Positions 1 through 64,000 of a DNA stretch of 64,000 nt are shown here, in pieces. Under the pieces are notes generated by a model that was not told the DNA's origin, did not search any database, and was given only the letters and a program-made list of their open reading frames with translations. The translations under genes were made by a program, and so were the position numbers. The stretch's first letter is position 1, and every line of letters begins with the position of its first letter. The DNA comes from Gloeocapsopsis sp. IPPAS B-1203 (GTDB lineage: Bacteria; Cyanobacteriota; Cyanobacteriia; Cyanobacteriales; Chroococcidiopsidaceae). Location of the stretch: contig NZ_PEIG01000014.1 of NCBI RefSeq assembly GCF_002749975.1, forward strand, positions 62,001 through 126,000, in the 5' to 3' direction.

Positions 1-823
1 AATTAAGTTGAGCGGCACGGCTTGGTGCAGCAAAAAACTGCTTTTCTAAAGCATTACGGATTTCGGGTTCTAATTTTAACCAACTGGCAATTTCTCCAAA
101 TTCTAAATCTTGAATTAAATCTTCAGCATAGCGTTCTAAATACTGACAAGTACGTAAAACAAGCATGGGAAAGTTAGCAATGATTCCTCGCATTGATGCA
201 TCTCTTAACGCAAATAGCAAACAGAGGTAATGTCGGCTCATGCTATCAGAAACTTCAAGTAGTGTATATGGATGCGCAAATAACTGTTGATACAACATTT
301 TATTCATTCGCATCACTCCTGTACCTCCAGGACCATATGCAATTCCACTTGTAGTGCGCCCAGTAATGTTTGCTGTGTTAGTCACTAATAATTTGCCAAA
401 CTTTAAACTACGCGATCGCAGCGCTGTATCAAGAAACCCAATACTTGTTAAATTAGCTCGTCTTAATGTACTTTGAAAGTGTTGTGTAACCGGAATTAAT
501 TTTTGCTTTCCGGTTGAACCACTTGTCGTATTAAAATACACGACAGGATCAGGTGTTAAAATATTCCTTTCACCTTGTGCCATGCGCTGGATATAAGGTT
601 CGTAGTTACTATATTCCCAAATCGGAATCCGCTGTTGAAACTGCTCGATAGTAGTAATGTTGTTGAACAAATACTCTTGTCCTAACTCAGTATTTTTATG
701 AAAATGTAAAAGATTAATTAAGAATTGCTCTTGCGAACTTAAAGCGTTGCGAGTTTTCTTAATAAAGATATTTTTTCGCTGTTGAGTAGCATATAACAAG
801 GCTTTTTGGACAAAGTTTGACAT
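1..823 (-). CDS. GH3 auxin-responsive-promoter family protein (acyl-adenylating enzyme), 3' end outside window
   Basis: The reverse strand stays open from an ATG at 823 to the window edge, giving about 274 residues of the N-terminal part of a protein; the rest lies beyond position 1. Near residue 100 it has the segment FNTTSGSTGKQKLIPVT, the phosphate-binding P-loop (A3 motif) of the ANL adenylating superfamily. The surrounding text (IPIWEYSNYEPYIQRM, TSGIAYGPGGTG) has the pattern of GH3 proteins. Known plant GH3 enzymes join amino acids to acyl acids such as auxin or jasmonate; bacterial homologues have no settled substrate. It is divergent from the cupin gene that starts 91 bases away, so the two may share a promoter region. 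The family call is good; the substrate is unknown. Confidence 0.85.
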   Translation of the reverse strand, partial: MSNFVQKALLYATQQRKNIFIKKTRNALSSQEQFLINLLHFHKNTELGQEYLFNNITTIEQFQQRIPIWEYSNYEPYIQRMAQGERNILTPDPVVYFNTTSGSTGKQKLIPVTQHFQSTLRRANLTSIGFLDTALRSRSLKFGKLLVTNTANITGRTTSGIAYGPGGTGVMRMNKMLYQQLFAHPYTLLEVSDSMSRHYLCLLFALRDASMRGIIANFPMLVLRTCQYLERYAEDLIQDLEFGEIASWLKLEPEIRNALEKQFFAAPSRAAQLN

Positions 824-913
824 ATAAGAACACACCTTAATAAAAAGCAACTATCGATCAACTACGGTTTTGGCATTATAGAGTAAAAAATAAATAAGTT
901 ATGAATTTGGCAA

Positions 914-1849
914 ATGGTCAAAGCACTTGATTCCATAGCAAGCGTTGATATTACTGAGATAACACCAGATATCTTTATCGAAAAGTATCAGAAAACAGGC
1001 ACGCCAGTTGTTATCACTGGTTTATTAACCACGATTGATTGGAATTTAGACTATCTATGCGAAAAATTAGGCAAGCAAACATTTTTGTTTAGGAATTACG
1101 GCAGTTCCAGGTATCAGCAAGATAAGCGGAATTGGAAAAATATTGGTAGTGGAGTGGCTTTGCAAAGTATGCCGTTTATCGAGTATGCCGAATTGTTACG
1201 CGATCGCACTGCGCATGAAAACGACATTTACTTAGGTAAATGTTCTTTAAAAGATACTATTCTGGCACAGACACCTGCATTAAAAGTTATTGGCAATCAA
1301 CTCGGTTTAACCAAGCCCGCGACTGATTTTAATTTATATATGGGACCTGGGGGACACATATCAGGTTTACACTATGACTCTGTAGACGGTACACTGATGC
1401 AGATGTATGGTGAGAAAAGAGTCGTGTTGTTTCCTCCTTCTCAGACATATAATCTCTATCCTTTTCCTGTTTATAATCATATACGCTACGGTTTAAAGTT
1501 ACGTTCTTGGTTCAGTCGCGTCTCACTCGCACAACCAGATTTTGAATTATTTCCCCGCTTTAAAATTGCACTTCAGCATAGATATGAAGTTATCCTTAAG
1601 CAAGGTGAAACGCTATATATTCCTATGTGCTGGTGGCATGATGTCACGGCATTAGGCGATGATATGGTGTGTTCGGTCAATCGATTTTGGCGTGTCTATC
1701 CTACATCACGAGTAATACGATCGTGGAATCGATGGCGTGCAGTTTGCGGGCACATTTTTGCATTACCACATATGTGTATGAGTTTTGCGATCGCACTTTC
1801 CGGCAGTGATAGAAAACAAAAACTTAGTAAGATTCTCCATAGATTGTAA
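914..1849 (+). CDS. JmjC-like cupin (Cupin_8) 2-oxoglutarate/Fe(II) oxygenase
   Basis: A 311-residue soluble protein. It has the GTPVVITG entry of the Cupin_8/JmjC-like family, an iron-binding HxD in HYDSVDG (about residues 154-156), the MQMYGEKRVVLFPPS strand, and a distal histidine in ETLYIPMCWWHDV. These are the facial-triad residues of 2-oxoglutarate-dependent Fe(II) oxygenases such as FIH-type hydroxylases, so an oxygenase that hydroxylates a protein or small molecule is likely. The upstream ATG at 901 is in another frame, so 914 is the natural start. It is divergent from the GH3 gene and followed by a gene relic. The substrate cannot be told from sequence. Confidence 0.8.
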   Translation: MVKALDSIASVDITEITPDIFIEKYQKTGTPVVITGLLTTIDWNLDYLCEKLGKQTFLFRNYGSSRYQQDKRNWKNIGSGVALQSMPFIEYAELLRDRTAHENDIYLGKCSLKDTILAQTPALKVIGNQLGLTKPATDFNLYMGPGGHISGLHYDSVDGTLMQMYGEKRVVLFPPSQTYNLYPFPVYNHIRYGLKLRSWFSRVSLAQPDFELFPRFKIALQHRYEVILKQGETLYIPMCWWHDVTALGDDMVCSVNRFWRVYPTSRVIRSWNRWRAVCGHIFALPHMCMSFAIALSGSDRKQKLSKILHRL

Positions 1850-1891
1850 AGTTCGATAAAGTTTGTCAAATTGCGTGAGGAATCGAAACTT

Positions 1892-2060
1892 ATGAACCTA
1901 TTCACTATTTCCGTCGCAGTCGCTTGTTTTATTGTGACGTTTGTCTTAGCAAGTTTGGCGGAACACTAGCTGCATCAGTTGATGCACATCAACGCCATCG
2001 AGAGTATCACCGTTGCAATGAAGAACAAGGCGTCATCTGGGAATACGGAAACACCAGCAT
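1892..2060 (+). pseudogene. Relic of a sterol desaturase / fatty acid hydroxylase-family gene
   Basis: From ATG 1892 one frame reads a hydrophobic helix (MNLFTISVAVACFIVTFVL) and then LASLAEH, a TAG stop at 1967, and LHQLMH. Moving to the frame of 1924 at about 1987, the reading continues HQRHREYHRCNEEQGVIWEY. Joined, this matches my recollection of the N-terminal pattern of small cyanobacterial sterol-desaturase-family proteins: AEYxLHRLMH, then HxxHHRxNxGQGVxWEF. The rest of the histidine-rich enzyme is missing. One stop, one frame change and a truncation point to decay rather than sequencing error. The 72-residue open frame from TTG 1924 is therefore probably not a working gene. Confidence 0.6.
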
Positions 2061-2493
2061 ATACAAGTACACCATCACGCCAATACCTATTCTCAATAAG
2101 CTGCTGGCAACTGAGAAAATAATAATCTCAATCAAAAAGTAGGTGTCGCTAGCAGTGAGTCGTTACTGATCGGTGCAGTTAACCTCGGTTAATTCTTTTT
2201 GCCATAACCTTAAGCTCATGCATGAATTCTAATGAAGCTTAATAATACTAATTGTTAGGTAAGTCTTAAGCTTGGTAAATTTCAAAACTTTTAAGTATTT
2301 TCACTGCGTTTTTGTACTTTTTCATCAGTTAAAATACAGGCTACGCATCTTTTTTAGACTATAAAACACATATCAATAGAATAGTATTCATTTATAAAAA
2401 ATGTATCATGAATTATCTGTCGTATTCAGGTAATAAATTAAACATTTTGTCTTTTTTGAGTTTTCACTTTATTTAAAAAATAATAAATAAAAT
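2061..2493. other. AT-rich intergenic region without recognisable gene
   Basis: This stretch between the desaturase relic and the GGDEF-EAL gene is strongly AT-rich and has no convincing coding frame on either strand. No clear ribosome binding site precedes the ATG at 2494. It probably holds the promoter and leader of the signalling gene, but I cannot assign boxes. Confidence 0.5.
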
Positions 2494-4224
2494 ATGAGTA
2501 TAATCGCAAAACTGCGTCATCCTAGCCTTCAGTTGTATTCATTTTTGTCGCGTTTTTCACTGCTAAAAAGCTACAAAGGAAAAATTATGATTGTTGCCTT
2601 TGTAGGCACTCATATACCTCTTTTAAGTTTACTCATATATTTTATTAGCACAACATCTTTTCCTTTTCAATTGAAGCTGCGTATTATCATTATTGCTCTA
2701 TTAGCTACTTTGATAGGTACAGCCCTAACACTCTATGCACTGCATAATCTACTAGCACCAATATCACTCACCTTTCTAGGATTAAGAAAATACTTACTTT
2801 ACAAACAACTGCCAAACTTGCCCACGGAATTTACTGATGAAGCAGGAATTCTCATGGCAGATACAGTCCACACAATCAAAAAACTCGACCAAGTAATTGA
2901 TTACATGGCAAGCTACGACGATTTAACAGGTTTGCCAAACCGAGATTTATTTCGCGATCGCCTGCAACAGGCTGTATCGCAAGCCCACGATAGCCACCAA
3001 ACGTTGGCAGTGATGTTCCTCAGCTTGAATCGTCTCAAAAGAATTAATGATACTTTGGGATATCATGCTGGAGATGTGCTATTGAGAAGTGCGGCTCAAA
3101 GATTTACTAATTGCATAAATGACAACAACATTTTGGCACGCGTTGGTAGCAACACATTTGCGATTGTGCAAACTCGTTTTCGCACTGTTGACGATATCGT
3201 TAACTTAGCTGAAAAAATTTGTGACACCGTTGCTAAGCCGTTCGCGATTGATAATCATGAGATTACTACTGGTGCTAGTGTAGGAATCGCGATTTATCCT
3301 AGTGATACGACAAATATCGATCATCTTGTCGGGTATGCAGATACAGCAATGCATCAAGCACAAAGACAAGAATTAAATAATTATCATTTTTATTCAACTG
3401 ATCTCAACAGTAGTTTGCAAGAACGGCTAGCTTTAGAAAATGAACTATATTATGCACTGGATCGTGGTGAACTTTTACTACACTACCAACCCCAAGTTTC
3501 TCTACACAGTGGACGCATAATTGGTGTTGAAACTCTCATTCGCTGGCAAAATCCGGCAAGAGGGTTAGTCTCTCCTGCAAAGTTTATTCCCATTGCGGAA
3601 GAAACAGGTTTAATTGTTCCAATTGGTGAATGGGTTCTCCGTACAGCTTGCGCCCAAAGCCTGACATGGCAAGCACAAGGGTTTCCCTCATTGAAAATTG
3701 CAGTTAATTTATCAGCGCGTCAATTCAAGCAACAAAACCTTGTCCAAACAGTGAATCAAGTTTTAGAGACAACAGGTCTAGATCCACATTATCTTGAACT
3801 TGAATTAACTGAAAGCCTGATGATAGACAACATCCAACAATCTATCAATATCATGCAACAATTGCATAATATGGGAATTGTACTTTCGGTTGATGACTTT
3901 GGAACAGGTTATTCCTCTTTAAATTACCTCAAACGATTTCCGATTCATACCCTAAAAATTGATCAGTCTTTTGTCCGTGACTTAGTAGTAGACTCTGACG
4001 ATGCCGCGATCGTTGATGCAATTATTTCTCTAGCCCATAGTCTTAATTTAAGTGTTATTGCCGAAGGTGTCGAAAGTCAGGAGCAGCTAACCTACTTACA
4101 AAACAAAGGTTGTGACGAAATACAAGGCTACTACTTTAGCCGTCCACTCCCTGCTCATACCTTCACCCAACTGCTAGAAGAAGGTAAAGCCCTGAATAAT
4201 ATTACATTACTTGACGTTACTTAA
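2494..4224 (+). CDS. Membrane GGDEF-EAL protein, probable c-di-GMP phosphodiesterase
   Basis: 576 residues. Two hydrophobic segments lie in the first about 90 residues, followed by a short linker, a GGDEF domain from about residue 140 (YDDLTGLPNRDLF) and an EAL domain from about residue 325. The cyclase motif is GSNTF (218-222) instead of GGDEF, so diguanylate cyclase activity is unlikely. The EAL domain looks complete: ETL at 346-348, NLSARQF, LELTES, DDFGTGYSS, LKIDQSF, AEGVES and QGYYFS keep the metal-binding and catalytic residues. I infer an inner-membrane c-di-GMP phosphodiesterase with a regulatory GGDEF remnant. It stands alone on its strand with the carotenoid isomerase convergent six bases away. 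The exopolysaccharide locus in the same window contains a degenerate EAL domain that could read the same signal. Confidence 0.9.
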   Translation: MSIIAKLRHPSLQLYSFLSRFSLLKSYKGKIMIVAFVGTHIPLLSLLIYFISTTSFPFQLKLRIIIIALLATLIGTALTLYALHNLLAPISLTFLGLRKYLLYKQLPNLPTEFTDEAGILMADTVHTIKKLDQVIDYMASYDDLTGLPNRDLFRDRLQQAVSQAHDSHQTLAVMFLSLNRLKRINDTLGYHAGDVLLRSAAQRFTNCINDNNILARVGSNTFAIVQTRFRTVDDIVNLAEKICDTVAKPFAIDNHEITTGASVGIAIYPSDTTNIDHLVGYADTAMHQAQRQELNNYHFYSTDLNSSLQERLALENELYYALDRGELLLHYQPQVSLHSGRIIGVETLIRWQNPARGLVSPAKFIPIAEETGLIVPIGEWVLRTACAQSLTWQAQGFPSLKIAVNLSARQFKQQNLVQTVNQVLETTGLDPHYLELELTESLMIDNIQQSINIMQQLHNMGIVLSVDDFGTGYSSLNYLKRFPIHTLKIDQSFVRDLVVDSDDAAIVDAIISLAHSLNLSVIAEGVESQEQLTYLQNKGCDEIQGYYFSRPLPAHTFTQLLEEGKALNNITLLDVT

Positions 4225-4229
4225 TGCTC

Positions 4230-5758
4230 TTACAAACCTAAATCTACTGCTACCCGATGTGCACACGCAAATCCTGAAAATGCTACTGCGTTTAAACCTT
4301 GTCCAGGAAAGGTACTATCACCAACACAGTAAAGACCAGAAATTGCAGTACGATTAAAGGGCATTCCTAACAACCCCCGTAACCTACGTTGTGGTATGGG
4401 GCCATAGGTACCGTCATTGCGATTGAGAAAACGCCGGTGAGTGCGTGGCGTGCCTACCTCCATGTAATCTAATCCTGCATCTAACCCAGGGAAGATTTTT
4501 TCTAGTCGTTCAATAACACGTCCTGCTGCTGCTTCTTTCTTTTGTTCGTACTCACTTGATGAAAGTGCTTGCCAAGCATCTACCCAACTCGGTGTAAAGG
4601 CATGAACAATGTGATAACCAGCAGGTGCTAAATCAGGATCGAGTAAAGTTGGAATGGAAACGAAGAGCGTTCCTTCAGGATCTGCCATTTTTTGCCAATC
4701 TTCTAACACAATATGATGACATTCAGTACCGATAGGTAAAACATCAGCTTGCACACCTAAATGTAAACTTAAGAAACTAGGCGACTTTTGATATCTTTGC
4801 TGCCATTTACGTTCTGCTACTGGCATATCAGATGCGGGAAGTAGCTTCTCAAAAGTATCCCAGCGTGTTGCGTTAGAGATAATTCGCTTAGCATAGTAAG
4901 TCTTACCCGAAGCTAACTCAACGCCAATGGCGCGATCGCCATCTAGTAAAATTTACTAACCCGTGCTTTGTATTGAATTTCTCCACCTGCTTTTTCTAAT
5001 CCTGCCACCAGTTTTTGAGCGATTTGACCTACACCACCTTTGGGGTAATTGATTCCGCCATAATGCCGATCGGAAAATACCATTCCTGCGTTGATCATAG
5101 GCGTTAAATTTGCAGGAACCACCGACCAACAATAGCACTCTATGTCAATAAATTGGAGTAATTCTGGATCTTTAATGTAGCGCCGCGCTATGTCTCCAAC
5201 ATTTTTTGGTAAATATTTGACTAATCCTAAGCAAGCAAGAGGATGCTGAAAAAAGACTCTCGTTAAATATCGAGGTTCTTCCAGCGATAATAATTCCATC
5301 GAGTTGAGACAGTTGAAAACTTTCCAGCACTCATCATAGAATTGACGCATTCCTTGCCTCTCATGCGGAAAGATATTTCCTAGCTCTTGCAAGAATTTCT
5401 CATAATTTTTGTGAACTTTCAGTTCAATGCCCTTGGGCAAATGATAGTGAATCTGCACAGGGTCGGCAATTGTTTCTAGTTTGACATCAACCGCTTCTAG
5501 AGCTTTTGTGAGTAGATTAGTTGTACCTTGAGTCCCAAAGCCAAAAATCATCGAAGCCCCAACATCAAAGCGATAGCCTTCTCTTTCAAAGTATCCTGAA
5601 CTACCGCCAGGAATCGTATAGCTCTCAAGAACGAGAACCTTGGCACCTTTTGCTGCTAACTGAGTTGCACTCACTAGTCCGCCAATACCAGAACCTATAA
5701 TGATGGCGTCGAAGCACAGGTGAGCATTTGGATGCGATCGCGAAGAATTAGCAAGCAT
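4230..5758 (-). pseudogene. crtH: Carotenoid isomerase (CrtH/CrtISO type) interrupted by a single-base frameshift
   Basis: Two adjoining reverse-strand frames together make a full CrtH-like protein: residues 1-271 from ATG 5758, then a second frame ending at 4230. The first part has the FAD-binding IIIGSGIGGLVSATQLAAKGAKVLVLE and the CrtISO-type GGSSGYFEREGYRFDVG; the second ends with the flavoprotein C-terminus [22 protein letters not shown]. The frames break in a short A/T run at 4948-4954. Restoring one T there rejoins [16 protein letters not shown] and gives about 509 residues, the usual family length. The enzyme converts poly-cis lycopene to all-trans lycopene. Nothing else in the gene is damaged, so this is either a very recent mutation or a sequencing/assembly error. 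Confidence 0.85.
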
Positions 5759-6246
5759 GAAGATATTAGGTTACAAGAATTCTCGAAATATAGTGTAACG
5801 CTTCTTGCGATCGCTCAGCACTAGTGACTAAAGGGTGAGCCTATAAAAAAAATAGGGATCAGTCTGCTACTGCTGACTAACCCCGTCTGCCGATCTTTAA
5901 AGAGAGGAGAACACTAAATGTCAATATAAACTTGATTGATAAATCTTGTCAATAGCTAATGCAAATTATTTTCAACAAACTGCAAGAACTCTTCTGTTGA
6001 ATTGGCAATCAAAGTTACTCAAAGACTGGGAACACCAGAACTTGGGAACGTAAAAAGAATATCTCCCTGTCTCCAAAAATAAACTTAATGTTGAACGACT
6101 GACACCAATTTAAAAAATAGTTGCAACAAATCACAATTCTCCTCTGGTTCCCAATAGGTAGCAACCTGAAAGCAAAATGGCATGACAACCTCCCAAGCCG
6201 CGTTGGAAGAGAGTATGATGATGCAGACCAGTAATCTGATGAGACT
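5759..6246. other. Intergenic region; strong ribosome-binding site followed by a 3-codon ORF
   Basis: No supportable gene is present. At about 5898-5905 there is a purine-rich AGAGAGGAG typical of a strong ribosome-binding site, but the ATG that follows (about 5918) is stopped after three codons. It could be a leader peptide or the remnant of a lost gene. The 65-residue reverse frame over 6085-6282 has no family features, and it overlaps the upp start. Confidence 0.4.
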
Positions 6247-6897
6247 ATGACGCTGCAGTTGCGTGTTTACGTTCCACCCCACCCATTAATTCAGCATTGG
6301 CTAGGCGTTGCTCGTGATGCTGCTACGCCTTCAGTTCTCTTTAAAAGTGCTATGACAGAATTAGGGCGCTGGTTAACTTATGAAGCAGTAAGAGACTGGC
6401 TACCCACGCAAGACGTAACTATAGACACGCCTTTGGCGAGTGCACCTGCAACTTTAGTTAATCCTGAAGCACCGATCGCTGTTGTTCCTGTTTTACGCGC
6501 TGGATTAGCTTTACTAGAAGGGGCGCAAACACTGCTACCTTTAGCATCAGTTTATCACCTGGGCTTAGTCCGCGACGAAAAAACACTACAAGCAAGTTGC
6601 TACCTGAATAAACTCCCTGAACGGTTCGCGCCAGAGACACGAGTTTTAATCACTGAGCCAATGTTAGCAACAGGTGGCTCAATTATGATGACGTTAGCAG
6701 AATTAGAAAAACGGGGAGTTGATCCGAGTTTGACGCGGATCATTTCAGTTGTTGTCGCTCCTCCAGCACTACAAAAAATAGGTGGAGCTTATCCAGGTTT
6801 AGTGATTTATACGGCAACAATTGATGAAATGGTTAACGAAGACGGATTTATTGTTCCTGGTTTAGGAGATGCGGGCGATCGCACTTTTGGTACTTAA
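6247..6897 (+). CDS. upp: Uracil phosphoribosyltransferase
   Basis: 216 residues, the normal length. It joins uracil to PRPP to form UMP in the pyrimidine salvage pathway in the cytoplasm. The PRPP-binding loop reads EPMLATGGSIMMTL (DPMLATGGS in most family members, so the first Asp is Glu here). VPVLRAGLALLEG and the uracil-binding C-terminal IVPGLGDAGDRTFGT are present. It is a single gene with noncoding DNA on both sides. Confidence 0.95.
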   Translation: MTLQLRVYVPPHPLIQHWLGVARDAATPSVLFKSAMTELGRWLTYEAVRDWLPTQDVTIDTPLASAPATLVNPEAPIAVVPVLRAGLALLEGAQTLLPLASVYHLGLVRDEKTLQASCYLNKLPERFAPETRVLITEPMLATGGSIMMTLAELEKRGVDPSLTRIISVVVAPPALQKIGGAYPGLVIYTATIDEMVNEDGFIVPGLGDAGDRTFGT

Positions 6898-7070
6898 GAT
6901 TAAGCTCTCGGCAATAAGCTTAATCACCTACCATTTGAATAAGATGAACTAAGCAGCCGGAGTATAACGATAGTTACTTCATAAAGTCTACAATTTTGTT
7001 AATTGGGGAAAATCAATAACAAGCAACTGAGCACCAGGTGACAGTGTATTCCCAAAAGGCGGTAATTAAT

Positions 7071-7412
7071 ATGAATCAACGTGATGGCTTTGCCAGTGGT
7101 TTTTTAACTGGCACAATTGTTGGAGGGATTGTAGGTGGTGTTATCGGAGCTTTACTAGCTTCCCAAAATACTAATTATGAAGCAACAGGCGATCTTCCCG
7201 AAAAGCGCAACTCGAAATCATCCGACAATAATAGACTGAAGCGACGCCCACTCAAAGCAGCATACTCGGATCAGAGTATTGAAACTGCACGGCGCAGTTT
7301 AGAAGACAAAATTGCTCAACTCAACGAAACGATTGATGAAGTTCGATTGACACTAGGACAAGTTAATGGCAATCAACCAGATAGCGATCGCTCGGTGTCT
7401 CAGGATTCCTAG
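7071..7412 (+). CDS. Small YtxH-like membrane-anchored protein
   Basis: About 113 residues from the ATG at 7071. This start is chosen over the GTG at 7038 because AAAGGCGG precedes it at ribosome-binding distance and the protein then begins with the hydrophobic glycine-rich anchor FASGFLTGTIVGGIVGGVIGALLAS. A charged linker and a helical segment, probably coiled coil (ETARRSLEDKIAQLNETIDEVRLTLGQV), follow. This architecture matches YtxH-domain proteins, small membrane-anchored proteins often linked to stress. No enzyme motif is seen. It lies upstream of the YggT gene on the same strand, separated by 127 bases. Confidence 0.7.
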   Translation: MNQRDGFASGFLTGTIVGGIVGGVIGALLASQNTNYEATGDLPEKRNSKSSDNNRLKRRPLKAAYSDQSIETARRSLEDKIAQLNETIDEVRLTLGQVNGNQPDSDRSVSQDS

Positions 7413-7539
7413 CACACGACCTGCGGTTAATGTCAATGACTTTGCAGATCTTTCTTGTTAAAGATCCCAAAAGCGTTAATATCGGCTAAATTAAAATCAT
7501 TCTTGGTTTAAATGCAATTTAGTAACTGACTTCCTATCT

Positions 7540-7821
7540 ATGAGTTCCATTTACTTACTGACAAGTACACTCGTTACATTCATCACCATTTACACCTACA
7601 TCTTAATCATTCGGGTGCTGCTCACTTGGTTTCCTAACATTGATTGGTATTCGCAACCTTTTGCGGCAATTAGCCAGATTACTGACCCTTATTTAAATCT
7701 ATTTCGCTCGTTCATTCCTCCATTAGGAGGAATCGATATCTCACCGATCTTGGCTATTTTGCTATTACAAGTAGCAGGTGGTCTAATCGGTGGCTTACCA
7801 GGAGCTTTTGCTTACTACTAA
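7540..7821 (+). CDS. YggT family (Ycf19-type) membrane protein
   Basis: 93 residues with two hydrophobic helices separated by the family signature RVLLTWFPNIDWYSQPFAAISQITDPYLNLFRSFIPPLGGIDISP. YggT/Ycf19 proteins occur in bacteria, cyanobacteria and chloroplasts. Plant and cyanobacterial members (the CCB3 group) are tied to cytochrome b6 heme attachment or nucleoid/thylakoid functions; which applies here is unknown. The length and both helices match the family, so the gene looks intact. Confidence 0.9.
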   Translation: MSSIYLLTSTLVTFITIYTYILIIRVLLTWFPNIDWYSQPFAAISQITDPYLNLFRSFIPPLGGIDISPILAILLLQVAGGLIGGLPGAFAYY

Positions 7822-7835
7822 ACCAATAATCTAAC

Positions 7836-8264
7836 TTATCGTCGAACTTGACCACTAAAACCGGCTGCTTTAAACTGCTTTAACTTTAAAGGAGTAGGTT
7901 GATTAGCCGGTACAGAAATCCTTAGCTCAAAATCGCTGGTACCTGGTGGTAATTCAGCAATAGAACCTAAGCGAGTACGATTTTGCATGACGGGTTCGTT
8001 GTTGGCATCGTAAATTCTGCCAAAAATATCAGCATCGTATACTGGTTTGTTAGAAGCATTTTCAGCTTTACCAGTCACAATAAAGCAGTTTGCTGCCATT
8101 GTAGTCCCACTTGTTACTGCTCCCTCGGAGAGTTCTTGGGGACACTCGTGATAATTGACATTAGTAAGTTTGATTTGGGTGAGTGCTAACGCTGGGGGAC
8201 TCCATAAAAAAGTTATCAGCCCCATAAAGCAAGTGACGAGAATGACAGTAAAACCGCGATACAT
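7836..8264 (-). CDS. Exported hypothetical protein with FxLYD-like beta domain
   Basis: About 142 residues from ATG 8264, which opens a signal-peptide-like segment (MYRGFTVILVTCFMGLITFLWSPPALA). The longer frame from 8330 would bury this signal, so the shorter start is preferred. The mature part is beta-rich: NCFIVTGKAENASNKPVYDADIFGRIYDANNEP followed by LPPGTSDFELRISVP. This is the pattern of FxLYD-type domains that recur in exported proteins, but the match is only by eye. Two cysteines (NYHECP and ANCF) could form a disulfide. It is convergent with yggT and divergent from the next gene. Confidence 0.65.
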   Translation of the reverse strand: MYRGFTVILVTCFMGLITFLWSPPALALTQIKLTNVNYHECPQELSEGAVTSGTTMAANCFIVTGKAENASNKPVYDADIFGRIYDANNEPVMQNRTRLGSIAELPPGTSDFELRISVPANQPTPLKLKQFKAAGFSGQVRR

Positions 8265-8394
8265 AGACAAAGATAGAAAAACATTAATTGTTACCAACCT
8301 CAGCTTAAGCTGAGTTTTTTGTAGGGACAAGCATTTTTAGAAGTTTTGTATTCAACTTTATATCGTAGAATAAAGAATCGGGACTTAACTTGCT

Positions 8395-9003
8395 ATGAAC
8401 CCTACGGAGATTGAAGCTACCCTGCAAGCGGCATTTCAAAACTGCGAAAAGGCTGGCTGCGCTCTGACGGAGCAACAAAAAGAAATTATAATTCAAGCGA
8501 TCGCACATCAGCATTCACTCGAAAATACAGATAGTGCTTCGACAAATCCACTTGCGGAACTCACTACAGAAGAACGTCGTAGTTTTTGGGAATATATTAA
8601 ACAACAGCAACAGCAAGATCGTGATTGGAAAATTCAACTGTTGAATGATTGGTTCATGAGCCGTGATTCTGGAAAAGTGCAGTTTATTCGCGATCGCTAC
8701 GGCTTGCAATGGTTAAATCGCATCAAACCAGTTCACATTGCCGAATATGCAGATGAGACAGAAGATGCTTTGAGACTCAAAGTTGGCGATCGTATTGAAG
8801 TCTCAAATGGCTTGTGGGAATGGGTGCAAGAAACAGGACCTTGTCAGCGAGAGTGGTATAGTTGTACTGTGCTTCAAATTAAGGAAGCCGATGATGGCAA
8901 TAACACAACAAGCTGTATTGTTCGCTTAAGCAATGGTGCAGAATACGAAATTCAAGGCATATACAGCTGGAACCGTTATAATTGGCGTTGGATGTCAGAA
9001 TAA
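8395..9003 (+). CDS. Conserved cyanobacterial hypothetical protein
   Basis: 202 residues, soluble, with no membrane segment. The N-terminal half is helical (TEIEATLQAAFQNCEKAGCALTEQQKEIIIQAI, then LTTEERRSFWEYIKQQ). The C-terminal half is a tryptophan-rich beta module (VGDRIEVSNGLWEWVQETGPCQREWYSCTVLQI, then GAEYEIQGIYSWNRYNWRWM), which resembles an SH3-like fold by eye. I do not recognise a functional family. HIP1 sites lie inside the gene and codon use is like its neighbours, so it looks native. Confidence 0.7.
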   Translation: MNPTEIEATLQAAFQNCEKAGCALTEQQKEIIIQAIAHQHSLENTDSASTNPLAELTTEERRSFWEYIKQQQQQDRDWKIQLLNDWFMSRDSGKVQFIRDRYGLQWLNRIKPVHIAEYADETEDALRLKVGDRIEVSNGLWEWVQETGPCQREWYSCTVLQIKEADDGNNTTSCIVRLSNGAEYEIQGIYSWNRYNWRWMSE

Positions 9004-9019
9004 ACTTGACGTTGCAACT

Positions 9020-9337
9020 TTACTCTAATTTTTCGAGCGCATCACGTACATCAACTAGATGATTGTTAAATACTTCTAGTGCAGCATCTAGAATATTAAA
9101 AATAGCTGGGTCACGTACAGAGTAAAATACATAGTTACCTTGCTTACGGCTTGTAACTAAATTGCGACTGCGCAGTACAGCGAGTTGCTGAGATACTGAG
9201 GATGGATCGGCTTGAACCCACTGGGCAATGCTATTCACGCTTTGTTCTCCCAGTCTTAAAGCATCTAAAATTTGAATTCGTACTGGATTGGATAATACTT
9301 TAAACAGATCAGCTTTAAAATAACTGGGCTTAAACAT
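9020..9337 (-). CDS. ArsR/SmtB-family winged-helix regulator
   Basis: 105 residues forming one winged-helix domain: LFKVLSNPVRIQILDALRLGEQSVNSIAQWVQADPSSVSQQLAVLRSRNLVTSRKQGNYVFYSV is the standard ArsR pattern. The metal-sensing ELCVCDL box of ArsR and the histidine-rich C-terminal site of SmtB are absent, so it probably senses something other than arsenic or zinc. It lies 90 bases downstream of the MBL-fold gene on the same strand, facing away from the SulP gene. Regulation of those neighbours or of itself is an inference. Confidence 0.85.
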   Translation of the reverse strand: MFKPSYFKADLFKVLSNPVRIQILDALRLGEQSVNSIAQWVQADPSSVSQQLAVLRSRNLVTSRKQGNYVFYSVRDPAIFNILDAALEVFNNHLVDVRDALEKLE

Positions 9338-9427
9338 TACTTACATACCTGTGTATCTTCAAAGCTTTTCAGTTTGCTTAACATTTTAGCATCTGAAAGC
9401 GCAAGTTATAACTTGAACAGAGTTAAT

Positions 9428-10303
9428 TTAATTCAAGTTTATATACTCAAATTCTAAAAATTGAGCAGCTGTGTTTTTGCGATCTTGAAGCTGAGTTTGT
9501 ACTTGTCGCAGTCTATCAAGATATTTAGTAATAGTAATAGTTCCTTCATCGTAAGTGGTTAACAGTTTTTTATGACTAACTCCTAATGGAGAACCGTGGG
9601 CATGACTTTGATATCGCTGCATCATTCGTGGTGAAATTGGTTGTTCCAATTCATTAGAAACGATAATAACTTCTGGTTTGCAATAATCAAAAACTGATGG
9701 GCAATAACCATCTTCTTTGCCATGATTAGCTGCTACAAAAATATTAACTTGTCGTAAGCGATCGCAAAAATGAGGCGACTTGAGAAGTGACAACCAACCT
9801 GCTGTTTTTAGATTACTTGGAAAAATTATATTAATATCTCGATAGGACAAAAAAGTCACCAAGCTCAAGTTATCAGCATTCTGAAATTCTGAGTAATTGT
9901 TCCAGAAAAATGAAACGGCGACATCATCAATTTTCATCACCTGAGTACTTCCTACTCCTGGAGGTGTATCTGACATAAAGGCAAGAGCATTTTTGAATCG
10001 CTGATTTAAACGTTGTAATCCTGGAAATTTTTCAGCATCAACTGAGGGGTTTGCAAGATAAAAATGAATTGGTAAGCAGTGTTCTAAAGACTGATTCAAA
10101 AGATCGGCAAAACCAGATAAATGCTCTTCTGTATAAGCAGGAACAATCAAGCATTCTAGAGAATTGCAATGCTTTTGCACAATATATTGTGAGGGTCTAA
10201 ATCCTGTGTGCGAATAGCCACTATCAAGAAGTATTGTCCGGTGATCGTCTGTAATCACAACTGCACAGAATCCGCGATCAACATCAAAAATTTTAATTTC
10301 CAT
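9428..10303 (-). CDS. ComEC-like metallo-beta-lactamase-fold protein with degenerate metal motif
   Basis: About 291 residues from ATG 10303; an alternative GTG at 10348 would add 15 residues and overlap the upstream small gene. The start MEIKIFDVDRGFCAVVITDDHRTILLDSGYS and later PSNLKTAGWLSLLK and FVAANHGKEDG follow the fold of ComEC/Rec2 C-terminal hydrolase domains and their stand-alone relatives. The usual HxHxDH zinc motif is replaced by AYTEEH, so only the last histidine is kept. The protein may therefore be non-catalytic or use other ligands. It probably forms a transcription unit with the 75-residue gene just upstream and perhaps with the ArsR gene. Confidence 0.65.
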   Translation of the reverse strand: MEIKIFDVDRGFCAVVITDDHRTILLDSGYSHTGFRPSQYIVQKHCNSLECLIVPAYTEEHLSGFADLLNQSLEHCLPIHFYLANPSVDAEKFPGLQRLNQRFKNALAFMSDTPPGVGSTQVMKIDDVAVSFFWNNYSEFQNADNLSLVTFLSYRDINIIFPSNLKTAGWLSLLKSPHFCDRLRQVNIFVAANHGKEDGYCPSVFDYCKPEVIIVSNELEQPISPRMMQRYQSHAHGSPLGVSHKKLLTTYDEGTITITKYLDRLRQVQTQLQDRKNTAAQFLEFEYINLN

Positions 10304-10344
10304 TGTCTTAATATATATCTCACAAAATGCTACAAATTGACATT

Positions 10345-10572
10345 TCACTCATAAACACAATCAAACGCAATTGTGTATGAAGCAGTAGGTCGTGCTTGTT
10401 TAAGAAACCGCAAGTGTGCTTCTGCTTTTGTCCGAGAAGAAAACTTGGCAACAACAATGGATTGCAGATTAGGAAGGTGACGGACAACATACCACACGGA
10501 AGTTGACCTCTCAATCTGATTTTGTAAATAACGCTCAACGTGATTAGACTCAACATCCATGTATCTGTACAT
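10345..10572 (-). CDS. Small conserved-looking protein upstream of the MBL-fold gene
   Basis: 75 residues. Two overlapping reverse-strand frames exist here. This one is preferred because its sequence (SVWYVVRHLPNLQSIVVAKFSSRTKAEAHLRFLKQARPTASYTIAFD) reads like a compact alpha/beta domain with an SPOR-like rhythm. Its stop at 10345 sits 42 bases before the ATG of the MBL-fold gene, so the two are probably cotranscribed. ATG 10560 is an alternative start. No family can be named with certainty. Confidence 0.5.
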   Translation of the reverse strand: MYRYMDVESNHVERYLQNQIERSTSVWYVVRHLPNLQSIVVAKFSSRTKAEAHLRFLKQARPTASYTIAFDCVYE

Positions 10573-10673
10573 CTGAATAAGTTAAATACGCTCAAAGGGC
10601 GCAGTTGACTTGGATATCGCTGCTTGCCACACCTTAGCATGGGTGCTAATCTATATGCAAGACTTTGCAGATA

Positions 10674-10694
10674 CAAAGATACAAAGATATATAT
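10674..10694 (+). repeat. GATACAAA direct repeats before the SulP gene
   Basis: Two copies of GATACAAA followed by the partial copy GATATA lie about 20-40 bases upstream of the SulP start, just before the GGAG ribosome-binding site. They could be part of a regulatory site or chance AT-rich repetition. The ArsR gene nearby is a candidate binder, but nothing in the sequence proves it. Confidence 0.35.
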
Positions 10695-10713
10695 TGGAGT
10701 TGGATAGCACCAG

Positions 10714-12345
10714 ATGACACGAGCAAACCTTCTGAAGATTACTAATTGGCGTGGTGACTTGACTGGAGGGCTGACAGCAGCAATTGTGGCGCTTCCTTTA
10801 GCATTAGCATTTGCCGTAGCGAGTGGCGTAGAACCGAAAGCCGGACTTTACACAGCAATTGTGGCGGGGATTGTAGCAGCAGTATTTGGTGGTTCTCCTG
10901 TACAGATTACAGGTCCTACAGGAGCAATGGCAGTTATCTTGATTGGGATTGTTGCCAAGTACGGAATTGAAAAAGTGTGGCTTGCTGGGGTAATGGCAGG
11001 AATCATTCAAGTTGCCCTAGGAGTTGCCAAGCTTGGTAGGCTGGTCAAATTTATTCCTTATCCAGTTACTGCCGGTTTTACGAATGGCATTGCCATCATC
11101 ATTTTTTGCGGACAATTGAATAATTTTTTCGGTTTACATTTATCGCGCAGCGAACACTTTTTGCCAGGATTATGGGCAACACTAACGCATCTAGAGGGTG
11201 TCAATTGGGCAGCAGTAGGGTTAACCCTGATGGTAATTACTACCAAACTGCTTTGGACGCAGATTACTACTGGCATCCCAGGCTCATTAGTTGGTTTAGT
11301 CTTAGCAACAGCGATCGCTGCTTGGTTTGATCTCGATGTCCCCACCATTGGTTCAATTCCGCAATCATTGCCAATACCGCAGACAATTCCTCATTGGAAT
11401 AACTTTCAGCTTATTCAAGAACTGATGAGTCCAGCATTAGCACTAGCAGCTTTGGGCAGTATTGAATCGTTACTGTCGGCAGTAGTAGCAGATGGCATGA
11501 CTGTCAGCGAGAAGCACAATAGCGATCGCGAACTTATAGGTCAAGGTTTAGCAAATATCGTCGTGCCTTTCTTCGGTGGTATTCCAGCAACAGGAGCGAT
11601 CGCCCGTACAGCAGTTAATGTCCGCGCTGGCGGCAAAACGCGGCTTTCTGGTGTCATTCACGGCATTGCATTGGCAATCATTGTTTTAGTATTAGCTCCC
11701 TTAGCAGCACAGGTTCCTTTAGCAGCCTTGGCAGGTATTCTCATGGTTACAAGTGTGCGGATGATTGAGTGGGAAGCGATCGGGTTGTTGATGCGAGCAA
11801 CATACTCTGACTTTGCTGTCATGATTCTTACGTGGCTAGTGACTGTTTGTTTTGACTTAGTATTAGCAGTAGAAGTCGGCTTGATTGCCGCAGGAGCATT
11901 GTTTATTAAACGAATGAGTGACCTTAGTTTAGGTAAAGTATCTGAAATAGAAGCCTTTCCGCCTGGTATACCCTTGGAGCTAAGTAAACAAGTTGCTGTT
12001 TACCGAGTTGATGGTCCCTTATTCTTTGGGGCTGCTGAGCGCTTTGTGACTTTTTTGCGCGACGAACCAGAAGTAAAATACTTGATTTTACGGTTGCGAT
12101 TTGTGCCTAATATGGACACTACTGGACTTGTTGCATTAGAAGACATTTACTATGACTTAAAACGACGCAACTGTCGTTTGCTACTAAGTGGTTTGCAACC
12201 CCAGGTAAAGCAAATGCTAGAACGTAGTGGCTTACTCGACAAAATAGGTAAAGAAAATTGCTTTGAAACTACTGATGCTGCAATTTGTGCGCTGTCTCCT
12301 GAACTTGGATGCCATCAAGAGTTAGTATCTGTTCGTGAGAACTAA
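10714..12345 (+). CDS. SulP-family anion (sulfate or bicarbonate) transporter with STAS domain
   Basis: 543 residues. Ten or more hydrophobic segments cover residues 1-400, starting with RGDLTGGLTAAIVALPLALAFAVASG, the SulP signature; GGSPVQITGPTGAMAV and the ATGAIARTAVNVRAGGKTRLSG loop also match. A cytoplasmic STAS domain follows from about residue 420 (VAVYRVDGPLFFGAAERF, then FVPNMDTTGLVALEDI). It is the same family as the cyanobacterial Na+/HCO3- carrier BicA but belongs to a different subgroup by eye. The next gene is an exported carbonic-anhydrase-like protein, which favours bicarbonate over sulfate as substrate; this is inference. A GGAG ribosome-binding site precedes the ATG. Confidence 0.9.
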   Translation: MTRANLLKITNWRGDLTGGLTAAIVALPLALAFAVASGVEPKAGLYTAIVAGIVAAVFGGSPVQITGPTGAMAVILIGIVAKYGIEKVWLAGVMAGIIQVALGVAKLGRLVKFIPYPVTAGFTNGIAIIIFCGQLNNFFGLHLSRSEHFLPGLWATLTHLEGVNWAAVGLTLMVITTKLLWTQITTGIPGSLVGLVLATAIAAWFDLDVPTIGSIPQSLPIPQTIPHWNNFQLIQELMSPALALAALGSIESLLSAVVADGMTVSEKHNSDRELIGQGLANIVVPFFGGIPATGAIARTAVNVRAGGKTRLSGVIHGIALAIIVLVLAPLAAQVPLAALAGILMVTSVRMIEWEAIGLLMRATYSDFAVMILTWLVTVCFDLVLAVEVGLIAAGALFIKRMSDLSLGKVSEIEAFPPGIPLELSKQVAVYRVDGPLFFGAAERFVTFLRDEPEVKYLILRLRFVPNMDTTGLVALEDIYYDLKRRNCRLLLSGLQPQVKQMLERSGLLDKIGKENCFETTDAAICALSPELGCHQELVSVREN

Positions 12346-12424
12346 ACAACTAAATGACCTGTAATTTAATCAGTGCCATACAAGCTTATTTCTTTTTAGA
12401 GAAACATTTATACTAGATTTCACA

Positions 12425-12988
12425 ATGCAACAAATTAGCGGCTGTGCCTGTAGTCAACCTCATCAATTTCCTCGTCGTCATTTTTTGCGATCGCTCTTAC
12501 CTGTAATTGTTGTTCCTGTTTTACTAAAAACCTTACCAGCTAGAGCCGCAGAACATCAGGCGAAAGCATTAGTACTTAGTTGTATTGATTTTCGCTTTCT
12601 AGAGACAGAGCGCTATTTCTTGTCGCTGCAACATCTGAGTAATCAATATGATTGGACAGCTTTAGCAGGCGCTTCTCTAGCATTATCTGGTTTTCCCCAT
12701 ACTGCTGAGGCTGAGGTATTTTGGGATCAACTAGAGTTGTCTCACAAGTTACATCACATTACAAAAGTAATTGTCTTAGACCATCAAGATTGTGGAGCAT
12801 ATGCTAGTAAAATCGATCCTGAGTTAAGTAGCGATCGAGAACGCGAACAACAAGTTCATGGAGATTACTTAAATCGAGCTTATTGGGAAATTCGCAAGCG
12901 ATATCCTGATCTCAATATAGAGCTTTATTTTGTAACTCTTAATGCTGAAGTTCAGGCTGTGATGCCTACACAATCAAGTCTCAGCTAA
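12425..12988 (+). CDS. Tat-exported beta-carbonic-anhydrase-like protein
   Basis: 187 residues. The N-terminus carries a twin-arginine signal (PRRHFLRSL at about 16-23), a hydrophobic stretch and an ARAA cleavage-like end near residue 42. The mature part has CIDFRF (Cys53, Asp55, Arg57) and HQDCGAY (His120, Cys123), which are the zinc ligands and Asp-Arg dyad of beta-carbonic anhydrases (CxDxR, then HxxC). The protein is shorter than most beta-CAs, and the text between the motifs is diverged. It interconverts CO2 and bicarbonate if active. It follows the SulP gene by 79 bases on the same strand. Its stop overlaps that of aroE on the other strand. Confidence 0.75.
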   Translation: MQQISGCACSQPHQFPRRHFLRSLLPVIVVPVLLKTLPARAAEHQAKALVLSCIDFRFLETERYFLSLQHLSNQYDWTALAGASLALSGFPHTAEAEVFWDQLELSHKLHHITKVIVLDHQDCGAYASKIDPELSSDREREQQVHGDYLNRAYWEIRKRYPDLNIELYFVTLNAEVQAVMPTQSSLS

Positions 12989-13848
12989 CGCTTGATTAAT
13001 TGCTGTTGTAAAGCTTGACGCATAATATCGACAGGGACTGATTGCTGTAACCAAATTTGAAGCGCTGCTGCGCCTTGTTGAACGAGCATTTCTAGTCCAT
13101 CGATTGTCATTGCGCCTTGTTTTTCTGCTTGTTGGAGAAACTGAGTAGGACTCGGAGTGTAAATTAAATCGTATGCGATCGCCTTTGGAGACAAAAGCAT
13201 CATCTCTGTAATGCTTAATGGCGATGCTTCAGTGTGCGGATGCATTCCCACAGGAGTTGTGTTGACTAATAAGGTTGCTTGAGGAATCAACTGTGGTAGT
13301 TTTTCCCAAGCATGAACTTGTAGTTTACTGCTAGTATCTGCATTGTGCCAACTAGCGTAAAATTGCTGTAGCTTTTGCCCGTTACGACCAATCACATGAA
13401 TTGTCGAACAACCTAATTGAGCGCAAGCTGCTACGACTGCTCTTGCGGCTCCTCCATAGCCTAAAATAACGACTACAGCATTATTCCAATCGCGATTTAA
13501 ATCTTGCAAAGGAGCAAGAAAGCCTTCAACATCAGTGTTAGTACCTACCCAAGCATCATCCTGACGCCAAACTGTATTAACGGCTCCCACCGCTTGAGCG
13601 ACAGGAGAAATTTCTGATAGCAACGGTAGAATTGCCTGTTTATGGGGAATTGTGACATTAAAGCCTTTTAAGTTGATTGCTGCAAATCCAGCAACTGCTG
13701 TTGTCAAAGCTTCTGGTTTAACTGATAAAGGTAAATAAACATAATCTAGTCCTAAATGGGCGATCGCTGCATTATGCATTACCGGAGACAGCGAGTGTTC
13801 TACCGGATGCCCAATCACGCCAAGTAGTTGTGTTTTACCTGTAATCAC
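12985..13848 (-). CDS. aroE: Shikimate 5-dehydrogenase
   Basis: 287 residues, full length. It reduces 3-dehydroshikimate to shikimate with NADPH in aromatic amino acid synthesis. The substrate domain has GVIGHPVEHSLSPVMHNAA, NVTIPHK with the catalytic lysine, and GAVNTVW; TNTDVEGF carries the catalytic aspartate. The NADPH domain has VVILGYGGAARAVV. The C-terminus has GLEMLVQQGAAALQIW. The stop overlaps the carbonic-anhydrase-like gene by four bases tail to tail. Confidence 0.96.
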   Translation of the reverse strand: MITGKTQLLGVIGHPVEHSLSPVMHNAAIAHLGLDYVYLPLSVKPEALTTAVAGFAAINLKGFNVTIPHKQAILPLLSEISPVAQAVGAVNTVWRQDDAWVGTNTDVEGFLAPLQDLNRDWNNAVVVILGYGGAARAVVAACAQLGCSTIHVIGRNGQKLQQFYASWHNADTSSKLQVHAWEKLPQLIPQATLLVNTTPVGMHPHTEASPLSITEMMLLSPKAIAYDLIYTPSPTQFLQQAEKQGAMTIDGLEMLVQQGAAALQIWLQQSVPVDIMRQALQQQLIKR

Positions 13849-13977
13849 CTACAAATACCCAAACCAAATAAATGACACATATTAAAGCTCTAACCTCTAA
13901 CCTCTATCTATTTACATAGATTACATGGTTATAGTCCACGTTAAGATTATTAAAGTAACTTAACATTTATTGAGATT

Positions 13978-14907
13978 ATGCAGGTGACTTCTGCTACTAC
14001 CTCAATTCCTGGCAAATATTGGCAGTGGCGAGGGCAGTCAATTTATTATGTACGGGCCGGACAATCCTCCCAGTATCCACCCATACTATTAATACATGGA
14101 TTTGGTGCTTCAACCGACCACTGGCAAAAAAATGTTGCTGGGCTGTCGCGTGATTTTGAAGTATGGGCAGTTGATTTATTAGGTTTTGGGCGTTCTGCTA
14201 AGCCAAAGTGGCAATACAGCGGAGATCTATGGCGCGATCAGTTGTATGACTTTATTCAAGAAGTCATTGGTCAACCAGTTGTGTTAGCTGGTAACTCTTT
14301 GGGTGGATATACTAGTTTGTGTGTTGCTGCTCAGCGTAAAGATGCAGCTGCGGGATTAGTTTTATTAAATAGTGCAGGACCTTTTAACGAAGATCAGCCT
14401 ACGCCTGAATCTGAAGCAGTACAATCAGAGATTCAACCACCAAAACAGTCTGATTTTATCCAAAAATTTTTGCAAGAGTCGGCAAAGTGGTTTTTTCAGC
14501 AACCCTTAGGACGTTTCTTATTATTTCAGTACATCCGTCAACCTTGGGTTATCCGGCAAACCTTAGAAAAGGTATACCTTGATAAAAGTGCGATCACAGA
14601 GCAATTAGTAGAAGACATTTACCGTCCTGCTTGCGATCCTGGTGCCATCGATGTTTTTGCCTCTGTGTTCAGTACTCCTCAGGGAGAAAAAGTTGATACG
14701 CTGCTAAAACAGTTAGATTGTCCCTTACTGCTGTTGTGGGGAGAAGCAGATCCTTGGATGAATGCTAGAGAGCGATCGCCTAGGTTTCGCAAGTATTATC
14801 CAGAATTAAAGGAATATTTTTTATGGGCAGGACATTGCCCTCATGATGAAGTGCCAGAACAAGTTAACTCTCTGTTAAGCGACTGGGTACTCACATTGAG
14901 TCGCTAA
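13978..14907 (+). CDS. Alpha/beta-fold hydrolase, possibly chlorophyll-dephytylase/pheophytinase-like
   Basis: 309 residues. LLIHGFGASTDHWQKNVAGLSRDFEVWAVDLLGFGRS is the entry typical of cyanobacterial and plastid alpha/beta hydrolases. The nucleophile elbow is GNSLGG, the acid is in LLWGEADPW, and the histidine is in WAGHCPHDE, so the catalytic triad is present. Plastid relatives with this HGFGxxxxHW and VWAVDxLGFGxS pattern include pheophytinase and chlorophyll dephytylase, which remove phytol; that assignment is only by resemblance. A phytol-kinase-like gene lies about 1.5 kb downstream on the other strand. No signal peptide is seen. A hairpin follows the stop. Confidence 0.8.
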   Translation: MQVTSATTSIPGKYWQWRGQSIYYVRAGQSSQYPPILLIHGFGASTDHWQKNVAGLSRDFEVWAVDLLGFGRSAKPKWQYSGDLWRDQLYDFIQEVIGQPVVLAGNSLGGYTSLCVAAQRKDAAAGLVLLNSAGPFNEDQPTPESEAVQSEIQPPKQSDFIQKFLQESAKWFFQQPLGRFLLFQYIRQPWVIRQTLEKVYLDKSAITEQLVEDIYRPACDPGAIDVFASVFSTPQGEKVDTLLKQLDCPLLLLWGEADPWMNARERSPRFRKYYPELKEYFLWAGHCPHDEVPEQVNSLLSDWVLTLSR

Positions 14908-14930
14908 TTGCGAATCACTAATCAAATGTC

Positions 14931-14964
14931 AAGGGTCTAGCCAGAATAGATGGACTAGACCCTT
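14931..14964 (+). terminator. Hairpin downstream of the hydrolase gene
   Basis: A perfect 10-bp inverted repeat, AAGGGTCTAG and CTAGACCCTT, with a 14-base loop begins 24 bases after the hydrolase stop. It lacks a clear T-run, so it may act as a terminator or as an mRNA-end stabiliser. Confidence 0.55.
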
Positions 14965-15376
14965 TAGGAAATAAGACTCAACTTCTTCAAATTGAATTTG
15001 GAATAGAGAGGTAAGTGGAATAACAACTAAGGTTTACTAGTTTCGCAACTCCAGCATAGAAGTGTCTTTCTTGACCAAGGTTAGGCGTTACCCATGTTAG
15101 GTGTGTTGCCTCTGAAGCTATGCTTGGTATTTGCTGTTGATAGTTCTACGACGGGAGACACCGAGCCGAGAACCTTTCCTTTTTGGATGTGGTTTTATCC
15201 ATCTGGTGCCTTAATATTTAAGTTATCACGTTGTTTGATAACTGCAAGTAGGTATTTACTCAAGTTTAAAAGTCTTAGAACTTTGCAACAACAACCGACA
15301 CATTCAGCAACACACCAATAACTTTCCTTTGTAAACCCCCTAACCTCTGACCTCCAAACCCCGACCCCTCTTCTTC
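14965..15376. other. Noncoding region between hydrolase and aldo/keto reductase
   Basis: I see no supportable gene. The short forward frame at 15094-15321 has no start context or family features. The stretch near 15332-15372 is a C-rich run of CCTAACCTC/GACCTCC-like units, a simple-sequence pattern also hinted at near 13890. Confidence 0.4.
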
Positions 15377-16339
15377 CTACCAATTCCACATCACTGGGTT
15401 TTCGTCTAAATGGTCAGTCACAATGCGACCAATAGCGTCAATTTCTGCTAGTTCTTCAGTACTGAGTTGTACTGTAGCAGCTTTAGCGTTACCAACAGCT
15501 TGTTCTGCGGTTCTAGCACCAACAATGGCTTGGGTTTGAGGCTGGGCAATTAGCCACGCGATCGCCAAATTTGCAAGAGAAGCTTGATGGCGTTCAGCGA
15601 TCGGACGAAGTTTTTCTAGGGCTTGCTGCGCCCGTTCGTAGTTTTCGCCTTGAAACAGCTTATTCTTAGAACGGTTATCTTGGGAATCAAATTGATGACC
15701 TTGACCAAATTTTCCTGTTAATAACCCTTGAGCGAGAGGAGAATAGGCAAGAATCGAAATGTTATGCTCAACACAATAAGGCATCACGTCTTTCTCAACC
15801 CAGCGCCAAAACAGCGAGTAAGGCGGCTGAATGCTATCAATGCGTCCGTGTTGTGCAGCTTCTTCTAGCTGAGGGCGCGAGAAATTAGAAACCCCGATCG
15901 CCCGAATTTTACCTTGCTGCTTTAATTGATTTAAAGCACTCATTGTTTCTTCGATAGGGACAGTTTCTGTGTTAAAAGAACCCGAAGGCCAATGAATTTG
16001 GTAGAGGTCAATATAATCAATTTTCAGATTTTTCAGCGAGCGATCGCAAGCTTCGAGTACTTGATCGTGTTTCAAGTGATTGGCAAAAACTTTTGTAGCG
16101 TAAACAATGCGATCGCGTGGTACATCAGTTAAAGCTTGTGCAATGACTTGTTCTGAGTGACCATTACCATATACTTCTGCTGTATCAATTGTTGTCATTC
16201 CAGCATCCACTGCAGCGCGAATAGCTTTGATACATTCTTCATCCTCAATACCAACCCACTGTTTTTGACCAGCTTGCCATGTTCCCATCAAAATGGGAGT
16301 AATGTAGATATCAGTTGTGCCTAAGCGTCGCTTCTCCAT
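15377..16339 (-). CDS. Aldo/keto reductase
   Basis: 320 residues, full length. It begins with the AKR pattern RRLGTTDIYITPILMGTWQAG. The catalytic tetrad is visible: Asp in TIDTAEVYG, Tyr in the same motif, Lys in YATKVF and His in YQIHWP. The C-terminal NADPH-binding segment is IVGARTAEQAVGNAKA. These are soluble NADPH-dependent reductases of aldehydes and ketones; the substrate is unknown. It stands between an alpha/beta hydrolase and a phytol-kinase-like gene with its own short spacers. Confidence 0.93.
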   Translation of the reverse strand: MEKRRLGTTDIYITPILMGTWQAGQKQWVGIEDEECIKAIRAAVDAGMTTIDTAEVYGNGHSEQVIAQALTDVPRDRIVYATKVFANHLKHDQVLEACDRSLKNLKIDYIDLYQIHWPSGSFNTETVPIEETMSALNQLKQQGKIRAIGVSNFSRPQLEEAAQHGRIDSIQPPYSLFWRWVEKDVMPYCVEHNISILAYSPLAQGLLTGKFGQGHQFDSQDNRSKNKLFQGENYERAQQALEKLRPIAERHQASLANLAIAWLIAQPQTQAIVGARTAEQAVGNAKAATVQLSTEELAEIDAIGRIVTDHLDENPVMWNW

Positions 16340-16419
16340 TTTTACCTCATAGTGTTCTTTGTTTATTGTGCAATGCAGTTGGGTAATGGGTAATGGGTAG
16401 TATATCTATACAATTTGAA

Positions 16420-17112
16420 CTACAGCAACTGAGTCAAAGCAAAAGCGATCGCTGCACTACCCAGAGGAACCGTCAAATTATCTATACCAAATTTAGAGAA
16501 AGCTTCTAGACTAGTAGCAACTAGGGCAATAACTAGTGAAATCATCCAGGTTTGCCAGATGTTACCTTGTATACCCAGAAAAATCAGGCTACTAACGATG
16601 TAACTGACGACAGCCATTGTCAAAGAACCTTCCCAGCTTTTTTGAATTCCCCAAATTTTGTAGCGATGCTTACCAAATTTTTGACCAATTAAGGCAGCTA
16701 AACCATCACCCCACGTCATTACCAAAATGCCTAAAGCTGCATATTGAGGTTGTTCTACAGACCAAAACCAGGCAACTAAGATGCCAATACTCACCGCGTA
16801 AAAAAACGTGCCAAGGCTTTGGCGTCCAACACTATTAATTCCAGGCAGAAGCGGAAATTTATATGAGAGCAGGGTAACAACACTTGCTACAATTGAAGCA
16901 CCAATACCTATACTTGCAGGGATATTTAGCCACCAAGCCAACAAAATGATGTTACCTGTGCCAATGTGAACAATCTTGCGCGTAATTTCTGAGTCGGCAC
17001 TAGTATAGCGATTGGCAATTAATGCTATTAATAGGATCGCACCTATCCAGGTTCCTACAACAGTAATTGGCTGCCACAATGGTACTGATTCTAACTGAGT
17101 TAAAGTAAGCAA
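16420..17112 (-). CDS. Phytol/polyprenol kinase-family membrane protein
   Basis: 230 residues with about seven hydrophobic segments. The family signatures are SEITRKIVHIGTGN near the N-terminus, LVMTWGDGLAALIGQKFG and IQKSWEGSLTMAVVS. These are found in CTP-dependent phytol kinases (plant VTE5 and cyanobacterial homologues) and related dolichol/diacylglycerol kinases. Phytol kinase returns phytol freed from chlorophyll to phytyl phosphate for tocopherol synthesis. The start is a TTG at 17112, because an in-frame stop lies close upstream and no ATG exists near the N-terminus. It is divergent from yidD. Confidence 0.8.
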   Translation of the reverse strand: MLTLTQLESVPLWQPITVVGTWIGAILLIALIANRYTSADSEITRKIVHIGTGNIILLAWWLNIPASIGIGASIVASVVTLLSYKFPLLPGINSVGRQSLGTFFYAVSIGILVAWFWSVEQPQYAALGILVMTWGDGLAALIGQKFGKHRYKIWGIQKSWEGSLTMAVVSYIVSSLIFLGIQGNIWQTWMISLVIALVATSLEAFSKFGIDNLTVPLGSAAIAFALTQLL

Positions 17113-17174
17113 GGTCTTGACTTAAGCTGAATGTAAGTATTCTTGTTACACTGTATCGAGAATTTGGCTCTGTG

Positions 17175-17387
17175 ATGAAACGTCTGATTCTTTTCTTAAT
17201 TCGCGGCTATCGTATTTTAATTTCACCGCTGTTTCCTCCTACTTGCCGCTTTCATCCTACCTGTTCGCAGTATGCAATGGAAGCAGTTGAACGCTTTGGA
17301 GCATGGCGTGGCGGAATTTTAGCAGTGCGACGGGTGCTGCGTTGTCATCCTTGGCATCCAGGTGGTTACGATCCAGTACCGAAATAA
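17175..17387 (+). CDS. yidD: Membrane protein insertion efficiency factor YidD
   Basis: 70 residues from ATG 17175; a GTG directly before it at 17172 is an alternative start. The whole protein is the conserved YidD domain: [40 protein letters not shown], then [18 protein letters not shown] with its conserved cysteines. YidD assists YidC-dependent membrane protein insertion at the cytoplasmic membrane. It is a lone gene rather than part of the rnpA-yidC cluster, which is common in cyanobacteria. Confidence 0.95.
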
Positions 17388-17397
17388 CTGCATCAGC

Positions 17398-17458
17398 TTG
17401 GCGAATAAATTCGCAGCTCAACTAACTAAGTCCACCTGCGTGGACTTACTGGTAGATC
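17398..17458 (-). repeat. Dispersed palindromic repeat, module B, inverted copy
   Basis: Contains two palindromes: GCGAAT-AA-ATTCGC (17401-17414) and AAGTCCAC-CTGC-GTGGACTT (17428-17447). Read on the reverse strand it aligns along its length with the second half of the repeat at 19477-19532 (ACTGGTAA, TCCACG, AGGTGGACTT and GCGAATTTATTCG in the same order). It lies between the yidD and devA stops and could also act as a bidirectional terminator. Confidence 0.75.
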
Positions 17459-17499
17459 TTTTGCTTGAGTGTGCGCTCGTCACACTTTTGATTCAAACA

Positions 17500-18195
17500 C
17501 TAACCTACTGCTGAAGCTGTATTGCGCTTTAATATTCCATCTTCCATGTGAATGATGCGATCGGCAACGTCTAAAATTCGATTGTCGTGGGTTACTAGCA
17601 AAATTGTGCAGCCTTGCTCTTTGGCAAGAGTTTGCATTAAGTTGACCACATCTCGACCGGATTTGCTATCCAAAGCCGCAGTAGGTTCATCTGCAAGTAC
17701 TAGTTTAGGATGGCTAACCAGAGCACGGGCGATCGCAACCCTTTGTTTCTGTCCGCCAGATAAATTATCAGGATAATAATTGATGCGCTCTTTTAATCCT
17801 ACTTGTTCTAACATCCCAATTGATCGCGCTTTCATCTTTGTGGGAGGTATCTCTCGATGCAATTCCAAACCCATTTTGACGTTTTGTAACGCTGTTAAGC
17901 TGCTATGCAAGTTGTGTGATTGAAAGATGTATCCGTGGTATTTTCGGGCTTGCGTGAGTTGTTGAGATGTTGCGCCGCACAATTCTTGCCCCAAAACTTG
18001 TAAGCTTCCAGATTGGGCAGAACGCAATCCCCCAATCAACGTTAGCAATGTTGTTTTTCCAGAACCCGAAGGACCCGTCATAATCACAATCTCGCCTGTG
18101 TTAATTTCGAGATTGATATCAAATAAGACTTGCTTGCGAAGTTGACCTTGACCAAAGTAGTGGTTGAGGTTGTGAACTGAAATAGCGATCGCCAT
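17500..18195 (-). CDS. devA: DevA-type ABC transporter ATPase
   Basis: 231 residues with Walker A GPSGSGKTT, Q-loop FQSHNLHSSL, signature LSGGQKQR, Walker B VLADEPTAALD and H-loop VTHD. This is the MacB/LolD-like class used by the heterocyst glycolipid exporter DevBCA and its paralogues. It powers the permease encoded 9 bases upstream (18205-19380), with the adaptor gene further upstream. Together they should form an inner-membrane export pump joined to an outer-membrane channel encoded elsewhere. The substrate is unknown; several DevBCA paralogues occur per cyanobacterial genome, so the symbol gives the family only. Confidence 0.92.
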   Translation of the reverse strand: MAIAISVHNLNHYFGQGQLRKQVLFDINLEINTGEIVIMTGPSGSGKTTLLTLIGGLRSAQSGSLQVLGQELCGATSQQLTQARKYHGYIFQSHNLHSSLTALQNVKMGLELHREIPPTKMKARSIGMLEQVGLKERINYYPDNLSGGQKQRVAIARALVSHPKLVLADEPTAALDSKSGRDVVNLMQTLAKEQGCTILLVTHDNRILDVADRIIHMEDGILKRNTASAVG

Positions 18196-18204
18196 TGTTC
18201 ATTC

Positions 18205-19380
18205 CTAAAACATATCTGCTGGATCGGCGGACTGGAGTTTACGAGTGGCAATTGCCCCCGAAAGCGCACACATCACAACTGTTAGCACTAAGACAAACAC
18301 AGCCCTTGAAGCTGTCATATAAATTGGTAAAGCAGTTGCGTTAGCAGCTAGGGCATAAAGTCCCAAAGGAAGAATAGCACCAGGGATAAATCCGAGAAAT
18401 GCTAGGATAATTGCTTCTTCAAACACAACGCTCAATAAGTAGGAATTGCTGTAGCCCATTGCTTTAAAGGTGGCGTACTCCTTGATGTGCGCGTTCACGT
18501 CAGTTGATAGCACTTGATAGACAATCACAACGCCAACAACAAACGCCATTGTAGTTCCTAACCCAAATACAAATCCGATTGGGCTTGCACTTCTCCAATA
18601 GTTTTCCTCAAATTGCACATACTCTTGAGTTGTCAGTACGCGGACATCTTCAGGTAAATGAGATTCTAAGGCAGCAGCAACTTGTTGAGGATCGTATCCT
18701 GATTTCACTTGGATCAACCCCAGACTAACACTAGCAGCATCTCGTCGTGGAAAGAGACCCAGAAAAGTTTGATCGCTCACCATTAAGTTGGCATCTGCGC
18801 CAAAAGACGCTCCCAAGCTAAACAGTCCGGCAATTGTTAATGTCCGGCGATCAACTTCAGTCGTCGTTGTTGTTCCTTGCTCTACTTGGGCGATCGCCTC
18901 TGCATACTGACCTCTAGCACCGCGATCAAAAAGAACTGTATCCGGTAACTTCAGCTTGTCAAGTTGTTGATTAACTTCTGGTAGGTCAAACGCTGGCTCG
19001 TCGGGTGCAAATCCTAACACTTGCACAGTGGCATTGAGGCGAGTTTGAGGATTTCGCCAAGTGATGCTGTTGATGTACAGTGCGGTTGACGTTTGCACAC
19101 CTGGAACATCTTTTGCTTGAAATAGTCGCCGCCGTGAAAAGGTAGATAAATTTTGCAGATTAAGGGCTTTGGGACTGAGCAAAACAATGTCAGTTGACAT
19201 CGCACGACTGACACGGGTATTACTGTCATATAATGCATTTTGAAAGCCCAGCTGCATAAACATCAGCACATCTGCAAAGGCGATACCTGCTAGTGCAACC
19301 AGTAAGCGACCTTTCTCGTGACTCAGTTGCAGCCATCCAAGAGGAGTGCGACGCTGTAATTGTTGAATGAAGCCGATCAT
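18205..19380 (-). CDS. devC: DevC-type ABC exporter permease
   Basis: 391 residues. One transmembrane helix lies near residues 25-45 (GRLLVALAGIAFADVLMFMQLGFQNALYDS). A large extracytoplasmic domain follows, and three helices lie at the C-terminus: FVFGLGTTMAFVVGVVIVYQVLS, EEAIILAFLGFIPGAILPLGLYAL and VFVLVLTVVMCALSGAIATRKL. This is the DevC/FtsX-like topology, and the text VNAHIKEYATFKAMGYSNSYL is characteristic of DevC. It is separated from devB by a 157-base stretch that carries dispersed repeats, which may affect expression relative to devB. Confidence 0.92.
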   Translation of the reverse strand: MIGFIQQLQRRTPLGWLQLSHEKGRLLVALAGIAFADVLMFMQLGFQNALYDSNTRVSRAMSTDIVLLSPKALNLQNLSTFSRRRLFQAKDVPGVQTSTALYINSITWRNPQTRLNATVQVLGFAPDEPAFDLPEVNQQLDKLKLPDTVLFDRGARGQYAEAIAQVEQGTTTTTEVDRRTLTIAGLFSLGASFGADANLMVSDQTFLGLFPRRDAASVSLGLIQVKSGYDPQQVAAALESHLPEDVRVLTTQEYVQFEENYWRSASPIGFVFGLGTTMAFVVGVVIVYQVLSTDVNAHIKEYATFKAMGYSNSYLLSVVFEEAIILAFLGFIPGAILPLGLYALAANATALPIYMTASRAVFVLVLTVVMCALSGAIATRKLQSADPADMF

Positions 19381-19413
19381 TGTTCAATAAACCTTCTGTA
19401 TAAATCGCAAACT

Positions 19414-19532
19414 TCCTCCGACTTCAGTCGGAGCTACCCAAGCAAAGTGTACCTTCGTACACTAAGACAAGATTTTTACTGGTAATTCCACGGAGGTGGA
19501 CTTTGTTTATAGTGTGCGAATTTATTCGTAAT
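19414..19532 (+). repeat. Dispersed palindromic repeat, modules A and B, between devB and devC
   Basis: Module A (19414-19470) holds CTCCGACTTCAGTCGGAG and the hairpin GTGTACCTTCGTACAC; it is nearly identical to 62526-62583 near the end of the window. Module B (19477-19532) holds TCCACGGAGGTGGA and GCGAATTTATTCG; it is a direct relative of the inverted copy at 17398-17458. Such multi-hairpin repeats are scattered in many cyanobacterial genomes. Here they sit inside an otherwise compact operon. Confidence 0.85.
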
Positions 19533-19537
19533 TCTTT

Positions 19538-20734
19538 TCATGCAGGAGATTCAATCACCACCTGAACTTGCAGATTCGTAAATTGAGCAGCTTTTTGACT
19601 AGAGGCATCATCTAAGTTGATTTGCACCTCAATCACTCTGGCATCGATATTGGCACTCGGATCGGTGTTGACGATCGCTTGTCGGCGTACTTGAGAACCA
19701 ACCCATTCAACTGTCCCTGTTAATTCACTCGCAATTGAATCGCTTGTGACTCGAACTCGTTGCCCGACTTGAACTTTACTGATATCGCTTTGATAGACTT
19801 CTGCGATCGCTTGCATCTGCTGCGTTTGCCCAATCTCTGCAATGCCATCTGTCGAAACCACTTCACCCGCTCGTGTATAAATATCTAGCACTTCACCATC
19901 AATCGGAGAACGCACTACTGATTGCTCAAAACTTGCCTTTGCTTGATTGCGGGCAGCGATCGCTCGATTCACTTGTGCTTGTGCCGAACGCACATCGACA
20001 GGACGCACCTCAGCAATTTGCTCTAGCGTTGCTCTTGCCCTGTTTAACTCCGCAGGAGTTGTCAAACGCAGGCGATCGAGATTAACTTGCGCTTCTTGGA
20101 CAGATTTTTGAGCCGTGTCTAATGCTAAGCGTCTGCTGTCACGTTCAGATGCGGAAATTGCTCCTTCTTGATACAGTAATTGATAACGATTAAACTCGGC
20201 TTGGGCATTTTGTAACTCAGATTGCAAGCGAGCCACAGTTGCTACTTGTGCAGCAATATTGCCTTGGCGTTCTGCGCTTAATCGAGCAATTTCTGCTCGT
20301 TGTGCATTGATTTCACCTTGTTTTGCACCTGCTTGAATGACGTCGAGTTGAGTGCGTGCCACATTTACTTGTTCCTCTGCTTCTTCAAGAGCAGCTTTAC
20401 GTTGATCGTGCGAGTCCAGAATGGCAATAACTTGACCTACTTGAATGCGATCGCCTTCTTGCACTAGTAATCGCTCAACTCGATTGCCTTGACTTGACGT
20501 TGGAGCCGAAAGTTTAATGACGGTACCCCGTGGCTCTAATCGCCCTAGTGCAGTGACTGTTTCAATTACAGGAGTTATCACAGGTGCATCAGCCTCTTGT
20601 TGATTCGATGCCACTCGCATCCATCTATATGTCATTGCACTACCGACGCCCAACAGTATAATTCCCGCAATTATCACTCCTCGCTGGGATATTGCTTTAA
20701 TAAATTGATTCCGACTCTGAATCGTATCTTGCAT
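19538..20734 (-). CDS. devB: DevB-type membrane fusion protein (HlyD family)
   Basis: 398 residues. An N-terminal membrane anchor (GVIIAGIILLGVGSAMTYRW) is followed by TALGRLEPRG, the DevB entry signature. A biotinyl-lipoyl half is next (VERLLVQEGDRIQVGQVIAILD), then long coiled coils across about residues 110-260, the second lipoyl half (SPIDGEVLDIYTRAGEVVS) and a beta-barrel domain. It is the periplasmic adaptor linking the DevCA pump to an outer-membrane TolC-like channel. It is preceded by the flavoprotein monooxygenase gene with a 27-base gap, implying one transcription unit. Confidence 0.93.
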   Translation of the reverse strand: MQDTIQSRNQFIKAISQRGVIIAGIILLGVGSAMTYRWMRVASNQQEADAPVITPVIETVTALGRLEPRGTVIKLSAPTSSQGNRVERLLVQEGDRIQVGQVIAILDSHDQRKAALEEAEEQVNVARTQLDVIQAGAKQGEINAQRAEIARLSAERQGNIAAQVATVARLQSELQNAQAEFNRYQLLYQEGAISASERDSRRLALDTAQKSVQEAQVNLDRLRLTTPAELNRARATLEQIAEVRPVDVRSAQAQVNRAIAARNQAKASFEQSVVRSPIDGEVLDIYTRAGEVVSTDGIAEIGQTQQMQAIAEVYQSDISKVQVGQRVRVTSDSIASELTGTVEWVGSQVRRQAIVNTDPSANIDARVIEVQINLDDASSQKAAQFTNLQVQVVIESPA

Positions 20735-20761
20735 AAGTCACATCCTGAAAGCGCAGATATA

Positions 20762-22318
20762 TTAAGTTAGTCCAACCTTACAGAAGTAGGCTTTGAGGTC
20801 TTCTAAAGAACAGTCTGGCGAGAGTAATGCAATGTAGTTATCTGGTCGCAGCAGTACTTTGAATGGTTTTTGACTACCAAAAATTTCCACAACTTTTGGG
20901 TAAAGCGGAATGATCTGAAAATCGATACACTCACCGAATTCTTCAAGTTCCGGTTTCAGATACTCATCATTGTGTTGCCCATCAGAAAACACAAGTAAGT
21001 GAAACTTAGGACTGCGCAACTGATCGTAAACGTTCTCGCCACTGACTAGAAAATACGGCATTCGATCTCCGGCTTTGACCTCGAAGTGGCTTTGCTGATG
21101 TTGGCTTAAAGAACTGTCGCGGTAGTCTAGTCCAATTTGCGAAATCATGGGAAACAGAAACTCTTTTGCAGCACTAAACTGGGTCACAAACCCCGCAATG
21201 CTTGGAAAAATATTGTCGCGGAAGAAACGAAAATACCAGCGATCGCTTGCTGCAACCTCAAAAAATTGGTCAGTCGTCTGTAACAACCGTTTCGCATTCG
21301 CTACGCGTTCCTCGTTGTAAGTTGCTAGCAATGAATTGTGAGCATTACCCCGTAAAACGAAAGCCAGCTTCCAAGCAAGATTATAAGCATCCTGAATACC
21401 CGTGTTCATGCCTTGTCCCCCCGCAGGCGTATGAATATGTGCCGCATCACCTGCTAGAAAGCATCTACCAGCTGAGAACGTCTCTGCCCGCCGAGTATGC
21501 ACTTTGTATGTCGAAAACCAATGTAAAGCTGTAATTTCTAGCGGTTGTTGCACCAATTGCTTGACTTTAGGTTCGACTGCATCAAACAGGATTTCTCGAT
21601 CAATTTCATCTTCATACTCAGGCAAGTTACCGATCAGCCGCCAGCGTTTTTCATCTTGCATCGGCACCATCAGCACAAAGGAGTCATGTCCTAATACTGG
21701 ATATGCTGTGCCCTCATCTTTTGAAAATTCCATCTGCACATCCGCCACGTAAAACAAGCGTGGATGCGTTGAACCTTCAAAGGGTAAACCGAGAATCTGC
21801 CGAGTAGGACTACTCGCACCATCACACCCCACTAAATAAGATGCTTCGATTATTTGCGTTTCGCCACTGATGGTTTTGACCACCACTCTTACATTGTCTG
21901 CATCTTGTGTTAATGATTCCAATTCGGTCTGCCACAGCACAGCCTTACCGTTACGCTGGAGATGCTCGTAAAGCAAATGCTCGTTTTTGCTTTGTTCAAA
22001 TACAAGCATAAATGGAAACGGACTAAGCCCTGCACCAAAGTCTGAAAAATCGAGGCGGGCACTAACTTTACCGTCATGCATGAAGGCAACTTGTTGTACC
22101 TGTTCTCCCCCAGCAACAGCTTTTTTCGCCAAATCTACCTGGTCGTAAATTTCCAACGTACGAGCATGCACTACCAGCGCCTTGGATAGCTCAGTAACTC
22201 CTTCTTTCTTGTCAAAGATGACAAAATCAATGTTGTAGCGCATCAACTGCACAGCAAGCGAAAGCCCTGTGGGTCCTGCGCCGACGATAATGACGTTTGT
22301 TTGAATGGTGTTTTGCAT
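20762..22318 (-). CDS. FAD-dependent aromatic-type monooxygenase (group A flavoprotein)
   Basis: 518 residues. All three FAD/NADPH motifs of group A hydroxylases are present: the dinucleotide-binding IIVGAGPTGLSLAVQL at the N-terminus, the DG motif YLVGCDGASSPTRQILG, and the GD motif FLAGDAAHIHTPAGGQGMNTGIQDAYNLAWKLA. The C-terminal about 120 residues form the thioredoxin-like domain seen in PheA/TfdB/MHPC-type enzymes. It would hydroxylate an aromatic or polyketide-like compound. It is the first gene of a unit with devBCA and is divergent from a TetR regulator, suggesting that a compound is modified and exported, or detoxified. Confidence 0.88.
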   Translation of the reverse strand: MQNTIQTNVIIVGAGPTGLSLAVQLMRYNIDFVIFDKKEGVTELSKALVVHARTLEIYDQVDLAKKAVAGGEQVQQVAFMHDGKVSARLDFSDFGAGLSPFPFMLVFEQSKNEHLLYEHLQRNGKAVLWQTELESLTQDADNVRVVVKTISGETQIIEASYLVGCDGASSPTRQILGLPFEGSTHPRLFYVADVQMEFSKDEGTAYPVLGHDSFVLMVPMQDEKRWRLIGNLPEYEDEIDREILFDAVEPKVKQLVQQPLEITALHWFSTYKVHTRRAETFSAGRCFLAGDAAHIHTPAGGQGMNTGIQDAYNLAWKLAFVLRGNAHNSLLATYNEERVANAKRLLQTTDQFFEVAASDRWYFRFFRDNIFPSIAGFVTQFSAAKEFLFPMISQIGLDYRDSSLSQHQQSHFEVKAGDRMPYFLVSGENVYDQLRSPKFHLLVFSDGQHNDEYLKPELEEFGECIDFQIIPLYPKVVEIFGSQKPFKVLLRPDNYIALLSPDCSLEDLKAYFCKVGLT

Positions 22319-22352
22319 ACTTTTGTGCCTCCTGTTCCAGAAGCAATAAACT

Positions 22353-22395
22353 AAACTGAGTAGTTCATTTAATAATAGACTAGACTGACTAGTTT
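22353..22395. promoter_or_regulatory. Twin TetR-type operator candidates
   Basis: Two near-identical partial palindromes, ACTGAGTAGT (22355-22364) and ACTGACTAGT (22384-22393), lie 29 bases apart in the 124-base gap between the monooxygenase gene and the divergent TetR gene. The consensus ACTGASTAGT has ACT/AGT half-sites as expected for a dimeric helix-turn-helix protein. The spacing is close to three helical turns. Autoregulation plus control of the export operon is the natural reading. Confidence 0.55.
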
Positions 22396-22442
22396 AGAAT
22401 GTCAAGGTAAGATTGATGATTCAACCTTAAGGACGACTTGGC

Positions 22443-23111
22443 ATGAGACAGGCAAAACCTGGACGTACAGATAGACAGCTTTCTCCAGAAAAAACCGCAG
22501 CCATTTTAGAAGGTGGAATGCAAGAATTTTTAACTCATGGTTATGCAGCAACAAGTATGGATCGAGTTGCGATCGCCGCCAAAGTTTCAAAAGCGACAGT
22601 GTATAGTCACTTTCAAGACAAAGAAAGTTTATTCATTGCGCTCATTCAACGTTTAGTCGAGCAAAGATTCCAATCTATTTTTGGTACAGCAGACGATCAA
22701 ATTTTCCAAATGCCACCCCAAGTTGTTCTGAGAAATTTTGCTAATCGAGCCTTAGATATAGAGACAAGTGAACCTCAGTTTCTCAATTTTATGCGGCTGA
22801 TTTTGGGAGAGTCGGGACGATTTCCGCAATTAGCTCGTGCTTTTGTTCGTAATATTGAGCAGACTGCATTTAGAAGGCTCTGTTACTATTTTACAAATTG
22901 TCCGCAACTTAAGCTATCTGATCCTGAAGCAACAGCAAGAATCTTTGTTGGTGCTGTTGTGCATTTTATGATTGTGCAAGAGATGTTACATGGTAAGGAG
23001 ATTATGCCAATGGAACGCGATCGCATTGTCAATGGTTTGATTGACTTGATTGTAGAACCGCAGCTCACAGATAATTTTGATACGGGTTGCAACACAGCAT
23101 CAAGCGGCTAG
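22443..23111 (+). CDS. TetR/AcrR-family transcriptional regulator
   Basis: 222 residues. The N-terminal helix-turn-helix domain reads AILEGGMQEFLTHGYAATSMDRVAIAAKVSKATVYSHFQDKESLFIALI, a standard TetR domain. The C-terminal half (LNFMRLILGESGRFPQLARAFV) resembles the AefR-like ligand domain. It lies head to head with the monooxygenase-devBCA operon across a gap that holds two similar palindromes. It most likely represses that operon and itself until a ligand binds. Its stop lies 12 bases from the convergent P-loop kinase stop. Confidence 0.92.
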   Translation: MRQAKPGRTDRQLSPEKTAAILEGGMQEFLTHGYAATSMDRVAIAAKVSKATVYSHFQDKESLFIALIQRLVEQRFQSIFGTADDQIFQMPPQVVLRNFANRALDIETSEPQFLNFMRLILGESGRFPQLARAFVRNIEQTAFRRLCYYFTNCPQLKLSDPEATARIFVGAVVHFMIVQEMLHGKEIMPMERDRIVNGLIDLIVEPQLTDNFDTGCNTASSG

Positions 23112-23123
23112 CTGCACCAATAG

Positions 23124-23672
23124 CTATTTAAAACTCAATAACCACTCATTTGTCATTTGTGGAGATTGCAAATGCACGACAGATAGTTGCACGTACTCTG
23201 ATTGCTGAAACAGTGCAGGATACTTTTTGCGATTACGTTGATAGGTTTGTAACATCCATAGCAAGATGGACTCTTGAGTAAAGAACGATTTCCAAATACT
23301 TTCACGATTGCCATTCCAAAGTTCCTCTTGTTTAAGCGATCGCCGCAATGTTCGCCGCAAAAGTTGCCTCATAACTAGCCAGAATGAGTAGTCTAGAAAG
23401 ACAACTGTGTCTGCTTGACTCCAAACGATATCACGAACTTTACTGTAGTTACCATCTATAACCCAGCGATCGCCCTTAAGTGCCTTCAACACACGATCTC
23501 GAAACACTTGTTCTGAAGCCGCTGTCCAATTTGGCTCCCAGTATAGTGCGTCTAACTCAATATGAGGGATTTGAAAGTGTTGAGCAATGTTTTGCGCTAA
23601 AGTTGTTTTCCCTGAGCCTGTAGTTCCAACAATAGAAATCCGTTGACCACAAGTGTGAAAACCTTTTTTCAT
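23124..23672 (-). CDS. P-loop kinase-like protein (adenylate kinase / topology-modulator type)
   Basis: About 182 residues from ATG 23672; the frame extends to a GTG at 23780, but the family normally begins just before the P-loop. The P-loop is ISIVGTTGSGKTTLAQNIA, followed by the family text HIELDALYWEPNWTAASEQVFRDRV, RWVIDGNYSKVRD and ADTVVFLDYSFWLVMRQLLRR. These proteins are annotated as adenylate-kinase-like or DNA topology modulation (FlaR-like) proteins; true substrates are unknown. It stands convergent with the TetR gene. Confidence 0.85.
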   Translation of the reverse strand: MKKGFHTCGQRISIVGTTGSGKTTLAQNIAQHFQIPHIELDALYWEPNWTAASEQVFRDRVLKALKGDRWVIDGNYSKVRDIVWSQADTVVFLDYSFWLVMRQLLRRTLRRSLKQEELWNGNRESIWKSFFTQESILLWMLQTYQRNRKKYPALFQQSEYVQLSVVHLQSPQMTNEWLLSFK

Positions 23673-23872
23673 AAGTTCAACTTCTATACTATAACTTCGC
23701 TTCTGTAAAGATTTAACTTCATCGATTGTTTCAGACTCACATAAGATAAGTTCAGCAGTTACCTTCGGCAACTCCACCAAGTCTCCTTTCTGTTCATGTC
23801 ATCGACTTGTTATGCCACACTGCTTACCTATCAAGCATTCTCATTCTCAGGGTTGTATAGTCTGAAGCAGAC

Positions 23873-24226
23873 TCAGAAAGGAATAGACATGATTTGATTA
23901 ATCCATTCCTCAGCAGTGGAAGCTTCCCAAATCAAGATGAGGGTCTCAATTGCTTCATTAATTGACAAACGCTGAGAGAGAATTAAAACGCCGGAACTAG
24001 TTTGAGATAGTACAAATTCTCCAAATTCAACAGGCATCGTTTTCCGATCGTGAGTCACTAAAACTCTTCTCTCCTTTGCTGCGCTTACCAATACCTCCTG
24101 ATCTTTCTTACCCTCAAAGCCTGCTGCATTAGCTGACTGAAAATCAAGATTTGGTTGCCTGCGCAATACTCCACTTACAATCGATTGCTTAAGATCAGCA
24201 TCGGCTTGGAAGCGAACCTTCTTCAT
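23873..24226 (-). CDS. DUF5615 PIN-like toxin
   Basis: 117 residues. The text begins FQADADLKQSIVSGVLRRQPNLDFQSANAAG, with early acidic residues as in PIN-like folds. It continues DQEVLVSAAKERRVLVTHDRKTMP, the DUF5615 signature with its conserved aspartate. Family members are putative ribonuclease toxins paired with DUF433 antitoxins. The ATG overlaps the antitoxin TGA by four bases (ATGA), indicating translational coupling. The acidic residues expected for activity appear present. Confidence 0.85.
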   Translation of the reverse strand: MKKVRFQADADLKQSIVSGVLRRQPNLDFQSANAAGFEGKKDQEVLVSAAKERRVLVTHDRKTMPVEFGEFVLSQTSSGVLILSQRLSINEAIETLILIWEASTAEEWINQIMSIPF

Positions 24227-24567
24227 GCTTTGTCCTGTTTCTGGATTTGAGCAGCTTTTAGTTTCTGGTATAAAAGTAAGTTTTTTTCTCTGAGGGACTG
24301 CTGCAATTCCTCAAACTCTGCTTCTCCCTCTTTTAAGTACCGATCAATCAGTTCTCGATTGGCAAGGTAAAAAGCAATGCCACCATAGATTTGTTCGAGT
24401 TCAAGCAAAGGAAAATTTTGGGCAATACTTTCCGGAGACTCACCGTTTAAGAAACCATACACAACTGAATCAAGAGAAACACGAGTTCCCTCAATCCAGT
24501 ACCCTCTATCTCGTTGCTCAACATATTGCTTTGTTAAGACTGGTGATGCTGTCATAAAACCAATCAC
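24223..24567 (-). CDS. DUF433 antitoxin
   Basis: 114 residues. The core RDRGYWIEGTRVSLDSVVYGFLNGESPESIAQNFPLLELEQIYGGIAFYLANRELIDRYL is a clear DUF433 domain, a helix-turn-helix-like module commonly found as the antitoxin of PIN-like toxins. A charged helical tail (EFEELQQSLREKNLL) probably binds the toxin. It is the promoter-proximal gene of the pair and overlaps the toxin gene by four bases, the standard arrangement that makes antitoxin first. Confidence 0.88.
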   Translation of the reverse strand: MIGFMTASPVLTKQYVEQRDRGYWIEGTRVSLDSVVYGFLNGESPESIAQNFPLLELEQIYGGIAFYLANRELIDRYLKEGEAEFEELQQSLREKNLLLYQKLKAAQIQKQDKA

Positions 24568-24693
24568 TACTCTCTATTTACGATAGTAATTGGAATTCGT
24601 CGCCACTATGTTATGCGAGATTTGATTCTGAATTATGTATTAATGGCTCAAGACACATGAGCAAACAAAGCTAATAAGATTTTTATCAACTAC

Positions 24694-26904
24694 TTAAGGT
24701 ATAGTTTTTGTTGTCCAACTATATGATGGCTTTGCAGGAGTCGCGGTGCGTGGTGGGGTGCTACGTCGCGGTTGAGTTGCTGCGGGGCGGCGGACAGTTC
24801 TTGTTGTCGTTCGATTAACAGGGCGTGGTTGAACGCGTTTAACTGGAACTACTGGAGTACTTCTGCGTTGAGGAGTCACTCGTTTTGTAGTAGTTGGCGT
24901 GACGGTGCGTCTTGGAGTTGTCGTAGATGCAGTTGCGATCGCAGCAGTACGGACTGCTGAAGTTGTGTTCTGAGGGCTAGTTGTTGACTGTGCTGTAACA
25001 GCAGTTTTCTTAACTTCTGCAAGCTTTGATTCTGCTGTTTGAATAATTGGCTGTGTTTGTTGTTGCCAATAGACTGTATCTAAAACTTTGTTCGCTTCAG
25101 CGATCGCTTGTTCCCATTTTTCAGCTTTGAGAGCAGTTTTAGCAGCTTCGAGGTGTTGATTGTTACTTTGCCACTCAGTGTTCCATTGTTTGATTGTTGT
25201 TTGCACTTCTGAATAAATCGGACTCAATTCAGGAATGTGTTGCGCGATCGCGATCGCTTGCTGCAGATCGCCTGATTGATATTCGTTAGTTGCGGTTTCT
25301 AAGATACTGTTTGACCACTGTCCAATCAGCTGCTGAACATTTTGATAAAAAGCTGCTGAAGATGGTATTTTACTGGCTTCTGTAATTGCTGCATGAAAGT
25401 TCCGTTCTCCTGCAAATCTTATAGCTTGGGCAACTTGACACTCATATAAAATTGACTGCGCATCTGCGTCATAGCTGGATTTCTCTAACAAATTAGAAGC
25501 CTGACTAACGCACTCTTCATATCTTCCTTCTGCTTTGAGTGACTTCATTTGTGCTATCGGCTTAGAGATACTAGGACGTGGTTGCCAGTAAATTGCATAT
25601 CCTGCAACTAAGCTCAAAATAATTGCTGTAATTCCTGCACCAATGCGCAGCTTGTATTGACTTTGAACCGTATGACTAGTACTTACACGGTTATTTGAGG
25701 GTGGATCAATGTCAGTGTTGTTAACTGAATTGACTTGCAGTGCAAAAGTACTTGTCTGGTCAGATAGGGGTTGTGGGGGGAGGGGTGGTGGCAGTTGGGC
25801 AACACTCATTTGACGACTGGGAGCAAGCGATTGCGCTCTTCTCAGCGCTGGAAGCGATCGCTCCATGATTGGGCTAACTAACTGCGAGCTAATTTGACCA
25901 GTATACAGCTCTGTAGATCCTGCTAAGGTGACTGGAACAACGTGTTGAAGTTCTGATGTTCTGGTGTCTTCAGTAAAAATGATAGTGCTTTGTGGCGGAC
26001 ATGGTAGCGGCACTTGTTCTAATAAAAAGTCTGCTGTATTTGCTGGTTCTTCTGGTATGTTGATGCGTGCGAGATCTTGCAAAACTTCTGTTGCTGTTTG
26101 ATAGCGATCTTTAAAGTGGTAACGCACCATTTTTGAAAGTAAGTGAGCAAGTGCTGAGTCAACTTGCGCTACTATGTGTAACCACAAAATTTCGCCCGTG
26201 TCCAAATCTTCTTGAAAACGCATCGGACTTAGACCAGTTAGGGCTTGAATGCCAATAATACCTAAGGCATAAATATCACTATTCGGACGTGGTCTTCCTC
26301 GCCCTTGTTCAGTGGGCATATATCCTGGCGTGCCGATACCAATTGTTGCTGGGGTTCCTAGAGCAAAACTTGTTTTTGTTTGTCCGTGGGCAGTCACAAC
26401 TTGCGTCCACGCTTGCTTTACTGAACCAAAATCAACTAAGACTAACTTGTTGTCCTCTTGGCGTTGAATTAAGTTGTTTGGCTTGATATCGCGATGAATC
26501 ACTCCTTGGCTGTGGACGTATTCTAAAATGCCTAAAACTTCACGTAACATATGATAGACTCTTCCCTCGCTCCAGTGTCTATCTGCTTGTAACGCTACAC
26601 TTAATGGATGACCTTGAATAAAATCTTGAACTAAGTAAAATTCTTCGTTTTCCTCAAAGTAAGCGAGTAGTCTCGGGATTTGGTCATGACTACCCAGCTT
26701 CTCTAAGGTTTGCGCTTCAGATTGAAACAGACGCCGCGCATTCTCTAAAAAACTGGAGTTGCTGCTAGCAGGCTTGAGGTGTTTTACAACACATCTAGGA
26801 CTACCTGGTCGGTGGATGTCTTGGGCAACATACGTTTGACCAAAGCCACCAGTGCCTAAAACATCTACGATTTGGTATCGCCCACCTAGCAATTTGCCTA
26901 TCAT
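24694..26904 (-). CDS. Membrane-anchored Ser/Thr protein kinase
   Basis: 736 residues. The kinase domain (about 9-280) has the glycine loop GTGGFGQTYVA, lysine in VVKHLKP, HRDIKPNN, DFGSVK and the activation segment GTPGYMPTEQ, so it looks active. A linker with proline stretches leads to one membrane helix (GAGITAIILSLVAGYAIYW, about 445). Beyond it lies a helical repeat region resembling TPR-like units (EGRYEECVSQASNLLEK, HAAITEASKIP, LQQAIAIAQHIPE, WEQAIAEANKVLD). The C-terminal 90 residues are very rich in Thr, Pro, Arg and Val. The layout is a cytoplasmic kinase reading an extracytoplasmic sensor. A perfect inverted repeat lies just upstream of the start. Confidence 0.93.
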   Translation of the reverse strand: MIGKLLGGRYQIVDVLGTGGFGQTYVAQDIHRPGSPRCVVKHLKPASSNSSFLENARRLFQSEAQTLEKLGSHDQIPRLLAYFEENEEFYLVQDFIQGHPLSVALQADRHWSEGRVYHMLREVLGILEYVHSQGVIHRDIKPNNLIQRQEDNKLVLVDFGSVKQAWTQVVTAHGQTKTSFALGTPATIGIGTPGYMPTEQGRGRPRPNSDIYALGIIGIQALTGLSPMRFQEDLDTGEILWLHIVAQVDSALAHLLSKMVRYHFKDRYQTATEVLQDLARINIPEEPANTADFLLEQVPLPCPPQSTIIFTEDTRTSELQHVVPVTLAGSTELYTGQISSQLVSPIMERSLPALRRAQSLAPSRQMSVAQLPPPLPPQPLSDQTSTFALQVNSVNNTDIDPPSNNRVSTSHTVQSQYKLRIGAGITAIILSLVAGYAIYWQPRPSISKPIAQMKSLKAEGRYEECVSQASNLLEKSSYDADAQSILYECQVAQAIRFAGERNFHAAITEASKIPSSAAFYQNVQQLIGQWSNSILETATNEYQSGDLQQAIAIAQHIPELSPIYSEVQTTIKQWNTEWQSNNQHLEAAKTALKAEKWEQAIAEANKVLDTVYWQQQTQPIIQTAESKLAEVKKTAVTAQSTTSPQNTTSAVRTAAIATASTTTPRRTVTPTTTKRVTPQRRSTPVVPVKRVQPRPVNRTTTRTVRRPAATQPRRSTPPRTATPAKPSYSWTTKTIP

Positions 26905-26937
26905 CGCTTGACTCTCCCCAAGAGTTGAATCGCTTTG

Positions 26938-26968
26938 GTAAAAGTGACAACTACTACACCACTTTTAC
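26938..26968. promoter_or_regulatory. Perfect 9-bp inverted repeat upstream of the kinase gene
   Basis: GTAAAAGTG and CACTTTTAC are exact reverse complements separated by 13 bases, starting 34 bases before the kinase ATG. It could be an operator for a dimeric regulator or a hairpin in the 5' untranslated region. No nearby gene encodes an obvious binder. Confidence 0.5.
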
Positions 26969-27455
26969 TAATTTGAATTCATTGATCAGCTTAAATTTCA
27001 GTTTAAACAAATTAAAAAATAGTTGCTAATTTAATGGATAATTCAATGAAAAATGCCACAATTTCCGGTATGTTTTTTTTTGTAAAGTTTAGGAACAAAA
27101 TTGCCTTCAGTAGCTTCTACGCGCTTTATTCGCATACTCTATTTACAAATCAGCAACACCTAATAATCAGGAGTGATATGCAAAAACACGTACATTTTTT
27201 TGTAGCTACGCATACAAATCGGATTTTGTCAACATTAGTAATTTTGGATAACAGCTTTTCAGAATTTGCTTGTTCTATTAAGAGATGTAAGTTTCCACAA
27301 TAATTTTGACATAAAATGACAATATTTTCTGCTGAATTTGCTAGGAATAAGTCAAATACATTAAATTGATGAATTGCGACAATTCAAGCTAGGTTGCAGG
27401 AATCTATTCGTTAGATTAGCTTTCTCAATCAGAGAGTTTTACACTGAACCGATGA
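26969..27455. other. AT-rich intergenic region between divergent kinase and WD40 genes
   Basis: No supportable gene. An 89-residue forward frame (27034-27303) has poly-Phe stretches, no ribosome-binding site and no recognisable family. The region likely holds the promoters of both flanking genes. Confidence 0.45.
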
Positions 27456-27518
27456 ATAGCCAAAAGCCTCGGTAGGCTAATACAGTTAGTTGTGCAATCA
27501 CCGAAAAAGGTAGCTATG
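27456..27518 (+). promoter_or_regulatory. Pseudoknot-like leader over the WD40 gene start
   Basis: A hairpin AGCCT-CGGT-AGGCT (27465-27478) has its four-base loop CGGT complementary to ACCG at 27500-27503, directly before the AAAAAGG ribosome-binding site. An outer helix can form between ATAGC (27456-27460) and GCTAT (27513-27517), which covers the ATG at 27516. This could gate translation. The individual helices are short and could be chance; it does not match a riboswitch class I know. Confidence 0.35.
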
Positions 27519-28568
27519 TCTTTACAAGCAATTGTGTTTACCGCGCTTCCAGTATTAAATTTTAGTGTTATGCCGTTATCTGCACTACCAGCAATACCAC
27601 AGCTAACAGCAAGACATCAACAGCTACAGACTCAAAATATCTTGGCAGCGGCAAATGTGTGGCGCGGGAAACTCTCAGTAGATACAATTAGCGGTGGTCA
27701 TGCTCGACCAATATACACAGTAAAATTTAGCCCCAATGGACAAGTTCTGGCTAGTGGGAGTGGCGATCGCACTGTGAAAGTTTGGAATTTGGGTGCCAAA
27801 AAGCTGCAATACACCTTGACAGGGCACAAAGACTGGATTAGTTCAGTAGCATTCACTCCAAACAGCCAAATTTTAGCAAGTGCAAGTGGTGATAAAACAA
27901 TCAAATTATGGGATCTCAAGTCAGGTAAAATCATCCGCACGCTAGCCGGACACAAAGATTGGGTAAGTTCTATTGCCTTTAGTCCTAACGGTGTGATTTT
28001 AGTGAGTGGAAGTAATGACCGCACCATCAAAATATGGGATATCAGAACAGGACAACTTCTCCGGACAATTACAGATGATGGAGGCGTAGCAGCGATCGCA
28101 ATGAGTCCAAATGGAGAAATGATTGCTACTGGTACTTTTCGCCAAAGAGCAAACCTCTGGAGTATGAAAACAGGTAAGTTACTTCATTCTTTATCAGGAC
28201 ACGCAAGACCAATCTACACAGTTGCCTTTAGTCCTGACAATAAAACCCTAGCTAGTGGGAGTAATATTGGAGAAGTCAAACTTTGGAATACCAGTAATGG
28301 CGAACTTCGGCGTACTATAGTTGCACACAAAAAAGAAGTGACAGCAATTAGCTTTAGTGGTGATGGCGAAACTTTTGCAACAGCGAGTGAAGATCGAGTT
28401 ATTCGACTGTGGAATATGGAAAATGGAGAAGTTGTTCGCAATCTTGCCGATCACTCTCAAGGAATCACGAGTGTAGCTTTTAGTCAGAATGGGCTAAATT
28501 TTGCTACTGCTAGTAAAGATCGCACGATTAAGATTTGGCGTGTTTCTCCTACTGGCTCTATAAGTTAG
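27516..28568 (+). CDS. Exported seven-bladed WD40 repeat protein
   Basis: About 350 residues from ATG 27516, chosen because AAAAAGG lies five bases upstream and the protein then opens with a signal-like segment (MSLQAIVFTALPVLNFSVMPLSALPA). A GTG at 27492 is the alternative. Seven WD40 units follow, from GGHARPIYTVKFSPNG to DRTIKIWRVSP, enough for one closed propeller. The fourth unit lacks the usual GH and is irregular (GTFRQRANLWSM). Such propellers are protein-binding scaffolds. Repeats 1 and 5 share the unusual GHARPIYTV, suggesting internal duplication. A malectin-domain protein follows on the same strand. Confidence 0.85.
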   Translation: MSLQAIVFTALPVLNFSVMPLSALPAIPQLTARHQQLQTQNILAAANVWRGKLSVDTISGGHARPIYTVKFSPNGQVLASGSGDRTVKVWNLGAKKLQYTLTGHKDWISSVAFTPNSQILASASGDKTIKLWDLKSGKIIRTLAGHKDWVSSIAFSPNGVILVSGSNDRTIKIWDIRTGQLLRTITDDGGVAAIAMSPNGEMIATGTFRQRANLWSMKTGKLLHSLSGHARPIYTVAFSPDNKTLASGSNIGEVKLWNTSNGELRRTIVAHKKEVTAISFSGDGETFATASEDRVIRLWNMENGEVVRNLADHSQGITSVAFSQNGLNFATASKDRTIKIWRVSPTGSIS

Positions 28569-28681
28569 CGGTGAGTCGTTAGGTAAATAATTTTTGTGAA
28601 TATTTCTTGCCTGAATATGGTAAAGATTTTAGGTGGATCGCAAGTAAAATTTTTACCTCTATTAAACCTACTAGGTCTGCA

Positions 28682-30292
28682 ATGACGCTCAACTATCAAT
28701 CGGATACTTTAAATGGGTCTTTTGAGTCGAATAGCAACTCACTGTACACTAACAGTTTCAATGAGTCGCAGGCTTTAAGTACACTTTCACCTTTAAGACA
28801 GCATTCTTCAATTCAAGCTGCAGCAAGTGGTCCTGAAATTGAAATTCAAAACCTCGACAATGTACCTTATAGCGATCGCCTTGTTTTTAGTCGTATTGGT
28901 AGCTTGAGCGACCCACCTGCTAATGGAGTTCACGATACAGTTACGCTGCGAACCAAAAACTTAGGTACTAGCCCTCTGAGAATCACAGGCGTACCAATTA
29001 CAGGACCGTGGGAATTACTCAATAATATTCAGGTTCCCATGACAGTTGCTCCTGGAGGACAGCTGGATTTACGAGTTCGCTTTAAAGCAACGAGTGGCAA
29101 TATTCATAATGGGACATTAACCATCAAGTCTAACGATGCTGATGAGGCAAACAAAGTTATTCAACTTTCGGGTTTCTGGCAATCAGTATCTGAAGGTAAT
29201 CAAGAACCCAGTCTAAATGAGATTTTGCGAGTTTTTGGCTATCAAACAAAAGTGACTGGTCCTGGACAAAAACTCAATCAAAATGGTTTAGTACAAGCAG
29301 TAGGCGATGAAGTTCTTTCCGCCTATTGGCAACGGGCAAATGCTGCTCAACCTGTCACTGTGAGACAATTAGCGGCTTATCATACCCAAGATAAAACTGC
29401 GACAATTTTCTGGCATAGCAAAGGTAGCGACGCAACTAAGGTTGTTTTTACCCATACAGGTGTTGATGGACAAACGCTGCTACCACGTAAACGAGATTTG
29501 GTGCAACCTGCACGAGGTTCTTTTACTCCCAATGGAGCTTTTGGCTTTAAAATTGACCAAGAGTGGAGCGATCCAACAAAAAATAATCAATTAATTGACC
29601 AACAAAAAGGTAGTCCTGGACCTAGTGGTCATCACGTTCGTTTTTGGGCAGTTCGCGATCGCCAAGGACAAGTGATTCCCAACACTTGGATTGTTGCAAT
29701 GGACTACTCTGGAATTAACTACGATTATCAAGACAACGTTTATTTAGTCAGCAACATCAAACCAGAAACGCGAAATACTCTGTATCGAATTAATGTAGGA
29801 ACTAACACTTCTTTTACAGATAGCACAGGTAAAGTGTGGTCTTCTGACACAGGGAAAGGCTGGTTTTCACCAACAAATGCACAAGCAGAGAATGCTGGGA
29901 ATGTGCAGATCGCAAATACAACTAGTGATAAGCTTTACCAAACTTATCGCGGGAAAATTGCCAATAACACTCCTCTAGCATCGCGCGTGATTAACTTTAA
30001 CCTCCCAGTTAGCAATCCAAGTAATCTTGAAGTGCGATTACATTTTGCCGAAACCTACTGGGGTGCACCTGGTAGGGGTCCTGGTGGTGTTGGTAGACGC
30101 GTGTTTGATGTCCTCGCAGAAGGTAAACTTGTGATGAATAACTACGACATCTCAAAAGCTGCTGGTGGTGCTTTAAACGCAACAATGGTCGCAATTAGAG
30201 GTGTAAGAGTTACTGATGGCAAGTTAACTCTCACTTTTAAAGCAGAAAAAGACTTTCCTTTGATTTCTGCTATTGAAGTCTTACGGCTCTAA
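28682..30292 (+). CDS. Malectin-domain protein with an N-terminal choice-of-anchor-like beta domain
   Basis: About 536 residues from ATG 28682, which has an AGG upstream; a TTG at 28607 gives 561. After a serine/asparagine-rich start there is an Ig-like domain with NLGTSPLRITGVPITGPWELL and NGTLTIKSNDADEANKVIQLSGFWQ, as in choice-of-anchor/ASPM-SPD-2-Hydin-like domains. The middle third (about 200-400) is beta-rich and unassigned. The C-terminal about 170 residues form a malectin carbohydrate-binding domain: RINVGTNTSFTDSTGKVWSSD, YQTYRGKIANNTP, LEVRLHFAETYWGAPG, VFDVLAEGKLVMNNYDI. It probably binds polysaccharide, but no signal peptide is visible at either start. Confidence 0.75.
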   Translation: MTLNYQSDTLNGSFESNSNSLYTNSFNESQALSTLSPLRQHSSIQAAASGPEIEIQNLDNVPYSDRLVFSRIGSLSDPPANGVHDTVTLRTKNLGTSPLRITGVPITGPWELLNNIQVPMTVAPGGQLDLRVRFKATSGNIHNGTLTIKSNDADEANKVIQLSGFWQSVSEGNQEPSLNEILRVFGYQTKVTGPGQKLNQNGLVQAVGDEVLSAYWQRANAAQPVTVRQLAAYHTQDKTATIFWHSKGSDATKVVFTHTGVDGQTLLPRKRDLVQPARGSFTPNGAFGFKIDQEWSDPTKNNQLIDQQKGSPGPSGHHVRFWAVRDRQGQVIPNTWIVAMDYSGINYDYQDNVYLVSNIKPETRNTLYRINVGTNTSFTDSTGKVWSSDTGKGWFSPTNAQAENAGNVQIANTTSDKLYQTYRGKIANNTPLASRVINFNLPVSNPSNLEVRLHFAETYWGAPGRGPGGVGRRVFDVLAEGKLVMNNYDISKAAGGALNATMVAIRGVRVTDGKLTLTFKAEKDFPLISAIEVLRL

Positions 30293-30343
30293 TATAGCTA
30301 AGGAATTACCTACCCGTAATTAAGTTACCTTACTAAAACCCAC

Positions 30344-31051
30344 ATGGAGAAGCCTTATCAGCAAGTTCCAATTTTAGAGTGTCACGAACCACTTGTTCCG
30401 ATTCCTCTAGAAAAGTTTGCGGTGGTTTCTCCCCATCCTTATCAGCAATTGGGAGCGGTTTATGGCGATCGCTCTCCTTATTATTTACGTCAAAGTGTCG
30501 TATCAGCTTTACTTACTGCTCAAACTGAACTACAAAGACAGTATCCTGCTTGGCGAATTCTGATTTTTGATGCTTATCGCCCTGTAGCTGTGCAGCAATT
30601 TATGGTAGATTACACGTTCGGGCAAGTTGCGCGTACTGCTGGGTTGTCAGTAGATAGTTTATCTGCGTCTCAGTGCCAAGAAATTTGGCAACAAGTTTAT
30701 CAGCTTTGGGCAGTACCTAGTTTAGACAAGCGCTATCCACCCCCACATAGTACTGGTGCAGCAGTAGATGTCACACTTGTCAATAGTATGAATGAGAATG
30801 TTGAGATGGGTTCTGCAATTGATGAATTATCAGAGCGATCGCATCCTGATTACTATGCCACTAGTATTTGTGCTGAGGCACAACAATATCACCATCATCG
30901 CCAGATACTATTTAAGGTGATGCATTCTGCAGGCTTCCAACGTCATCCTAGTGAATGGTGGCATTTTTCCTTGGGAGATCAAATGTGGGCGTATCTAACA
31001 CAAGCCAATTGTAACGATCCCATTGTTGCACGTTATGGTCGTGTGGATTAA
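30344..31051 (+). CDS. D-alanyl-D-alanine dipeptidase (VanX/DdpX family)
   Basis: 235 residues. The active site is visible: FDAYRPVAVQQFM with the key arginine, HSTGAAVDVTLV with zinc ligands His and Asp, and SEWWHFSLGDQMWAY with the catalytic Glu and third zinc ligand His. The enzyme cleaves D-Ala-D-Ala. In bacteria without vancomycin resistance it is thought to recycle wall dipeptides. There is no export signal, so it is probably cytoplasmic. No vanH/vanA-like neighbours are present, so a resistance role is not supported. Confidence 0.92.
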   Translation: MEKPYQQVPILECHEPLVPIPLEKFAVVSPHPYQQLGAVYGDRSPYYLRQSVVSALLTAQTELQRQYPAWRILIFDAYRPVAVQQFMVDYTFGQVARTAGLSVDSLSASQCQEIWQQVYQLWAVPSLDKRYPPPHSTGAAVDVTLVNSMNENVEMGSAIDELSERSHPDYYATSICAEAQQYHHHRQILFKVMHSAGFQRHPSEWWHFSLGDQMWAYLTQANCNDPIVARYGRVD

Positions 31052-31094
31052 GCACCTTATTGGCTACGCCGAGAAACAAGAAAAACTTTAGAAA

Positions 31095-32687
31095 TTATCG
31101 GATTCTCCAAAGTTGACCGATAGGGTGAATTATTTCTAAATTATAATTTGGACTTTGTTCAAGAGCTGCTAGTAAATCTGCCTCTGGTCTAAATAAGAAA
31201 ATATCACTAAATTGACTGATATCTGTAGAAATTTCAGTCTCACTTACTAATAAGATACTTACTTTGGTGTCAAGTTCATAGCTAAGAGACGTGATTCGAC
31301 TGACTCGTTTTTGACTACTAATAACTAAAGGTTGATTTGTTTGATTAATAATATTAGCGACTTCTGGATTATAGTAGCTGCTATATTTATTCCACCAAGT
31401 TTCTGCTTGGTTAATGATAATACAAGATAAAATTCCACCGGATAACACTATAACCAAAATAAGACGCCACGCTTTTTGTTGCCAATGTTGAAAAGATGTA
31501 GTAAACCGATTAGCAAACAAATACGCAACAGCCAATTGTATGCCAAGATAACTGGGAAACAAATATCTTGCTATACTTGAACGTTGTCCTCCAGATACTA
31601 AATCTGGGATAAGCAAACTACTTGCAGGAATTATGACTAATGTCCATATAAAAAGCCAGCATGATAATGGTGTATTGCGACATAACACATAAAATGAATA
31701 TAATACTAAAACAATAACTAAAGGAATTAAATACAATAAAGGTTCACTAAAGCTAAATTGAAAAATATCATTGCCATTTTCTATATCAAAAAAACGAACT
31801 TTATTATAGCCAAACTTTATATCAAAAAATAGAGCATTGAAATTTAATAACCATCTTTTAATGAGCGTGTCAACACCAATTGTTCTTGCTGTCCACTCAC
31901 CAATGCTACTTGCATTAATAAAATATAAGATTATCCAGGGAATCAGTGTAATTAGGCTTGCTAAAGAAGCTATTATATAAGCAATAAAATTTTTGGTTAT
32001 CTGAAATCTTGCTTGAACTAACAAGTAAGTTCCATGAGCTACACATACTAGTATAAAGATTAGATGAGAGTATAGTCCTAAGGCTACCGTTAAAGCGTAT
32101 ATTCCCCAGCTTGACTTTGTTTTTTGGCGATTAGCTCGTAGCAAGGCAATACTTGCAAGTAAAGTAGTTACTGTGAGTAAACTATATTCTCTAGCTTCTT
32201 GGGCATACAATACGTGTAGTGGGGACACCGCTACTAATGCTATAGCGATCGCACCCACAAGTGGCGAAGTAAATAACTCTAAACACAGCCAGTAAATGCA
32301 GGGAAACACAAATAAACTAATAACAGCAGCAACACCGCGAGTAACTGTGATAGAACTACCGAAGATTTGCATAGCAACGCGAGCGATCGCATAGTATGCT
32401 GGTGTATGTTCTGCATTACCAGCCAAAGCATTTATTGTATCTAGCCAATCTTTTTCTGGAGATAAACGTTGAAATACTTGTAAATCTCTAACATTGATAA
32501 TGCGATCGCTTGGTACTTGATCGACAAACTCTGTTTTCCTATAACCAACAACGCGCACAGAAGTATGAACTTCATCAATCCAATAAACTTTTTTATCTAG
32601 ATTGGAAAACCTAAAGAATATGCCTAGAATTAATACACTAATAAGAAAAATCTTAAAATAATTGGGTAGAGTTTTATAGGCATTCAT
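31095..32687 (-). CDS. GT-C membrane glycosyltransferase (GT39/ArnT-like)
   Basis: 530 residues with about ten or more membrane helices. The first extracytoplasmic loop carries WIDEVHT near residue 36, the acidic motif expected in GT39/GT83-type enzymes; HTPAYYAIARVAMQIFG and LFVFPCIYWLCLELF follow the same family pattern. These enzymes use lipid-linked sugars on the outer face of the membrane to glycosylate lipids, proteins or polymers. It lies 7 bases after a second GT-C-like gene on the same strand, so the two are likely cotranscribed, next to the exopolysaccharide locus. Confidence 0.82.
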   Translation of the reverse strand: MNAYKTLPNYFKIFLISVLILGIFFRFSNLDKKVYWIDEVHTSVRVVGYRKTEFVDQVPSDRIINVRDLQVFQRLSPEKDWLDTINALAGNAEHTPAYYAIARVAMQIFGSSITVTRGVAAVISLFVFPCIYWLCLELFTSPLVGAIAIALVAVSPLHVLYAQEAREYSLLTVTTLLASIALLRANRQKTKSSWGIYALTVALGLYSHLIFILVCVAHGTYLLVQARFQITKNFIAYIIASLASLITLIPWIILYFINASSIGEWTARTIGVDTLIKRWLLNFNALFFDIKFGYNKVRFFDIENGNDIFQFSFSEPLLYLIPLVIVLVLYSFYVLCRNTPLSCWLFIWTLVIIPASSLLIPDLVSGGQRSSIARYLFPSYLGIQLAVAYLFANRFTTSFQHWQQKAWRLILVIVLSGGILSCIIINQAETWWNKYSSYYNPEVANIINQTNQPLVISSQKRVSRITSLSYELDTKVSILLVSETEISTDISQFSDIFLFRPEADLLAALEQSPNYNLEIIHPIGQLWRIR

Positions 32688-32694
32688 TTAGATT

Positions 32695-34425
32695 TTAATC
32701 TAGTGACGATTGTTTTTGAATACATTGTGCTTGTAAAACTACAAACCTGTCAACTTCAAAAATAGTACATCGGGCAGTGATATTACTTAAAGCCGGTACT
32801 GTTTGTTGTAACTGTTGAATTGTATTTGTAGCAAGTGGTTGAAATTGTTGAATCCAGCGATTGCTTGCAATGTAATCTGGAGTAAAAGCATTTGTTTCTA
32901 ATAACCAGAAATCTATATTATATTTTTGAATCAGTTTTTGCACGTCTGTTAAGTCTTGACTATACTGTGCTTGAATTAGGTCAAGAGTCTGCTGACGAAA
33001 TTGACGATAATACCCCCAATGATAAGGTATTGCATACTCGCTCCCAACAAGAATAGAACGTTGAGCAAAGGTAGGTAAATTATTAGTTTCCTCTGCTAGC
33101 GAAGCTATAAGAATATCTTGCGGTTGTTGTTGGAAAAACCGATATAAACTAGGGCTACTACCAACAACATAACCAGTCCATAAAAAGTTATTTAATGTAC
33201 ATGGATAGAATATTAATGCAACGGCAATTGCAGACGCGAAAACATGTTTTAAATAGTAAAATATTCCTTGATGAGAAGCGAAAAATCGCCGCAATAGAGT
33301 ATCTAGCAATAAAGTTAAGGCGAGCGCCGCAGCTATTATCATGACGATCCGCAAACTATGCTGGGTGTAACGACTGGGAAGATGTAATTTAAATATCAAA
33401 GCATGGGCAATGAAAAACATGACCAATGACGCAAGTAACAGCTGTGGTAAGAGAATAATATTACGGCGGATCTTGGTTGCTAAAGGAAACAGCGACGGAT
33501 ACCACAACATAATTGGTAGCAAAATTCCAGCATAAACAAGTGGTGGCATTAGTGCGGAAGTCAAGCGAATACCACTACGACTTTCATTAAACCAAAACTC
33601 CCAAAGGTCGTGATTAAAAAAGCTACTTCTTCCTCCTGGTGAGAATTCAGGTAAAGTTCTTGCAGTCGATATGGGAATTGTAGGTGCAAATTCACTCGTA
33701 TGCAGCGCATAAGGCAATAGTATAAGAACAGCAACTCCAATCCCAGCTATGCAGAAAACATAATCTCGACGATTACGTGACAGATATAGTTGCCCATGAC
33801 GCCAGTGGCAAATTTGAAACAATAAAATTAGAGTACAAACGAAAAGTAGCGAAGGATAAAAGAGTCCTAATAGTGCGATCGCAATTAAACAAAGGATGAA
33901 AGAACGTCGTAAAAAATAATAAAGAAATGCTAAAAATAGTGGATAGATAAAAGCTTTTGGTGTAGCTGAAATTAAGCCATCTTGCATCCACAAATTTTGA
34001 TTGAGGAGGATTGAACCGATAAATCCAGTTAGCGGTATTGGTAATAGCTGTAAGCAAACACTAAAACTATAAGCTGTAGTAATTAACCCTAAAACAATAG
34101 GTAAAACTTTACTCAACCATAGCGGATCAATACCTAATAAAGCGAAGCTGCGATAAAAGAAGGCGTATCCTAATGGTGCAACAGATTGAAAATAATCAGC
34201 AATTAAATCGTTAGGAAACAATTCAGGGTTTAAAAACCGCCGCATCCAAAAAACGTGCTGTCGCGCATCGTCTTGCACAATATACTCACTACCAAAAGCG
34301 TGCTGAAGCGCTAAAATGCCATAAAGAGTGGCAAAAATTAGACTAAGACCAAACCAGAATTTAGTATGAGTGTTAAATTGATTTGTTTGTGGTGGAATGA
34401 GAAGCTTATGCAGATGCCTTAGCAT
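32695..34425 (-). CDS. Polytopic membrane protein, probable GT-C-fold glycosyltransferase
   Basis: 576 residues with about a dozen hydrophobic helices. The first outer loop has YIVQDDARQHVFWMRRFL, an acidic DD motif placed as in GT-C transferases. A soluble C-terminal domain of about 130 residues starts near 450 (LYRFFQQQPQDILIASLAEETNNLPTFAQRSILVGSEYA). I do not recognise a named subfamily; the pairing with the GT39-like gene 7 bases downstream supports a glycosyltransferase role. Its start is 151 bases from the divergent coiled-coil gene. Confidence 0.7.
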   Translation of the reverse strand: MLRHLHKLLIPPQTNQFNTHTKFWFGLSLIFATLYGILALQHAFGSEYIVQDDARQHVFWMRRFLNPELFPNDLIADYFQSVAPLGYAFFYRSFALLGIDPLWLSKVLPIVLGLITTAYSFSVCLQLLPIPLTGFIGSILLNQNLWMQDGLISATPKAFIYPLFLAFLYYFLRRSFILCLIAIALLGLFYPSLLFVCTLILLFQICHWRHGQLYLSRNRRDYVFCIAGIGVAVLILLPYALHTSEFAPTIPISTARTLPEFSPGGRSSFFNHDLWEFWFNESRSGIRLTSALMPPLVYAGILLPIMLWYPSLFPLATKIRRNIILLPQLLLASLVMFFIAHALIFKLHLPSRYTQHSLRIVMIIAAALALTLLLDTLLRRFFASHQGIFYYLKHVFASAIAVALIFYPCTLNNFLWTGYVVGSSPSLYRFFQQQPQDILIASLAEETNNLPTFAQRSILVGSEYAIPYHWGYYRQFRQQTLDLIQAQYSQDLTDVQKLIQKYNIDFWLLETNAFTPDYIASNRWIQQFQPLATNTIQQLQQTVPALSNITARCTIFEVDRFVVLQAQCIQKQSSLD

Positions 34426-34575
34426 GAGCGCGATCGCTAGTAAACAAGTATAAATTTATCTCTAACTTCTGCAAGGCATTTAGCTAGATCATAAAGTATA
34501 GCGATTGTCTATGAGAATTCTACTTTCGTCAATAGGGATACTCTTTTTCAGATCAATGAAAAATCTTACTCAAAA

Positions 34576-34923
34576 ATGTTTAGAAAAATTATATTGCTCA
34601 GTATTGCAGCGATCGCCGTAGTATTTACTTGGAGTAGCTTAGCTTATCCTGCTGCATCGCAAGCACAATCTCGCATTAATGCCCTAGAAGTAGATCTGAG
34701 AGGTGTGCGATCGCGACTTAACCGTGTCGAAGCCCAATTGAATCAATTGCGTGGCGTTCAGTCACCAAGAACACCAATTACACTACCAAATCCACCAGGA
34801 CCAAGAGCACAATTAAGTCAAGACCAAATGTTTGATCGATTAGCAACGCTCGTAGTAGAAGTAAAGCAACAAGTAAATCAACTAGAAACTCGCGTTTCTG
34901 CGTTAGAAAAACGAACTCAATAA
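34576..34923 (+). CDS. Small exported coiled-coil protein
   Basis: 115 residues. A signal peptide is evident (MFRKIILLSIAAIAVVFTWSSLAYPAASQAQ). The mature part is two helical segments with heptad-like spacing (SRINALEVDLRGVRSRLNRVEAQLNQLRG and VVEVKQQVNQLETRVSALEKR) joined by a proline-rich linker. No enzyme motif is seen; it may be a periplasmic or outer-membrane accessory protein. A repeat hairpin follows the gene. Confidence 0.75.
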   Translation: MFRKIILLSIAAIAVVFTWSSLAYPAASQAQSRINALEVDLRGVRSRLNRVEAQLNQLRGVQSPRTPITLPNPPGPRAQLSQDQMFDRLATLVVEVKQQVNQLETRVSALEKRTQ

Positions 34924-34996
34924 TACAATCAACCTACTATCTATCATTACGCAGCCAGTCAGTCAACTTCGTCAAATGTCAGATAGTAGTCTCATT

Positions 34997-35033
34997 GTGG
35001 GGTGTGGGTGGGCAGGCAAGATGCTTACCCCAC
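34997..35033. repeat. Hairpin repeat, GGGCAGGCAA type
   Basis: GTGGGGT (34997-35003) pairs with ACCCCAC (35027-35033) around a core GGGCAGGCAAGATGCTTACC. A related element with GGGCAGGCAAAAAATGCC is at 57155-57183. It lies between two convergent genes and may also serve as a terminator. Confidence 0.6.
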
Positions 35034-35062
35034 TGAATTATTTTAATTTAGAACTTAATCTA

Positions 35063-35542
35063 CTAAGATTCTGCTGATTTCAAGGCGCGGTCAAGGATAA
35101 TGCGGGCTTCTTCAGCTTTTGCTCTTGCTTCTTGATAACGAAGATTAACTTGTGCAAAGTTTTTTAATGCTTTGAAGCCTTCTTTGATGCGAGTAATTTC
35201 TGCTTCGCTGACAGACTTATCTGTAAATAATACATCAATAGCAGTCCGAACAGCCATCGCTTCATCTCGCGACTCTTGCACTTTTAGTTTGAGGGTAGCC
35301 AGATTGCTTAAAACTTGTACCGCTTGCGTTACTGCATCTTCATCACTTGCTGTCTCTGTGGTTGATTCTTTTAACTCAATTAGCTGTTGAGAACTAAAAC
35401 CTTCTGCAAGATCTGTTGGAAGTTTACCTTCATCCATCAGTTCCATCAGCTGATCCATCGCTTTCTCACGCGCTTTCGCTGAGTCTTTGCCGGAAACGGT
35501 GAGGACAATTTCTGGACTTTGAGGCAAGGTGTATTTAACCAT
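35063..35542 (-). CDS. Conserved cyanobacterial hypothetical protein
   Basis: 159 residues from ATG 35542; an ATG at 35566 would add eight residues. The preferred start gives MVKYTLPQSPEIVLTVSGKDSAKAREKAMDQLMELMDEGKLPTDLAEGFSSQQLIEL, a beta-strand then helix pattern that recalls cyanobacterial hypotheticals. The second half is a long helix pair (VLSNLATLKLKVQESRDEAMAVRTAIDVLF, then FKALKNFAQVNLRYQEARAKAEEARIIL), likely a coiled coil. There is no signal peptide or membrane helix. Function unknown. Confidence 0.75.
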   Translation of the reverse strand: MVKYTLPQSPEIVLTVSGKDSAKAREKAMDQLMELMDEGKLPTDLAEGFSSQQLIELKESTTETASDEDAVTQAVQVLSNLATLKLKVQESRDEAMAVRTAIDVLFTDKSVSEAEITRIKEGFKALKNFAQVNLRYQEARAKAEEARIILDRALKSAES

Positions 35543-35803
35543 AGTTGCTGACAATAAATTCTTCATATGTATTGCTGAGTCTAGTAGTTTTTAGCAGCAG
35601 TACTCATAACACAAGAGATAAATTTTAACTTAAGTGGTTAGGCGATCGCTTAGCCATGCTTTCGGATAAACACTCGCTCAACTCAATGACCAAAACTTAG
35701 AACCTTATACTAAAGAAAGGATACTGATTTCTCAAGGGTTTTGTGTACCGCAGGGTCAATCCCAAATCAAGAATCCACAATTGATTTGACTGAGGGCGTG
35801 TGA

Positions 35804-37093
35804 ATGGCTCCAAATCCTACTATTATTCAAGCTGTAGAACAACTGGGCTACCGCGTTACTGTTGGAGACGTTGCGACTCAATCAGGATTAAACGTCAGCT
35901 TGGCACAACAAGGATTATTGACGCTTGCTTCTGAAGCTGGCGGACATATGCAAGTTGCTGAGTCTGGTGAGATTGTCTACCAATTTCCCAAAAATCTCCA
36001 CACAGTTTTAAGAAACAAATTTTGGCGGTTACGGCTACAGGCTTGGTGGCAAAAAGTCTGGCGAGTTTTATTTTATTTGATTCGGATTTCTTTTGGTATT
36101 GTTTTATTGCTCTCAATTGCGATTATTTTTCTGAGTATTGTCATTATTATTAGCGCGGCAAATCGTGACAATGACAATCGCAGCGATCATTCTGGTGGTG
36201 GGATGATGTATATGCCACGCTTCTGGATTGGACCTAATTGGTATTGGTTTTTTTATCCTGACTATGGTACGCGCTATCAACGGCGACGGCGTGAAACCAG
36301 CGAACTGAATTTTTTAGAAGCAATCTTCTCATTTTTGTTTGGCGATGGCAATCCCAACGCCGATTTAGAAGAACAGCGCTGGCAAACAATTGGAACTATC
36401 ATTCGCAATAACCAGGGTGCAGTTGTTGCCGAACAAATTGCGCCGTATCTTGATGAAGTGGGTACAGGCTACGCTCAAGAGTATGAAGATTATATGTTAC
36501 CTGTGCTGACTCGGTTTAACGGACAACCTGTCGTAAGCCCCCAAGGGCAATTAGTGTATCATTTTCCTGAATTACAGGTAAGTGCCTTGCAACGGCGATC
36601 GCGTTCTGTTGCACCATATTTACAAGAATCACTCTGGCGCTTTAGTGCTGCAAGTTCTGGGCAAATCGCTTTAGCTGCAGGATTGGGTTTGTTAAATTTT
36701 GTTGGTGCTGTGTTTTTAGGTTCTTTATTAGCCGATGGTGCTGTTGCTGCAGAACTAGGAGGATTAGTCGCGTTTGCCCAAGGTATTTACTGGCTACTGC
36801 TGGGCTATGGTACAGCGTTTTTAGCAGTTCCTCTGGTACGGTATTTCTGGATCAAATGGCGGAATCGTCAAATTAGCGATCGCAATCATCAGCGACAACT
36901 TAGAGCAGGAACTTTAGTCAATCCTGATGCGACTTTACAACAAAAAATGTCTTATGCTCAGCAATTTAGCGCGAATACAGTGATTACTCAAGAAGACTTA
37001 ATTTATACTACCGAAACAGATCTCTTAGAACAAGAATCATCTGATAAAATAGACGCAGAATGGCAACGTCGATTGCGTCGCTCTGATTCATAA
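35804..37093 (+). CDS. Conserved cyanobacterial/plastid-type membrane protein with duplicated winged-helix-like module
   Basis: 429 residues. The N-terminal module (about 5-65) reads AVEQLGYRVTVGDVATQSGLNVSLAQQGLLTLASEAGGHMQVAESGEIVYQFP, like a winged helix. After a membrane helix at 88-118 and an aromatic loop (MYMPRFWIGPNWYWFFYPDY), a second related module (about 200-260) reads RNNQGAVVAEQIAPYLDE, LPVLTRFNGQPVVSPQGQLVYHFPEL. Two more helices (about 285-345) precede a charged tail. I recall plastid homologues with the same plan. The repeated QG(E/Q)(I/L)VYxFPEL-like ending shows an internal duplication. Function unknown. Confidence 0.75.
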   Translation: MAPNPTIIQAVEQLGYRVTVGDVATQSGLNVSLAQQGLLTLASEAGGHMQVAESGEIVYQFPKNLHTVLRNKFWRLRLQAWWQKVWRVLFYLIRISFGIVLLLSIAIIFLSIVIIISAANRDNDNRSDHSGGGMMYMPRFWIGPNWYWFFYPDYGTRYQRRRRETSELNFLEAIFSFLFGDGNPNADLEEQRWQTIGTIIRNNQGAVVAEQIAPYLDEVGTGYAQEYEDYMLPVLTRFNGQPVVSPQGQLVYHFPELQVSALQRRSRSVAPYLQESLWRFSAASSGQIALAAGLGLLNFVGAVFLGSLLADGAVAAELGGLVAFAQGIYWLLLGYGTAFLAVPLVRYFWIKWRNRQISDRNHQRQLRAGTLVNPDATLQQKMSYAQQFSANTVITQEDLIYTTETDLLEQESSDKIDAEWQRRLRRSDS

Positions 37094-37206
37094 AAATCTC
37101 TATTGCTCTGTTTTTTTGTGACAGCCAAAATTACTGAATGATTGCGGTAATATTGTTGTAACTTGGTATTTTCGACGTTCAACGGAAACCTTTTCACAAG
37201 TTAATT

Positions 37207-39399
37207 ATGGAATCTAAGGATGCTTCTACAGGTTTCCAGCAGTACTGGCTGATGCTGAAGCGGCGGTGGTTGCCTGCTTCTATAGTTTTTAGTGTCATTT
37301 TTGCCTTAACTGCTGCGGGTTTATTAATGCGAAAACCAACTTATGTAGCTGAAGGAAAGTTACAATTTCGCAGAACAAGTCCAACATCCTCACTGACAGG
37401 ATTAGGAACAGAAATAGGGCAGTTAGATCCTTTGCAATATCAAAACACACCCCTTGATACTGAAGCAGAGGTGATGCGATCTGCGCCCATTACAACAAAT
37501 ACAATTAATAAACTTAATCTGAGCGATCAAGAAGGTAGAGCACTCTCCCCAACTCAGCTTCTCAACCAACTCAGTGTCAGAAATATTACTGGTACTGACG
37601 TGTTGCAAGTAACTTATAGAGATAAAAATCCAGAACGAGCAGCAGCAGTTGTGAATACTCTGATGACTTCGTATCTTGAGAACAATATAGTTAATAACCG
37701 CAGTGCAGCGGCAGCAGCGCGAAAATTTATTGAAGAGCAGTTACCTGAAGCGAGAGCAACTTTACAACAAAGAGAATCAGCTTTACGTGCTTTCCGCGAA
37801 CAAAATCGCATTGTCTCACTGCCAGAAGAAAAACGGACTGCGGTAGATACATCTGCAGATATTCAAAGACAAATTAATACGATTCAAACTCAGCTAGCAG
37901 ACGCACAAGCACAATCAGCACTGCTACAAAGACAACTTGGTAGAGGCTTACAACAAGCAGGTACAGCTACCGCGGCAAGTCAGTTACCTGGTGTCCAAGA
38001 ATTACTCGCAGAAATTCAACGTGTTGAGTCACAACTAGCAACAGATCGCGGACGTTTTCAGCCAGATCATCCTAGTATTGTGTCTTCGGAAGCAAGACAA
38101 GCTGATTTAGAACGGTTGTTGCAACAGCGAGTTCAAAGTAGTTTTGGTGCTAATCAGCCACAAAACATTCGTGGTTTACAACTGAGTCCCTATGAGCAAA
38201 ACTTGACTCAAGACTTGGCACGTTCTGAGGCAAGAAGACTAGGGTTGAATAGTCAACTAACAGCTTTATCAAACCTACAAACAGCTTACACGCAAAAACT
38301 CAATGGTATTCCTCAACTAGAACAACAACAAGGAGATTTAGAACGCGAACGAGATACGGCACAAGCTACATATAACTTGTTACAACAGCGCTATCAAGAA
38401 GCACGAATTGCAGAAAATCAAAATGCAAGCAACGCGAGTATTATTTCAGCAGCTTTTGTTCCTCCAGAACCAGTAGGTTCTCGTCAGTTGTCAATTTTGG
38501 CAGCAATACTACTAGGTGGATTTGCCGCAGCAGCTACAGTTTATATTTTAGAAGCACGAGATAAATCACTGAAAACAGTTGATGAAGCGAAAAGAATTTA
38601 TGGTTTGCCATTGTTAGGCATTATTCCAGCTTTTAAAAAATCAGACAAACCTGCCCTGCGCCAAGGAATGGAACGTACGATTCCAGAAGTTGTGGTGTTA
38701 AATGCTCCGCGATCGCCTTTTAGTGCTGTGTACCGCATGTTACAGGCAAATCTGAGGTTTCTGAGTTCTGACAAGGAACTGAAAGTTATTGTTGTTTCTA
38801 GTGCAGTACCAAAAGAAGGTAAATCGACTGTAGCAGCTAATTTAGCAGCAACAATGGCACAATCAGGTAGAAGAGTCTTACTTGTGGATGCGGATATGCA
38901 TCGCCCTGTACAGCATCATGTCTGGGAAACAACCCATCAAACAGGTTTAAGTAATCTTTTAGTTGGAGAAGCAGAATTTAGAACAGCAATTAAATCCGCA
39001 ATGCCTAATCTAGATGTCCTTCCGGCAGGAGTCACACCACCTAACCCTGTTGCATTACTCGATTCCCAGAAAATGGCAGCTTTGATGAGGCGATTTGTCA
39101 AAGATTACGACTTCACAATTATCGACACACCCGCAATTAATGTAGATGCTGAAGCACCAATTTTAGGCAAAATGGCAGATGGAGTATTGCTTGTTGTCCG
39201 CCCTGGAGTCTCAGATGCTAATAATGCGGCTTTGGCTAAACAGTTTCTGCAACAGTCAAACCAAAATATTTTAGGGTTGGTTGTGAATGGTGTTGTCCCT
39301 GAAAACGAACCCCAAAGCTACTACTACTTTTCACAAGAGTACAACACTGTTAAGACAAATTCCGCACCACAAGTTGTACAGCCCAAAGTAGGTAAATAG
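37207..39399 (+). CDS. Wzc-like polysaccharide copolymerase with BY-kinase domain
   Basis: 730 residues. An N-terminal Wzz domain has helices near 20-45 and 430-450 that bracket a long periplasmic region rich in Gln/Ala coiled coil (170-400). The cytoplasmic tyrosine kinase domain has Walker A PKEGKSTVA (Gly538-Lys539-Ser540), the A' motif VDADMHRP (561-567) and Walker B-like IIDTPA. The C-terminus has SYYYFSQEYNTVK, a short tyrosine cluster that could be autophosphorylated. It controls chain length and export in Wzy-dependent polysaccharide synthesis. It stands on the plus strand, convergent with the aminotransferase gene five bases away. Confidence 0.93.
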   Translation: MESKDASTGFQQYWLMLKRRWLPASIVFSVIFALTAAGLLMRKPTYVAEGKLQFRRTSPTSSLTGLGTEIGQLDPLQYQNTPLDTEAEVMRSAPITTNTINKLNLSDQEGRALSPTQLLNQLSVRNITGTDVLQVTYRDKNPERAAAVVNTLMTSYLENNIVNNRSAAAAARKFIEEQLPEARATLQQRESALRAFREQNRIVSLPEEKRTAVDTSADIQRQINTIQTQLADAQAQSALLQRQLGRGLQQAGTATAASQLPGVQELLAEIQRVESQLATDRGRFQPDHPSIVSSEARQADLERLLQQRVQSSFGANQPQNIRGLQLSPYEQNLTQDLARSEARRLGLNSQLTALSNLQTAYTQKLNGIPQLEQQQGDLERERDTAQATYNLLQQRYQEARIAENQNASNASIISAAFVPPEPVGSRQLSILAAILLGGFAAAATVYILEARDKSLKTVDEAKRIYGLPLLGIIPAFKKSDKPALRQGMERTIPEVVVLNAPRSPFSAVYRMLQANLRFLSSDKELKVIVVSSAVPKEGKSTVAANLAATMAQSGRRVLLVDADMHRPVQHHVWETTHQTGLSNLLVGEAEFRTAIKSAMPNLDVLPAGVTPPNPVALLDSQKMAALMRRFVKDYDFTIIDTPAINVDAEAPILGKMADGVLLVVRPGVSDANNAALAKQFLQQSNQNILGLVVNGVVPENEPQSYYYFSQEYNTVKTNSAPQVVQPKVGK

Positions 39400-39404
39400 A
39401 GTTA

Positions 39405-40532
39405 TCAAGGGTGGAGATTGGCGATCGCTTGAATCACTCTGGTTAAATCTTCTGATGTTAAATTTGAACCTGATGGTAAACACAAGCCACGGTCAAATAA
39501 GTCTTCGGCGATCGCCCCACCAATGCGATCGCATTCACTAAACACAGGTTGCAGGTGTAATGGCTTCCAGACTGGGCGAACTTCAATTTGTTGCTGTGAT
39601 AGTACTAAACGAATTTGTTCGCGATCAACGCCAAAAGCATCAGGATCAACTGTCAGACAGGTTAACCAGCGTGTAGCCCGCCCAAATGTTGCTTCTGGCA
39701 TAAACTCAATTCCTGGTAACTTACCTAGTTCTTGCTGATAAATTGCAAAATTGTGCCGTCGTGCAGTCACTCGATCTGCTAATACGCGCAATTGACCGCG
39801 TCCTATTCCTGCTAAAACATTACTTAGACGGTAGTTATAGCCAATTTGAGAATGCTGGTAGTGTGGTGCAGGATCTCTGGCTTGTGTTGCCAAAAAACGA
39901 GCTTTAGCGACTAAATCAGCATCTTCAGATACTAACATCCCGCCGCCGGAAGTTGTGATAATTTTGTTGCCATTAAACGAAAAAATGCCAATGTGCCCAA
40001 ACGTTCCAGGCGATCGCCCTTTGTACGTCGCACCTAGGGCTTCAGCAGCGTCTTCAATCAGCGGAATTTCGTACTCGTTGCAAGCTTCTACAATTGGCGC
40101 AAGATCGGCACTTTGTCCGTAAAGATGAACGACAACAACGGCTTTAGGGAGTTTCCCCTGATGCAATCGCTTGGCTAGAGTTTCCCGTAACAAATCAGGG
40201 TTCATGTTCCAAGAAGTGCGATCGCTGTCAATAAATAGTGGTTTTGCCCCTAAGTAGGTAATTGGACTTGCCGTTGCAATAAACGTTAGTGTTGAGCAAA
40301 CGACTTCATCACCAGGTTTAATCCCAATCAAGCGTAATGCTAAATGTAAAGCAGCGGTTCCTGAACTCACTGCTGCTGCATGACTTGCACCAATTGCTTG
40401 ACAAAACTCTTGTTCAAAAGCGTCAACATGAGGACCAACAGGCGCAATCCAATTAGTCTTAAAAGCTTCTTGCACGAACTCTAGTTCGCGATCGCCCATG
40501 TGTGGGGTCGAAAGGAGAATTGGTTTAATCAC
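39405..40532 (-). CDS. DegT/DnrJ/EryC1-family PLP aminotransferase
   Basis: 375 residues, full length. MGDRELEFVQEAFKTNWIAPVGPHVDAFEQEF and SSGTAALHLALRLIGIKPGDEV are family signatures. The PLP-binding lysine is in FSFNGNKIITTSGGG. The closest patterns are the PglE/EpsN-type enzymes that aminate UDP-4-keto-6-deoxy sugars. A matching 4,6-dehydratase (53799-56552) and a PglC/EpsL-type transferase (41651-42292) lie in the same locus, so a bacillosamine-like diamino sugar is plausible. The left-handed beta-helix acetyltransferase usual for that pathway is not in the window. Confidence 0.92.
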   Translation of the reverse strand: MIKPILLSTPHMGDRELEFVQEAFKTNWIAPVGPHVDAFEQEFCQAIGASHAAAVSSGTAALHLALRLIGIKPGDEVVCSTLTFIATASPITYLGAKPLFIDSDRTSWNMNPDLLRETLAKRLHQGKLPKAVVVVHLYGQSADLAPIVEACNEYEIPLIEDAAEALGATYKGRSPGTFGHIGIFSFNGNKIITTSGGGMLVSEDADLVAKARFLATQARDPAPHYQHSQIGYNYRLSNVLAGIGRGQLRVLADRVTARRHNFAIYQQELGKLPGIEFMPEATFGRATRWLTCLTVDPDAFGVDREQIRLVLSQQQIEVRPVWKPLHLQPVFSECDRIGGAIAEDLFDRGLCLPSGSNLTSEDLTRVIQAIANLHP

Positions 40533-40774
40533 TACTCGGCTCGATTGGGTATGACTAGTTGAACAAATGAATCAGATAGGTTTGAACAAAGTGGATAGGC
40601 AAAAAAGCTCATCCTACAGTGATTTGATGTGTTGGTAGGGTAGACTTCTATCCTTCCTTATATAGAAATGCCAGAGAAATACAAGATGTGAGACAAACAC
40701 ATTCTTCATCTAAAATCTTATTGGAAAAGCTTAAAGTCTATGATAGGCAATACAAGCAATCGTAGGACAGATAA

Positions 40775-41626
40775 GTGCAAGCACGAGCAACTCAACCGGT
40801 GATAGAATCAATGACCGAAGCGGAAATGGCAAGCTGGCGTCGCCAACAGGGGTTTCACATCATCTCGCATAGTGGTCGTTATTGGGAAAGGATACGTCCT
40901 GGTTTTTATCAACCCATCCATTTGCTAGCTCGCTTGAGTGCTGATCAGGCAACAAAGCCAACACAATTATGTTGGGGATTTCGGGCAGCTTTAGGTAAGA
41001 CTGATATCGCAGTTGCTAATGGTTCAATACCAGTTCACCTTTTATCCGATCTTGATAGCTACGATATGCAAAACTTTTCATCAAATCGTAGACATAATCT
41101 TCGTCGATGTCAGAAGCGGGTCAAAATCGTGGAACTTACTAGTACAGAAATATTAGAGCAACAGGGATTTGAAGTTGTTCTCTCAGCAGCAAAGCGAACT
41201 CAATACTTGGAAGCACCTTCAAAACAGGAATATCTCAAAAGTCTTCCCAACTACATTGATTCCAAACATCGGTTAGTTCTAGCTGGTATGATTGGCAATC
41301 AGCTAGGTGGATATATTAGTGGCTATGCTGTTGATGGAACAGCTTACTTTGAAAATCTGTATGTCGCAACTGAGGTGTTGACGACTAACATTAACAGTGG
41401 ACTAGTTTATGAGTTCATCCAAATTTGTCGTCGCAGTGGCAATATTCGTGAGGTTGTTAATGGTTTACATTCGCGCGAAGATCAAGCATTATGTACCTAT
41501 AAGGATGGTATAGGTTTTCCTGTCAAACATATTCCAGCTCAAGTGTTTTTAAATTCAATCATTGGCAGCTATATTCAGCGGCGGCATCCTCACGTATACT
41601 ATCGCTTGACTGGACATGAATATTAG
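40775..41626 (+). CDS. GNAT/FemAB-like acyl or aminoacyl transferase
   Basis: 283 residues from a GTG at 40775 with AGGACA upstream; ATG 40811 is an alternative. The text NFSSNRRHNLRRCQKR recalls the arginine-rich motif of FemAB/GNAT proteins in exopolysaccharide loci, and HRLVLAGMIGNQLGGYISGYAVDGTAYFENLYV has the acceptor-side beta strands. The family moves an acyl or aminoacyl group onto a glycan or glycolipid. It is the only plus-strand gene between the aminotransferase and the sugar phosphotransferase, so it has its own promoter. Confidence 0.65.
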   Translation: MQARATQPVIESMTEAEMASWRRQQGFHIISHSGRYWERIRPGFYQPIHLLARLSADQATKPTQLCWGFRAALGKTDIAVANGSIPVHLLSDLDSYDMQNFSSNRRHNLRRCQKRVKIVELTSTEILEQQGFEVVLSAAKRTQYLEAPSKQEYLKSLPNYIDSKHRLVLAGMIGNQLGGYISGYAVDGTAYFENLYVATEVLTTNINSGLVYEFIQICRRSGNIREVVNGLHSREDQALCTYKDGIGFPVKHIPAQVFLNSIIGSYIQRRHPHVYYRLTGHEY

Positions 41627-41650
41627 TACTTTTACCCGATCGCACTATCC

Positions 41651-42292
41651 TTATTGCTCTTCTAAGTTGTAGTTTTCTGACCAACTGCCCTTAAATTCTT
41701 CACACGTAGCATAACCTTGTTGACTAATACCCTCACGTTGTAAAACTTTCCACACTGTTAGCCCAAGAATTTTAAGATCGAGCCACAAGCTCCAATGATC
41801 AACATACCAAACATCGAGTTTAAATCTTTCCTCCCAGCCTAGGGCATTGCGTCCGTTGATTTGTGCCAAGCCAGTAATACCTGGCTTGACTTCATGACGA
41901 CGTGCTTGTTCGGGAGTATAGCGTTCAAGATATTGAATCAGTAAAGGGCGTGGACCAACAATACTCATATCACCTTTAAGGACGTTCCATAATTGTGGAA
42001 GTTCGTCTAAACTTGTGAAACGGATAAATTGTCCTATTGGCGTTAGCCGTTGTTCGTCAGGAAGTAAGTTACCTTGCGCGTCACAATCATTGGTCATCGA
42101 ACGAAACTTATAGAAATTAAAAATTTTGCCATCTTTTCCAGGACGCTGTTGTGTGAAAAAAACTGGTCGTCCAATTTGCGTGGCAATAGCGATCGCAACT
42201 CCTAACATAATCGGAGAGAACAGACTTAGAGCGATGATTGCTGTAGTTTTGTCTAAGAAAGATTTTACCAAGCAGCTCAACTTGCTATTCAT
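41651..42292 (-). CDS. Initiating sugar phosphotransferase (PglC/EpsL type)
   Basis: 213 residues from ATG 42292 (a GTG at 42298 is possible). A short N-terminal re-entrant helix ([39 protein letters not shown]) leads to [29 protein letters not shown] and [21 protein letters not shown]. This is the small monotopic phosphoglycosyl transferase family, which loads the first sugar phosphate onto undecaprenyl phosphate. It lacks the extra helices of WbaP. It is the initiating step of the repeat unit in this locus and the last gene of the minus-strand run that starts near 51.8 or 56.6 kb. Confidence 0.93.
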
Positions 42293-42537
42293 TAGCACCC
42301 ATCAGAAAATTTTTATTTTCCCTAAAGAATTAGTTTATCTTAGTTTTGAGCCAAAATCAGGTTTAGGTAAGATACCTTAAAATGCCTACTACACATTTAA
42401 TTTAATCAACACTTAAGTAAAACACAAAAAACGAATCACATTGGCGTAGCCTTCTCGTAGGGTAGACATAAAAGAACAAGAGTTTCAAAGAGGTTTTACC
42501 CAAGTTCTATTAATTTTTACTTTGGTAACTTTGCCGA

Positions 42538-43305
42538 TCAAGTCTTTTGACAAACACAGTAAAGCATTCCTGCGATGGGCTGATGCGCTAAACCATCAAA
42601 AGATTCAAGCATTTGCTGTTGTTGAAGTTGATAACTTGAGCCAAGTGCTAGGATTGTAAAATCTACAGATGTTAATGTTAAAATCGCTTCGTGTAGTCTA
42701 TACCAATACATATAAGGTGCGCGATCGCAAAGTGCCTTCCAGTTAGGCTTTCCGCCAAGTTTAAGCCAAGGTAGATAGTTCAGTGTTAGGCTTGATCCGC
42801 GTAACTTTCTTGTTGTTCTGAGATACATCAAGAATGGTAAGTAGACTGGATTCTGAAGTCTAGATTCGAGGTATAAAAACGAGAATAAAGCGATACCTTT
42901 TCTTTTTAAAATTCGATAAGCTTCTTGAATTGCTTTTTTTCGTCCTACTTCAGTTTCAATTGAGCTAACAATCTGCTGTAAATAAATTATCTGCTCAAAG
43001 CTAGAATCTGTATATTCTAACTGAGTTGCATCTTGAACTTCAAAACTAATTTTAGAATTAGGATTTTTTTGTTGAGCTTGTTCAATATACTCAGGCATAT
43101 AGTCATAGCCATAAAGAGAGTTAAAGCCCATTTTCTCCATTTCCAAGAGAATTCTGCCACCACCAGTACCTGCTTCCAACGTTTTTCTTTCTTTATCTAA
43201 GTAAGTATCAACTAAATACTTTTCCTCATCAAGCAGATTTACCCCATATGCCCAGGCATCAAATTCTGCTGTGCTGTATATGTGTTTATTATTAACTTTT
43301 GACAT
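42538..43305 (-). CDS. SAM-dependent methyltransferase
   Basis: 255 residues. The class I SAM fold is shown by the motif TLEAGTGGGRILLEMEKMGFNSLYGYDYMPEYIEQAQQKNP, the later VQDATQLEYTDSSFEQIIYLQQIVSSIE and AYRILKRKGIALFSFLYLES. It lies 22 bases downstream of a FemAB-like gene inside the polysaccharide locus, so methylation of a sugar or polymer end is likely but unproven. The C-terminal part is not distinctive. Confidence 0.85.
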   Translation of the reverse strand: MSKVNNKHIYSTAEFDAWAYGVNLLDEEKYLVDTYLDKERKTLEAGTGGGRILLEMEKMGFNSLYGYDYMPEYIEQAQQKNPNSKISFEVQDATQLEYTDSSFEQIIYLQQIVSSIETEVGRKKAIQEAYRILKRKGIALFSFLYLESRLQNPVYLPFLMYLRTTRKLRGSSLTLNYLPWLKLGGKPNWKALCDRAPYMYWYRLHEAILTLTSVDFTILALGSSYQLQQQQMLESFDGLAHQPIAGMLYCVCQKT

Positions 43306-43327
43306 GATTTCGTTAGTAGTTTGCTAT

Positions 43328-44440
43328 TTAACTGCAACGATAAGCAGGAAAAAATTCAGAGTTCAGTAGTTCTTCAAAAGAAATATTTAATTCTGCTGCA
43401 CGTTTTTGAACTAAATTGTGGTATTTTTTTTTATTTACAACCAAGCGGATCGTTGAAAACGTCTGTGTCTGTTTAGAAAAACCAGCTTTGAAATGAAAAA
43501 GGCTATCTTTTGCGCTGCCAACACCGCCACCAAGGTGTAAAAACTCATTGTTGCGTTCTTTAGCCCAAGTGCGGACATAGTCAAACATGAGTTTACTCGG
43601 TGCTTGTTTGAGAAATGCTGATTTTGTGCCACCCAAGTGATATTGAACGATGCCACAAGCCTCAGTAAATAAACCACTACAAATGATTTCATTGTCTAAT
43701 TCAACAATACACAAGTGAAGTTGATTTTTGAGAGCTTGCGATAATTGGATAAAATAACTCTTATCAAAGTAGTAGGATGAGCTTGCCCCTACACGATCCA
43801 TTGTTTGCTCATAAATATCAATAAAATCATCAATATATGCTACGAACGGGACTATTTTGGCTATCATACCAGCGCGTTTGCATTTGTTGATTTTATTACG
43901 ATGTTCTGGTCTAGTTTGACTCCAGATTTCAGCAAGTGATAATCTTAAATCAACTGCAACAGTTTCACCATTGATTTTGCTATACGGATACTCACTTAAA
44001 TTTTGATTGAGTAAAGGATGCAGTCTTAGAAAAGCTGAGCAAACATTTTTTCTAGATAACTGATGCGTAAACTCATTGATGGCAAAATTGAGAAAATCTG
44101 GGTTATTGGCTGCTTCGTTTAATAAAATTCCTGGATAGCCGTAAGGAGAAATAACATCAAAAAGCTCAATCTGAGTCTGAGAAGTTGGCAATAGATCGTC
44201 ACAAGAGCGCAATAAATAGGGAACAAAGAAAACTTTGTCGTCTTTAGTAATGAGAATAGCTTCAGGAATGGCTTTGATTCTTTGTGCTTCTAAAGCTACG
44301 TATGCAGGGAGATGATAAATGTCGTGGCGTAATCTGCTTAACACTTGTTGCCACAAAGGATTTTGTAAATCAAGGACTTGACAAATAGGTTCGTTTGAGG
44401 AAAGAGTGTCTATGGATTGAGCTTTGTGGCAGCTTTTCAT
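43328..44440 (-). CDS. FemAB-like GNAT transferase
   Basis: 370 residues. Two GNAT lobes can be traced: an N-terminal one with LPAYVALEAQRIKAIPEAILITKDDKVFFVPYLLR, and a C-terminal one with RPEHRNKINKCKRAGM and NEIICSGLFTEACGIVQYHLGGTKSAFLKQAPSKLMFDYVRTWAKERNNEFLHLGGGVG. Such proteins accompany exopolysaccharide loci and exosortase systems; known relatives add amino acids to peptidoglycan. No exosortase is present in the window. It is directly upstream of the methyltransferase in the same direction. The 288-base gap before it could hold a separate promoter. Confidence 0.8.
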   Translation of the reverse strand: MKSCHKAQSIDTLSSNEPICQVLDLQNPLWQQVLSRLRHDIYHLPAYVALEAQRIKAIPEAILITKDDKVFFVPYLLRSCDDLLPTSQTQIELFDVISPYGYPGILLNEAANNPDFLNFAINEFTHQLSRKNVCSAFLRLHPLLNQNLSEYPYSKINGETVAVDLRLSLAEIWSQTRPEHRNKINKCKRAGMIAKIVPFVAYIDDFIDIYEQTMDRVGASSSYYFDKSYFIQLSQALKNQLHLCIVELDNEIICSGLFTEACGIVQYHLGGTKSAFLKQAPSKLMFDYVRTWAKERNNEFLHLGGGVGSAKDSLFHFKAGFSKQTQTFSTIRLVVNKKKYHNLVQKRAAELNISFEELLNSEFFPAYRCS

Positions 44441-44728
44441 GTCATAATTCCCTCAGGTCTATTACAGCAATTTTAAATTTCCTCTCAAGGTGTAAATATT
44501 TTAACTAATTACATGTACGTAGTTTCCATGAATTACTACTGTGATAAGAATTTTCAATTTTACTGAGTACTATAGATACATATATCAAACATTGCTTGAT
44601 GAAGATGTAAGTTATATCAAATCGGGTTAATTACGATTCAAGCAGGTAGTGAATAGTGAGTAGCAACTCAATAATAGTTTGGTTATTCAGTTAGAGATAA
44701 TATTAATCATGATTTCAACGTCCTAAAC

Positions 44729-45853
44729 TTAGATATCATTTAAAGCTTCAGCATAGAGTTGCTCGTGTTTGGCGATAACATGCTGTAAGTCATAATTAGC
44801 CATGCGATCGCGTCCTTTTTTCCCTAAATTTTGAGCGGCTTCAGGTTGATCTAACACCCAATTCATAGCCTGGGCAATTCCAGAGACGTCTCCTAACGGA
44901 ACTAAAAGATGAGAGTCTAAAAGATCTTGAATACCTCTAATATCAGTACCAATAACAGGAACCTCTAGACTTAAAGACTCCATAACACTGCGGGGTAATC
45001 CTTCTTGGGCTGAAACCAGTAAAGTTGCAACAGAGGCGCGAATCAGTGCAGGAATATCGCGTCGTAACCCTAGAAAATGAGTGCGATCGCCAATACCCAA
45101 TTCAGATGCTAAGCTTTGCATTTGTGCTTGCAACGATCCTGTCCCTGCTAACGCTAAATGGGCTTGCGGTTCTAATGAAGCAAAAGCTTGCAGCAAATCG
45201 CGATGACGTTTGCGGGGAATAAATTCTGCAATTGACAAAAATAGGGGTGTTTCTGGTGATAAACTCATTTCTTGACGTACTTGCATCACTTCATCTGCTG
45301 TCACTGCGTGAGGGCTGTAATAGGCTGTATCTACGCCGATTCCTGGCATATATCGCACTTTGGTGGCGGGGACAATTTGATTCGCAGCTTGTTCGTCTTC
45401 ACGGTTAATCACAACCAGATAATCTGTCCAATGTCCTGCAAGTTTTTCTAGAGTGAGAAAGATGCTATTTTTTATTGGCGAACCACCACGATAAAAGTGA
45501 AATCCATGCGCTGTGTAAATAACTCGTGGTTTTGTTGATTGCCAACGATTGATAACATAACGAGTTACAAACGCCGCCACTGGTGTATGAACGTGGACTA
45601 AATCATAATTTTGTTGAGTCAGAACTTGCTGAATTTGGCGCGGTGCATTGATCAAGTTACGCGGATCGAGAGGATTGCGCGACCACTCAATATCCCAAAC
45701 GCGATCGCACGCACTCATACACTCGCTACAATCAGTAATACCTTGTGCCATAGCATCAACTTGCCAACCTTGTGCGCGAAAGTGGGCGATATAAGGCAAC
45801 AGAAACGCCCGCACAGTAGCAGGAATTGTTGTAACAATCAAAAGTCTATACAT
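44729..45853 (-). CDS. GT4 glycosyltransferase (EpsD-like)
   Basis: About 374 residues from ATG 45853; the longer frame to 45892 lies inside the preceding gene. MYRLLIVTTIPATVRAFLLPYIAHFRAQGWQVDAMAQG opens the GT-B N-lobe, and the C-lobe has LSIAEFIPRKRHRDLLQAFA, LAGTGSL and VSAQEGLPRSVMESLSLEVPVIGTDIRGIQD with the EX7E-like donor site. It adds a sugar to the lipid-linked repeat unit at the inner membrane face. Its start overlaps the upstream gene's stop by eight bases, implying coupled translation. Confidence 0.92.
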   Translation of the reverse strand: MYRLLIVTTIPATVRAFLLPYIAHFRAQGWQVDAMAQGITDCSECMSACDRVWDIEWSRNPLDPRNLINAPRQIQQVLTQQNYDLVHVHTPVAAFVTRYVINRWQSTKPRVIYTAHGFHFYRGGSPIKNSIFLTLEKLAGHWTDYLVVINREDEQAANQIVPATKVRYMPGIGVDTAYYSPHAVTADEVMQVRQEMSLSPETPLFLSIAEFIPRKRHRDLLQAFASLEPQAHLALAGTGSLQAQMQSLASELGIGDRTHFLGLRRDIPALIRASVATLLVSAQEGLPRSVMESLSLEVPVIGTDIRGIQDLLDSHLLVPLGDVSGIAQAMNWVLDQPEAAQNLGKKGRDRMANYDLQHVIAKHEQLYAEALNDI

Positions 45854-46967
45854 ATAAAGCTTGATACTGGTCGACAACGGCATCAAGGGCAAAATTTTCT
45901 TGAATTCTGACTCTTGCTGCTTGACCTAAAGCAGTTCTACCTGCTGAACCGATTTCAATTAATTCTTGCCAAGCCTGAGCAAGGGCTTGAGGATTTTTTG
46001 GTGGGACAACTTTTCCGGTGTTGCTAACAATCGACTGAGAATCACCAACATCTGTAACAGTACAAGGGACTCCACAAGCCATTGCTTCTCCTACTACTAA
46101 AGGAAACGCTTCACCATACGCTGAGGCTGAAGTTGCAATATCGAGAGCAGCCATTAAGTCTGGTATATCACTACGTTCACCCAAAAGATGAACTTGAGAC
46201 TGTAGCGCTAGATTGTCAATAATTTGTTGCAAGGTTTGATTTGCTGCATCAACGTCTGTACCTGCTAGCAAAAAATGAACGTTTGAATATTTTTTAGTTA
46301 AAATTGCCGCTGCTTGCAAAAAGTTTGCATGATCTTTCATCGGATGATAGCGACAAAATAATCCGATTAATAATGTATCTGTGGCTAAGTTCAAAGCAGT
46401 GCGAATATTGATTTTTGCCTGTGATGAAGGTTGAAAGCGTACAAGATCAAAACCGTTAGGAATAACGCAGCTATTTTGATGACAATATCCTAACGCTTCG
46501 TGTTGCGATCGACTTGTTTGCGAAACAAAAACAATTTTTTTAGGAGAATCAGATATTTTTGCACCTAGTTTAATAATTGCTTGCGTCATTTGCTTTTCAG
46601 CATCAAGTGCCGCAATTGAGTGATGAATTCCCCAAATAACTGGAATTTTAGGGGTAAAAAAACGACTAGCAACATATGCAGCTAAGTTGCCGTGATACAT
46701 CCAACCTTGAATTATATTTGGTTGCAATTGACGTAAAGTCCGAATCAAATTCCAGAAAATGTTTGGTGTAGGAAGTCCCCCTGGTTTCATACCAAGGGAA
46801 TATACAGGGATATCTAATTCTAAAATGCGATCGCTTAATGTTCCTTGTTCCAGTAACGAGACTACACTTGGGCTAAAGCGATCGCGATTTATCCGCGACA
46901 ACAGATTGTAAAGCATGATTTCTGCACCACCCGTAGAAAGTCCGGTGATGACATGAACAATTCTCAT
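45846..46967 (-). CDS. GT4 glycosyltransferase
   Basis: 373 residues. The N-lobe opens with MRIVHVITGLSTGGAEIMLYNLLSR (the GGAE motif), and the C-lobe has IGLFCRYHPMKDHANFLQAAAIL and EAFPLVVGEAMACGVPCTVTDVGDS. This is the GT4 pattern for a retaining transferase acting on lipid-linked sugars. It overlaps the polymerase gene by four bases upstream (ATGA-type) and the next GT4 gene downstream, so it sits inside a tightly packed operon. Confidence 0.93.
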   Translation of the reverse strand: MRIVHVITGLSTGGAEIMLYNLLSRINRDRFSPSVVSLLEQGTLSDRILELDIPVYSLGMKPGGLPTPNIFWNLIRTLRQLQPNIIQGWMYHGNLAAYVASRFFTPKIPVIWGIHHSIAALDAEKQMTQAIIKLGAKISDSPKKIVFVSQTSRSQHEALGYCHQNSCVIPNGFDLVRFQPSSQAKINIRTALNLATDTLLIGLFCRYHPMKDHANFLQAAAILTKKYSNVHFLLAGTDVDAANQTLQQIIDNLALQSQVHLLGERSDIPDLMAALDIATSASAYGEAFPLVVGEAMACGVPCTVTDVGDSQSIVSNTGKVVPPKNPQALAQAWQELIEIGSAGRTALGQAARVRIQENFALDAVVDQYQALYV

Positions 46968-48178
46968 ATTTGGTGCCTTAAGTGATATTTCTCCTCTTGT
47001 TGACTTGTTACATTCAATGTTGCCATTAAAGCAAAGCTGAGTAAAATGAATCTATCTTCAAGTATTGTGTGACTAAACAAACCCCACAATAAAATTAGAA
47101 TAGCAAATGATAGAGCAACGTATCGGTTTTCTCCTCTAGTAGGATATGTTACGGCATAAACAAATAAGGGCAGAATTAAGATACCTAAAAAACCATGGTC
47201 TACCATAAATACCAAATACATATTATGCGTCGATATTCTATAACTCCAATCTATAGTTGAAGCAATTCCATTTCCCCATAATGGACTTTGAATGAATAAT
47301 TGCCATCCAGCAATTAAAATTGCCATCCGCGAATCTGCAGAGTGTTCAGAAGCAGTTGGGTTTTCAAACCATTCCAACCTTTCGCGAACTCCGTACGGAA
47401 GTTGATTAATATTAATAAAGTTACTGCTCAGTAATCCCAATCCAATAACAATAATTCCTGTTCCAATCAGCCAGTATATTAATTGATTCTTAGTAATAAC
47501 TTTTTGCTTAAGAAAAATGAGGATAACTAAAATCCATCCTAAAATTGCTCCACGAGAAAAAGTCAGCAGAATTCCTAATCCTATAAATGCAATAAAATAT
47601 GGGCGATATTTTTGAGGCACTAAACCAGTACCAAAGATCATACTTAAAACAAGAGCGCATCCTGTTCTGTTAGGATCTACATAAAACCCTGCTGGACGAC
47701 CTGTATCATTAAGTCCACCAAATACCAAAGGATTTAAAAGTTCATAAATATTATTAAGAACTCCCATGATACCAACAATGATAGTTGTATATCTTGCTGA
47801 TGATTGCACAGCACGATATCGAGAAAATATCAGTAGCATGATTAGAAAAAACAAAACTGATAAAATTCGTAGTCTTAATTCTTGATAACCAGCATCAGAC
47901 GATAAAAAAATCAAAAAAGACAATAAAGAAACTAACAAATAACTACTACACCAAGTAACAATAGGTGCTGAAAAAAAATCAATTCTACTAAAAATTGAAA
48001 GTAGTAACGGAAGTGATGCAAATCCGAATAGAAAAACCAACATTACAGGTGCAGGCGCTTGCCCAGTTCTGAAAAAATAAAGATCTATATCAGAAAAGAA
48101 GAGAATAACAGCACCTACTGCTAGGATACATTGATAATAAAGAAGTAGATCGTGTTTTCTATCTAAAGCAGGAGTCAT
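46964..48178 (-). CDS. O-antigen polymerase/ligase-like membrane protein (Wzy type)
   Basis: 404 residues with about ten hydrophobic helices. The family patterns are GRPAGFYVDPNRTGCALVLSMIFG and LLTFSRGAILGWILVI, followed by a periplasmic loop and GWQLFIQSPLWGNGIASTIDWSYRISTHNMYLVFMVDHG with the conserved HN. It probably polymerises repeat units on the outer face of the membrane. It is placed between flippase/GT4 genes and another GT4 gene, which is the usual context. Confidence 0.87.
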   Translation of the reverse strand: MTPALDRKHDLLLYYQCILAVGAVILFFSDIDLYFFRTGQAPAPVMLVFLFGFASLPLLLSIFSRIDFFSAPIVTWCSSYLLVSLLSFLIFLSSDAGYQELRLRILSVLFFLIMLLIFSRYRAVQSSARYTTIIVGIMGVLNNIYELLNPLVFGGLNDTGRPAGFYVDPNRTGCALVLSMIFGTGLVPQKYRPYFIAFIGLGILLTFSRGAILGWILVILIFLKQKVITKNQLIYWLIGTGIIVIGLGLLSSNFININQLPYGVRERLEWFENPTASEHSADSRMAILIAGWQLFIQSPLWGNGIASTIDWSYRISTHNMYLVFMVDHGFLGILILPLFVYAVTYPTRGENRYVALSFAILILLWGLFSHTILEDRFILLSFALMATLNVTSQQEEKYHLRHQI

Positions 48179-48211
48179 AATTTTAGAGATACTATTTTTT
48201 ACACGAGCGTT

Positions 48212-49318
48212 TTAGTAACCTAACAAATTCAGATATTTAGGAACCGCTTGTTGTAATGAAAAATCTTGCGATCGCTGAATCAATAATTCTTGTTTAGTAG
48301 GATTGCTTAATACTTTTAACATTGCTGTTGCCAAAGCATTAACATCACCTACTGGTACTAAAAAACCATATTTACCTGCTGCTAGAATTTCTTGCGGACC
48401 ACTAGGACAGTTAGTAGAAATAACAGGACAACCACAAGCCATTGCTTCAATTAATACAGTTGGTAAACCTTCCCAGCGCGAAGAAAGAACAAAAGCAGTA
48501 GCCTTACTCATATAGGGATAAGGATTATCAACAAATCCAGGTAAAGAGACGTCCTCAATAATTTTTAGTTCTTGCATCAATGCTTCTAGTTCTTGTCGTG
48601 CTTCACCTTCTCCTAAAATTAACAATCGTGCTTGTTGGGTTTGACGTAAAATAGCAAAAGCTTTAATTAAAGTGCTGAAATCTTTTTGTAGAGTAAGTCT
48701 TCCGACAGCTAGAAATACAGGTATAGCTTGATTTTGAAACCAAGGATGATCTAGAGTTGCTTTTGCTTTATCAATCAGTTCTTCATCAACAACCGGATTA
48801 TAAATTGTATGAAGCTTGTAGGGAACAATACCTAAATATTTACCTAAATCATCGGTTACGCCTTGAGAAACTCCTACAATTGCATCAGCACTGGGATACA
48901 GCCATTTCATGAACAATGGTACAAGTTTTGCCCGCAGAAGTTTAGATCTAGCAACAGATAAAGTGTCATGTTCTACCAAAACAAGTCGAGTGTTTGTCGA
49001 TGCTAATTGTTTTGCCATAACTGCGATCGCATTAGCATGATTCATATGTGACAATAATGCGTCTGGTTTGGTTTGACGTAGATAACCTGATAACGGTGCG
49101 ATCGCCTTAATGACTCTTCCTGCTTCTAAGTCAATAATTTTGACTTGAGAGGGAACTTGTTCCAAGTATGGACCTTCTTTGCTGGCTAAAACTAAATCTA
49201 AAGACACATCGTATTGCAGCATTCCTTTAAGAAGATTTATTGCTACTTTTTCTGCACCACCACCATGTAAAGCAGGTAGGAAAAAAGCAATACGTTTTTT
49301 TGATAAAAATTCAGGCAT
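48212..49318 (-). CDS. GT4 glycosyltransferase
   Basis: 368 residues. The N-lobe has RIAFFLPALHGGGAEKVAINLLKGM, and the C-lobe has VPVFLAVGRLTLQKDFSTLIKAFAIL, RLLILGEGEARQEL and SSRWEGLPTVLIEAMACGCPVISTNCPSGPQEIL. All are canonical GT4 motifs including the EX7E donor site. Its C-lobe is closely similar to that of the next GT4 gene upstream (49340-50440), with the same CPSGPxEI(L/I) ending, so the two probably arose by duplication. A 33-base gap leads to the polymerase gene. Confidence 0.93.
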   Translation of the reverse strand: MPEFLSKKRIAFFLPALHGGGAEKVAINLLKGMLQYDVSLDLVLASKEGPYLEQVPSQVKIIDLEAGRVIKAIAPLSGYLRQTKPDALLSHMNHANAIAVMAKQLASTNTRLVLVEHDTLSVARSKLLRAKLVPLFMKWLYPSADAIVGVSQGVTDDLGKYLGIVPYKLHTIYNPVVDEELIDKAKATLDHPWFQNQAIPVFLAVGRLTLQKDFSTLIKAFAILRQTQQARLLILGEGEARQELEALMQELKIIEDVSLPGFVDNPYPYMSKATAFVLSSRWEGLPTVLIEAMACGCPVISTNCPSGPQEILAAGKYGFLVPVGDVNALATAMLKVLSNPTKQELLIQRSQDFSLQQAVPKYLNLLGY

Positions 49319-49339
49319 AGTACTAAGCTGTAATTTGTG

Positions 49340-50440
49340 CTAGCGCACAACTTCGTCAAATAATGCTTCCCATTGACGCATGGCACTATCAAGACTAAAT
49401 CTTGTGGAAACTTCTGGCGCGCGGTTAGCTAGTTGCTGACGCGCTGCTTCATCTGTCATTAAATGCTGCATTGCCATAGCTAAGGCTGTCACATCTCCAT
49501 TAGGCACTAAAATACCATCGATGCGATCGCGAATAATTTCTCTAGGACCGCTAGGACAATCTGTACTAATCACAGGTAAACCACAAGCTAAAGCTTCTCC
49601 ATGCACCATCGGAAAGCCCTCGAATCGAGAAGCCATTGCAAAAAACTTTGCTTGTCTGAGGATCGCAAAAGGATTATTCACAGCTCCAGGCAAAACAACC
49701 TGATGAGACAACCCTAACTTATCTACATAAGTTTCTAACTCTTGCCGTAACTCTCCCTCACCTAAAATAATCAATTGCCAATCTGAAAACTGAGCAGCTA
49801 TTTTCTGGAATGCAGCGATTAATAAGTCAAAGCCCTTTTGATAAGTCAACCTACCCATAGCAACAATCCACTGCTTGTGCAGGTCAAATTGCAGCAGATT
49901 AGCTGCATGTTGATTTTCACGAATGATGAGTGGATTGTAAATGACCATTCTCTTTCTTGCAGGTAGCCACTGAAAAGCACTGTCTACACCTTGACTAACA
50001 CTAACAAGCTTCGCTGTACGAGGATAAGTAATTCGGCGCAGTTTTTCCCAAATAGCACCACCATATTTTATGCCAACATCACAATGTTCTGTGACAATCA
50101 CTGGATAACCTGTTGCTTGCAGCGATAACACAGTTGTAATGTTAGTTTGATCGACAAAAGAAATCACTACATCTGGTTGGGTAGACTGAATTGCTCTCCT
50201 TAACTGTAACAAGCGATAAAGATTATTTCTCACGGCTTGAAAGAGATTAGGAGACTTCTGCATCACATCTAAAGCAATTCTTGTCACTTTTGGTGGCAAC
50301 TGATAAAAATCATTTTCCTTTCCTGAAAGTGTTACTATAGCAACATTATGTCCTTGCTGCAAAAAGCCCTCTGCCAGCAGAACCAAAACTCGTTCTGCCC
50401 CACCACAGGTAAGAGTTGCAGTTACTAGTGTTAATCGCAT
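49340..50440 (-). CDS. GT4 glycosyltransferase
   Basis: 366 residues. The N-lobe has RLTLVTATLTCGGAERVLVLLAEGF and the C-lobe has QWIVAMGRLTYQKGFDLLIAAFQKI, LIILGEGELRQELE and ASRFEGFPMVHGEALACGLPVISTDCPSGPREII. This matches GT4 enzymes such as N-acetylgalactosamine or galactose transferases, but the sugar cannot be predicted. It overlaps the flippase gene by ten bases and lies 21 bases from the next GT4 gene. Confidence 0.93.
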   Translation of the reverse strand: MRLTLVTATLTCGGAERVLVLLAEGFLQQGHNVAIVTLSGKENDFYQLPPKVTRIALDVMQKSPNLFQAVRNNLYRLLQLRRAIQSTQPDVVISFVDQTNITTVLSLQATGYPVIVTEHCDVGIKYGGAIWEKLRRITYPRTAKLVSVSQGVDSAFQWLPARKRMVIYNPLIIRENQHAANLLQFDLHKQWIVAMGRLTYQKGFDLLIAAFQKIAAQFSDWQLIILGEGELRQELETYVDKLGLSHQVVLPGAVNNPFAILRQAKFFAMASRFEGFPMVHGEALACGLPVISTDCPSGPREIIRDRIDGILVPNGDVTALAMAMQHLMTDEAARQQLANRAPEVSTRFSLDSAMRQWEALFDEVVR

Positions 50441-51786
50441 TGTGCTGCAAATATTTTTAAGTTTTTGTTAGCAAAAAAGAGTAAATACAAAAAAGAGAAT
50501 AAGTAGACACAGCTAGTGGATAAAGCAATACCACTCACTCCGATCCATTGCATAAATAAGTAGTTGAGACTAATATTAATTAAAAGATTGAAGACTGACA
50601 CCCACATTAAAATATGATTTAGTCGCATTGAAGTGAGGAGCTTTACCACAAAAATATCTGCTATATAAAAAGGAATTTGCAGGGCGTACAAAGATTGAAT
50701 TTGAGCAACTATTTGTGTATCTTCAGATGTAAAAGAACCGCGTTGGAATAAGATTTCTACTATTAATTCAGAACTTAGTAGTAATAATCCAGTAAAAGGT
50801 ATAGATACAGCAAATATCAACCACATATAGCGATTTAATGTGTGGCGTACCCCTGCCCATTCATTGCACGCAACCATCCTAGAAAAATAGGGAATAACTG
50901 CTGTACTCAAGGCTGTTGTTGCAAGCGTAATAGGAAATGCAATCACTCGATTGCCATAATTAAGTGATGCTACACTTCCTGGTGCAAGCATGGCAGCCAT
51001 AGATTGATCGACCAAAGTAGCACTACACATAATAAACGCGCCAATGAGTGCTGGTATGCATTGATAGGCAACTTGGCGTAGTGCTGGATTAATACCATAC
51101 CATTTCGGCAGCAAAGAAATACCTTGCTTACGCAGTGCTAATCCTAGTAAAATAATTTCTATTGCCGTACCTGCAACGAGTCCTGCTGCTAAAGCAAAGA
51201 TACCCCAAGACTGGATAAATAGAAAAATAATAGTAACTGCTGGAGTGGCGATTGGAGCTAGTGCCGCTAATGCAAAACGCTCGCCGGCGTTTAAAACGGC
51301 TCCCCAAATGGTAACAATACTACTGAGTAAAATAATTGGCGCGATCGCACACAGCAAGTAAAATGTTAAACGGAGTTTTTCTGAATCAAACCCAGATGCA
51401 ATCAATGGTAGATAAACTGGTGCTGAAAGGATCGTGAGTAAGGTCGTTATGCCAAGTAGACCTAACCCCCAAATCATGGTTGCAGAAAATAAATGTTGCG
51501 CCGCTTGTGTACCTTGTTTTTCTCTAACTTGAATGTAAGTAGGAATTAAAGCCGCATTAAAAGAACCAGCAACAACATTAATAATAAAAGCAGGTACTAA
51601 CAAAGCAATTAAAAAAGCATCAACTGCATCACCAGTACCGAACCTCCAAGCAACTACTAATTCTTTAATTACAGCTGCGATCTTGACAAATGCAGTTAAG
51701 ATAGCAACCGTAATGGCTGCACCAAAAATTTTCCGGTTGACGGAAGTGCTTGTTAGTTTTGTCCAACCATTTAGTAATCTTTGCAC
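50431..51786 (-). CDS. MurJ/MviN-family lipid flippase, probable Wzx-like exporter
   Basis: 451 residues with about twelve or more hydrophobic helices. The start IKELVVAWRFGTGDAVDAFLIALLVPAFIINVVAGSFNAALIPTYIQVREKQG is the MurJ family pattern, and ASLNYGNRVIAFPITLATTALSTAVIPYFSRM is another family hallmark. Placed at the head of a glycosyltransferase/polymerase run, it probably flips the lipid-linked repeat unit rather than lipid II. The 268-base gap upstream probably holds a promoter. Confidence 0.88.
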   Translation of the reverse strand: MQRLLNGWTKLTSTSVNRKIFGAAITVAILTAFVKIAAVIKELVVAWRFGTGDAVDAFLIALLVPAFIINVVAGSFNAALIPTYIQVREKQGTQAAQHLFSATMIWGLGLLGITTLLTILSAPVYLPLIASGFDSEKLRLTFYLLCAIAPIILLSSIVTIWGAVLNAGERFALAALAPIATPAVTIIFLFIQSWGIFALAAGLVAGTAIEIILLGLALRKQGISLLPKWYGINPALRQVAYQCIPALIGAFIMCSATLVDQSMAAMLAPGSVASLNYGNRVIAFPITLATTALSTAVIPYFSRMVACNEWAGVRHTLNRYMWLIFAVSIPFTGLLLLSSELIVEILFQRGSFTSEDTQIVAQIQSLYALQIPFYIADIFVVKLLTSMRLNHILMWVSVFNLLINISLNYLFMQWIGVSGIALSTSCVYLFSFLYLLFFANKNLKIFAAQCD

Positions 51787-52054
51787 TTGCCAATTCCTTG
51801 AAGTAGCTTTCTACTTTAATGAAGTTAATTTACTTGTCTTGACGATAGCTTCATGCAGTAGACAACTATTTTGATTTTTTCAATATCCTTAATAAGGAGA
51901 TCTAATTAGCTGTTTGAATATATATTTTACAATAAACAGCTATATATCATCGTAGTTTTGGCAATAAATTTATTTAAAAAATTGAAAGTAGCGGAAAATC
52001 TCTCAAAAATTCCGCTACAGACTGCTATATTTAAAACTTGTCAAGATTGAGGAA

Positions 52055-53506
52055 TTACCGAGAAGTAAAAATCTGAGTACCTGAATAATTACTTCCCGAT
52101 CCGTTTGAAGTAACTGTAACAGTGGTTGATAATAAATTATAACCTGTTGCTCCTTCCCATGTATTTTGATTTGCTAGCCGAATAGAGTACGCTGGGCGAT
52201 TATATAACGTAGATGATGGATCGGGAAGATTAAGAAGAACTTGATACTCTCCACTCGGTATATTTGCTGGAATACCTGCCTCAACTGTGACAGTTTTTGT
52301 ACTACCAGGTAGCCATTTGCGTGGCTCTTCATTGACTGGTATGTAGTATTCTTTTTTTGTCTGTTTATGACGTAATACAATTTCTACTTTACGGGGATTG
52401 TAAGCATTAGCCCAGCCATCATTAGTCACAACAAAATTCATTGCAAAAGTACCTGCTGGCTTAACTTGGTTAGGAATTGTTGACTTGAGTAACCGAAAGC
52501 GGTAGCCCAAACGTTTTTTAATTTCTGGCATACAGCCTTGTTTTTCCCAACCTTGTACAACTGTGTGATGAAATTCAAGATTTAAGACACTCCAGCGTAG
52601 TTGTGCCATTTCTGTTAACGCATTTGCACACCCAATATAAGGTTGTGCATGGCTACTAGCACTTGCAGTTTCACCGCCATGAACAACATACAAATTATCT
52701 GTACTTAAGTATTGTTTATCTCTTTCTACCTGGCGATAAGTATAAAACCCTAAATTATCAGAACTTGCCAAGAAACCATCATTGTGAGTCGCTGTTCTAG
52801 CGCGATCGCTTCCGCTAAAAGCTTCACTCGATTTGAGTGGTTGAGTTGTGTTAAACATATCCATTTTCTGCTTGGGAAATGGTAGCGCTACCATTCTTTG
52901 TGGAGGTAAGACATTCAGCATTTTAAAAAATATTGCTCTTGAATCTGCTGTAACATCTAAAGTTGTGTTATTAATCAACTGATGAGAAGAACGATTCCAC
53001 TGTCCCCAAGCACCAATAAATCCTGCTTCTAAATAAGCAATCACATCATGGTTATTTGTTAACACAGGTTGCAATTGTTCTAGATGAGTTAAAATAATAT
53101 CTCTTGGTGCATCATATCCACCGATGTCCCAATTATAGGCAAAGCGAACTACTAATTTTATCCCAGCTTGTCGAGCTGTATCTAAGTCTTGTTTGACAAA
53201 TTCAAGAAAAGATTGCGGTAAGCTATTGTAACGATATTGTGGAATGATGTAAAGCCGTCTAGCTAAACTTATATTCCTGCTTTTTAGTGTTGCTAACTCA
53301 GAAGCTTTTAAGGGAGATTCTTGATGTCTTGTCAGGTAATTTATATAAAATCCACGCTCAGGATTAGTAAAATTTTCTTGACTTACTTGATAATTTTTCG
53401 TTTCTCCACTAACAGTGGTAGCAGCATGACATGAACCAGCAACAGTTAAACTCAGTAATGAAAAAACAATAGGTGTTCGCAAACGCTGTAGAAGTTGTCT
53501 TACCAT
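52055..53506 (-). CDS. Exported DUF4874/DUF4832 protein, glycosidase-like
   Basis: 483 residues. A signal peptide is present (TPIVFSLLSLTVAGSCHA). Then come NFTNPERGFYINYLTR and LARRLYIIPQYRYNSLPQSFLEFVKQDLDTARQAGIKLVVRFAYN, a TIM-barrel-like DUF4874 start, and VIAYLEAGFIGAWGQWNRSSHQ, the typical acidic site region. The second part (about 200-340) is DUF4832, and a C-terminal beta domain (MNFVVTNDGWANAYNPRKVEIVLRH) follows. Such proteins resemble glycoside hydrolases. The location in the polysaccharide locus suggests a role in polymer trimming or release; this is inference. Confidence 0.8.
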   Translation of the reverse strand: MVRQLLQRLRTPIVFSLLSLTVAGSCHAATTVSGETKNYQVSQENFTNPERGFYINYLTRHQESPLKASELATLKSRNISLARRLYIIPQYRYNSLPQSFLEFVKQDLDTARQAGIKLVVRFAYNWDIGGYDAPRDIILTHLEQLQPVLTNNHDVIAYLEAGFIGAWGQWNRSSHQLINNTTLDVTADSRAIFFKMLNVLPPQRMVALPFPKQKMDMFNTTQPLKSSEAFSGSDRARTATHNDGFLASSDNLGFYTYRQVERDKQYLSTDNLYVVHGGETASASSHAQPYIGCANALTEMAQLRWSVLNLEFHHTVVQGWEKQGCMPEIKKRLGYRFRLLKSTIPNQVKPAGTFAMNFVVTNDGWANAYNPRKVEIVLRHKQTKKEYYIPVNEEPRKWLPGSTKTVTVEAGIPANIPSGEYQVLLNLPDPSSTLYNRPAYSIRLANQNTWEGATGYNLLSTTVTVTSNGSGSNYSGTQIFTSR

Positions 53507-53798
53507 GATTTATCTGAATAGGAAAGATTTCATATTTAGTTTTGATAGTTAGATTTTCATAATAACTATACATAACCAAATAACAAATTGAAGATAGCTT
53601 TACTTGTATTTTTTACCCTAGAGCAAATCTACTGAAAATAGAGCTATATTCTGTTTTTCCTTATGCTGATGCTTCAGGATTTGTACTTATTTAAGAATCT
53701 ATCCTCAACAAAATTGAGGGTAATATTCAGTAATATCTCAGTATTTGAATAGACATTTTGCATCTACTGTTATTTTACTACCACCAATAATTATATAC

Positions 53799-56552
53799 TT
53801 AAAAGGTATTGATTGGAGTGTAGTGCGTTGCTAGTAATGGTTGAATTGCTTGGCTTTCTAGAGGTTCTGAGAACAAATAACCCTGTCCATATTTACACTC
53901 AAGTGCCCGAATCTGTGCAAGTTGCTTGATTGTTTCTACACCAGTAGCCGTGAGGTTTATATGCAAGTCGTGCGCGATCGCGGCAATAGTTTGCATAATT
54001 TCTGCAGTTTCACTGTCAGTAGAACTAATGAGCGTACGATCCAGCTTTAACTTACTAATTTTGTGATTTTGCAGAAGTTGCGGTAATTGCTGAAGTAAGC
54101 TCAAGAAAGAGTATCCAACACCAATATTATCTATTTGTAACTGAACACCTAAATTATTTAACTGTTGAATAACTGCCGCAGCACGATCGAGATTTTCTAA
54201 AATAACGCTCTCAGCTATCTCTAATCTCAAACTACCTGCTGTCAAATTGACATCTTGCAAGATTTGGGCAACTTGTTTGCTCAAGTCAGGTTGAAAAAAC
54301 TGCTTGTGCGAGAAATTGATACTCATCGTTAAGCGAATGTGAGGAAATTGGTGTTGCCAAGTTCGGAGTTGTCTGCAGGCTTGACGCAACACCCACCAGC
54401 CAATTGGGATAATTAAATCTGTACTTTCGGCGAGATCGATAAATTTAGATGGTGTTATCAAGCCTTGTTGAGGATGTTGCCAGCGTAATAAAGCTTCAAA
54501 TTCTGTAATCTCATTCGTGTTTAAGTTAACGATCGGTTGATAGTGAATGCGGAACTCGGATTGTGTTAAAGCATTTTGTAAGTCTTTTGCGAGTTGCTGT
54601 AGTTTTGTGACTTGATTTAGGCGATCGCTTGAAACAACTGTACTATCCTTAGGAATTGCATTACTTCCTGGTTGATACTCGATGACTAGCTGTTTTAACA
54701 AAGAAGCAATAGCTCGATGATCATTTAAATTTGCGGCTTCACAAAGCGCTGCCACCATTGCATCTAAATTTAAAGGAATAATTCCACTTGCATTGCTAAC
54801 TGAAACAATTTTCTCGTGCTGCGTTGGCTCGTAACGTTCTCCAGGAATAAACAACTCCTCATACAGTTTTTCTCCTGGTCGCAGTCCTGTATACACAATA
54901 TCAATGTCTTTACCGACTTCATAACCAGAAAGGCGAATGAGATCTTTTGCCAAGTCAACAATCTTAACAGGTTCCCCCATTTTAAGCATAAACACTTCTC
55001 CACCTTGACCAATCACCGCAGCTTGCAGTACAAGTTGAACTGCTTCGGGAATTGTCATGAAATAACGGCAAATATCAGGATGTGTAATTGTAATTGGACC
55101 GCCTGCTGCAATCTGTCGCTTAAATGTCGGAACTACACTACCTCGACTTCCTAGGACATTGCCAAAACGCACAACAACAAAAGGTTTTTTACTTGTTTGT
55201 GCTGCTTTTAAGACCAACATTTCTGCCGCTCTTTTACTCGCACCCATAATACTTGTGGGATTCACAGCTTTATCGGTAGAAATCATGACAAAGTGTTTTA
55301 CGTTGTAGCGTAGTGCCAAGTCGAGTAGATTTTTTGTTCCGACAACGTTATTTGTAATTGCTTCTGGTGAGTTTGCCTCCATTAAGGGCACATGTTTATG
55401 TGCTGCTGCATGGAAAACAATATCTGGTCTAAATTGCTCAAAAGCATATTCTAAGCGCAATGCAAAGCGAATATCAGCAATTAACGTTGTCAGCCGAGGT
55501 GGATTTGGGCAAGAATGCCAAGAGTCTAAGACTTGCTTGAGTTCCTGTTGAATGTTGAAAACAGAGTTCTCTCCGTGCCCGACAAGCAATATTTCTGCAG
55601 GACAACATTGCAATACTTGACGGCAAATTTCACCACCTATTGAACCTCCAGCACCTGTAATCAAAACTCGCTTGCCATTGAGAAAGTGTGAAACTTCCTT
55701 GACATCTGTTTTAATTGGTTCGCGTCGCAGCAAATCTTCAATTTTGACATCTCGAATACTAGCAACATGGGCATTACCACTAAGGATTTCATGCATGCTT
55801 GGCAAGGTACTTGTCGCCACACCCAGCGATTGACAGCGATCGACAATTTCTCTTACTGTTTTGCCAGAAACAGTCGGCATGGCAATAATGACGCGCTCGA
55901 TGTTGAAAGCACGAACAATATCTGGAATGTTACGGCAATCGCCTAAAACGCGAATTCCCCGAATGCGTAAGCCTAGTTTTGTTGCATCATCATCAATAAA
56001 ACCGACTGCATAAAGACGTAATTCAGGATTATGTTGAATTGTTTGAACTAGCGACACGCCCGCATTACCAGCACCAATAATCAACGCCCGTTCGTACTGG
56101 TGAGTTGTTCGCGGTAATTGATACATGCGCTCTACAGCACGTACGCTAAAGCGTACTCCACCAACTAGGAGTAAACTCAGTATGCCATCGAGTAGGGGTA
56201 GCGATCGCGGTAAGTCGTCTACTAAGGCACTACTGTAGTAAAGCAGGTAAAATAACCAACTTTGAACAATAACAGCAGCAGTCATAGAAGCCACGACTTG
56301 AATAAGTTCATCAATACTGGCATAACGCCAACAGCGACGATAAAAACCAAACAAGTACAGCAGTACGATCTTTACAGCTAAAAATAGGATTGTTACAATA
56401 AGAACATCGGTGCCATACACTCTATAGACAAATAATTTGTCTAAGCGCAACGCGAGTGCTAATGCAGGTGTTAATAAGAAAATTGCTGTATCAACAGCAA
56501 GAAAATGGCGGTTACGTAACCGCAGCCAAATATTTGATAGTGTATCTATCAT
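53799..56552 (-). CDS. PglF/WbpM-type UDP-sugar 4,6-dehydratase fused to a degenerate EAL domain
   Basis: About 917 residues from ATG 56552 (a TTG at 56597 adds 15). Four membrane helices fill residues 10-130. A first Rossmann domain follows (RALIIGAGNAGVSLVQTI), then the dehydratase with GKRVLITGAGGSIGGEICRQ and STDKAVNPTSIMGASKRAAEM, where Met replaces Tyr as in the WbpM family. This part ends near residue 640, where relatives stop. A complete-length EAL domain then runs from 665 to 917: EALLRW (Glu686) and INFS (Asn746) are kept, but the DDFGTG loop is DNIGVG (Asn809) and AEGVE is ATGVE (Thr870), while LKLD (Lys836) and QGY (Gln890) remain. Hydrolysis is probably lost and binding of c-di-GMP may be kept. 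No frameshift or stop separates the parts. Confidence 0.9.
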   Translation of the reverse strand: MIDTLSNIWLRLRNRHFLAVDTAIFLLTPALALALRLDKLFVYRVYGTDVLIVTILFLAVKIVLLYLFGFYRRCWRYASIDELIQVVASMTAAVIVQSWLFYLLYYSSALVDDLPRSLPLLDGILSLLLVGGVRFSVRAVERMYQLPRTTHQYERALIIGAGNAGVSLVQTIQHNPELRLYAVGFIDDDATKLGLRIRGIRVLGDCRNIPDIVRAFNIERVIIAMPTVSGKTVREIVDRCQSLGVATSTLPSMHEILSGNAHVASIRDVKIEDLLRREPIKTDVKEVSHFLNGKRVLITGAGGSIGGEICRQVLQCCPAEILLVGHGENSVFNIQQELKQVLDSWHSCPNPPRLTTLIADIRFALRLEYAFEQFRPDIVFHAAAHKHVPLMEANSPEAITNNVVGTKNLLDLALRYNVKHFVMISTDKAVNPTSIMGASKRAAEMLVLKAAQTSKKPFVVVRFGNVLGSRGSVVPTFKRQIAAGGPITITHPDICRYFMTIPEAVQLVLQAAVIGQGGEVFMLKMGEPVKIVDLAKDLIRLSGYEVGKDIDIVYTGLRPGEKLYEELFIPGERYEPTQHEKIVSVSNASGIIPLNLDAMVAALCEAANLNDHRAIASLLKQLVIEYQPGSNAIPKDSTVVSSDRLNQVTKLQQLAKDLQNALTQSEFRIHYQPIVNLNTNEITEFEALLRWQHPQQGLITPSKFIDLAESTDLIIPIGWWVLRQACRQLRTWQHQFPHIRLTMSINFSHKQFFQPDLSKQVAQILQDVNLTAGSLRLEIAESVILENLDRAAAVIQQLNNLGVQLQIDNIGVGYSFLSLLQQLPQLLQNHKISKLKLDRTLISSTDSETAEIMQTIAAIAHDLHINLTATGVETIKQLAQIRALECKYGQGYLFSEPLESQAIQPLLATHYTPINTF

Positions 56553-57232
56553 GACTTTACGTCCAGGCAAATTTTCAAGATAATTTCCTTTCCTCAACTC
56601 AAATTGAAGAAGGATTTTCGTTAACTTAGTAGTATTTGATTAGGGAAATCGGTGGACTTTGGGCAATCGCCTAATATCCGTTGTTTACAAAAATAAAAAA
56701 TTGTACAGGTTTATATAAGACGTATTGATGAACTGAAAATTTAGTTCAATTACTCCTCGATTAGTCATTACGGACAACCACACATAATTAGTAACAATTA
56801 GGGTCTACACTAGTTTTTCTCAGCCTCGTAGGCTAAGCTAATGCTGTGTAAGACATTAATTTTTACACCAAGAAAATTATTTGTTACTACAAGATACCAC
56901 TAATATTGATAGCTTTTTACCAATTTTTTGTTAAAGCTTCTGTAAATTTTCAATGTTCATTTAATGAAAGCGTGCTTTAACTGTAATTTCTACAGTAATA
57001 CTTAAATATAAAAACCAGTCCAAAGACAGATAAAAATTGTGTTTGTTTCCAGTTGTCGTACCTGGTATCCAAACATGAATGTTTGTGTTAACTTCTAGAA
57101 GAAATTGTACTGGGCAAAAACTAGTTTCAATTTAGTCTGATTGAGAAGATCCAAGTTGGGCAGGCAAAAAATGCCTAACCCTGGGTGCTTTATTGGTGTG
57201 GTTGATGCACCAACCTTACATCAAATACCAAG
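56553..57232. other. Long AT-rich intergenic region upstream of the dehydratase-EAL gene
   Basis: About 680 bases without a supportable gene. It holds a hairpin AGCCT-CGT-AGGCT (56822-56834), almost identical to the hairpin in the WD40 leader at 27465-27478, and the repeat hairpin at 57155-57183. The exopolysaccharide promoter is presumably here; I cannot place boxes. Confidence 0.45.
57155..57183. repeat. Hairpin repeat, GGGCAGGCAA type, second copy
   Basis: GGGCAGGCAAAAAATGCC with flanking GTT and AACCC forms a hairpin; AGGCA (57162-57166) pairs with TGCCT (57172-57176). The core resembles the element at 34997-35033. It lies between the small membrane protein and the dehydratase-EAL gene and may terminate transcription from the former. 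Confidence 0.55.
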
Positions 57233-57373
57233 TTAGTTAGTATTAGGTTCAACCCGACCCGAATTAATGCTTGGCTCGACTGGGCGTCTTTGGACGTAGC
57301 CAAACAATGCTGACGTTAATACAAGGACAACAGAGACAAATGCCACTACTTCAAGCATAATTTTAAAACGCAT
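57233..57373 (-). CDS. 46-residue single-span membrane protein
   Basis: The reverse strand from ATG 57373 reads MRFKIMLEVVAFVSVVLVL, then TSALFGYVQRRPVEPS and a polar tail to a TAA at 57233. It has one membrane helix (about 6-26) and a short basic then polar C-terminus. The ATG lies 22 bases after the stop of the flavocytochrome gene and on the same strand, so it is probably the last gene of that unit. A small subunit or regulator of the flavocytochrome is possible; no known family was recognised. Confidence 0.5.
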   Translation of the reverse strand: MRFKIMLEVVAFVSVVLVLTSALFGYVQRRPVEPSINSGRVEPNTN

Positions 57374-57395
57374 ATTTTTTAAGCTGTGAGCTTCA

Positions 57396-58727
57396 TCAAA
57401 CAAGATTAAAGTGTTCCATGTGAATGTATTTGGCAGGAACTTTTAGCTCGTGTAGAGCTTTTTCTGCTTCATCTAAAAAGCGAGGAGAACCACAAAGGAA
57501 ATAGCGCCAGCCTTCACGATTATCGGGAATGTGTCGTGCTAGGAGATCTTTATCTACGTAACCTGATTCTCCTGCCCAATCTTCAGGGGGTTCTTTAATA
57601 ACATGAGTCACTGTGAGACTATCTAAGCGCTTATTGAGATATTCTAGATCTTCACGAAAAGCAACATCATCCCACGAACCGTTGGCATAAATTAAGCGAA
57701 TTGGTCGATGATCGCCGCGTTCCGCAAGCGTAACCATAATACTGATCATGGGGGTAACACCGACACCATTGGCGATCAGGACTAAACCTTTACAGTCAAA
57801 ACGATCAGGAGTAAAAGCCCCGTGAGGACCATCTAGAAAAGCTTTTGTTCCAGGCTGAACATTTTTAATTGTGTTTGTGAAGTCACCAACAGCTTTGATT
57901 GTGAGTGCAACTTGATCGCTGCGATCGCCGTTTGAAGAAAATGAAAACGGATGCTCTTGAATGCGATACGGAGAACGATCTAGAGTAAGCCAAGCAAATT
58001 GTCCTGGCAAAAAACGAATGCCTTCGTGTCCCTGCGGACGCAGTACTAATGTGTAAACATCACCCCGCTGAGGGACAACAGTTTCTACCCGATAGGGTTT
58101 TTGCATCATCAGCCACGGTTTGAGCAAGCGGACATATATTAAAGAACCAAATGCCAACAAGGCTAATAGTATCCACAACATCGCCTTCCAAGGCAGTGCG
58201 AGATAGTAGTTTACACCAAAAGCATGAGCTAGCCCTAAACCTACCGTCGCAACCGCCAGAATTCCATGACTTGTCCGCCACACTTCATAGTTCAGCTTCA
58301 GCTTCTCTCGCCATAGTGAAGTCACAACTAGTAAGATTAATGATATCGTCGAAATAACCGCAAATCTTGCTCGCCAAGGCGCTTCAAAGAAGTTAAGTAG
58401 TCGTAGATATTCAGCGTCCTGGAAAAATAAAATGATTGGGTGAATCAGGATTAACGCAAAGGCAACTTGGGTAATATAGCGATGGTACTGCAAGACAATA
58501 TCAATGCCGTAAGGCGCGGCGATCGCATCAAAACGAGCTGTCAATGCAAATTGCAGCATCATCATTGCCAAGCCCACGTAACCCAATGCTGCAGAAAATT
58601 CGATCCAAAATCCCCGCCCTCCTGGTGCTGGGTGAATTAACAAAATTAACAAGGGGGAAAGGGTTACTAAGAGGTATAAAACAATCCAAAATGTTCCTGC
58701 AACCCAGGGATTTTTCATTTGAAACAT
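57396..58727 (-). CDS. Ferric-reductase-like transmembrane flavocytochrome (NOX/FRE-type)
   Basis: 443 residues. The first 215 residues hold about six helices, with histidine pairs expected for two b-type hemes (LQYHRYITQVAFALILIHPIILF and WRTSHGILAVATVGLGLAHAFG). The FAD domain follows (FLPGQFAWLTL, RIQEHPFSFSS). The NAD(P)H domain has VLIANGVGVTPMISIM and YFLCGSPRFLDEAEKAL with the C-terminal aromatic near FNLV. It would move electrons from NAD(P)H across the membrane to iron(III) or oxygen. GGAAAGA upstream of the ATG is a good ribosome-binding site. No clear Fur box was seen. Confidence 0.92.
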   Translation of the reverse strand: MFQMKNPWVAGTFWIVLYLLVTLSPLLILLIHPAPGGRGFWIEFSAALGYVGLAMMMLQFALTARFDAIAAPYGIDIVLQYHRYITQVAFALILIHPIILFFQDAEYLRLLNFFEAPWRARFAVISTISLILLVVTSLWREKLKLNYEVWRTSHGILAVATVGLGLAHAFGVNYYLALPWKAMLWILLALLAFGSLIYVRLLKPWLMMQKPYRVETVVPQRGDVYTLVLRPQGHEGIRFLPGQFAWLTLDRSPYRIQEHPFSFSSNGDRSDQVALTIKAVGDFTNTIKNVQPGTKAFLDGPHGAFTPDRFDCKGLVLIANGVGVTPMISIMVTLAERGDHRPIRLIYANGSWDDVAFREDLEYLNKRLDSLTVTHVIKEPPEDWAGESGYVDKDLLARHIPDNREGWRYFLCGSPRFLDEAEKALHELKVPAKYIHMEHFNLV

Positions 58728-58859
58728 CTTTCTCTTTCCACTTAATTTGAGATTGACGTTAAACTACAGCAATCTTATGTTGACTGTGAAAGGCGGTAGA
58801 ATTTGATAATAGATCTTTTTAAAGATTTTGCTTCAATCAGCTTGCTATGCAACCAACCT

Positions 58860-59210
58860 TTATATTCCTACTGTACCAAGCAAGCTGAATAAAATAGAGT
58901 TAACGATGCTCAAAGCAATTGTGCCAATCAAGGCACTCCAAATTCCCCAACGTAAGCGAAATCCATGTACTAATAATGCTGCTAATCCAAAAATAATTGC
59001 ATTGATAACAATGCTGAATAAACCCAAAGTTAAAAGATTGATGGGAAAAGCTAGAAAAGCAATAATTGGTCGGACAAAAGCATTGAGAAGTCCAAAAACT
59101 GCTGCAGATATTGCGGCTTTTCCAAAACTGTCGATTTCGACACCAATGGGTATTTTTGAAATAATTAAAAAACTGATTGTAGTCACAATCCAATTAATAA
59201 TAATTCCCAT
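58860..59210 (-). CDS. YvlD/phage-holin-like (DUF360) four-helix membrane protein
   Basis: 116 residues with four hydrophobic segments. The pattern AAISAAVFGLLNAFVRPIIAFLAFPINLLTLGLFSIVINAIIFGLAALLVHGFRL is typical of the Mycobact_4TMs/YvlD family, often called phage holin family protein. AGGAGTTATTAG before the ATG is a strong ribosome-binding site and settles the strand. The overlapping plus-strand frame (58828-59214) is its antisense shadow. Function unknown; there is no phage context. Confidence 0.9.
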   Translation of the reverse strand: MGIIINWIVTTISFLIISKIPIGVEIDSFGKAAISAAVFGLLNAFVRPIIAFLAFPINLLTLGLFSIVINAIIFGLAALLVHGFRLRWGIWSALIGTIALSIVNSILFSLLGTVGI

Positions 59211-59406
59211 CTAATAACTCCTATAAAAACTCCTTGAGAGTATTTGGTTCAAATCGAGAACCATACACTGTTCATAATTTCATATTATTTGCAGACAATG
59301 TGGCGGAAAAGTGACAAGGTGCTTATTGTAATTGAATTAATTTAAAATTAAGTGAGGTGGGATACTGCTCACCTCAAATAGAAAAGTCAATCAGAATGAC
59401 ACTGGA

Positions 59407-60633
59407 CTATCTTTTTGCTGTGCCAGCATAAGTTACACGGTAAATAACACCATTGGTATCATCTGTAAATAATAATGATCCATCGGGTGTCATACCAATA
59501 CCGACTGGTCTACCAAATTGTGCAGTTCGTTGTTCGTTGAGAAAACCAACAATAAAGTCCTCAATTGCAGTCGGTTTCCCATTTTGATAACGAATGCGGA
59601 CTACTTTATAACCCACCGGTGGATTGCGATTCCAAGAACCGCGCATTGTCACAAATGCATCATTACGGTATTCTTGGGGAAACTGAGAAGCTGTATAGAA
59701 AACCATTGCCAACGGTGCACTGTGAGCAGTATACGTTAGTACTGGTGGTTCAGTTGTGGCACAAAATTCTGCTTTCGATTTACCTTCGGGTTCTGCCGGT
59801 AAGTAAACATCAGGACGGCGATCGCCAAAACAGAAAGGCCAACCATAATGTTTTCCTTGCGCAATTAAATTTAATTCTTCCGGTGGTTGATCGTTGCCTC
59901 GCCAGTCGCTGCCGTGATCTAGTCCCCAAAATTGTTTTGTTTGGGGATGCCAACCAAAAGGAATTGTATTGCGCAATCCCTCAGCATAAATTGTGCGATC
60001 GCTACCATCAGGTTGAGCGCGTAACATTGTTGCGTGTTCTTCATTCGGCTCATCACAAGCATTACAGGTACTACCCACTGAGATGTATAGCATACCATCA
60101 GGACCAAAAGCGATCGTGCGGTTGGGGTGTTGCCCTGCATCGGGTAAATCGTCAATGAGAACTTGAGGCTTGCCAACCGTACCGCCACGTCCTAAATCAG
60201 AGGCATAAAGTGACGTATCGGTGACGTAATACAAGCGATTTTGATAAATTGTAATACCATTTACAAAAGGTAAATTTGAGGCAATTGTCCGCATTTCGTC
60301 AGCACGTCCATCACGATTGCGATCGCGTAGTGCAATGACATCTTGTTGTTCGCGACGGGTAACATAAACTGTGCCATCAGGTGCGATCGCAATATTACGC
60401 GGATTTCCTAAGTCTTTAGCAAAAACATTAATCTGAAATCCTGCAGGCATTCTCAATTGCTGCACCAGCGCTTCATCAAACTCTAGTTGTTCTGGTGTTG
60501 CCAAATAGCCTTCAACACGCTCAATTCTACGTTGTTCTGGCTGCTGGGAATTTGCGGGAGTACTAATAATGCCTAGAAGGGCGATACCAAGCAAGAATAA
60601 TTCAAGATTTTTGCGCGTCACAACATTTTTCAT
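59407..60633 (-). CDS. Exported PQQ-type sugar (glucose/sorbosone) dehydrogenase
   Basis: 408 residues from ATG 60633; a TTG at 60657 would add eight residues. A signal peptide is visible (NLELFLLGIALLGIISTPANS). The beta-propeller signatures are GFQINVFAKDLGNPRNIAIAPDGTVYVTRR, NRTIAFGPDGMLYISVGSTCNACDEPNEEHATMLRAQPDG, and PIGWHP-like PFGWHPQTKQFWGLDHGSDWRGNDQPPEELN with the expected catalytic and calcium-binding residues. Such enzymes oxidise aldoses in the periplasm; a CNAC cysteine pair is extra. PQQ synthesis is uncertain in cyanobacteria, so the cofactor should be confirmed. Confidence 0.87.
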   Translation of the reverse strand: MKNVVTRKNLELFLLGIALLGIISTPANSQQPEQRRIERVEGYLATPEQLEFDEALVQQLRMPAGFQINVFAKDLGNPRNIAIAPDGTVYVTRREQQDVIALRDRNRDGRADEMRTIASNLPFVNGITIYQNRLYYVTDTSLYASDLGRGGTVGKPQVLIDDLPDAGQHPNRTIAFGPDGMLYISVGSTCNACDEPNEEHATMLRAQPDGSDRTIYAEGLRNTIPFGWHPQTKQFWGLDHGSDWRGNDQPPEELNLIAQGKHYGWPFCFGDRRPDVYLPAEPEGKSKAEFCATTEPPVLTYTAHSAPLAMVFYTASQFPQEYRNDAFVTMRGSWNRNPPVGYKVVRIRYQNGKPTAIEDFIVGFLNEQRTAQFGRPVGIGMTPDGSLLFTDDTNGVIYRVTYAGTAKR

Positions 60634-60962
60634 GGATATTTGCAAGCTGGCTGGCAAGACTGAAGAGTAGGCTATTTGATCCAGCTATGTAGAAAGAACC
60701 ACTTAGCATTACTTTAGATAATGCGTACAGCACATTATTTTTATTTAACTGGATTTTAGGCTTAAACTTAGAGTATTCCCAAAGCGATCGCATCTGTCTG
60801 ATGGCGTAAGCATTAGTGCGCGAGTACGTGGATAAAAATTAACCCAACTCAAAGACTGCTATCAGTCAATGGTCAGTAAATCTGCAAGCAATAATTATGG
60901 ACTCAATACATTTCTAACGTAGATTGGTGTGATGGGTGTTGGAGAGTGTCAGGAGTTAATGC
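60634..60962. other. Divergent promoter region between sugar dehydrogenase and porin
   Basis: No gene is seen. AGGAG at 60951-60955 is the ribosome-binding site for the porin GTG. The region is moderately AT-rich with one HIP1-like GCGATCGC near 60784. Confidence 0.45.
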
Positions 60963-62522
60963 GTGCAATATTATCTACAGGTTGCATTTCAGCTTTGGCA
61001 AAGAAAAAGAACTTACGCTTATTGTGTTTTAGGTGCGGCGATCGCAAGTGGGATGGATCAGGCGATCGCTAGTGAACATTTGGCAAATATTACTTCTGTA
61101 TCTCAACTCACTGAAGTACATCAAGATTGGGCAAGTTCTGCATTAAGCAATTTAGTTGAACGTTATGGTTGTTTTGCAGGATATCCAGATGCCACATTTC
61201 AAGGAAATCAAACCCTTTCACGTGATGAGTTCGCGAGTAGTTTAAATGCTTGTTTGAACAACATCAATCAACCACTTACAGTGATACCTCCAGCAGATTT
61301 AGCAACAATCCAACACTTACAAAATGAGTTTGCAACAGAATTAGCAACTCTAGAAGATCGAGTAGATAATTTAGCAGCGCGTGTTGCTGAATTAAGCGCA
61401 AATCAGTTTTCTACGACAACAGTGTTAAGTACTTCTATCGTAGTTGCAGCGAGCGATTTAACTGGAGATACTGCTGATAGTAACCCAGACACAAATATTG
61501 ACTCGAATCTTGCTTTGAACTATCGAGCGCGGATGAATTTCACGACTAGTTTTACTGGTACAGATCGCTTACTTGTACGACTACAAGCATCAAATCGAGT
61601 ACCGAACTTTAGTAGTATTTCTGCAACAAATGTGACACGACTTTCTTACGAAGTCGGCAACACTGATAACAGTTTCAATTTGAATTTACTTGAATATCGA
61701 TTTCCTGTAGGCGATCGCCTCAATATTTTCCTTTATGGCAATGCTGCCTCACATCATTACTACACTACCGTTGTCAATCCTTATTTTGCTAGCTTTGGAG
61801 GTGCTAAAGGTTCGCCATCGCGTTTTTCTGAACGTAACCCGATTTATCGCATTGGCGATATTAGTGCAGGTGGAGTAGGCGCAGTTTATCGCTTCAATGA
61901 AGCATTACAGTTAGATTTAGGCTATCTTGCCCAAAATGCCGGTTTAGCTAACTCTGGTGCAGGGCTATTTAATGGAACGTATAGCGCTTTAGCACAACTT
62001 TCCGTCAGACCGACAGCAAATGTAGAATTAGCTTTAACATATGTTCGCAACTACTCGGCTAATGGTGACTTGGCGCATCGTACTGGTAGTACTTTTGCTA
62101 ATATCCCTTTCGGTTCTGGCGTTGCCTTGACATCTAATTCCTACGGAATTCAAGCTTTGTGGCGAGTTGCACCTCAGCTTGCAGTTAGTGGTTGGTTAGG
62201 ATACACTCACGCAAATCGAGCTAATGGTGTTGGCGATACAGCAGATATTTTTAATTACGCAATCAACATTGCTTTTCCCGATTTATTTAAAACTGGTGCT
62301 GTCGGTGGTTTAGGTTTTGGAATGCCACCGAAAGTTACTAATAATACCATTGTAGCGCGTGAAGATACTGCAACCGGATTGCATTTTGAAGCTTTTTATG
62401 AATACCCGCTTACTGAAAATATTACTGTCATCCCAGGTATTATATATCTCACAAACCCCGAACACAACGCTACAAACGGCGATATTTTTATTGGTACAAT
62501 TAGAACGGTTTTTGGTTTTTAA
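60963..62522 (+). CDS. SLH-domain OprB-type outer membrane porin
   Basis: 519 residues from GTG 60963, seven bases after AGGAG; the ATG at 60959 is in another frame. After a signal-like start comes an SLH domain (TSVSQLTEVHQDWASSALSNLVERYGCFAGYPDATFQGNQTLSRDEFASSLNACL). A coiled coil follows (ATIQHLQNEFATELATLEDRVDNLAARVAELSA), then a beta barrel with alternating strands ending in FGTIRTVFGF-like GTIRTVFGF, the C-terminal Phe of outer-membrane proteins. This is the cyanobacterial SomA/OprB porin plan, in which the SLH domain binds peptidoglycan. Iron or nutrient uptake is the usual proposed role. Confidence 0.93.
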   Translation: MQYYLQVAFQLWQRKRTYAYCVLGAAIASGMDQAIASEHLANITSVSQLTEVHQDWASSALSNLVERYGCFAGYPDATFQGNQTLSRDEFASSLNACLNNINQPLTVIPPADLATIQHLQNEFATELATLEDRVDNLAARVAELSANQFSTTTVLSTSIVVAASDLTGDTADSNPDTNIDSNLALNYRARMNFTTSFTGTDRLLVRLQASNRVPNFSSISATNVTRLSYEVGNTDNSFNLNLLEYRFPVGDRLNIFLYGNAASHHYYTTVVNPYFASFGGAKGSPSRFSERNPIYRIGDISAGGVGAVYRFNEALQLDLGYLAQNAGLANSGAGLFNGTYSALAQLSVRPTANVELALTYVRNYSANGDLAHRTGSTFANIPFGSGVALTSNSYGIQALWRVAPQLAVSGWLGYTHANRANGVGDTADIFNYAINIAFPDLFKTGAVGGLGFGMPPKVTNNTIVAREDTATGLHFEAFYEYPLTENITVIPGIIYLTNPEHNATNGDIFIGTIRTVFGF

Positions 62523-62525
62523 GAT

Positions 62526-62583
62526 GTCCTCCGACTTAAGTCGGGGCTACTTAGGTAAAGTGTACCTTCGTACACTAAGACAA
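62526..62583 (+). repeat. Dispersed palindromic repeat, module A, copy 2
   Basis: Contains CTCCGACTTAAGTCGG (palindrome 62530-62544) and GTGTACCTTCGTACAC (62560-62575) followed by TAAGACAA. It is almost identical to 19414-19470, 43 kb away. It starts directly after the porin stop and could terminate transcription between the convergent porin and permease genes. Confidence 0.85.
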
Positions 62584-62600
62584 ACAGGGGGTTTATGTTT

Positions 62601-63911
62601 TTAATCTTCTGAATAACTTATTACTAGTTTTCTAATCACAGTTTTCCAGATCAATCCAGCAATAATTAGTCCAACACCTATTAACCAAATGTGCTGTTCG
62701 ACCCAAAAAGCTAGGAAAAGGCAAGCTGATAGACCAATCCAAGCAATCCACTTAGGATAAAGTCGTTTTTCATCTGGAATTTGTAATGCTGATAAATCAG
62801 TAATTGCGTAGTAGATTAATACAGAAAACGCACTAAAAGACCAAGTTGTTCTCACATCACCAATTAACACTAAACAGGCGATCGCAGTTCCCATAATGAG
62901 CACTGCAATATAAGGCGTTGTGCGTGATGAGTTCATTTTGGCAACAAACTTAGGCATATCCTGACGCCGCCCCATAGCTAGTAACACGCGAGATAAACCT
63001 AAAACTAAATTGAGTAGAACACCTAACGTTGCCGTTACAGCACCAACTGCCAAAATTAAACCACTACCAGGAATATTAAAGTTTCTTGCTGCAATTTCTA
63101 AAGGTGCAACTTGTTCGCTAGTGACTGCGCCTAATGTCTGCGCCCCTACTGAGCCAATACCAACAACTACAACACCAATATAAAGCAACATTGTGATTGT
63201 CAGTGTAATAATGATTGCTCTGGGAATTGTCTTTTGTGGTTCTTTGACTTCTTCACCTAATGTGGCAATCCGTCCATATCCAGTGTAAGCAACAAACATC
63301 AAAGCGGTTGCTTGCAAAACTGAAGCAACCGGATTATCTGCATCCGCAACAAACGGAGTGAAATTTGTAAATTCAGTAGCAACTACTGTTGGTAAACCAG
63401 CCACAATAAAGAAAATGAGTGAGAGTAGCGTAATGGAAACAATCGTAATATTGACAACGTTTGAGCGCTTCACTCCACCCAAAACAATCAAAGTTAATAG
63501 TACGACTGCGGCTAAAGCTGTAGGAACTAAATAAGTGCGATCGCTAACTCCCAACACATTCAACAAATAACCTGCAAATCCTAAAGCCGCAGTCGCTGCT
63601 GAAGCCGATTTTGCTACTAAAAACATCCACCCTGCTGTAAACCCTAGCCAAGGTGTGAGATATTTATAACCATACTCATAAGCCCCACCACTCACAGGAT
63701 GACTCGCGGCTAATTGAGCGCTATTTAAGCCATTACACACTGCTACACCCGCAGCAAGCGCCACTGAAATAATCACCGCAGATCCCGCTACACCCGCAGC
63801 AATTCCTGTGCTGACAAATACACCAGCACCCACAATTGAACCTAAACCAAGGGCAACTGCACCTACGACACCTAATTCTCGCTTGAGTGATGGTGATGAA
63901 TTCTGTGACAT
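62601..63911 (-). CDS. APC-family amino acid permease
   Basis: 436 residues with about twelve helices. The start LKRELGVVGAVALGLGSIVGAGVFVSTGIAAGVAG has the G-S-I-(V/I)-G-A-G-(V/I)-F substrate loop of APC transporters. AASHPVSGGAYEYGYKYLTPWLGFTAGWMFLVAKSASAATAALGFAGYL and FVAYTGYGRIATLGEEVKEPQKTIPRAIIITL are further family hallmarks. It should carry an amino acid or related amine into the cell; the substrate is not predictable. Confidence 0.92.
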   Translation of the reverse strand: MSQNSSPSLKRELGVVGAVALGLGSIVGAGVFVSTGIAAGVAGSAVIISVALAAGVAVCNGLNSAQLAASHPVSGGAYEYGYKYLTPWLGFTAGWMFLVAKSASAATAALGFAGYLLNVLGVSDRTYLVPTALAAVVLLTLIVLGGVKRSNVVNITIVSITLLSLIFFIVAGLPTVVATEFTNFTPFVADADNPVASVLQATALMFVAYTGYGRIATLGEEVKEPQKTIPRAIIITLTITMLLYIGVVVVGIGSVGAQTLGAVTSEQVAPLEIAARNFNIPGSGLILAVGAVTATLGVLLNLVLGLSRVLLAMGRRQDMPKFVAKMNSSRTTPYIAVLIMGTAIACLVLIGDVRTTWSFSAFSVLIYYAITDLSALQIPDEKRLYPKWIAWIGLSACLFLAFWVEQHIWLIGVGLIIAGLIWKTVIRKLVISYSED

Positions 63912-63963
63912 GTCTCTGTTTACTTAAAGGATTTGAGCGATCGCATGAGGATTTATTTATAAG

Positions 63964-64000
63964 TTACTCTGAATCAGAACTAGCTTCATCTTCACTGGCT
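63964..64000 (-). CDS. C-terminal end of a gene running off the window
   Basis: The reverse strand from the window edge reads ASEDEASSDSE and then a TAA at 63964, about 50 bases upstream of the permease start. An acidic Ser/Glu/Asp-rich tail like this is plausible as a protein end, but only 11 residues are visible, so the gene cannot be identified. Confidence 0.3.
   Translation of the reverse strand, partial: ASEDEASSDSE

Follow-up and report, generated by a model that had tools for sequence, protein, structure and literature searches.

A recurrent cyanobacterial gene pair for a SulP-type carrier and a β-carbonic-anhydrase-like protein with a Tat leader: a candidate carbon uptake module

A gene for a SulP/SLC26-type anion carrier and, downstream of it, a gene for a β-carbonic-anhydrase-like protein (hereafter CA) predicted to leave the cytoplasm by the Tat pathway form a recurrent two-gene unit in cyanobacteria and are not neighbours by chance. 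We analysed this pair in the window, the whole stretch of 64,000 nucleotides from Gloeocapsopsis sp. IPPAS B-1203 (genome G000; 5.9 Mb, 57 contigs), where the positions that the earlier note had given for the two ORFs were exact (Table 1). The boldest reading, to which we give a probability of roughly one in four, is a two-part cyanobacterial carbon uptake module in which a Tat-exported β-CA of family PF20393 would work with an H+-coupled, DauA-like SulP importing HCO3- together with H+, under a non-thiol ArsR repressor and perhaps with the cysteines of the leader's n-region as a checkpoint. The arsR gene, a ComEC-like gene, a putative operator and the Cys-rich n-region are features absent from the earlier note.

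Table 1. Features of the locus, numbered from the first letter of the window.
Feature	Position	Strand	Basis
SulP/SLC26-type anion carrier with STAS domain, 543 aa, DauA-like subgroup	10714..12345	+	PF00916 and STAS matches, site mapping
Tat-exported β-carbonic-anhydrase-like protein (predicted), PF20393, 187 aa	12425..12988	+	Pfam, orthologs, AlphaFold model matched to β-CAs
Tat leader: CAC n-region, twin Arg 17-18, hydrophobic stretch, predicted cut after PARA (residue 41)	12425..12547	+	Sequence
C53-I-D55-F-R57 codons (zinc Cys and Asp-Arg dyad)	12581..12595	+	Invariant in orthologs
H120-Q-D-C123 codons (second zinc motif)	12782..12793	+	HxxC in every ortholog
ArsR/SmtB-family repressor, 105 aa, no Cys, divergent from sulP	9020..9337	-	PF01022 and HTH_metalloreg; adjoins this SulP in many loci
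Stand-alone ComEC-like metallo-β-lactamase-fold protein, metal motif degenerate	9428..10348	-	Structure model match
Putative ArsR operator 5' of sulP, CTTTGCAGATACAAAG	10663..10678	+	16-bp motif recurrence
Second motif copy 5' of arsR, CTTTGAAGATACACAG, 14/16	9349..9364	-	Beats 100/100 shuffles

Recurrence of the SulP-CA pair and its losses

In a census of 386 cyanobacterial genomes, the PF20393 CA was found in 27 and this SulP subfamily in 26, with 23 of the latter scoring above 990 bits. Both occurred together in 14 genomes against 1.6-1.8 expected, which rules out chance adjacency (Fisher p ~1e-12, the genomes not being independent; 8 genera and p 3e-5 when the association was counted by genus). 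In all 14, SulP was encoded directly upstream of the CA on the same strand, so the pairing pointed out in the earlier note is recurrent; one of these genomes, G011, belongs to another order, and two more pairs were found in records outside the census (L006 and L007). The spacing, 79 bp on the same strand in the window, ranged from -4 to 983 bp, and several pairs were separated by 3-6 bp or overlapped. A response-regulator ORF lies between the two genes in G305 and a CA fragment in G262. A SulP-CA fusion is ruled out, as two separate genes were found in every locus. In L050 (3230-3478), a partial copy of the CA gene's N-terminal part separates sulP from the intact CA gene.

The pair is not obligate. 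This SulP is missing from 13 of the 27 CA genomes, so the CA has to be functional in its absence as well, and the CA is missing from 12 of the 26 SulP genomes. Two lineages have lost sulP and retained the CA gene: in G. crepidinum (L004, 5465-6074), a 2.97-kb deletion has fused the ends of arsR and sulP, now remnants beside an intact CA gene, and a sulP remnant precedes an intact CA gene in G153. In the CA tree, in which few forks are well supported, SulP-linked genes are scattered and include the deep G011 branch, a pattern consistent with an ancient link that was lost several times. Furthermore, the CA is under purifying selection, with a dN/dS of 0.13 between the window and G. crepidinum; this value is similar to that of neighbour genes, and part of the divergence may predate the G. 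crepidinum deletion.

These losses bear on a reading in which the CA has a job of its own in the periplasm or thylakoid lumen, as an EcaB-like enzyme, and SulP is an optional neighbour. Retention of the CA under selection after SulP loss and the many CA genomes without this SulP agree with it, as does EcaB (slr0051) of Synechocystis PCC 6803, an external β-CA with a Tat-type leader that is mostly thylakoid-associated (PMC11360081). However, the adjacency seen in every co-occurrence, the distant G011 included, points to a joint function at least in those genomes, and we regard a wholly independent CA as rather unlikely. No recurrent alternative neighbour was seen in the 13 genomes with the CA and without SulP, where the neighbours varied. 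In one Gloeocapsa genome with no SulP at the locus (L008, 4762-6531), the CA directly follows a phosphoribulokinase-like gene, as read by eye.

The carbonic-anhydrase-like protein and its Tat leader

The window CA matched PF20393 (Pro_CA_2, 'putative carbonic anhydrase') with 42.7 bits against a gathering cut-off of 30, which all 27 cyanobacterial members found also passed, and matched only part of the classic β-CA model PF00484, at 18.1 bits against a cut-off of 25.7. A search of NCBIfam profiles returned zero matches, and a phmmer search against PDB sequences returned chance matches only, so that a fold search was needed. The AlphaFold model, built on only 7 sequences, had medium confidence (pLDDT 69); every PDB match that it yielded at E <= 0.001 was a β-CA, with TM scores of 0.42-0.55. 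As the earlier note had reported, Cys53, Asp55, Arg57, His120 and Cys123 are all present, and we found them invariant in a seven-sequence alignment; the twin arginine, CxDxR and HxxC are kept in 30/30 distinct cyanobacterial sequences. The nearest named relative, from Gloeocapsopsis crepidinum, is 89-90% identical. The motifs and the model matches together indicate that the protein has a β-carbonic-anhydrase fold, and the fold and the complete set of active-site residues make it likely that it is an active carbonic anhydrase.

The β-CA fold is also that of COS and CS2 hydrolases. The PF20393 protein could accordingly be another zinc hydrolase of this fold, tied to sulfur and not to carbon supply; the family is only a 'putative' CA family, the PF00484 match is below the cut-off, and the partner SulP may carry sulfate. 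Against this stand the invariance of all five zinc and dyad residues and structure matches that are ordinary β-CAs, and we consider a hydrolase improbable. PF20393 was named in no paper found in our literature search.

The twin-arginine signal claimed for this protein is borne out by PRRHFLRSLL, a hydrophobic stretch and an AxA-type cut between PARA and the following A; these features of a Tat substrate were identified by eye and by pattern matching. RRx[FLM] was found in 29 of 30 cyanobacterial orthologs, the remaining one having RRSA. Export of the CA-like protein is thus very probable from its leader; in cyanobacteria, Tat substrates may end up in the periplasm or in the thylakoid lumen. 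We also observed that the n-region, short and variable though it is, has at least one Cys ahead of the twin arginine in 30/30 cyanobacterial sequences and at least two in 29, often as CxCC. Two other Tat-like leaders from the same loci, a small control, have no Cys. Our guess is that this Cys-rich stretch may serve as a checkpoint for zinc loading or for export. The stretch spans 12425-12472 in the window and is also present in Azospirillum homologs (GCCH or similar).

The genome of strain IPPAS B-1203 lacks an alpha-CA, and the only PF00484 protein that it encodes is CcaA-like, which leaves the PF20393 protein as its sole exported CA candidate of these classes. In a check for a trade-off with the alpha-CA EcaA, the latter was found in 41 of the 386 genomes and in 1 of the 27 with the PF20393 CA, against 2.9 expected, these being small numbers. 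When EcaA was expressed in S. elongatus, no physiological effect could be discerned (PMC11360081), which speaks against the module. What external carbonic anhydrases do in cyanobacteria is still undefined (PMC11360081, PMC10096703).

The SulP carrier and its candidate regulator

The carrier belongs to SulP/SLC26 (PF00916, 292.7 bits; STAS, 73.5 bits). It scored 310.9 bits with the NCBI equivalog for BicA (cut-off 880) and 444 bits with that for DauA (cut-off 614), and was 39% identical to E. coli DauA and 33% to the BicA of its own genome. Of the six residues that make up the Na+/HCO3- site of BicA (PMC13249358), this SulP shares T69, G300 and A301 with BicA (BicA numbering), together with the family and the STAS domain. 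In contrast to BicA, D258 is replaced by E, T262 by S (A in two) and T302 by I in all 28 SulP loci (26 genomes and two extra records), and the subfamily has Arg at position 304; the corresponding residues of the window protein are T69, E251, S255, G294, A295, I296 and R298. The BicA of the same genome, a separate gene on contig C26, keeps all six site residues. Membership of the window SulP in BicA is ruled out by score and by site residues, and membership in DauA by score. The view that it lies outside the classic BicA subgroup was therefore upheld, with three of the six site residues replaced in all relatives.

The window SulP has E, I and R at BicA positions 258, 302 and 304, as do E. coli DauA and four plasmid SulPs; DauA differs in having no CA neighbour in E. 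coli. A Glu at the coupling position is likewise found in AtSULTR4;1 (H+/sulfate) and, by site mapping, in SLC26Dg (H+/fumarate), and AtSULTR4;1 also has the Arg. Neither carrier is known to have a CA partner. AtSULTR4;1 depends on this Glu, E347 at BicA position 258, for proton-driven sulfate transport, and its Arg393 stabilises sulfate (PMC8298490); Arg393 was matched to R298 of the window SulP by motif order, not by direct alignment. These residues argue against a BicA-like mechanism and suggest that the SulP is probably an H+/anion symporter and not a Na+-coupled BicA.

Bicarbonate as the substrate is the weakest step of the scheme, a guess that we hold at a little under even odds. The SulP may instead be an H+-coupled carrier of sulfate, C4-dicarboxylate or another anion, with the CA only buffering pH or CO2 at the outer face or with both proteins co-expressed for one stress. 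The DauA-like character of the protein agrees with such a carrier, as do the Glu at the coupling site and the Arg where SULTR4;1 has its sulfate-stabilising residue. However, a single Arg position does not fix the substrate, and the recurrent downstream CA partner is left unexplained; we therefore see another anion as possible and yet unlikely.

The divergent ArsR protein matched PF01022 with 37.5 bits and HTH_metalloreg with 80.8 bits (cut-off 55). It contains no Cys, and 11 of 12 other full-length relatives have at most one. The order ArsR, ComEC-like, SulP, CA is repeated in L005, L006 and L040. Elsewhere, too, arsR lies beside this sulP, in some genomes on the same strand. The model of the ComEC-like protein had the ComEC domain structure 9ic4 as its best match (E 2.5e-12), and L006 carries two copies of this gene.

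The operator-like motif CTTTGCAGATACAAAG was taken from the window, where its score of 16/16 is by construction. It recurs with 15/16 matches 5' of sulP in L040 and with 14/16 in L090 and L094, and 0/100 shuffles were as good; the same holds for the copy before the window arsR, CTTTGAAGATACACAG. The motif is strong in few genomes only, and many others are without it. A k-mer search for operators did no better than shuffles, and only the palindrome lead from it held, in part. The layout and the shared motif suggest that sulP is probably under the control of ArsR, which read-through would extend to the CA gene behind it, and regulation of the CA together with sulP appears quite likely.

Proposed mechanism and relation to known systems

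In the proposed mechanism, the ArsR repressor would control sulP and then the CA gene by read-through. The CA-like protein would fold and presumably load zinc in the cytoplasm, leave by the Tat pathway and, outside the membrane, most likely interconvert CO2 and HCO3-. External hydration (CO2 + H2O -> HCO3- + H+) would give the carrier both an anion and a proton, which SulP would co-import; if all steps hold, symport of both products would in effect be CO2 uptake driven by the proton gradient. We prefer CO2 hydration as the link between the CA and the carrier because it is the most economical.

The earlier note had proposed periplasmic conversion of CO2 and bicarbonate for uptake. The exported β-CA-like protein predicted from its sequence and the recurrent SulP partner stand in its favour, whereas the Na+/HCO3- site of BicA is altered and resembles that of H+-coupled SulP/SLC26 carriers, and nearly half of the CA genomes (13/27) do without SulP. 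External CO2/HCO3- conversion feeding SulP uptake is plausible as a whole scheme, with the odds somewhat against it. The conserved gene partner and the candidate regulator make the role of one external-CA family directly testable. Should this SulP prove to import bicarbonate together with protons, it would add another type of mechanism to those of BicA, SbtA and BCT1 and would be useful for engineering carbon uptake.

An exported β-CA is in itself not new, since EcaB is known. EcaB and the window CA are both of the cyanobacterial β-CA type with a twin-arginine leader, but the EcaB-like Tat proteins that we found (L150, L155 and L156) belong to PF00484 and have CADSR or CSDSR, whereas the window CA belongs to PF20393, has CIDFR and about 190 aa, and is encoded beside SulP. 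The difference in family rules out that the window CA is EcaB. SulP-carbonic anhydrase fusions carry a cytoplasmic CA that belongs to the classic family. Such fusions share with the present locus a physical link between SulP and a β-CA, which here is a separate PF20393 protein with a Tat leader; they are attributed to Felce and Saier 2004 as cited in PMC12596568. External Tat-leader β-CAs and SulP-CA links are thus already known, and what is new is the present combination with a candidate regulator; our literature search found no paper on an ArsR-SulP-CA unit.

Relatives of single components were found in other settings. Tat-leader 'carbonic anhydrase' homologs on Azospirillum plasmids are 33-37% identical to the window CA and have a Cys-rich n-region, CMDYR and HRDC, but, unlike the window CA, they have no adjoining SulP. 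ArsR is encoded beside a related SulP in Cohnella and on two Streptomyces plasmids; Cohnella also encodes, 2.5 kb away in divergent orientation, a protein annotated as a carbonic anhydrase that has a CSDSR motif and a leader resembling that of lipoproteins. Near plasmid relatives of the SulP, a YjdM/alkylphosphonate-type protein is encoded in 4 of 5 records (L109, L111, L115 and L116, not L108), and the SulP relative in L108 has an ArsR gene on both sides.
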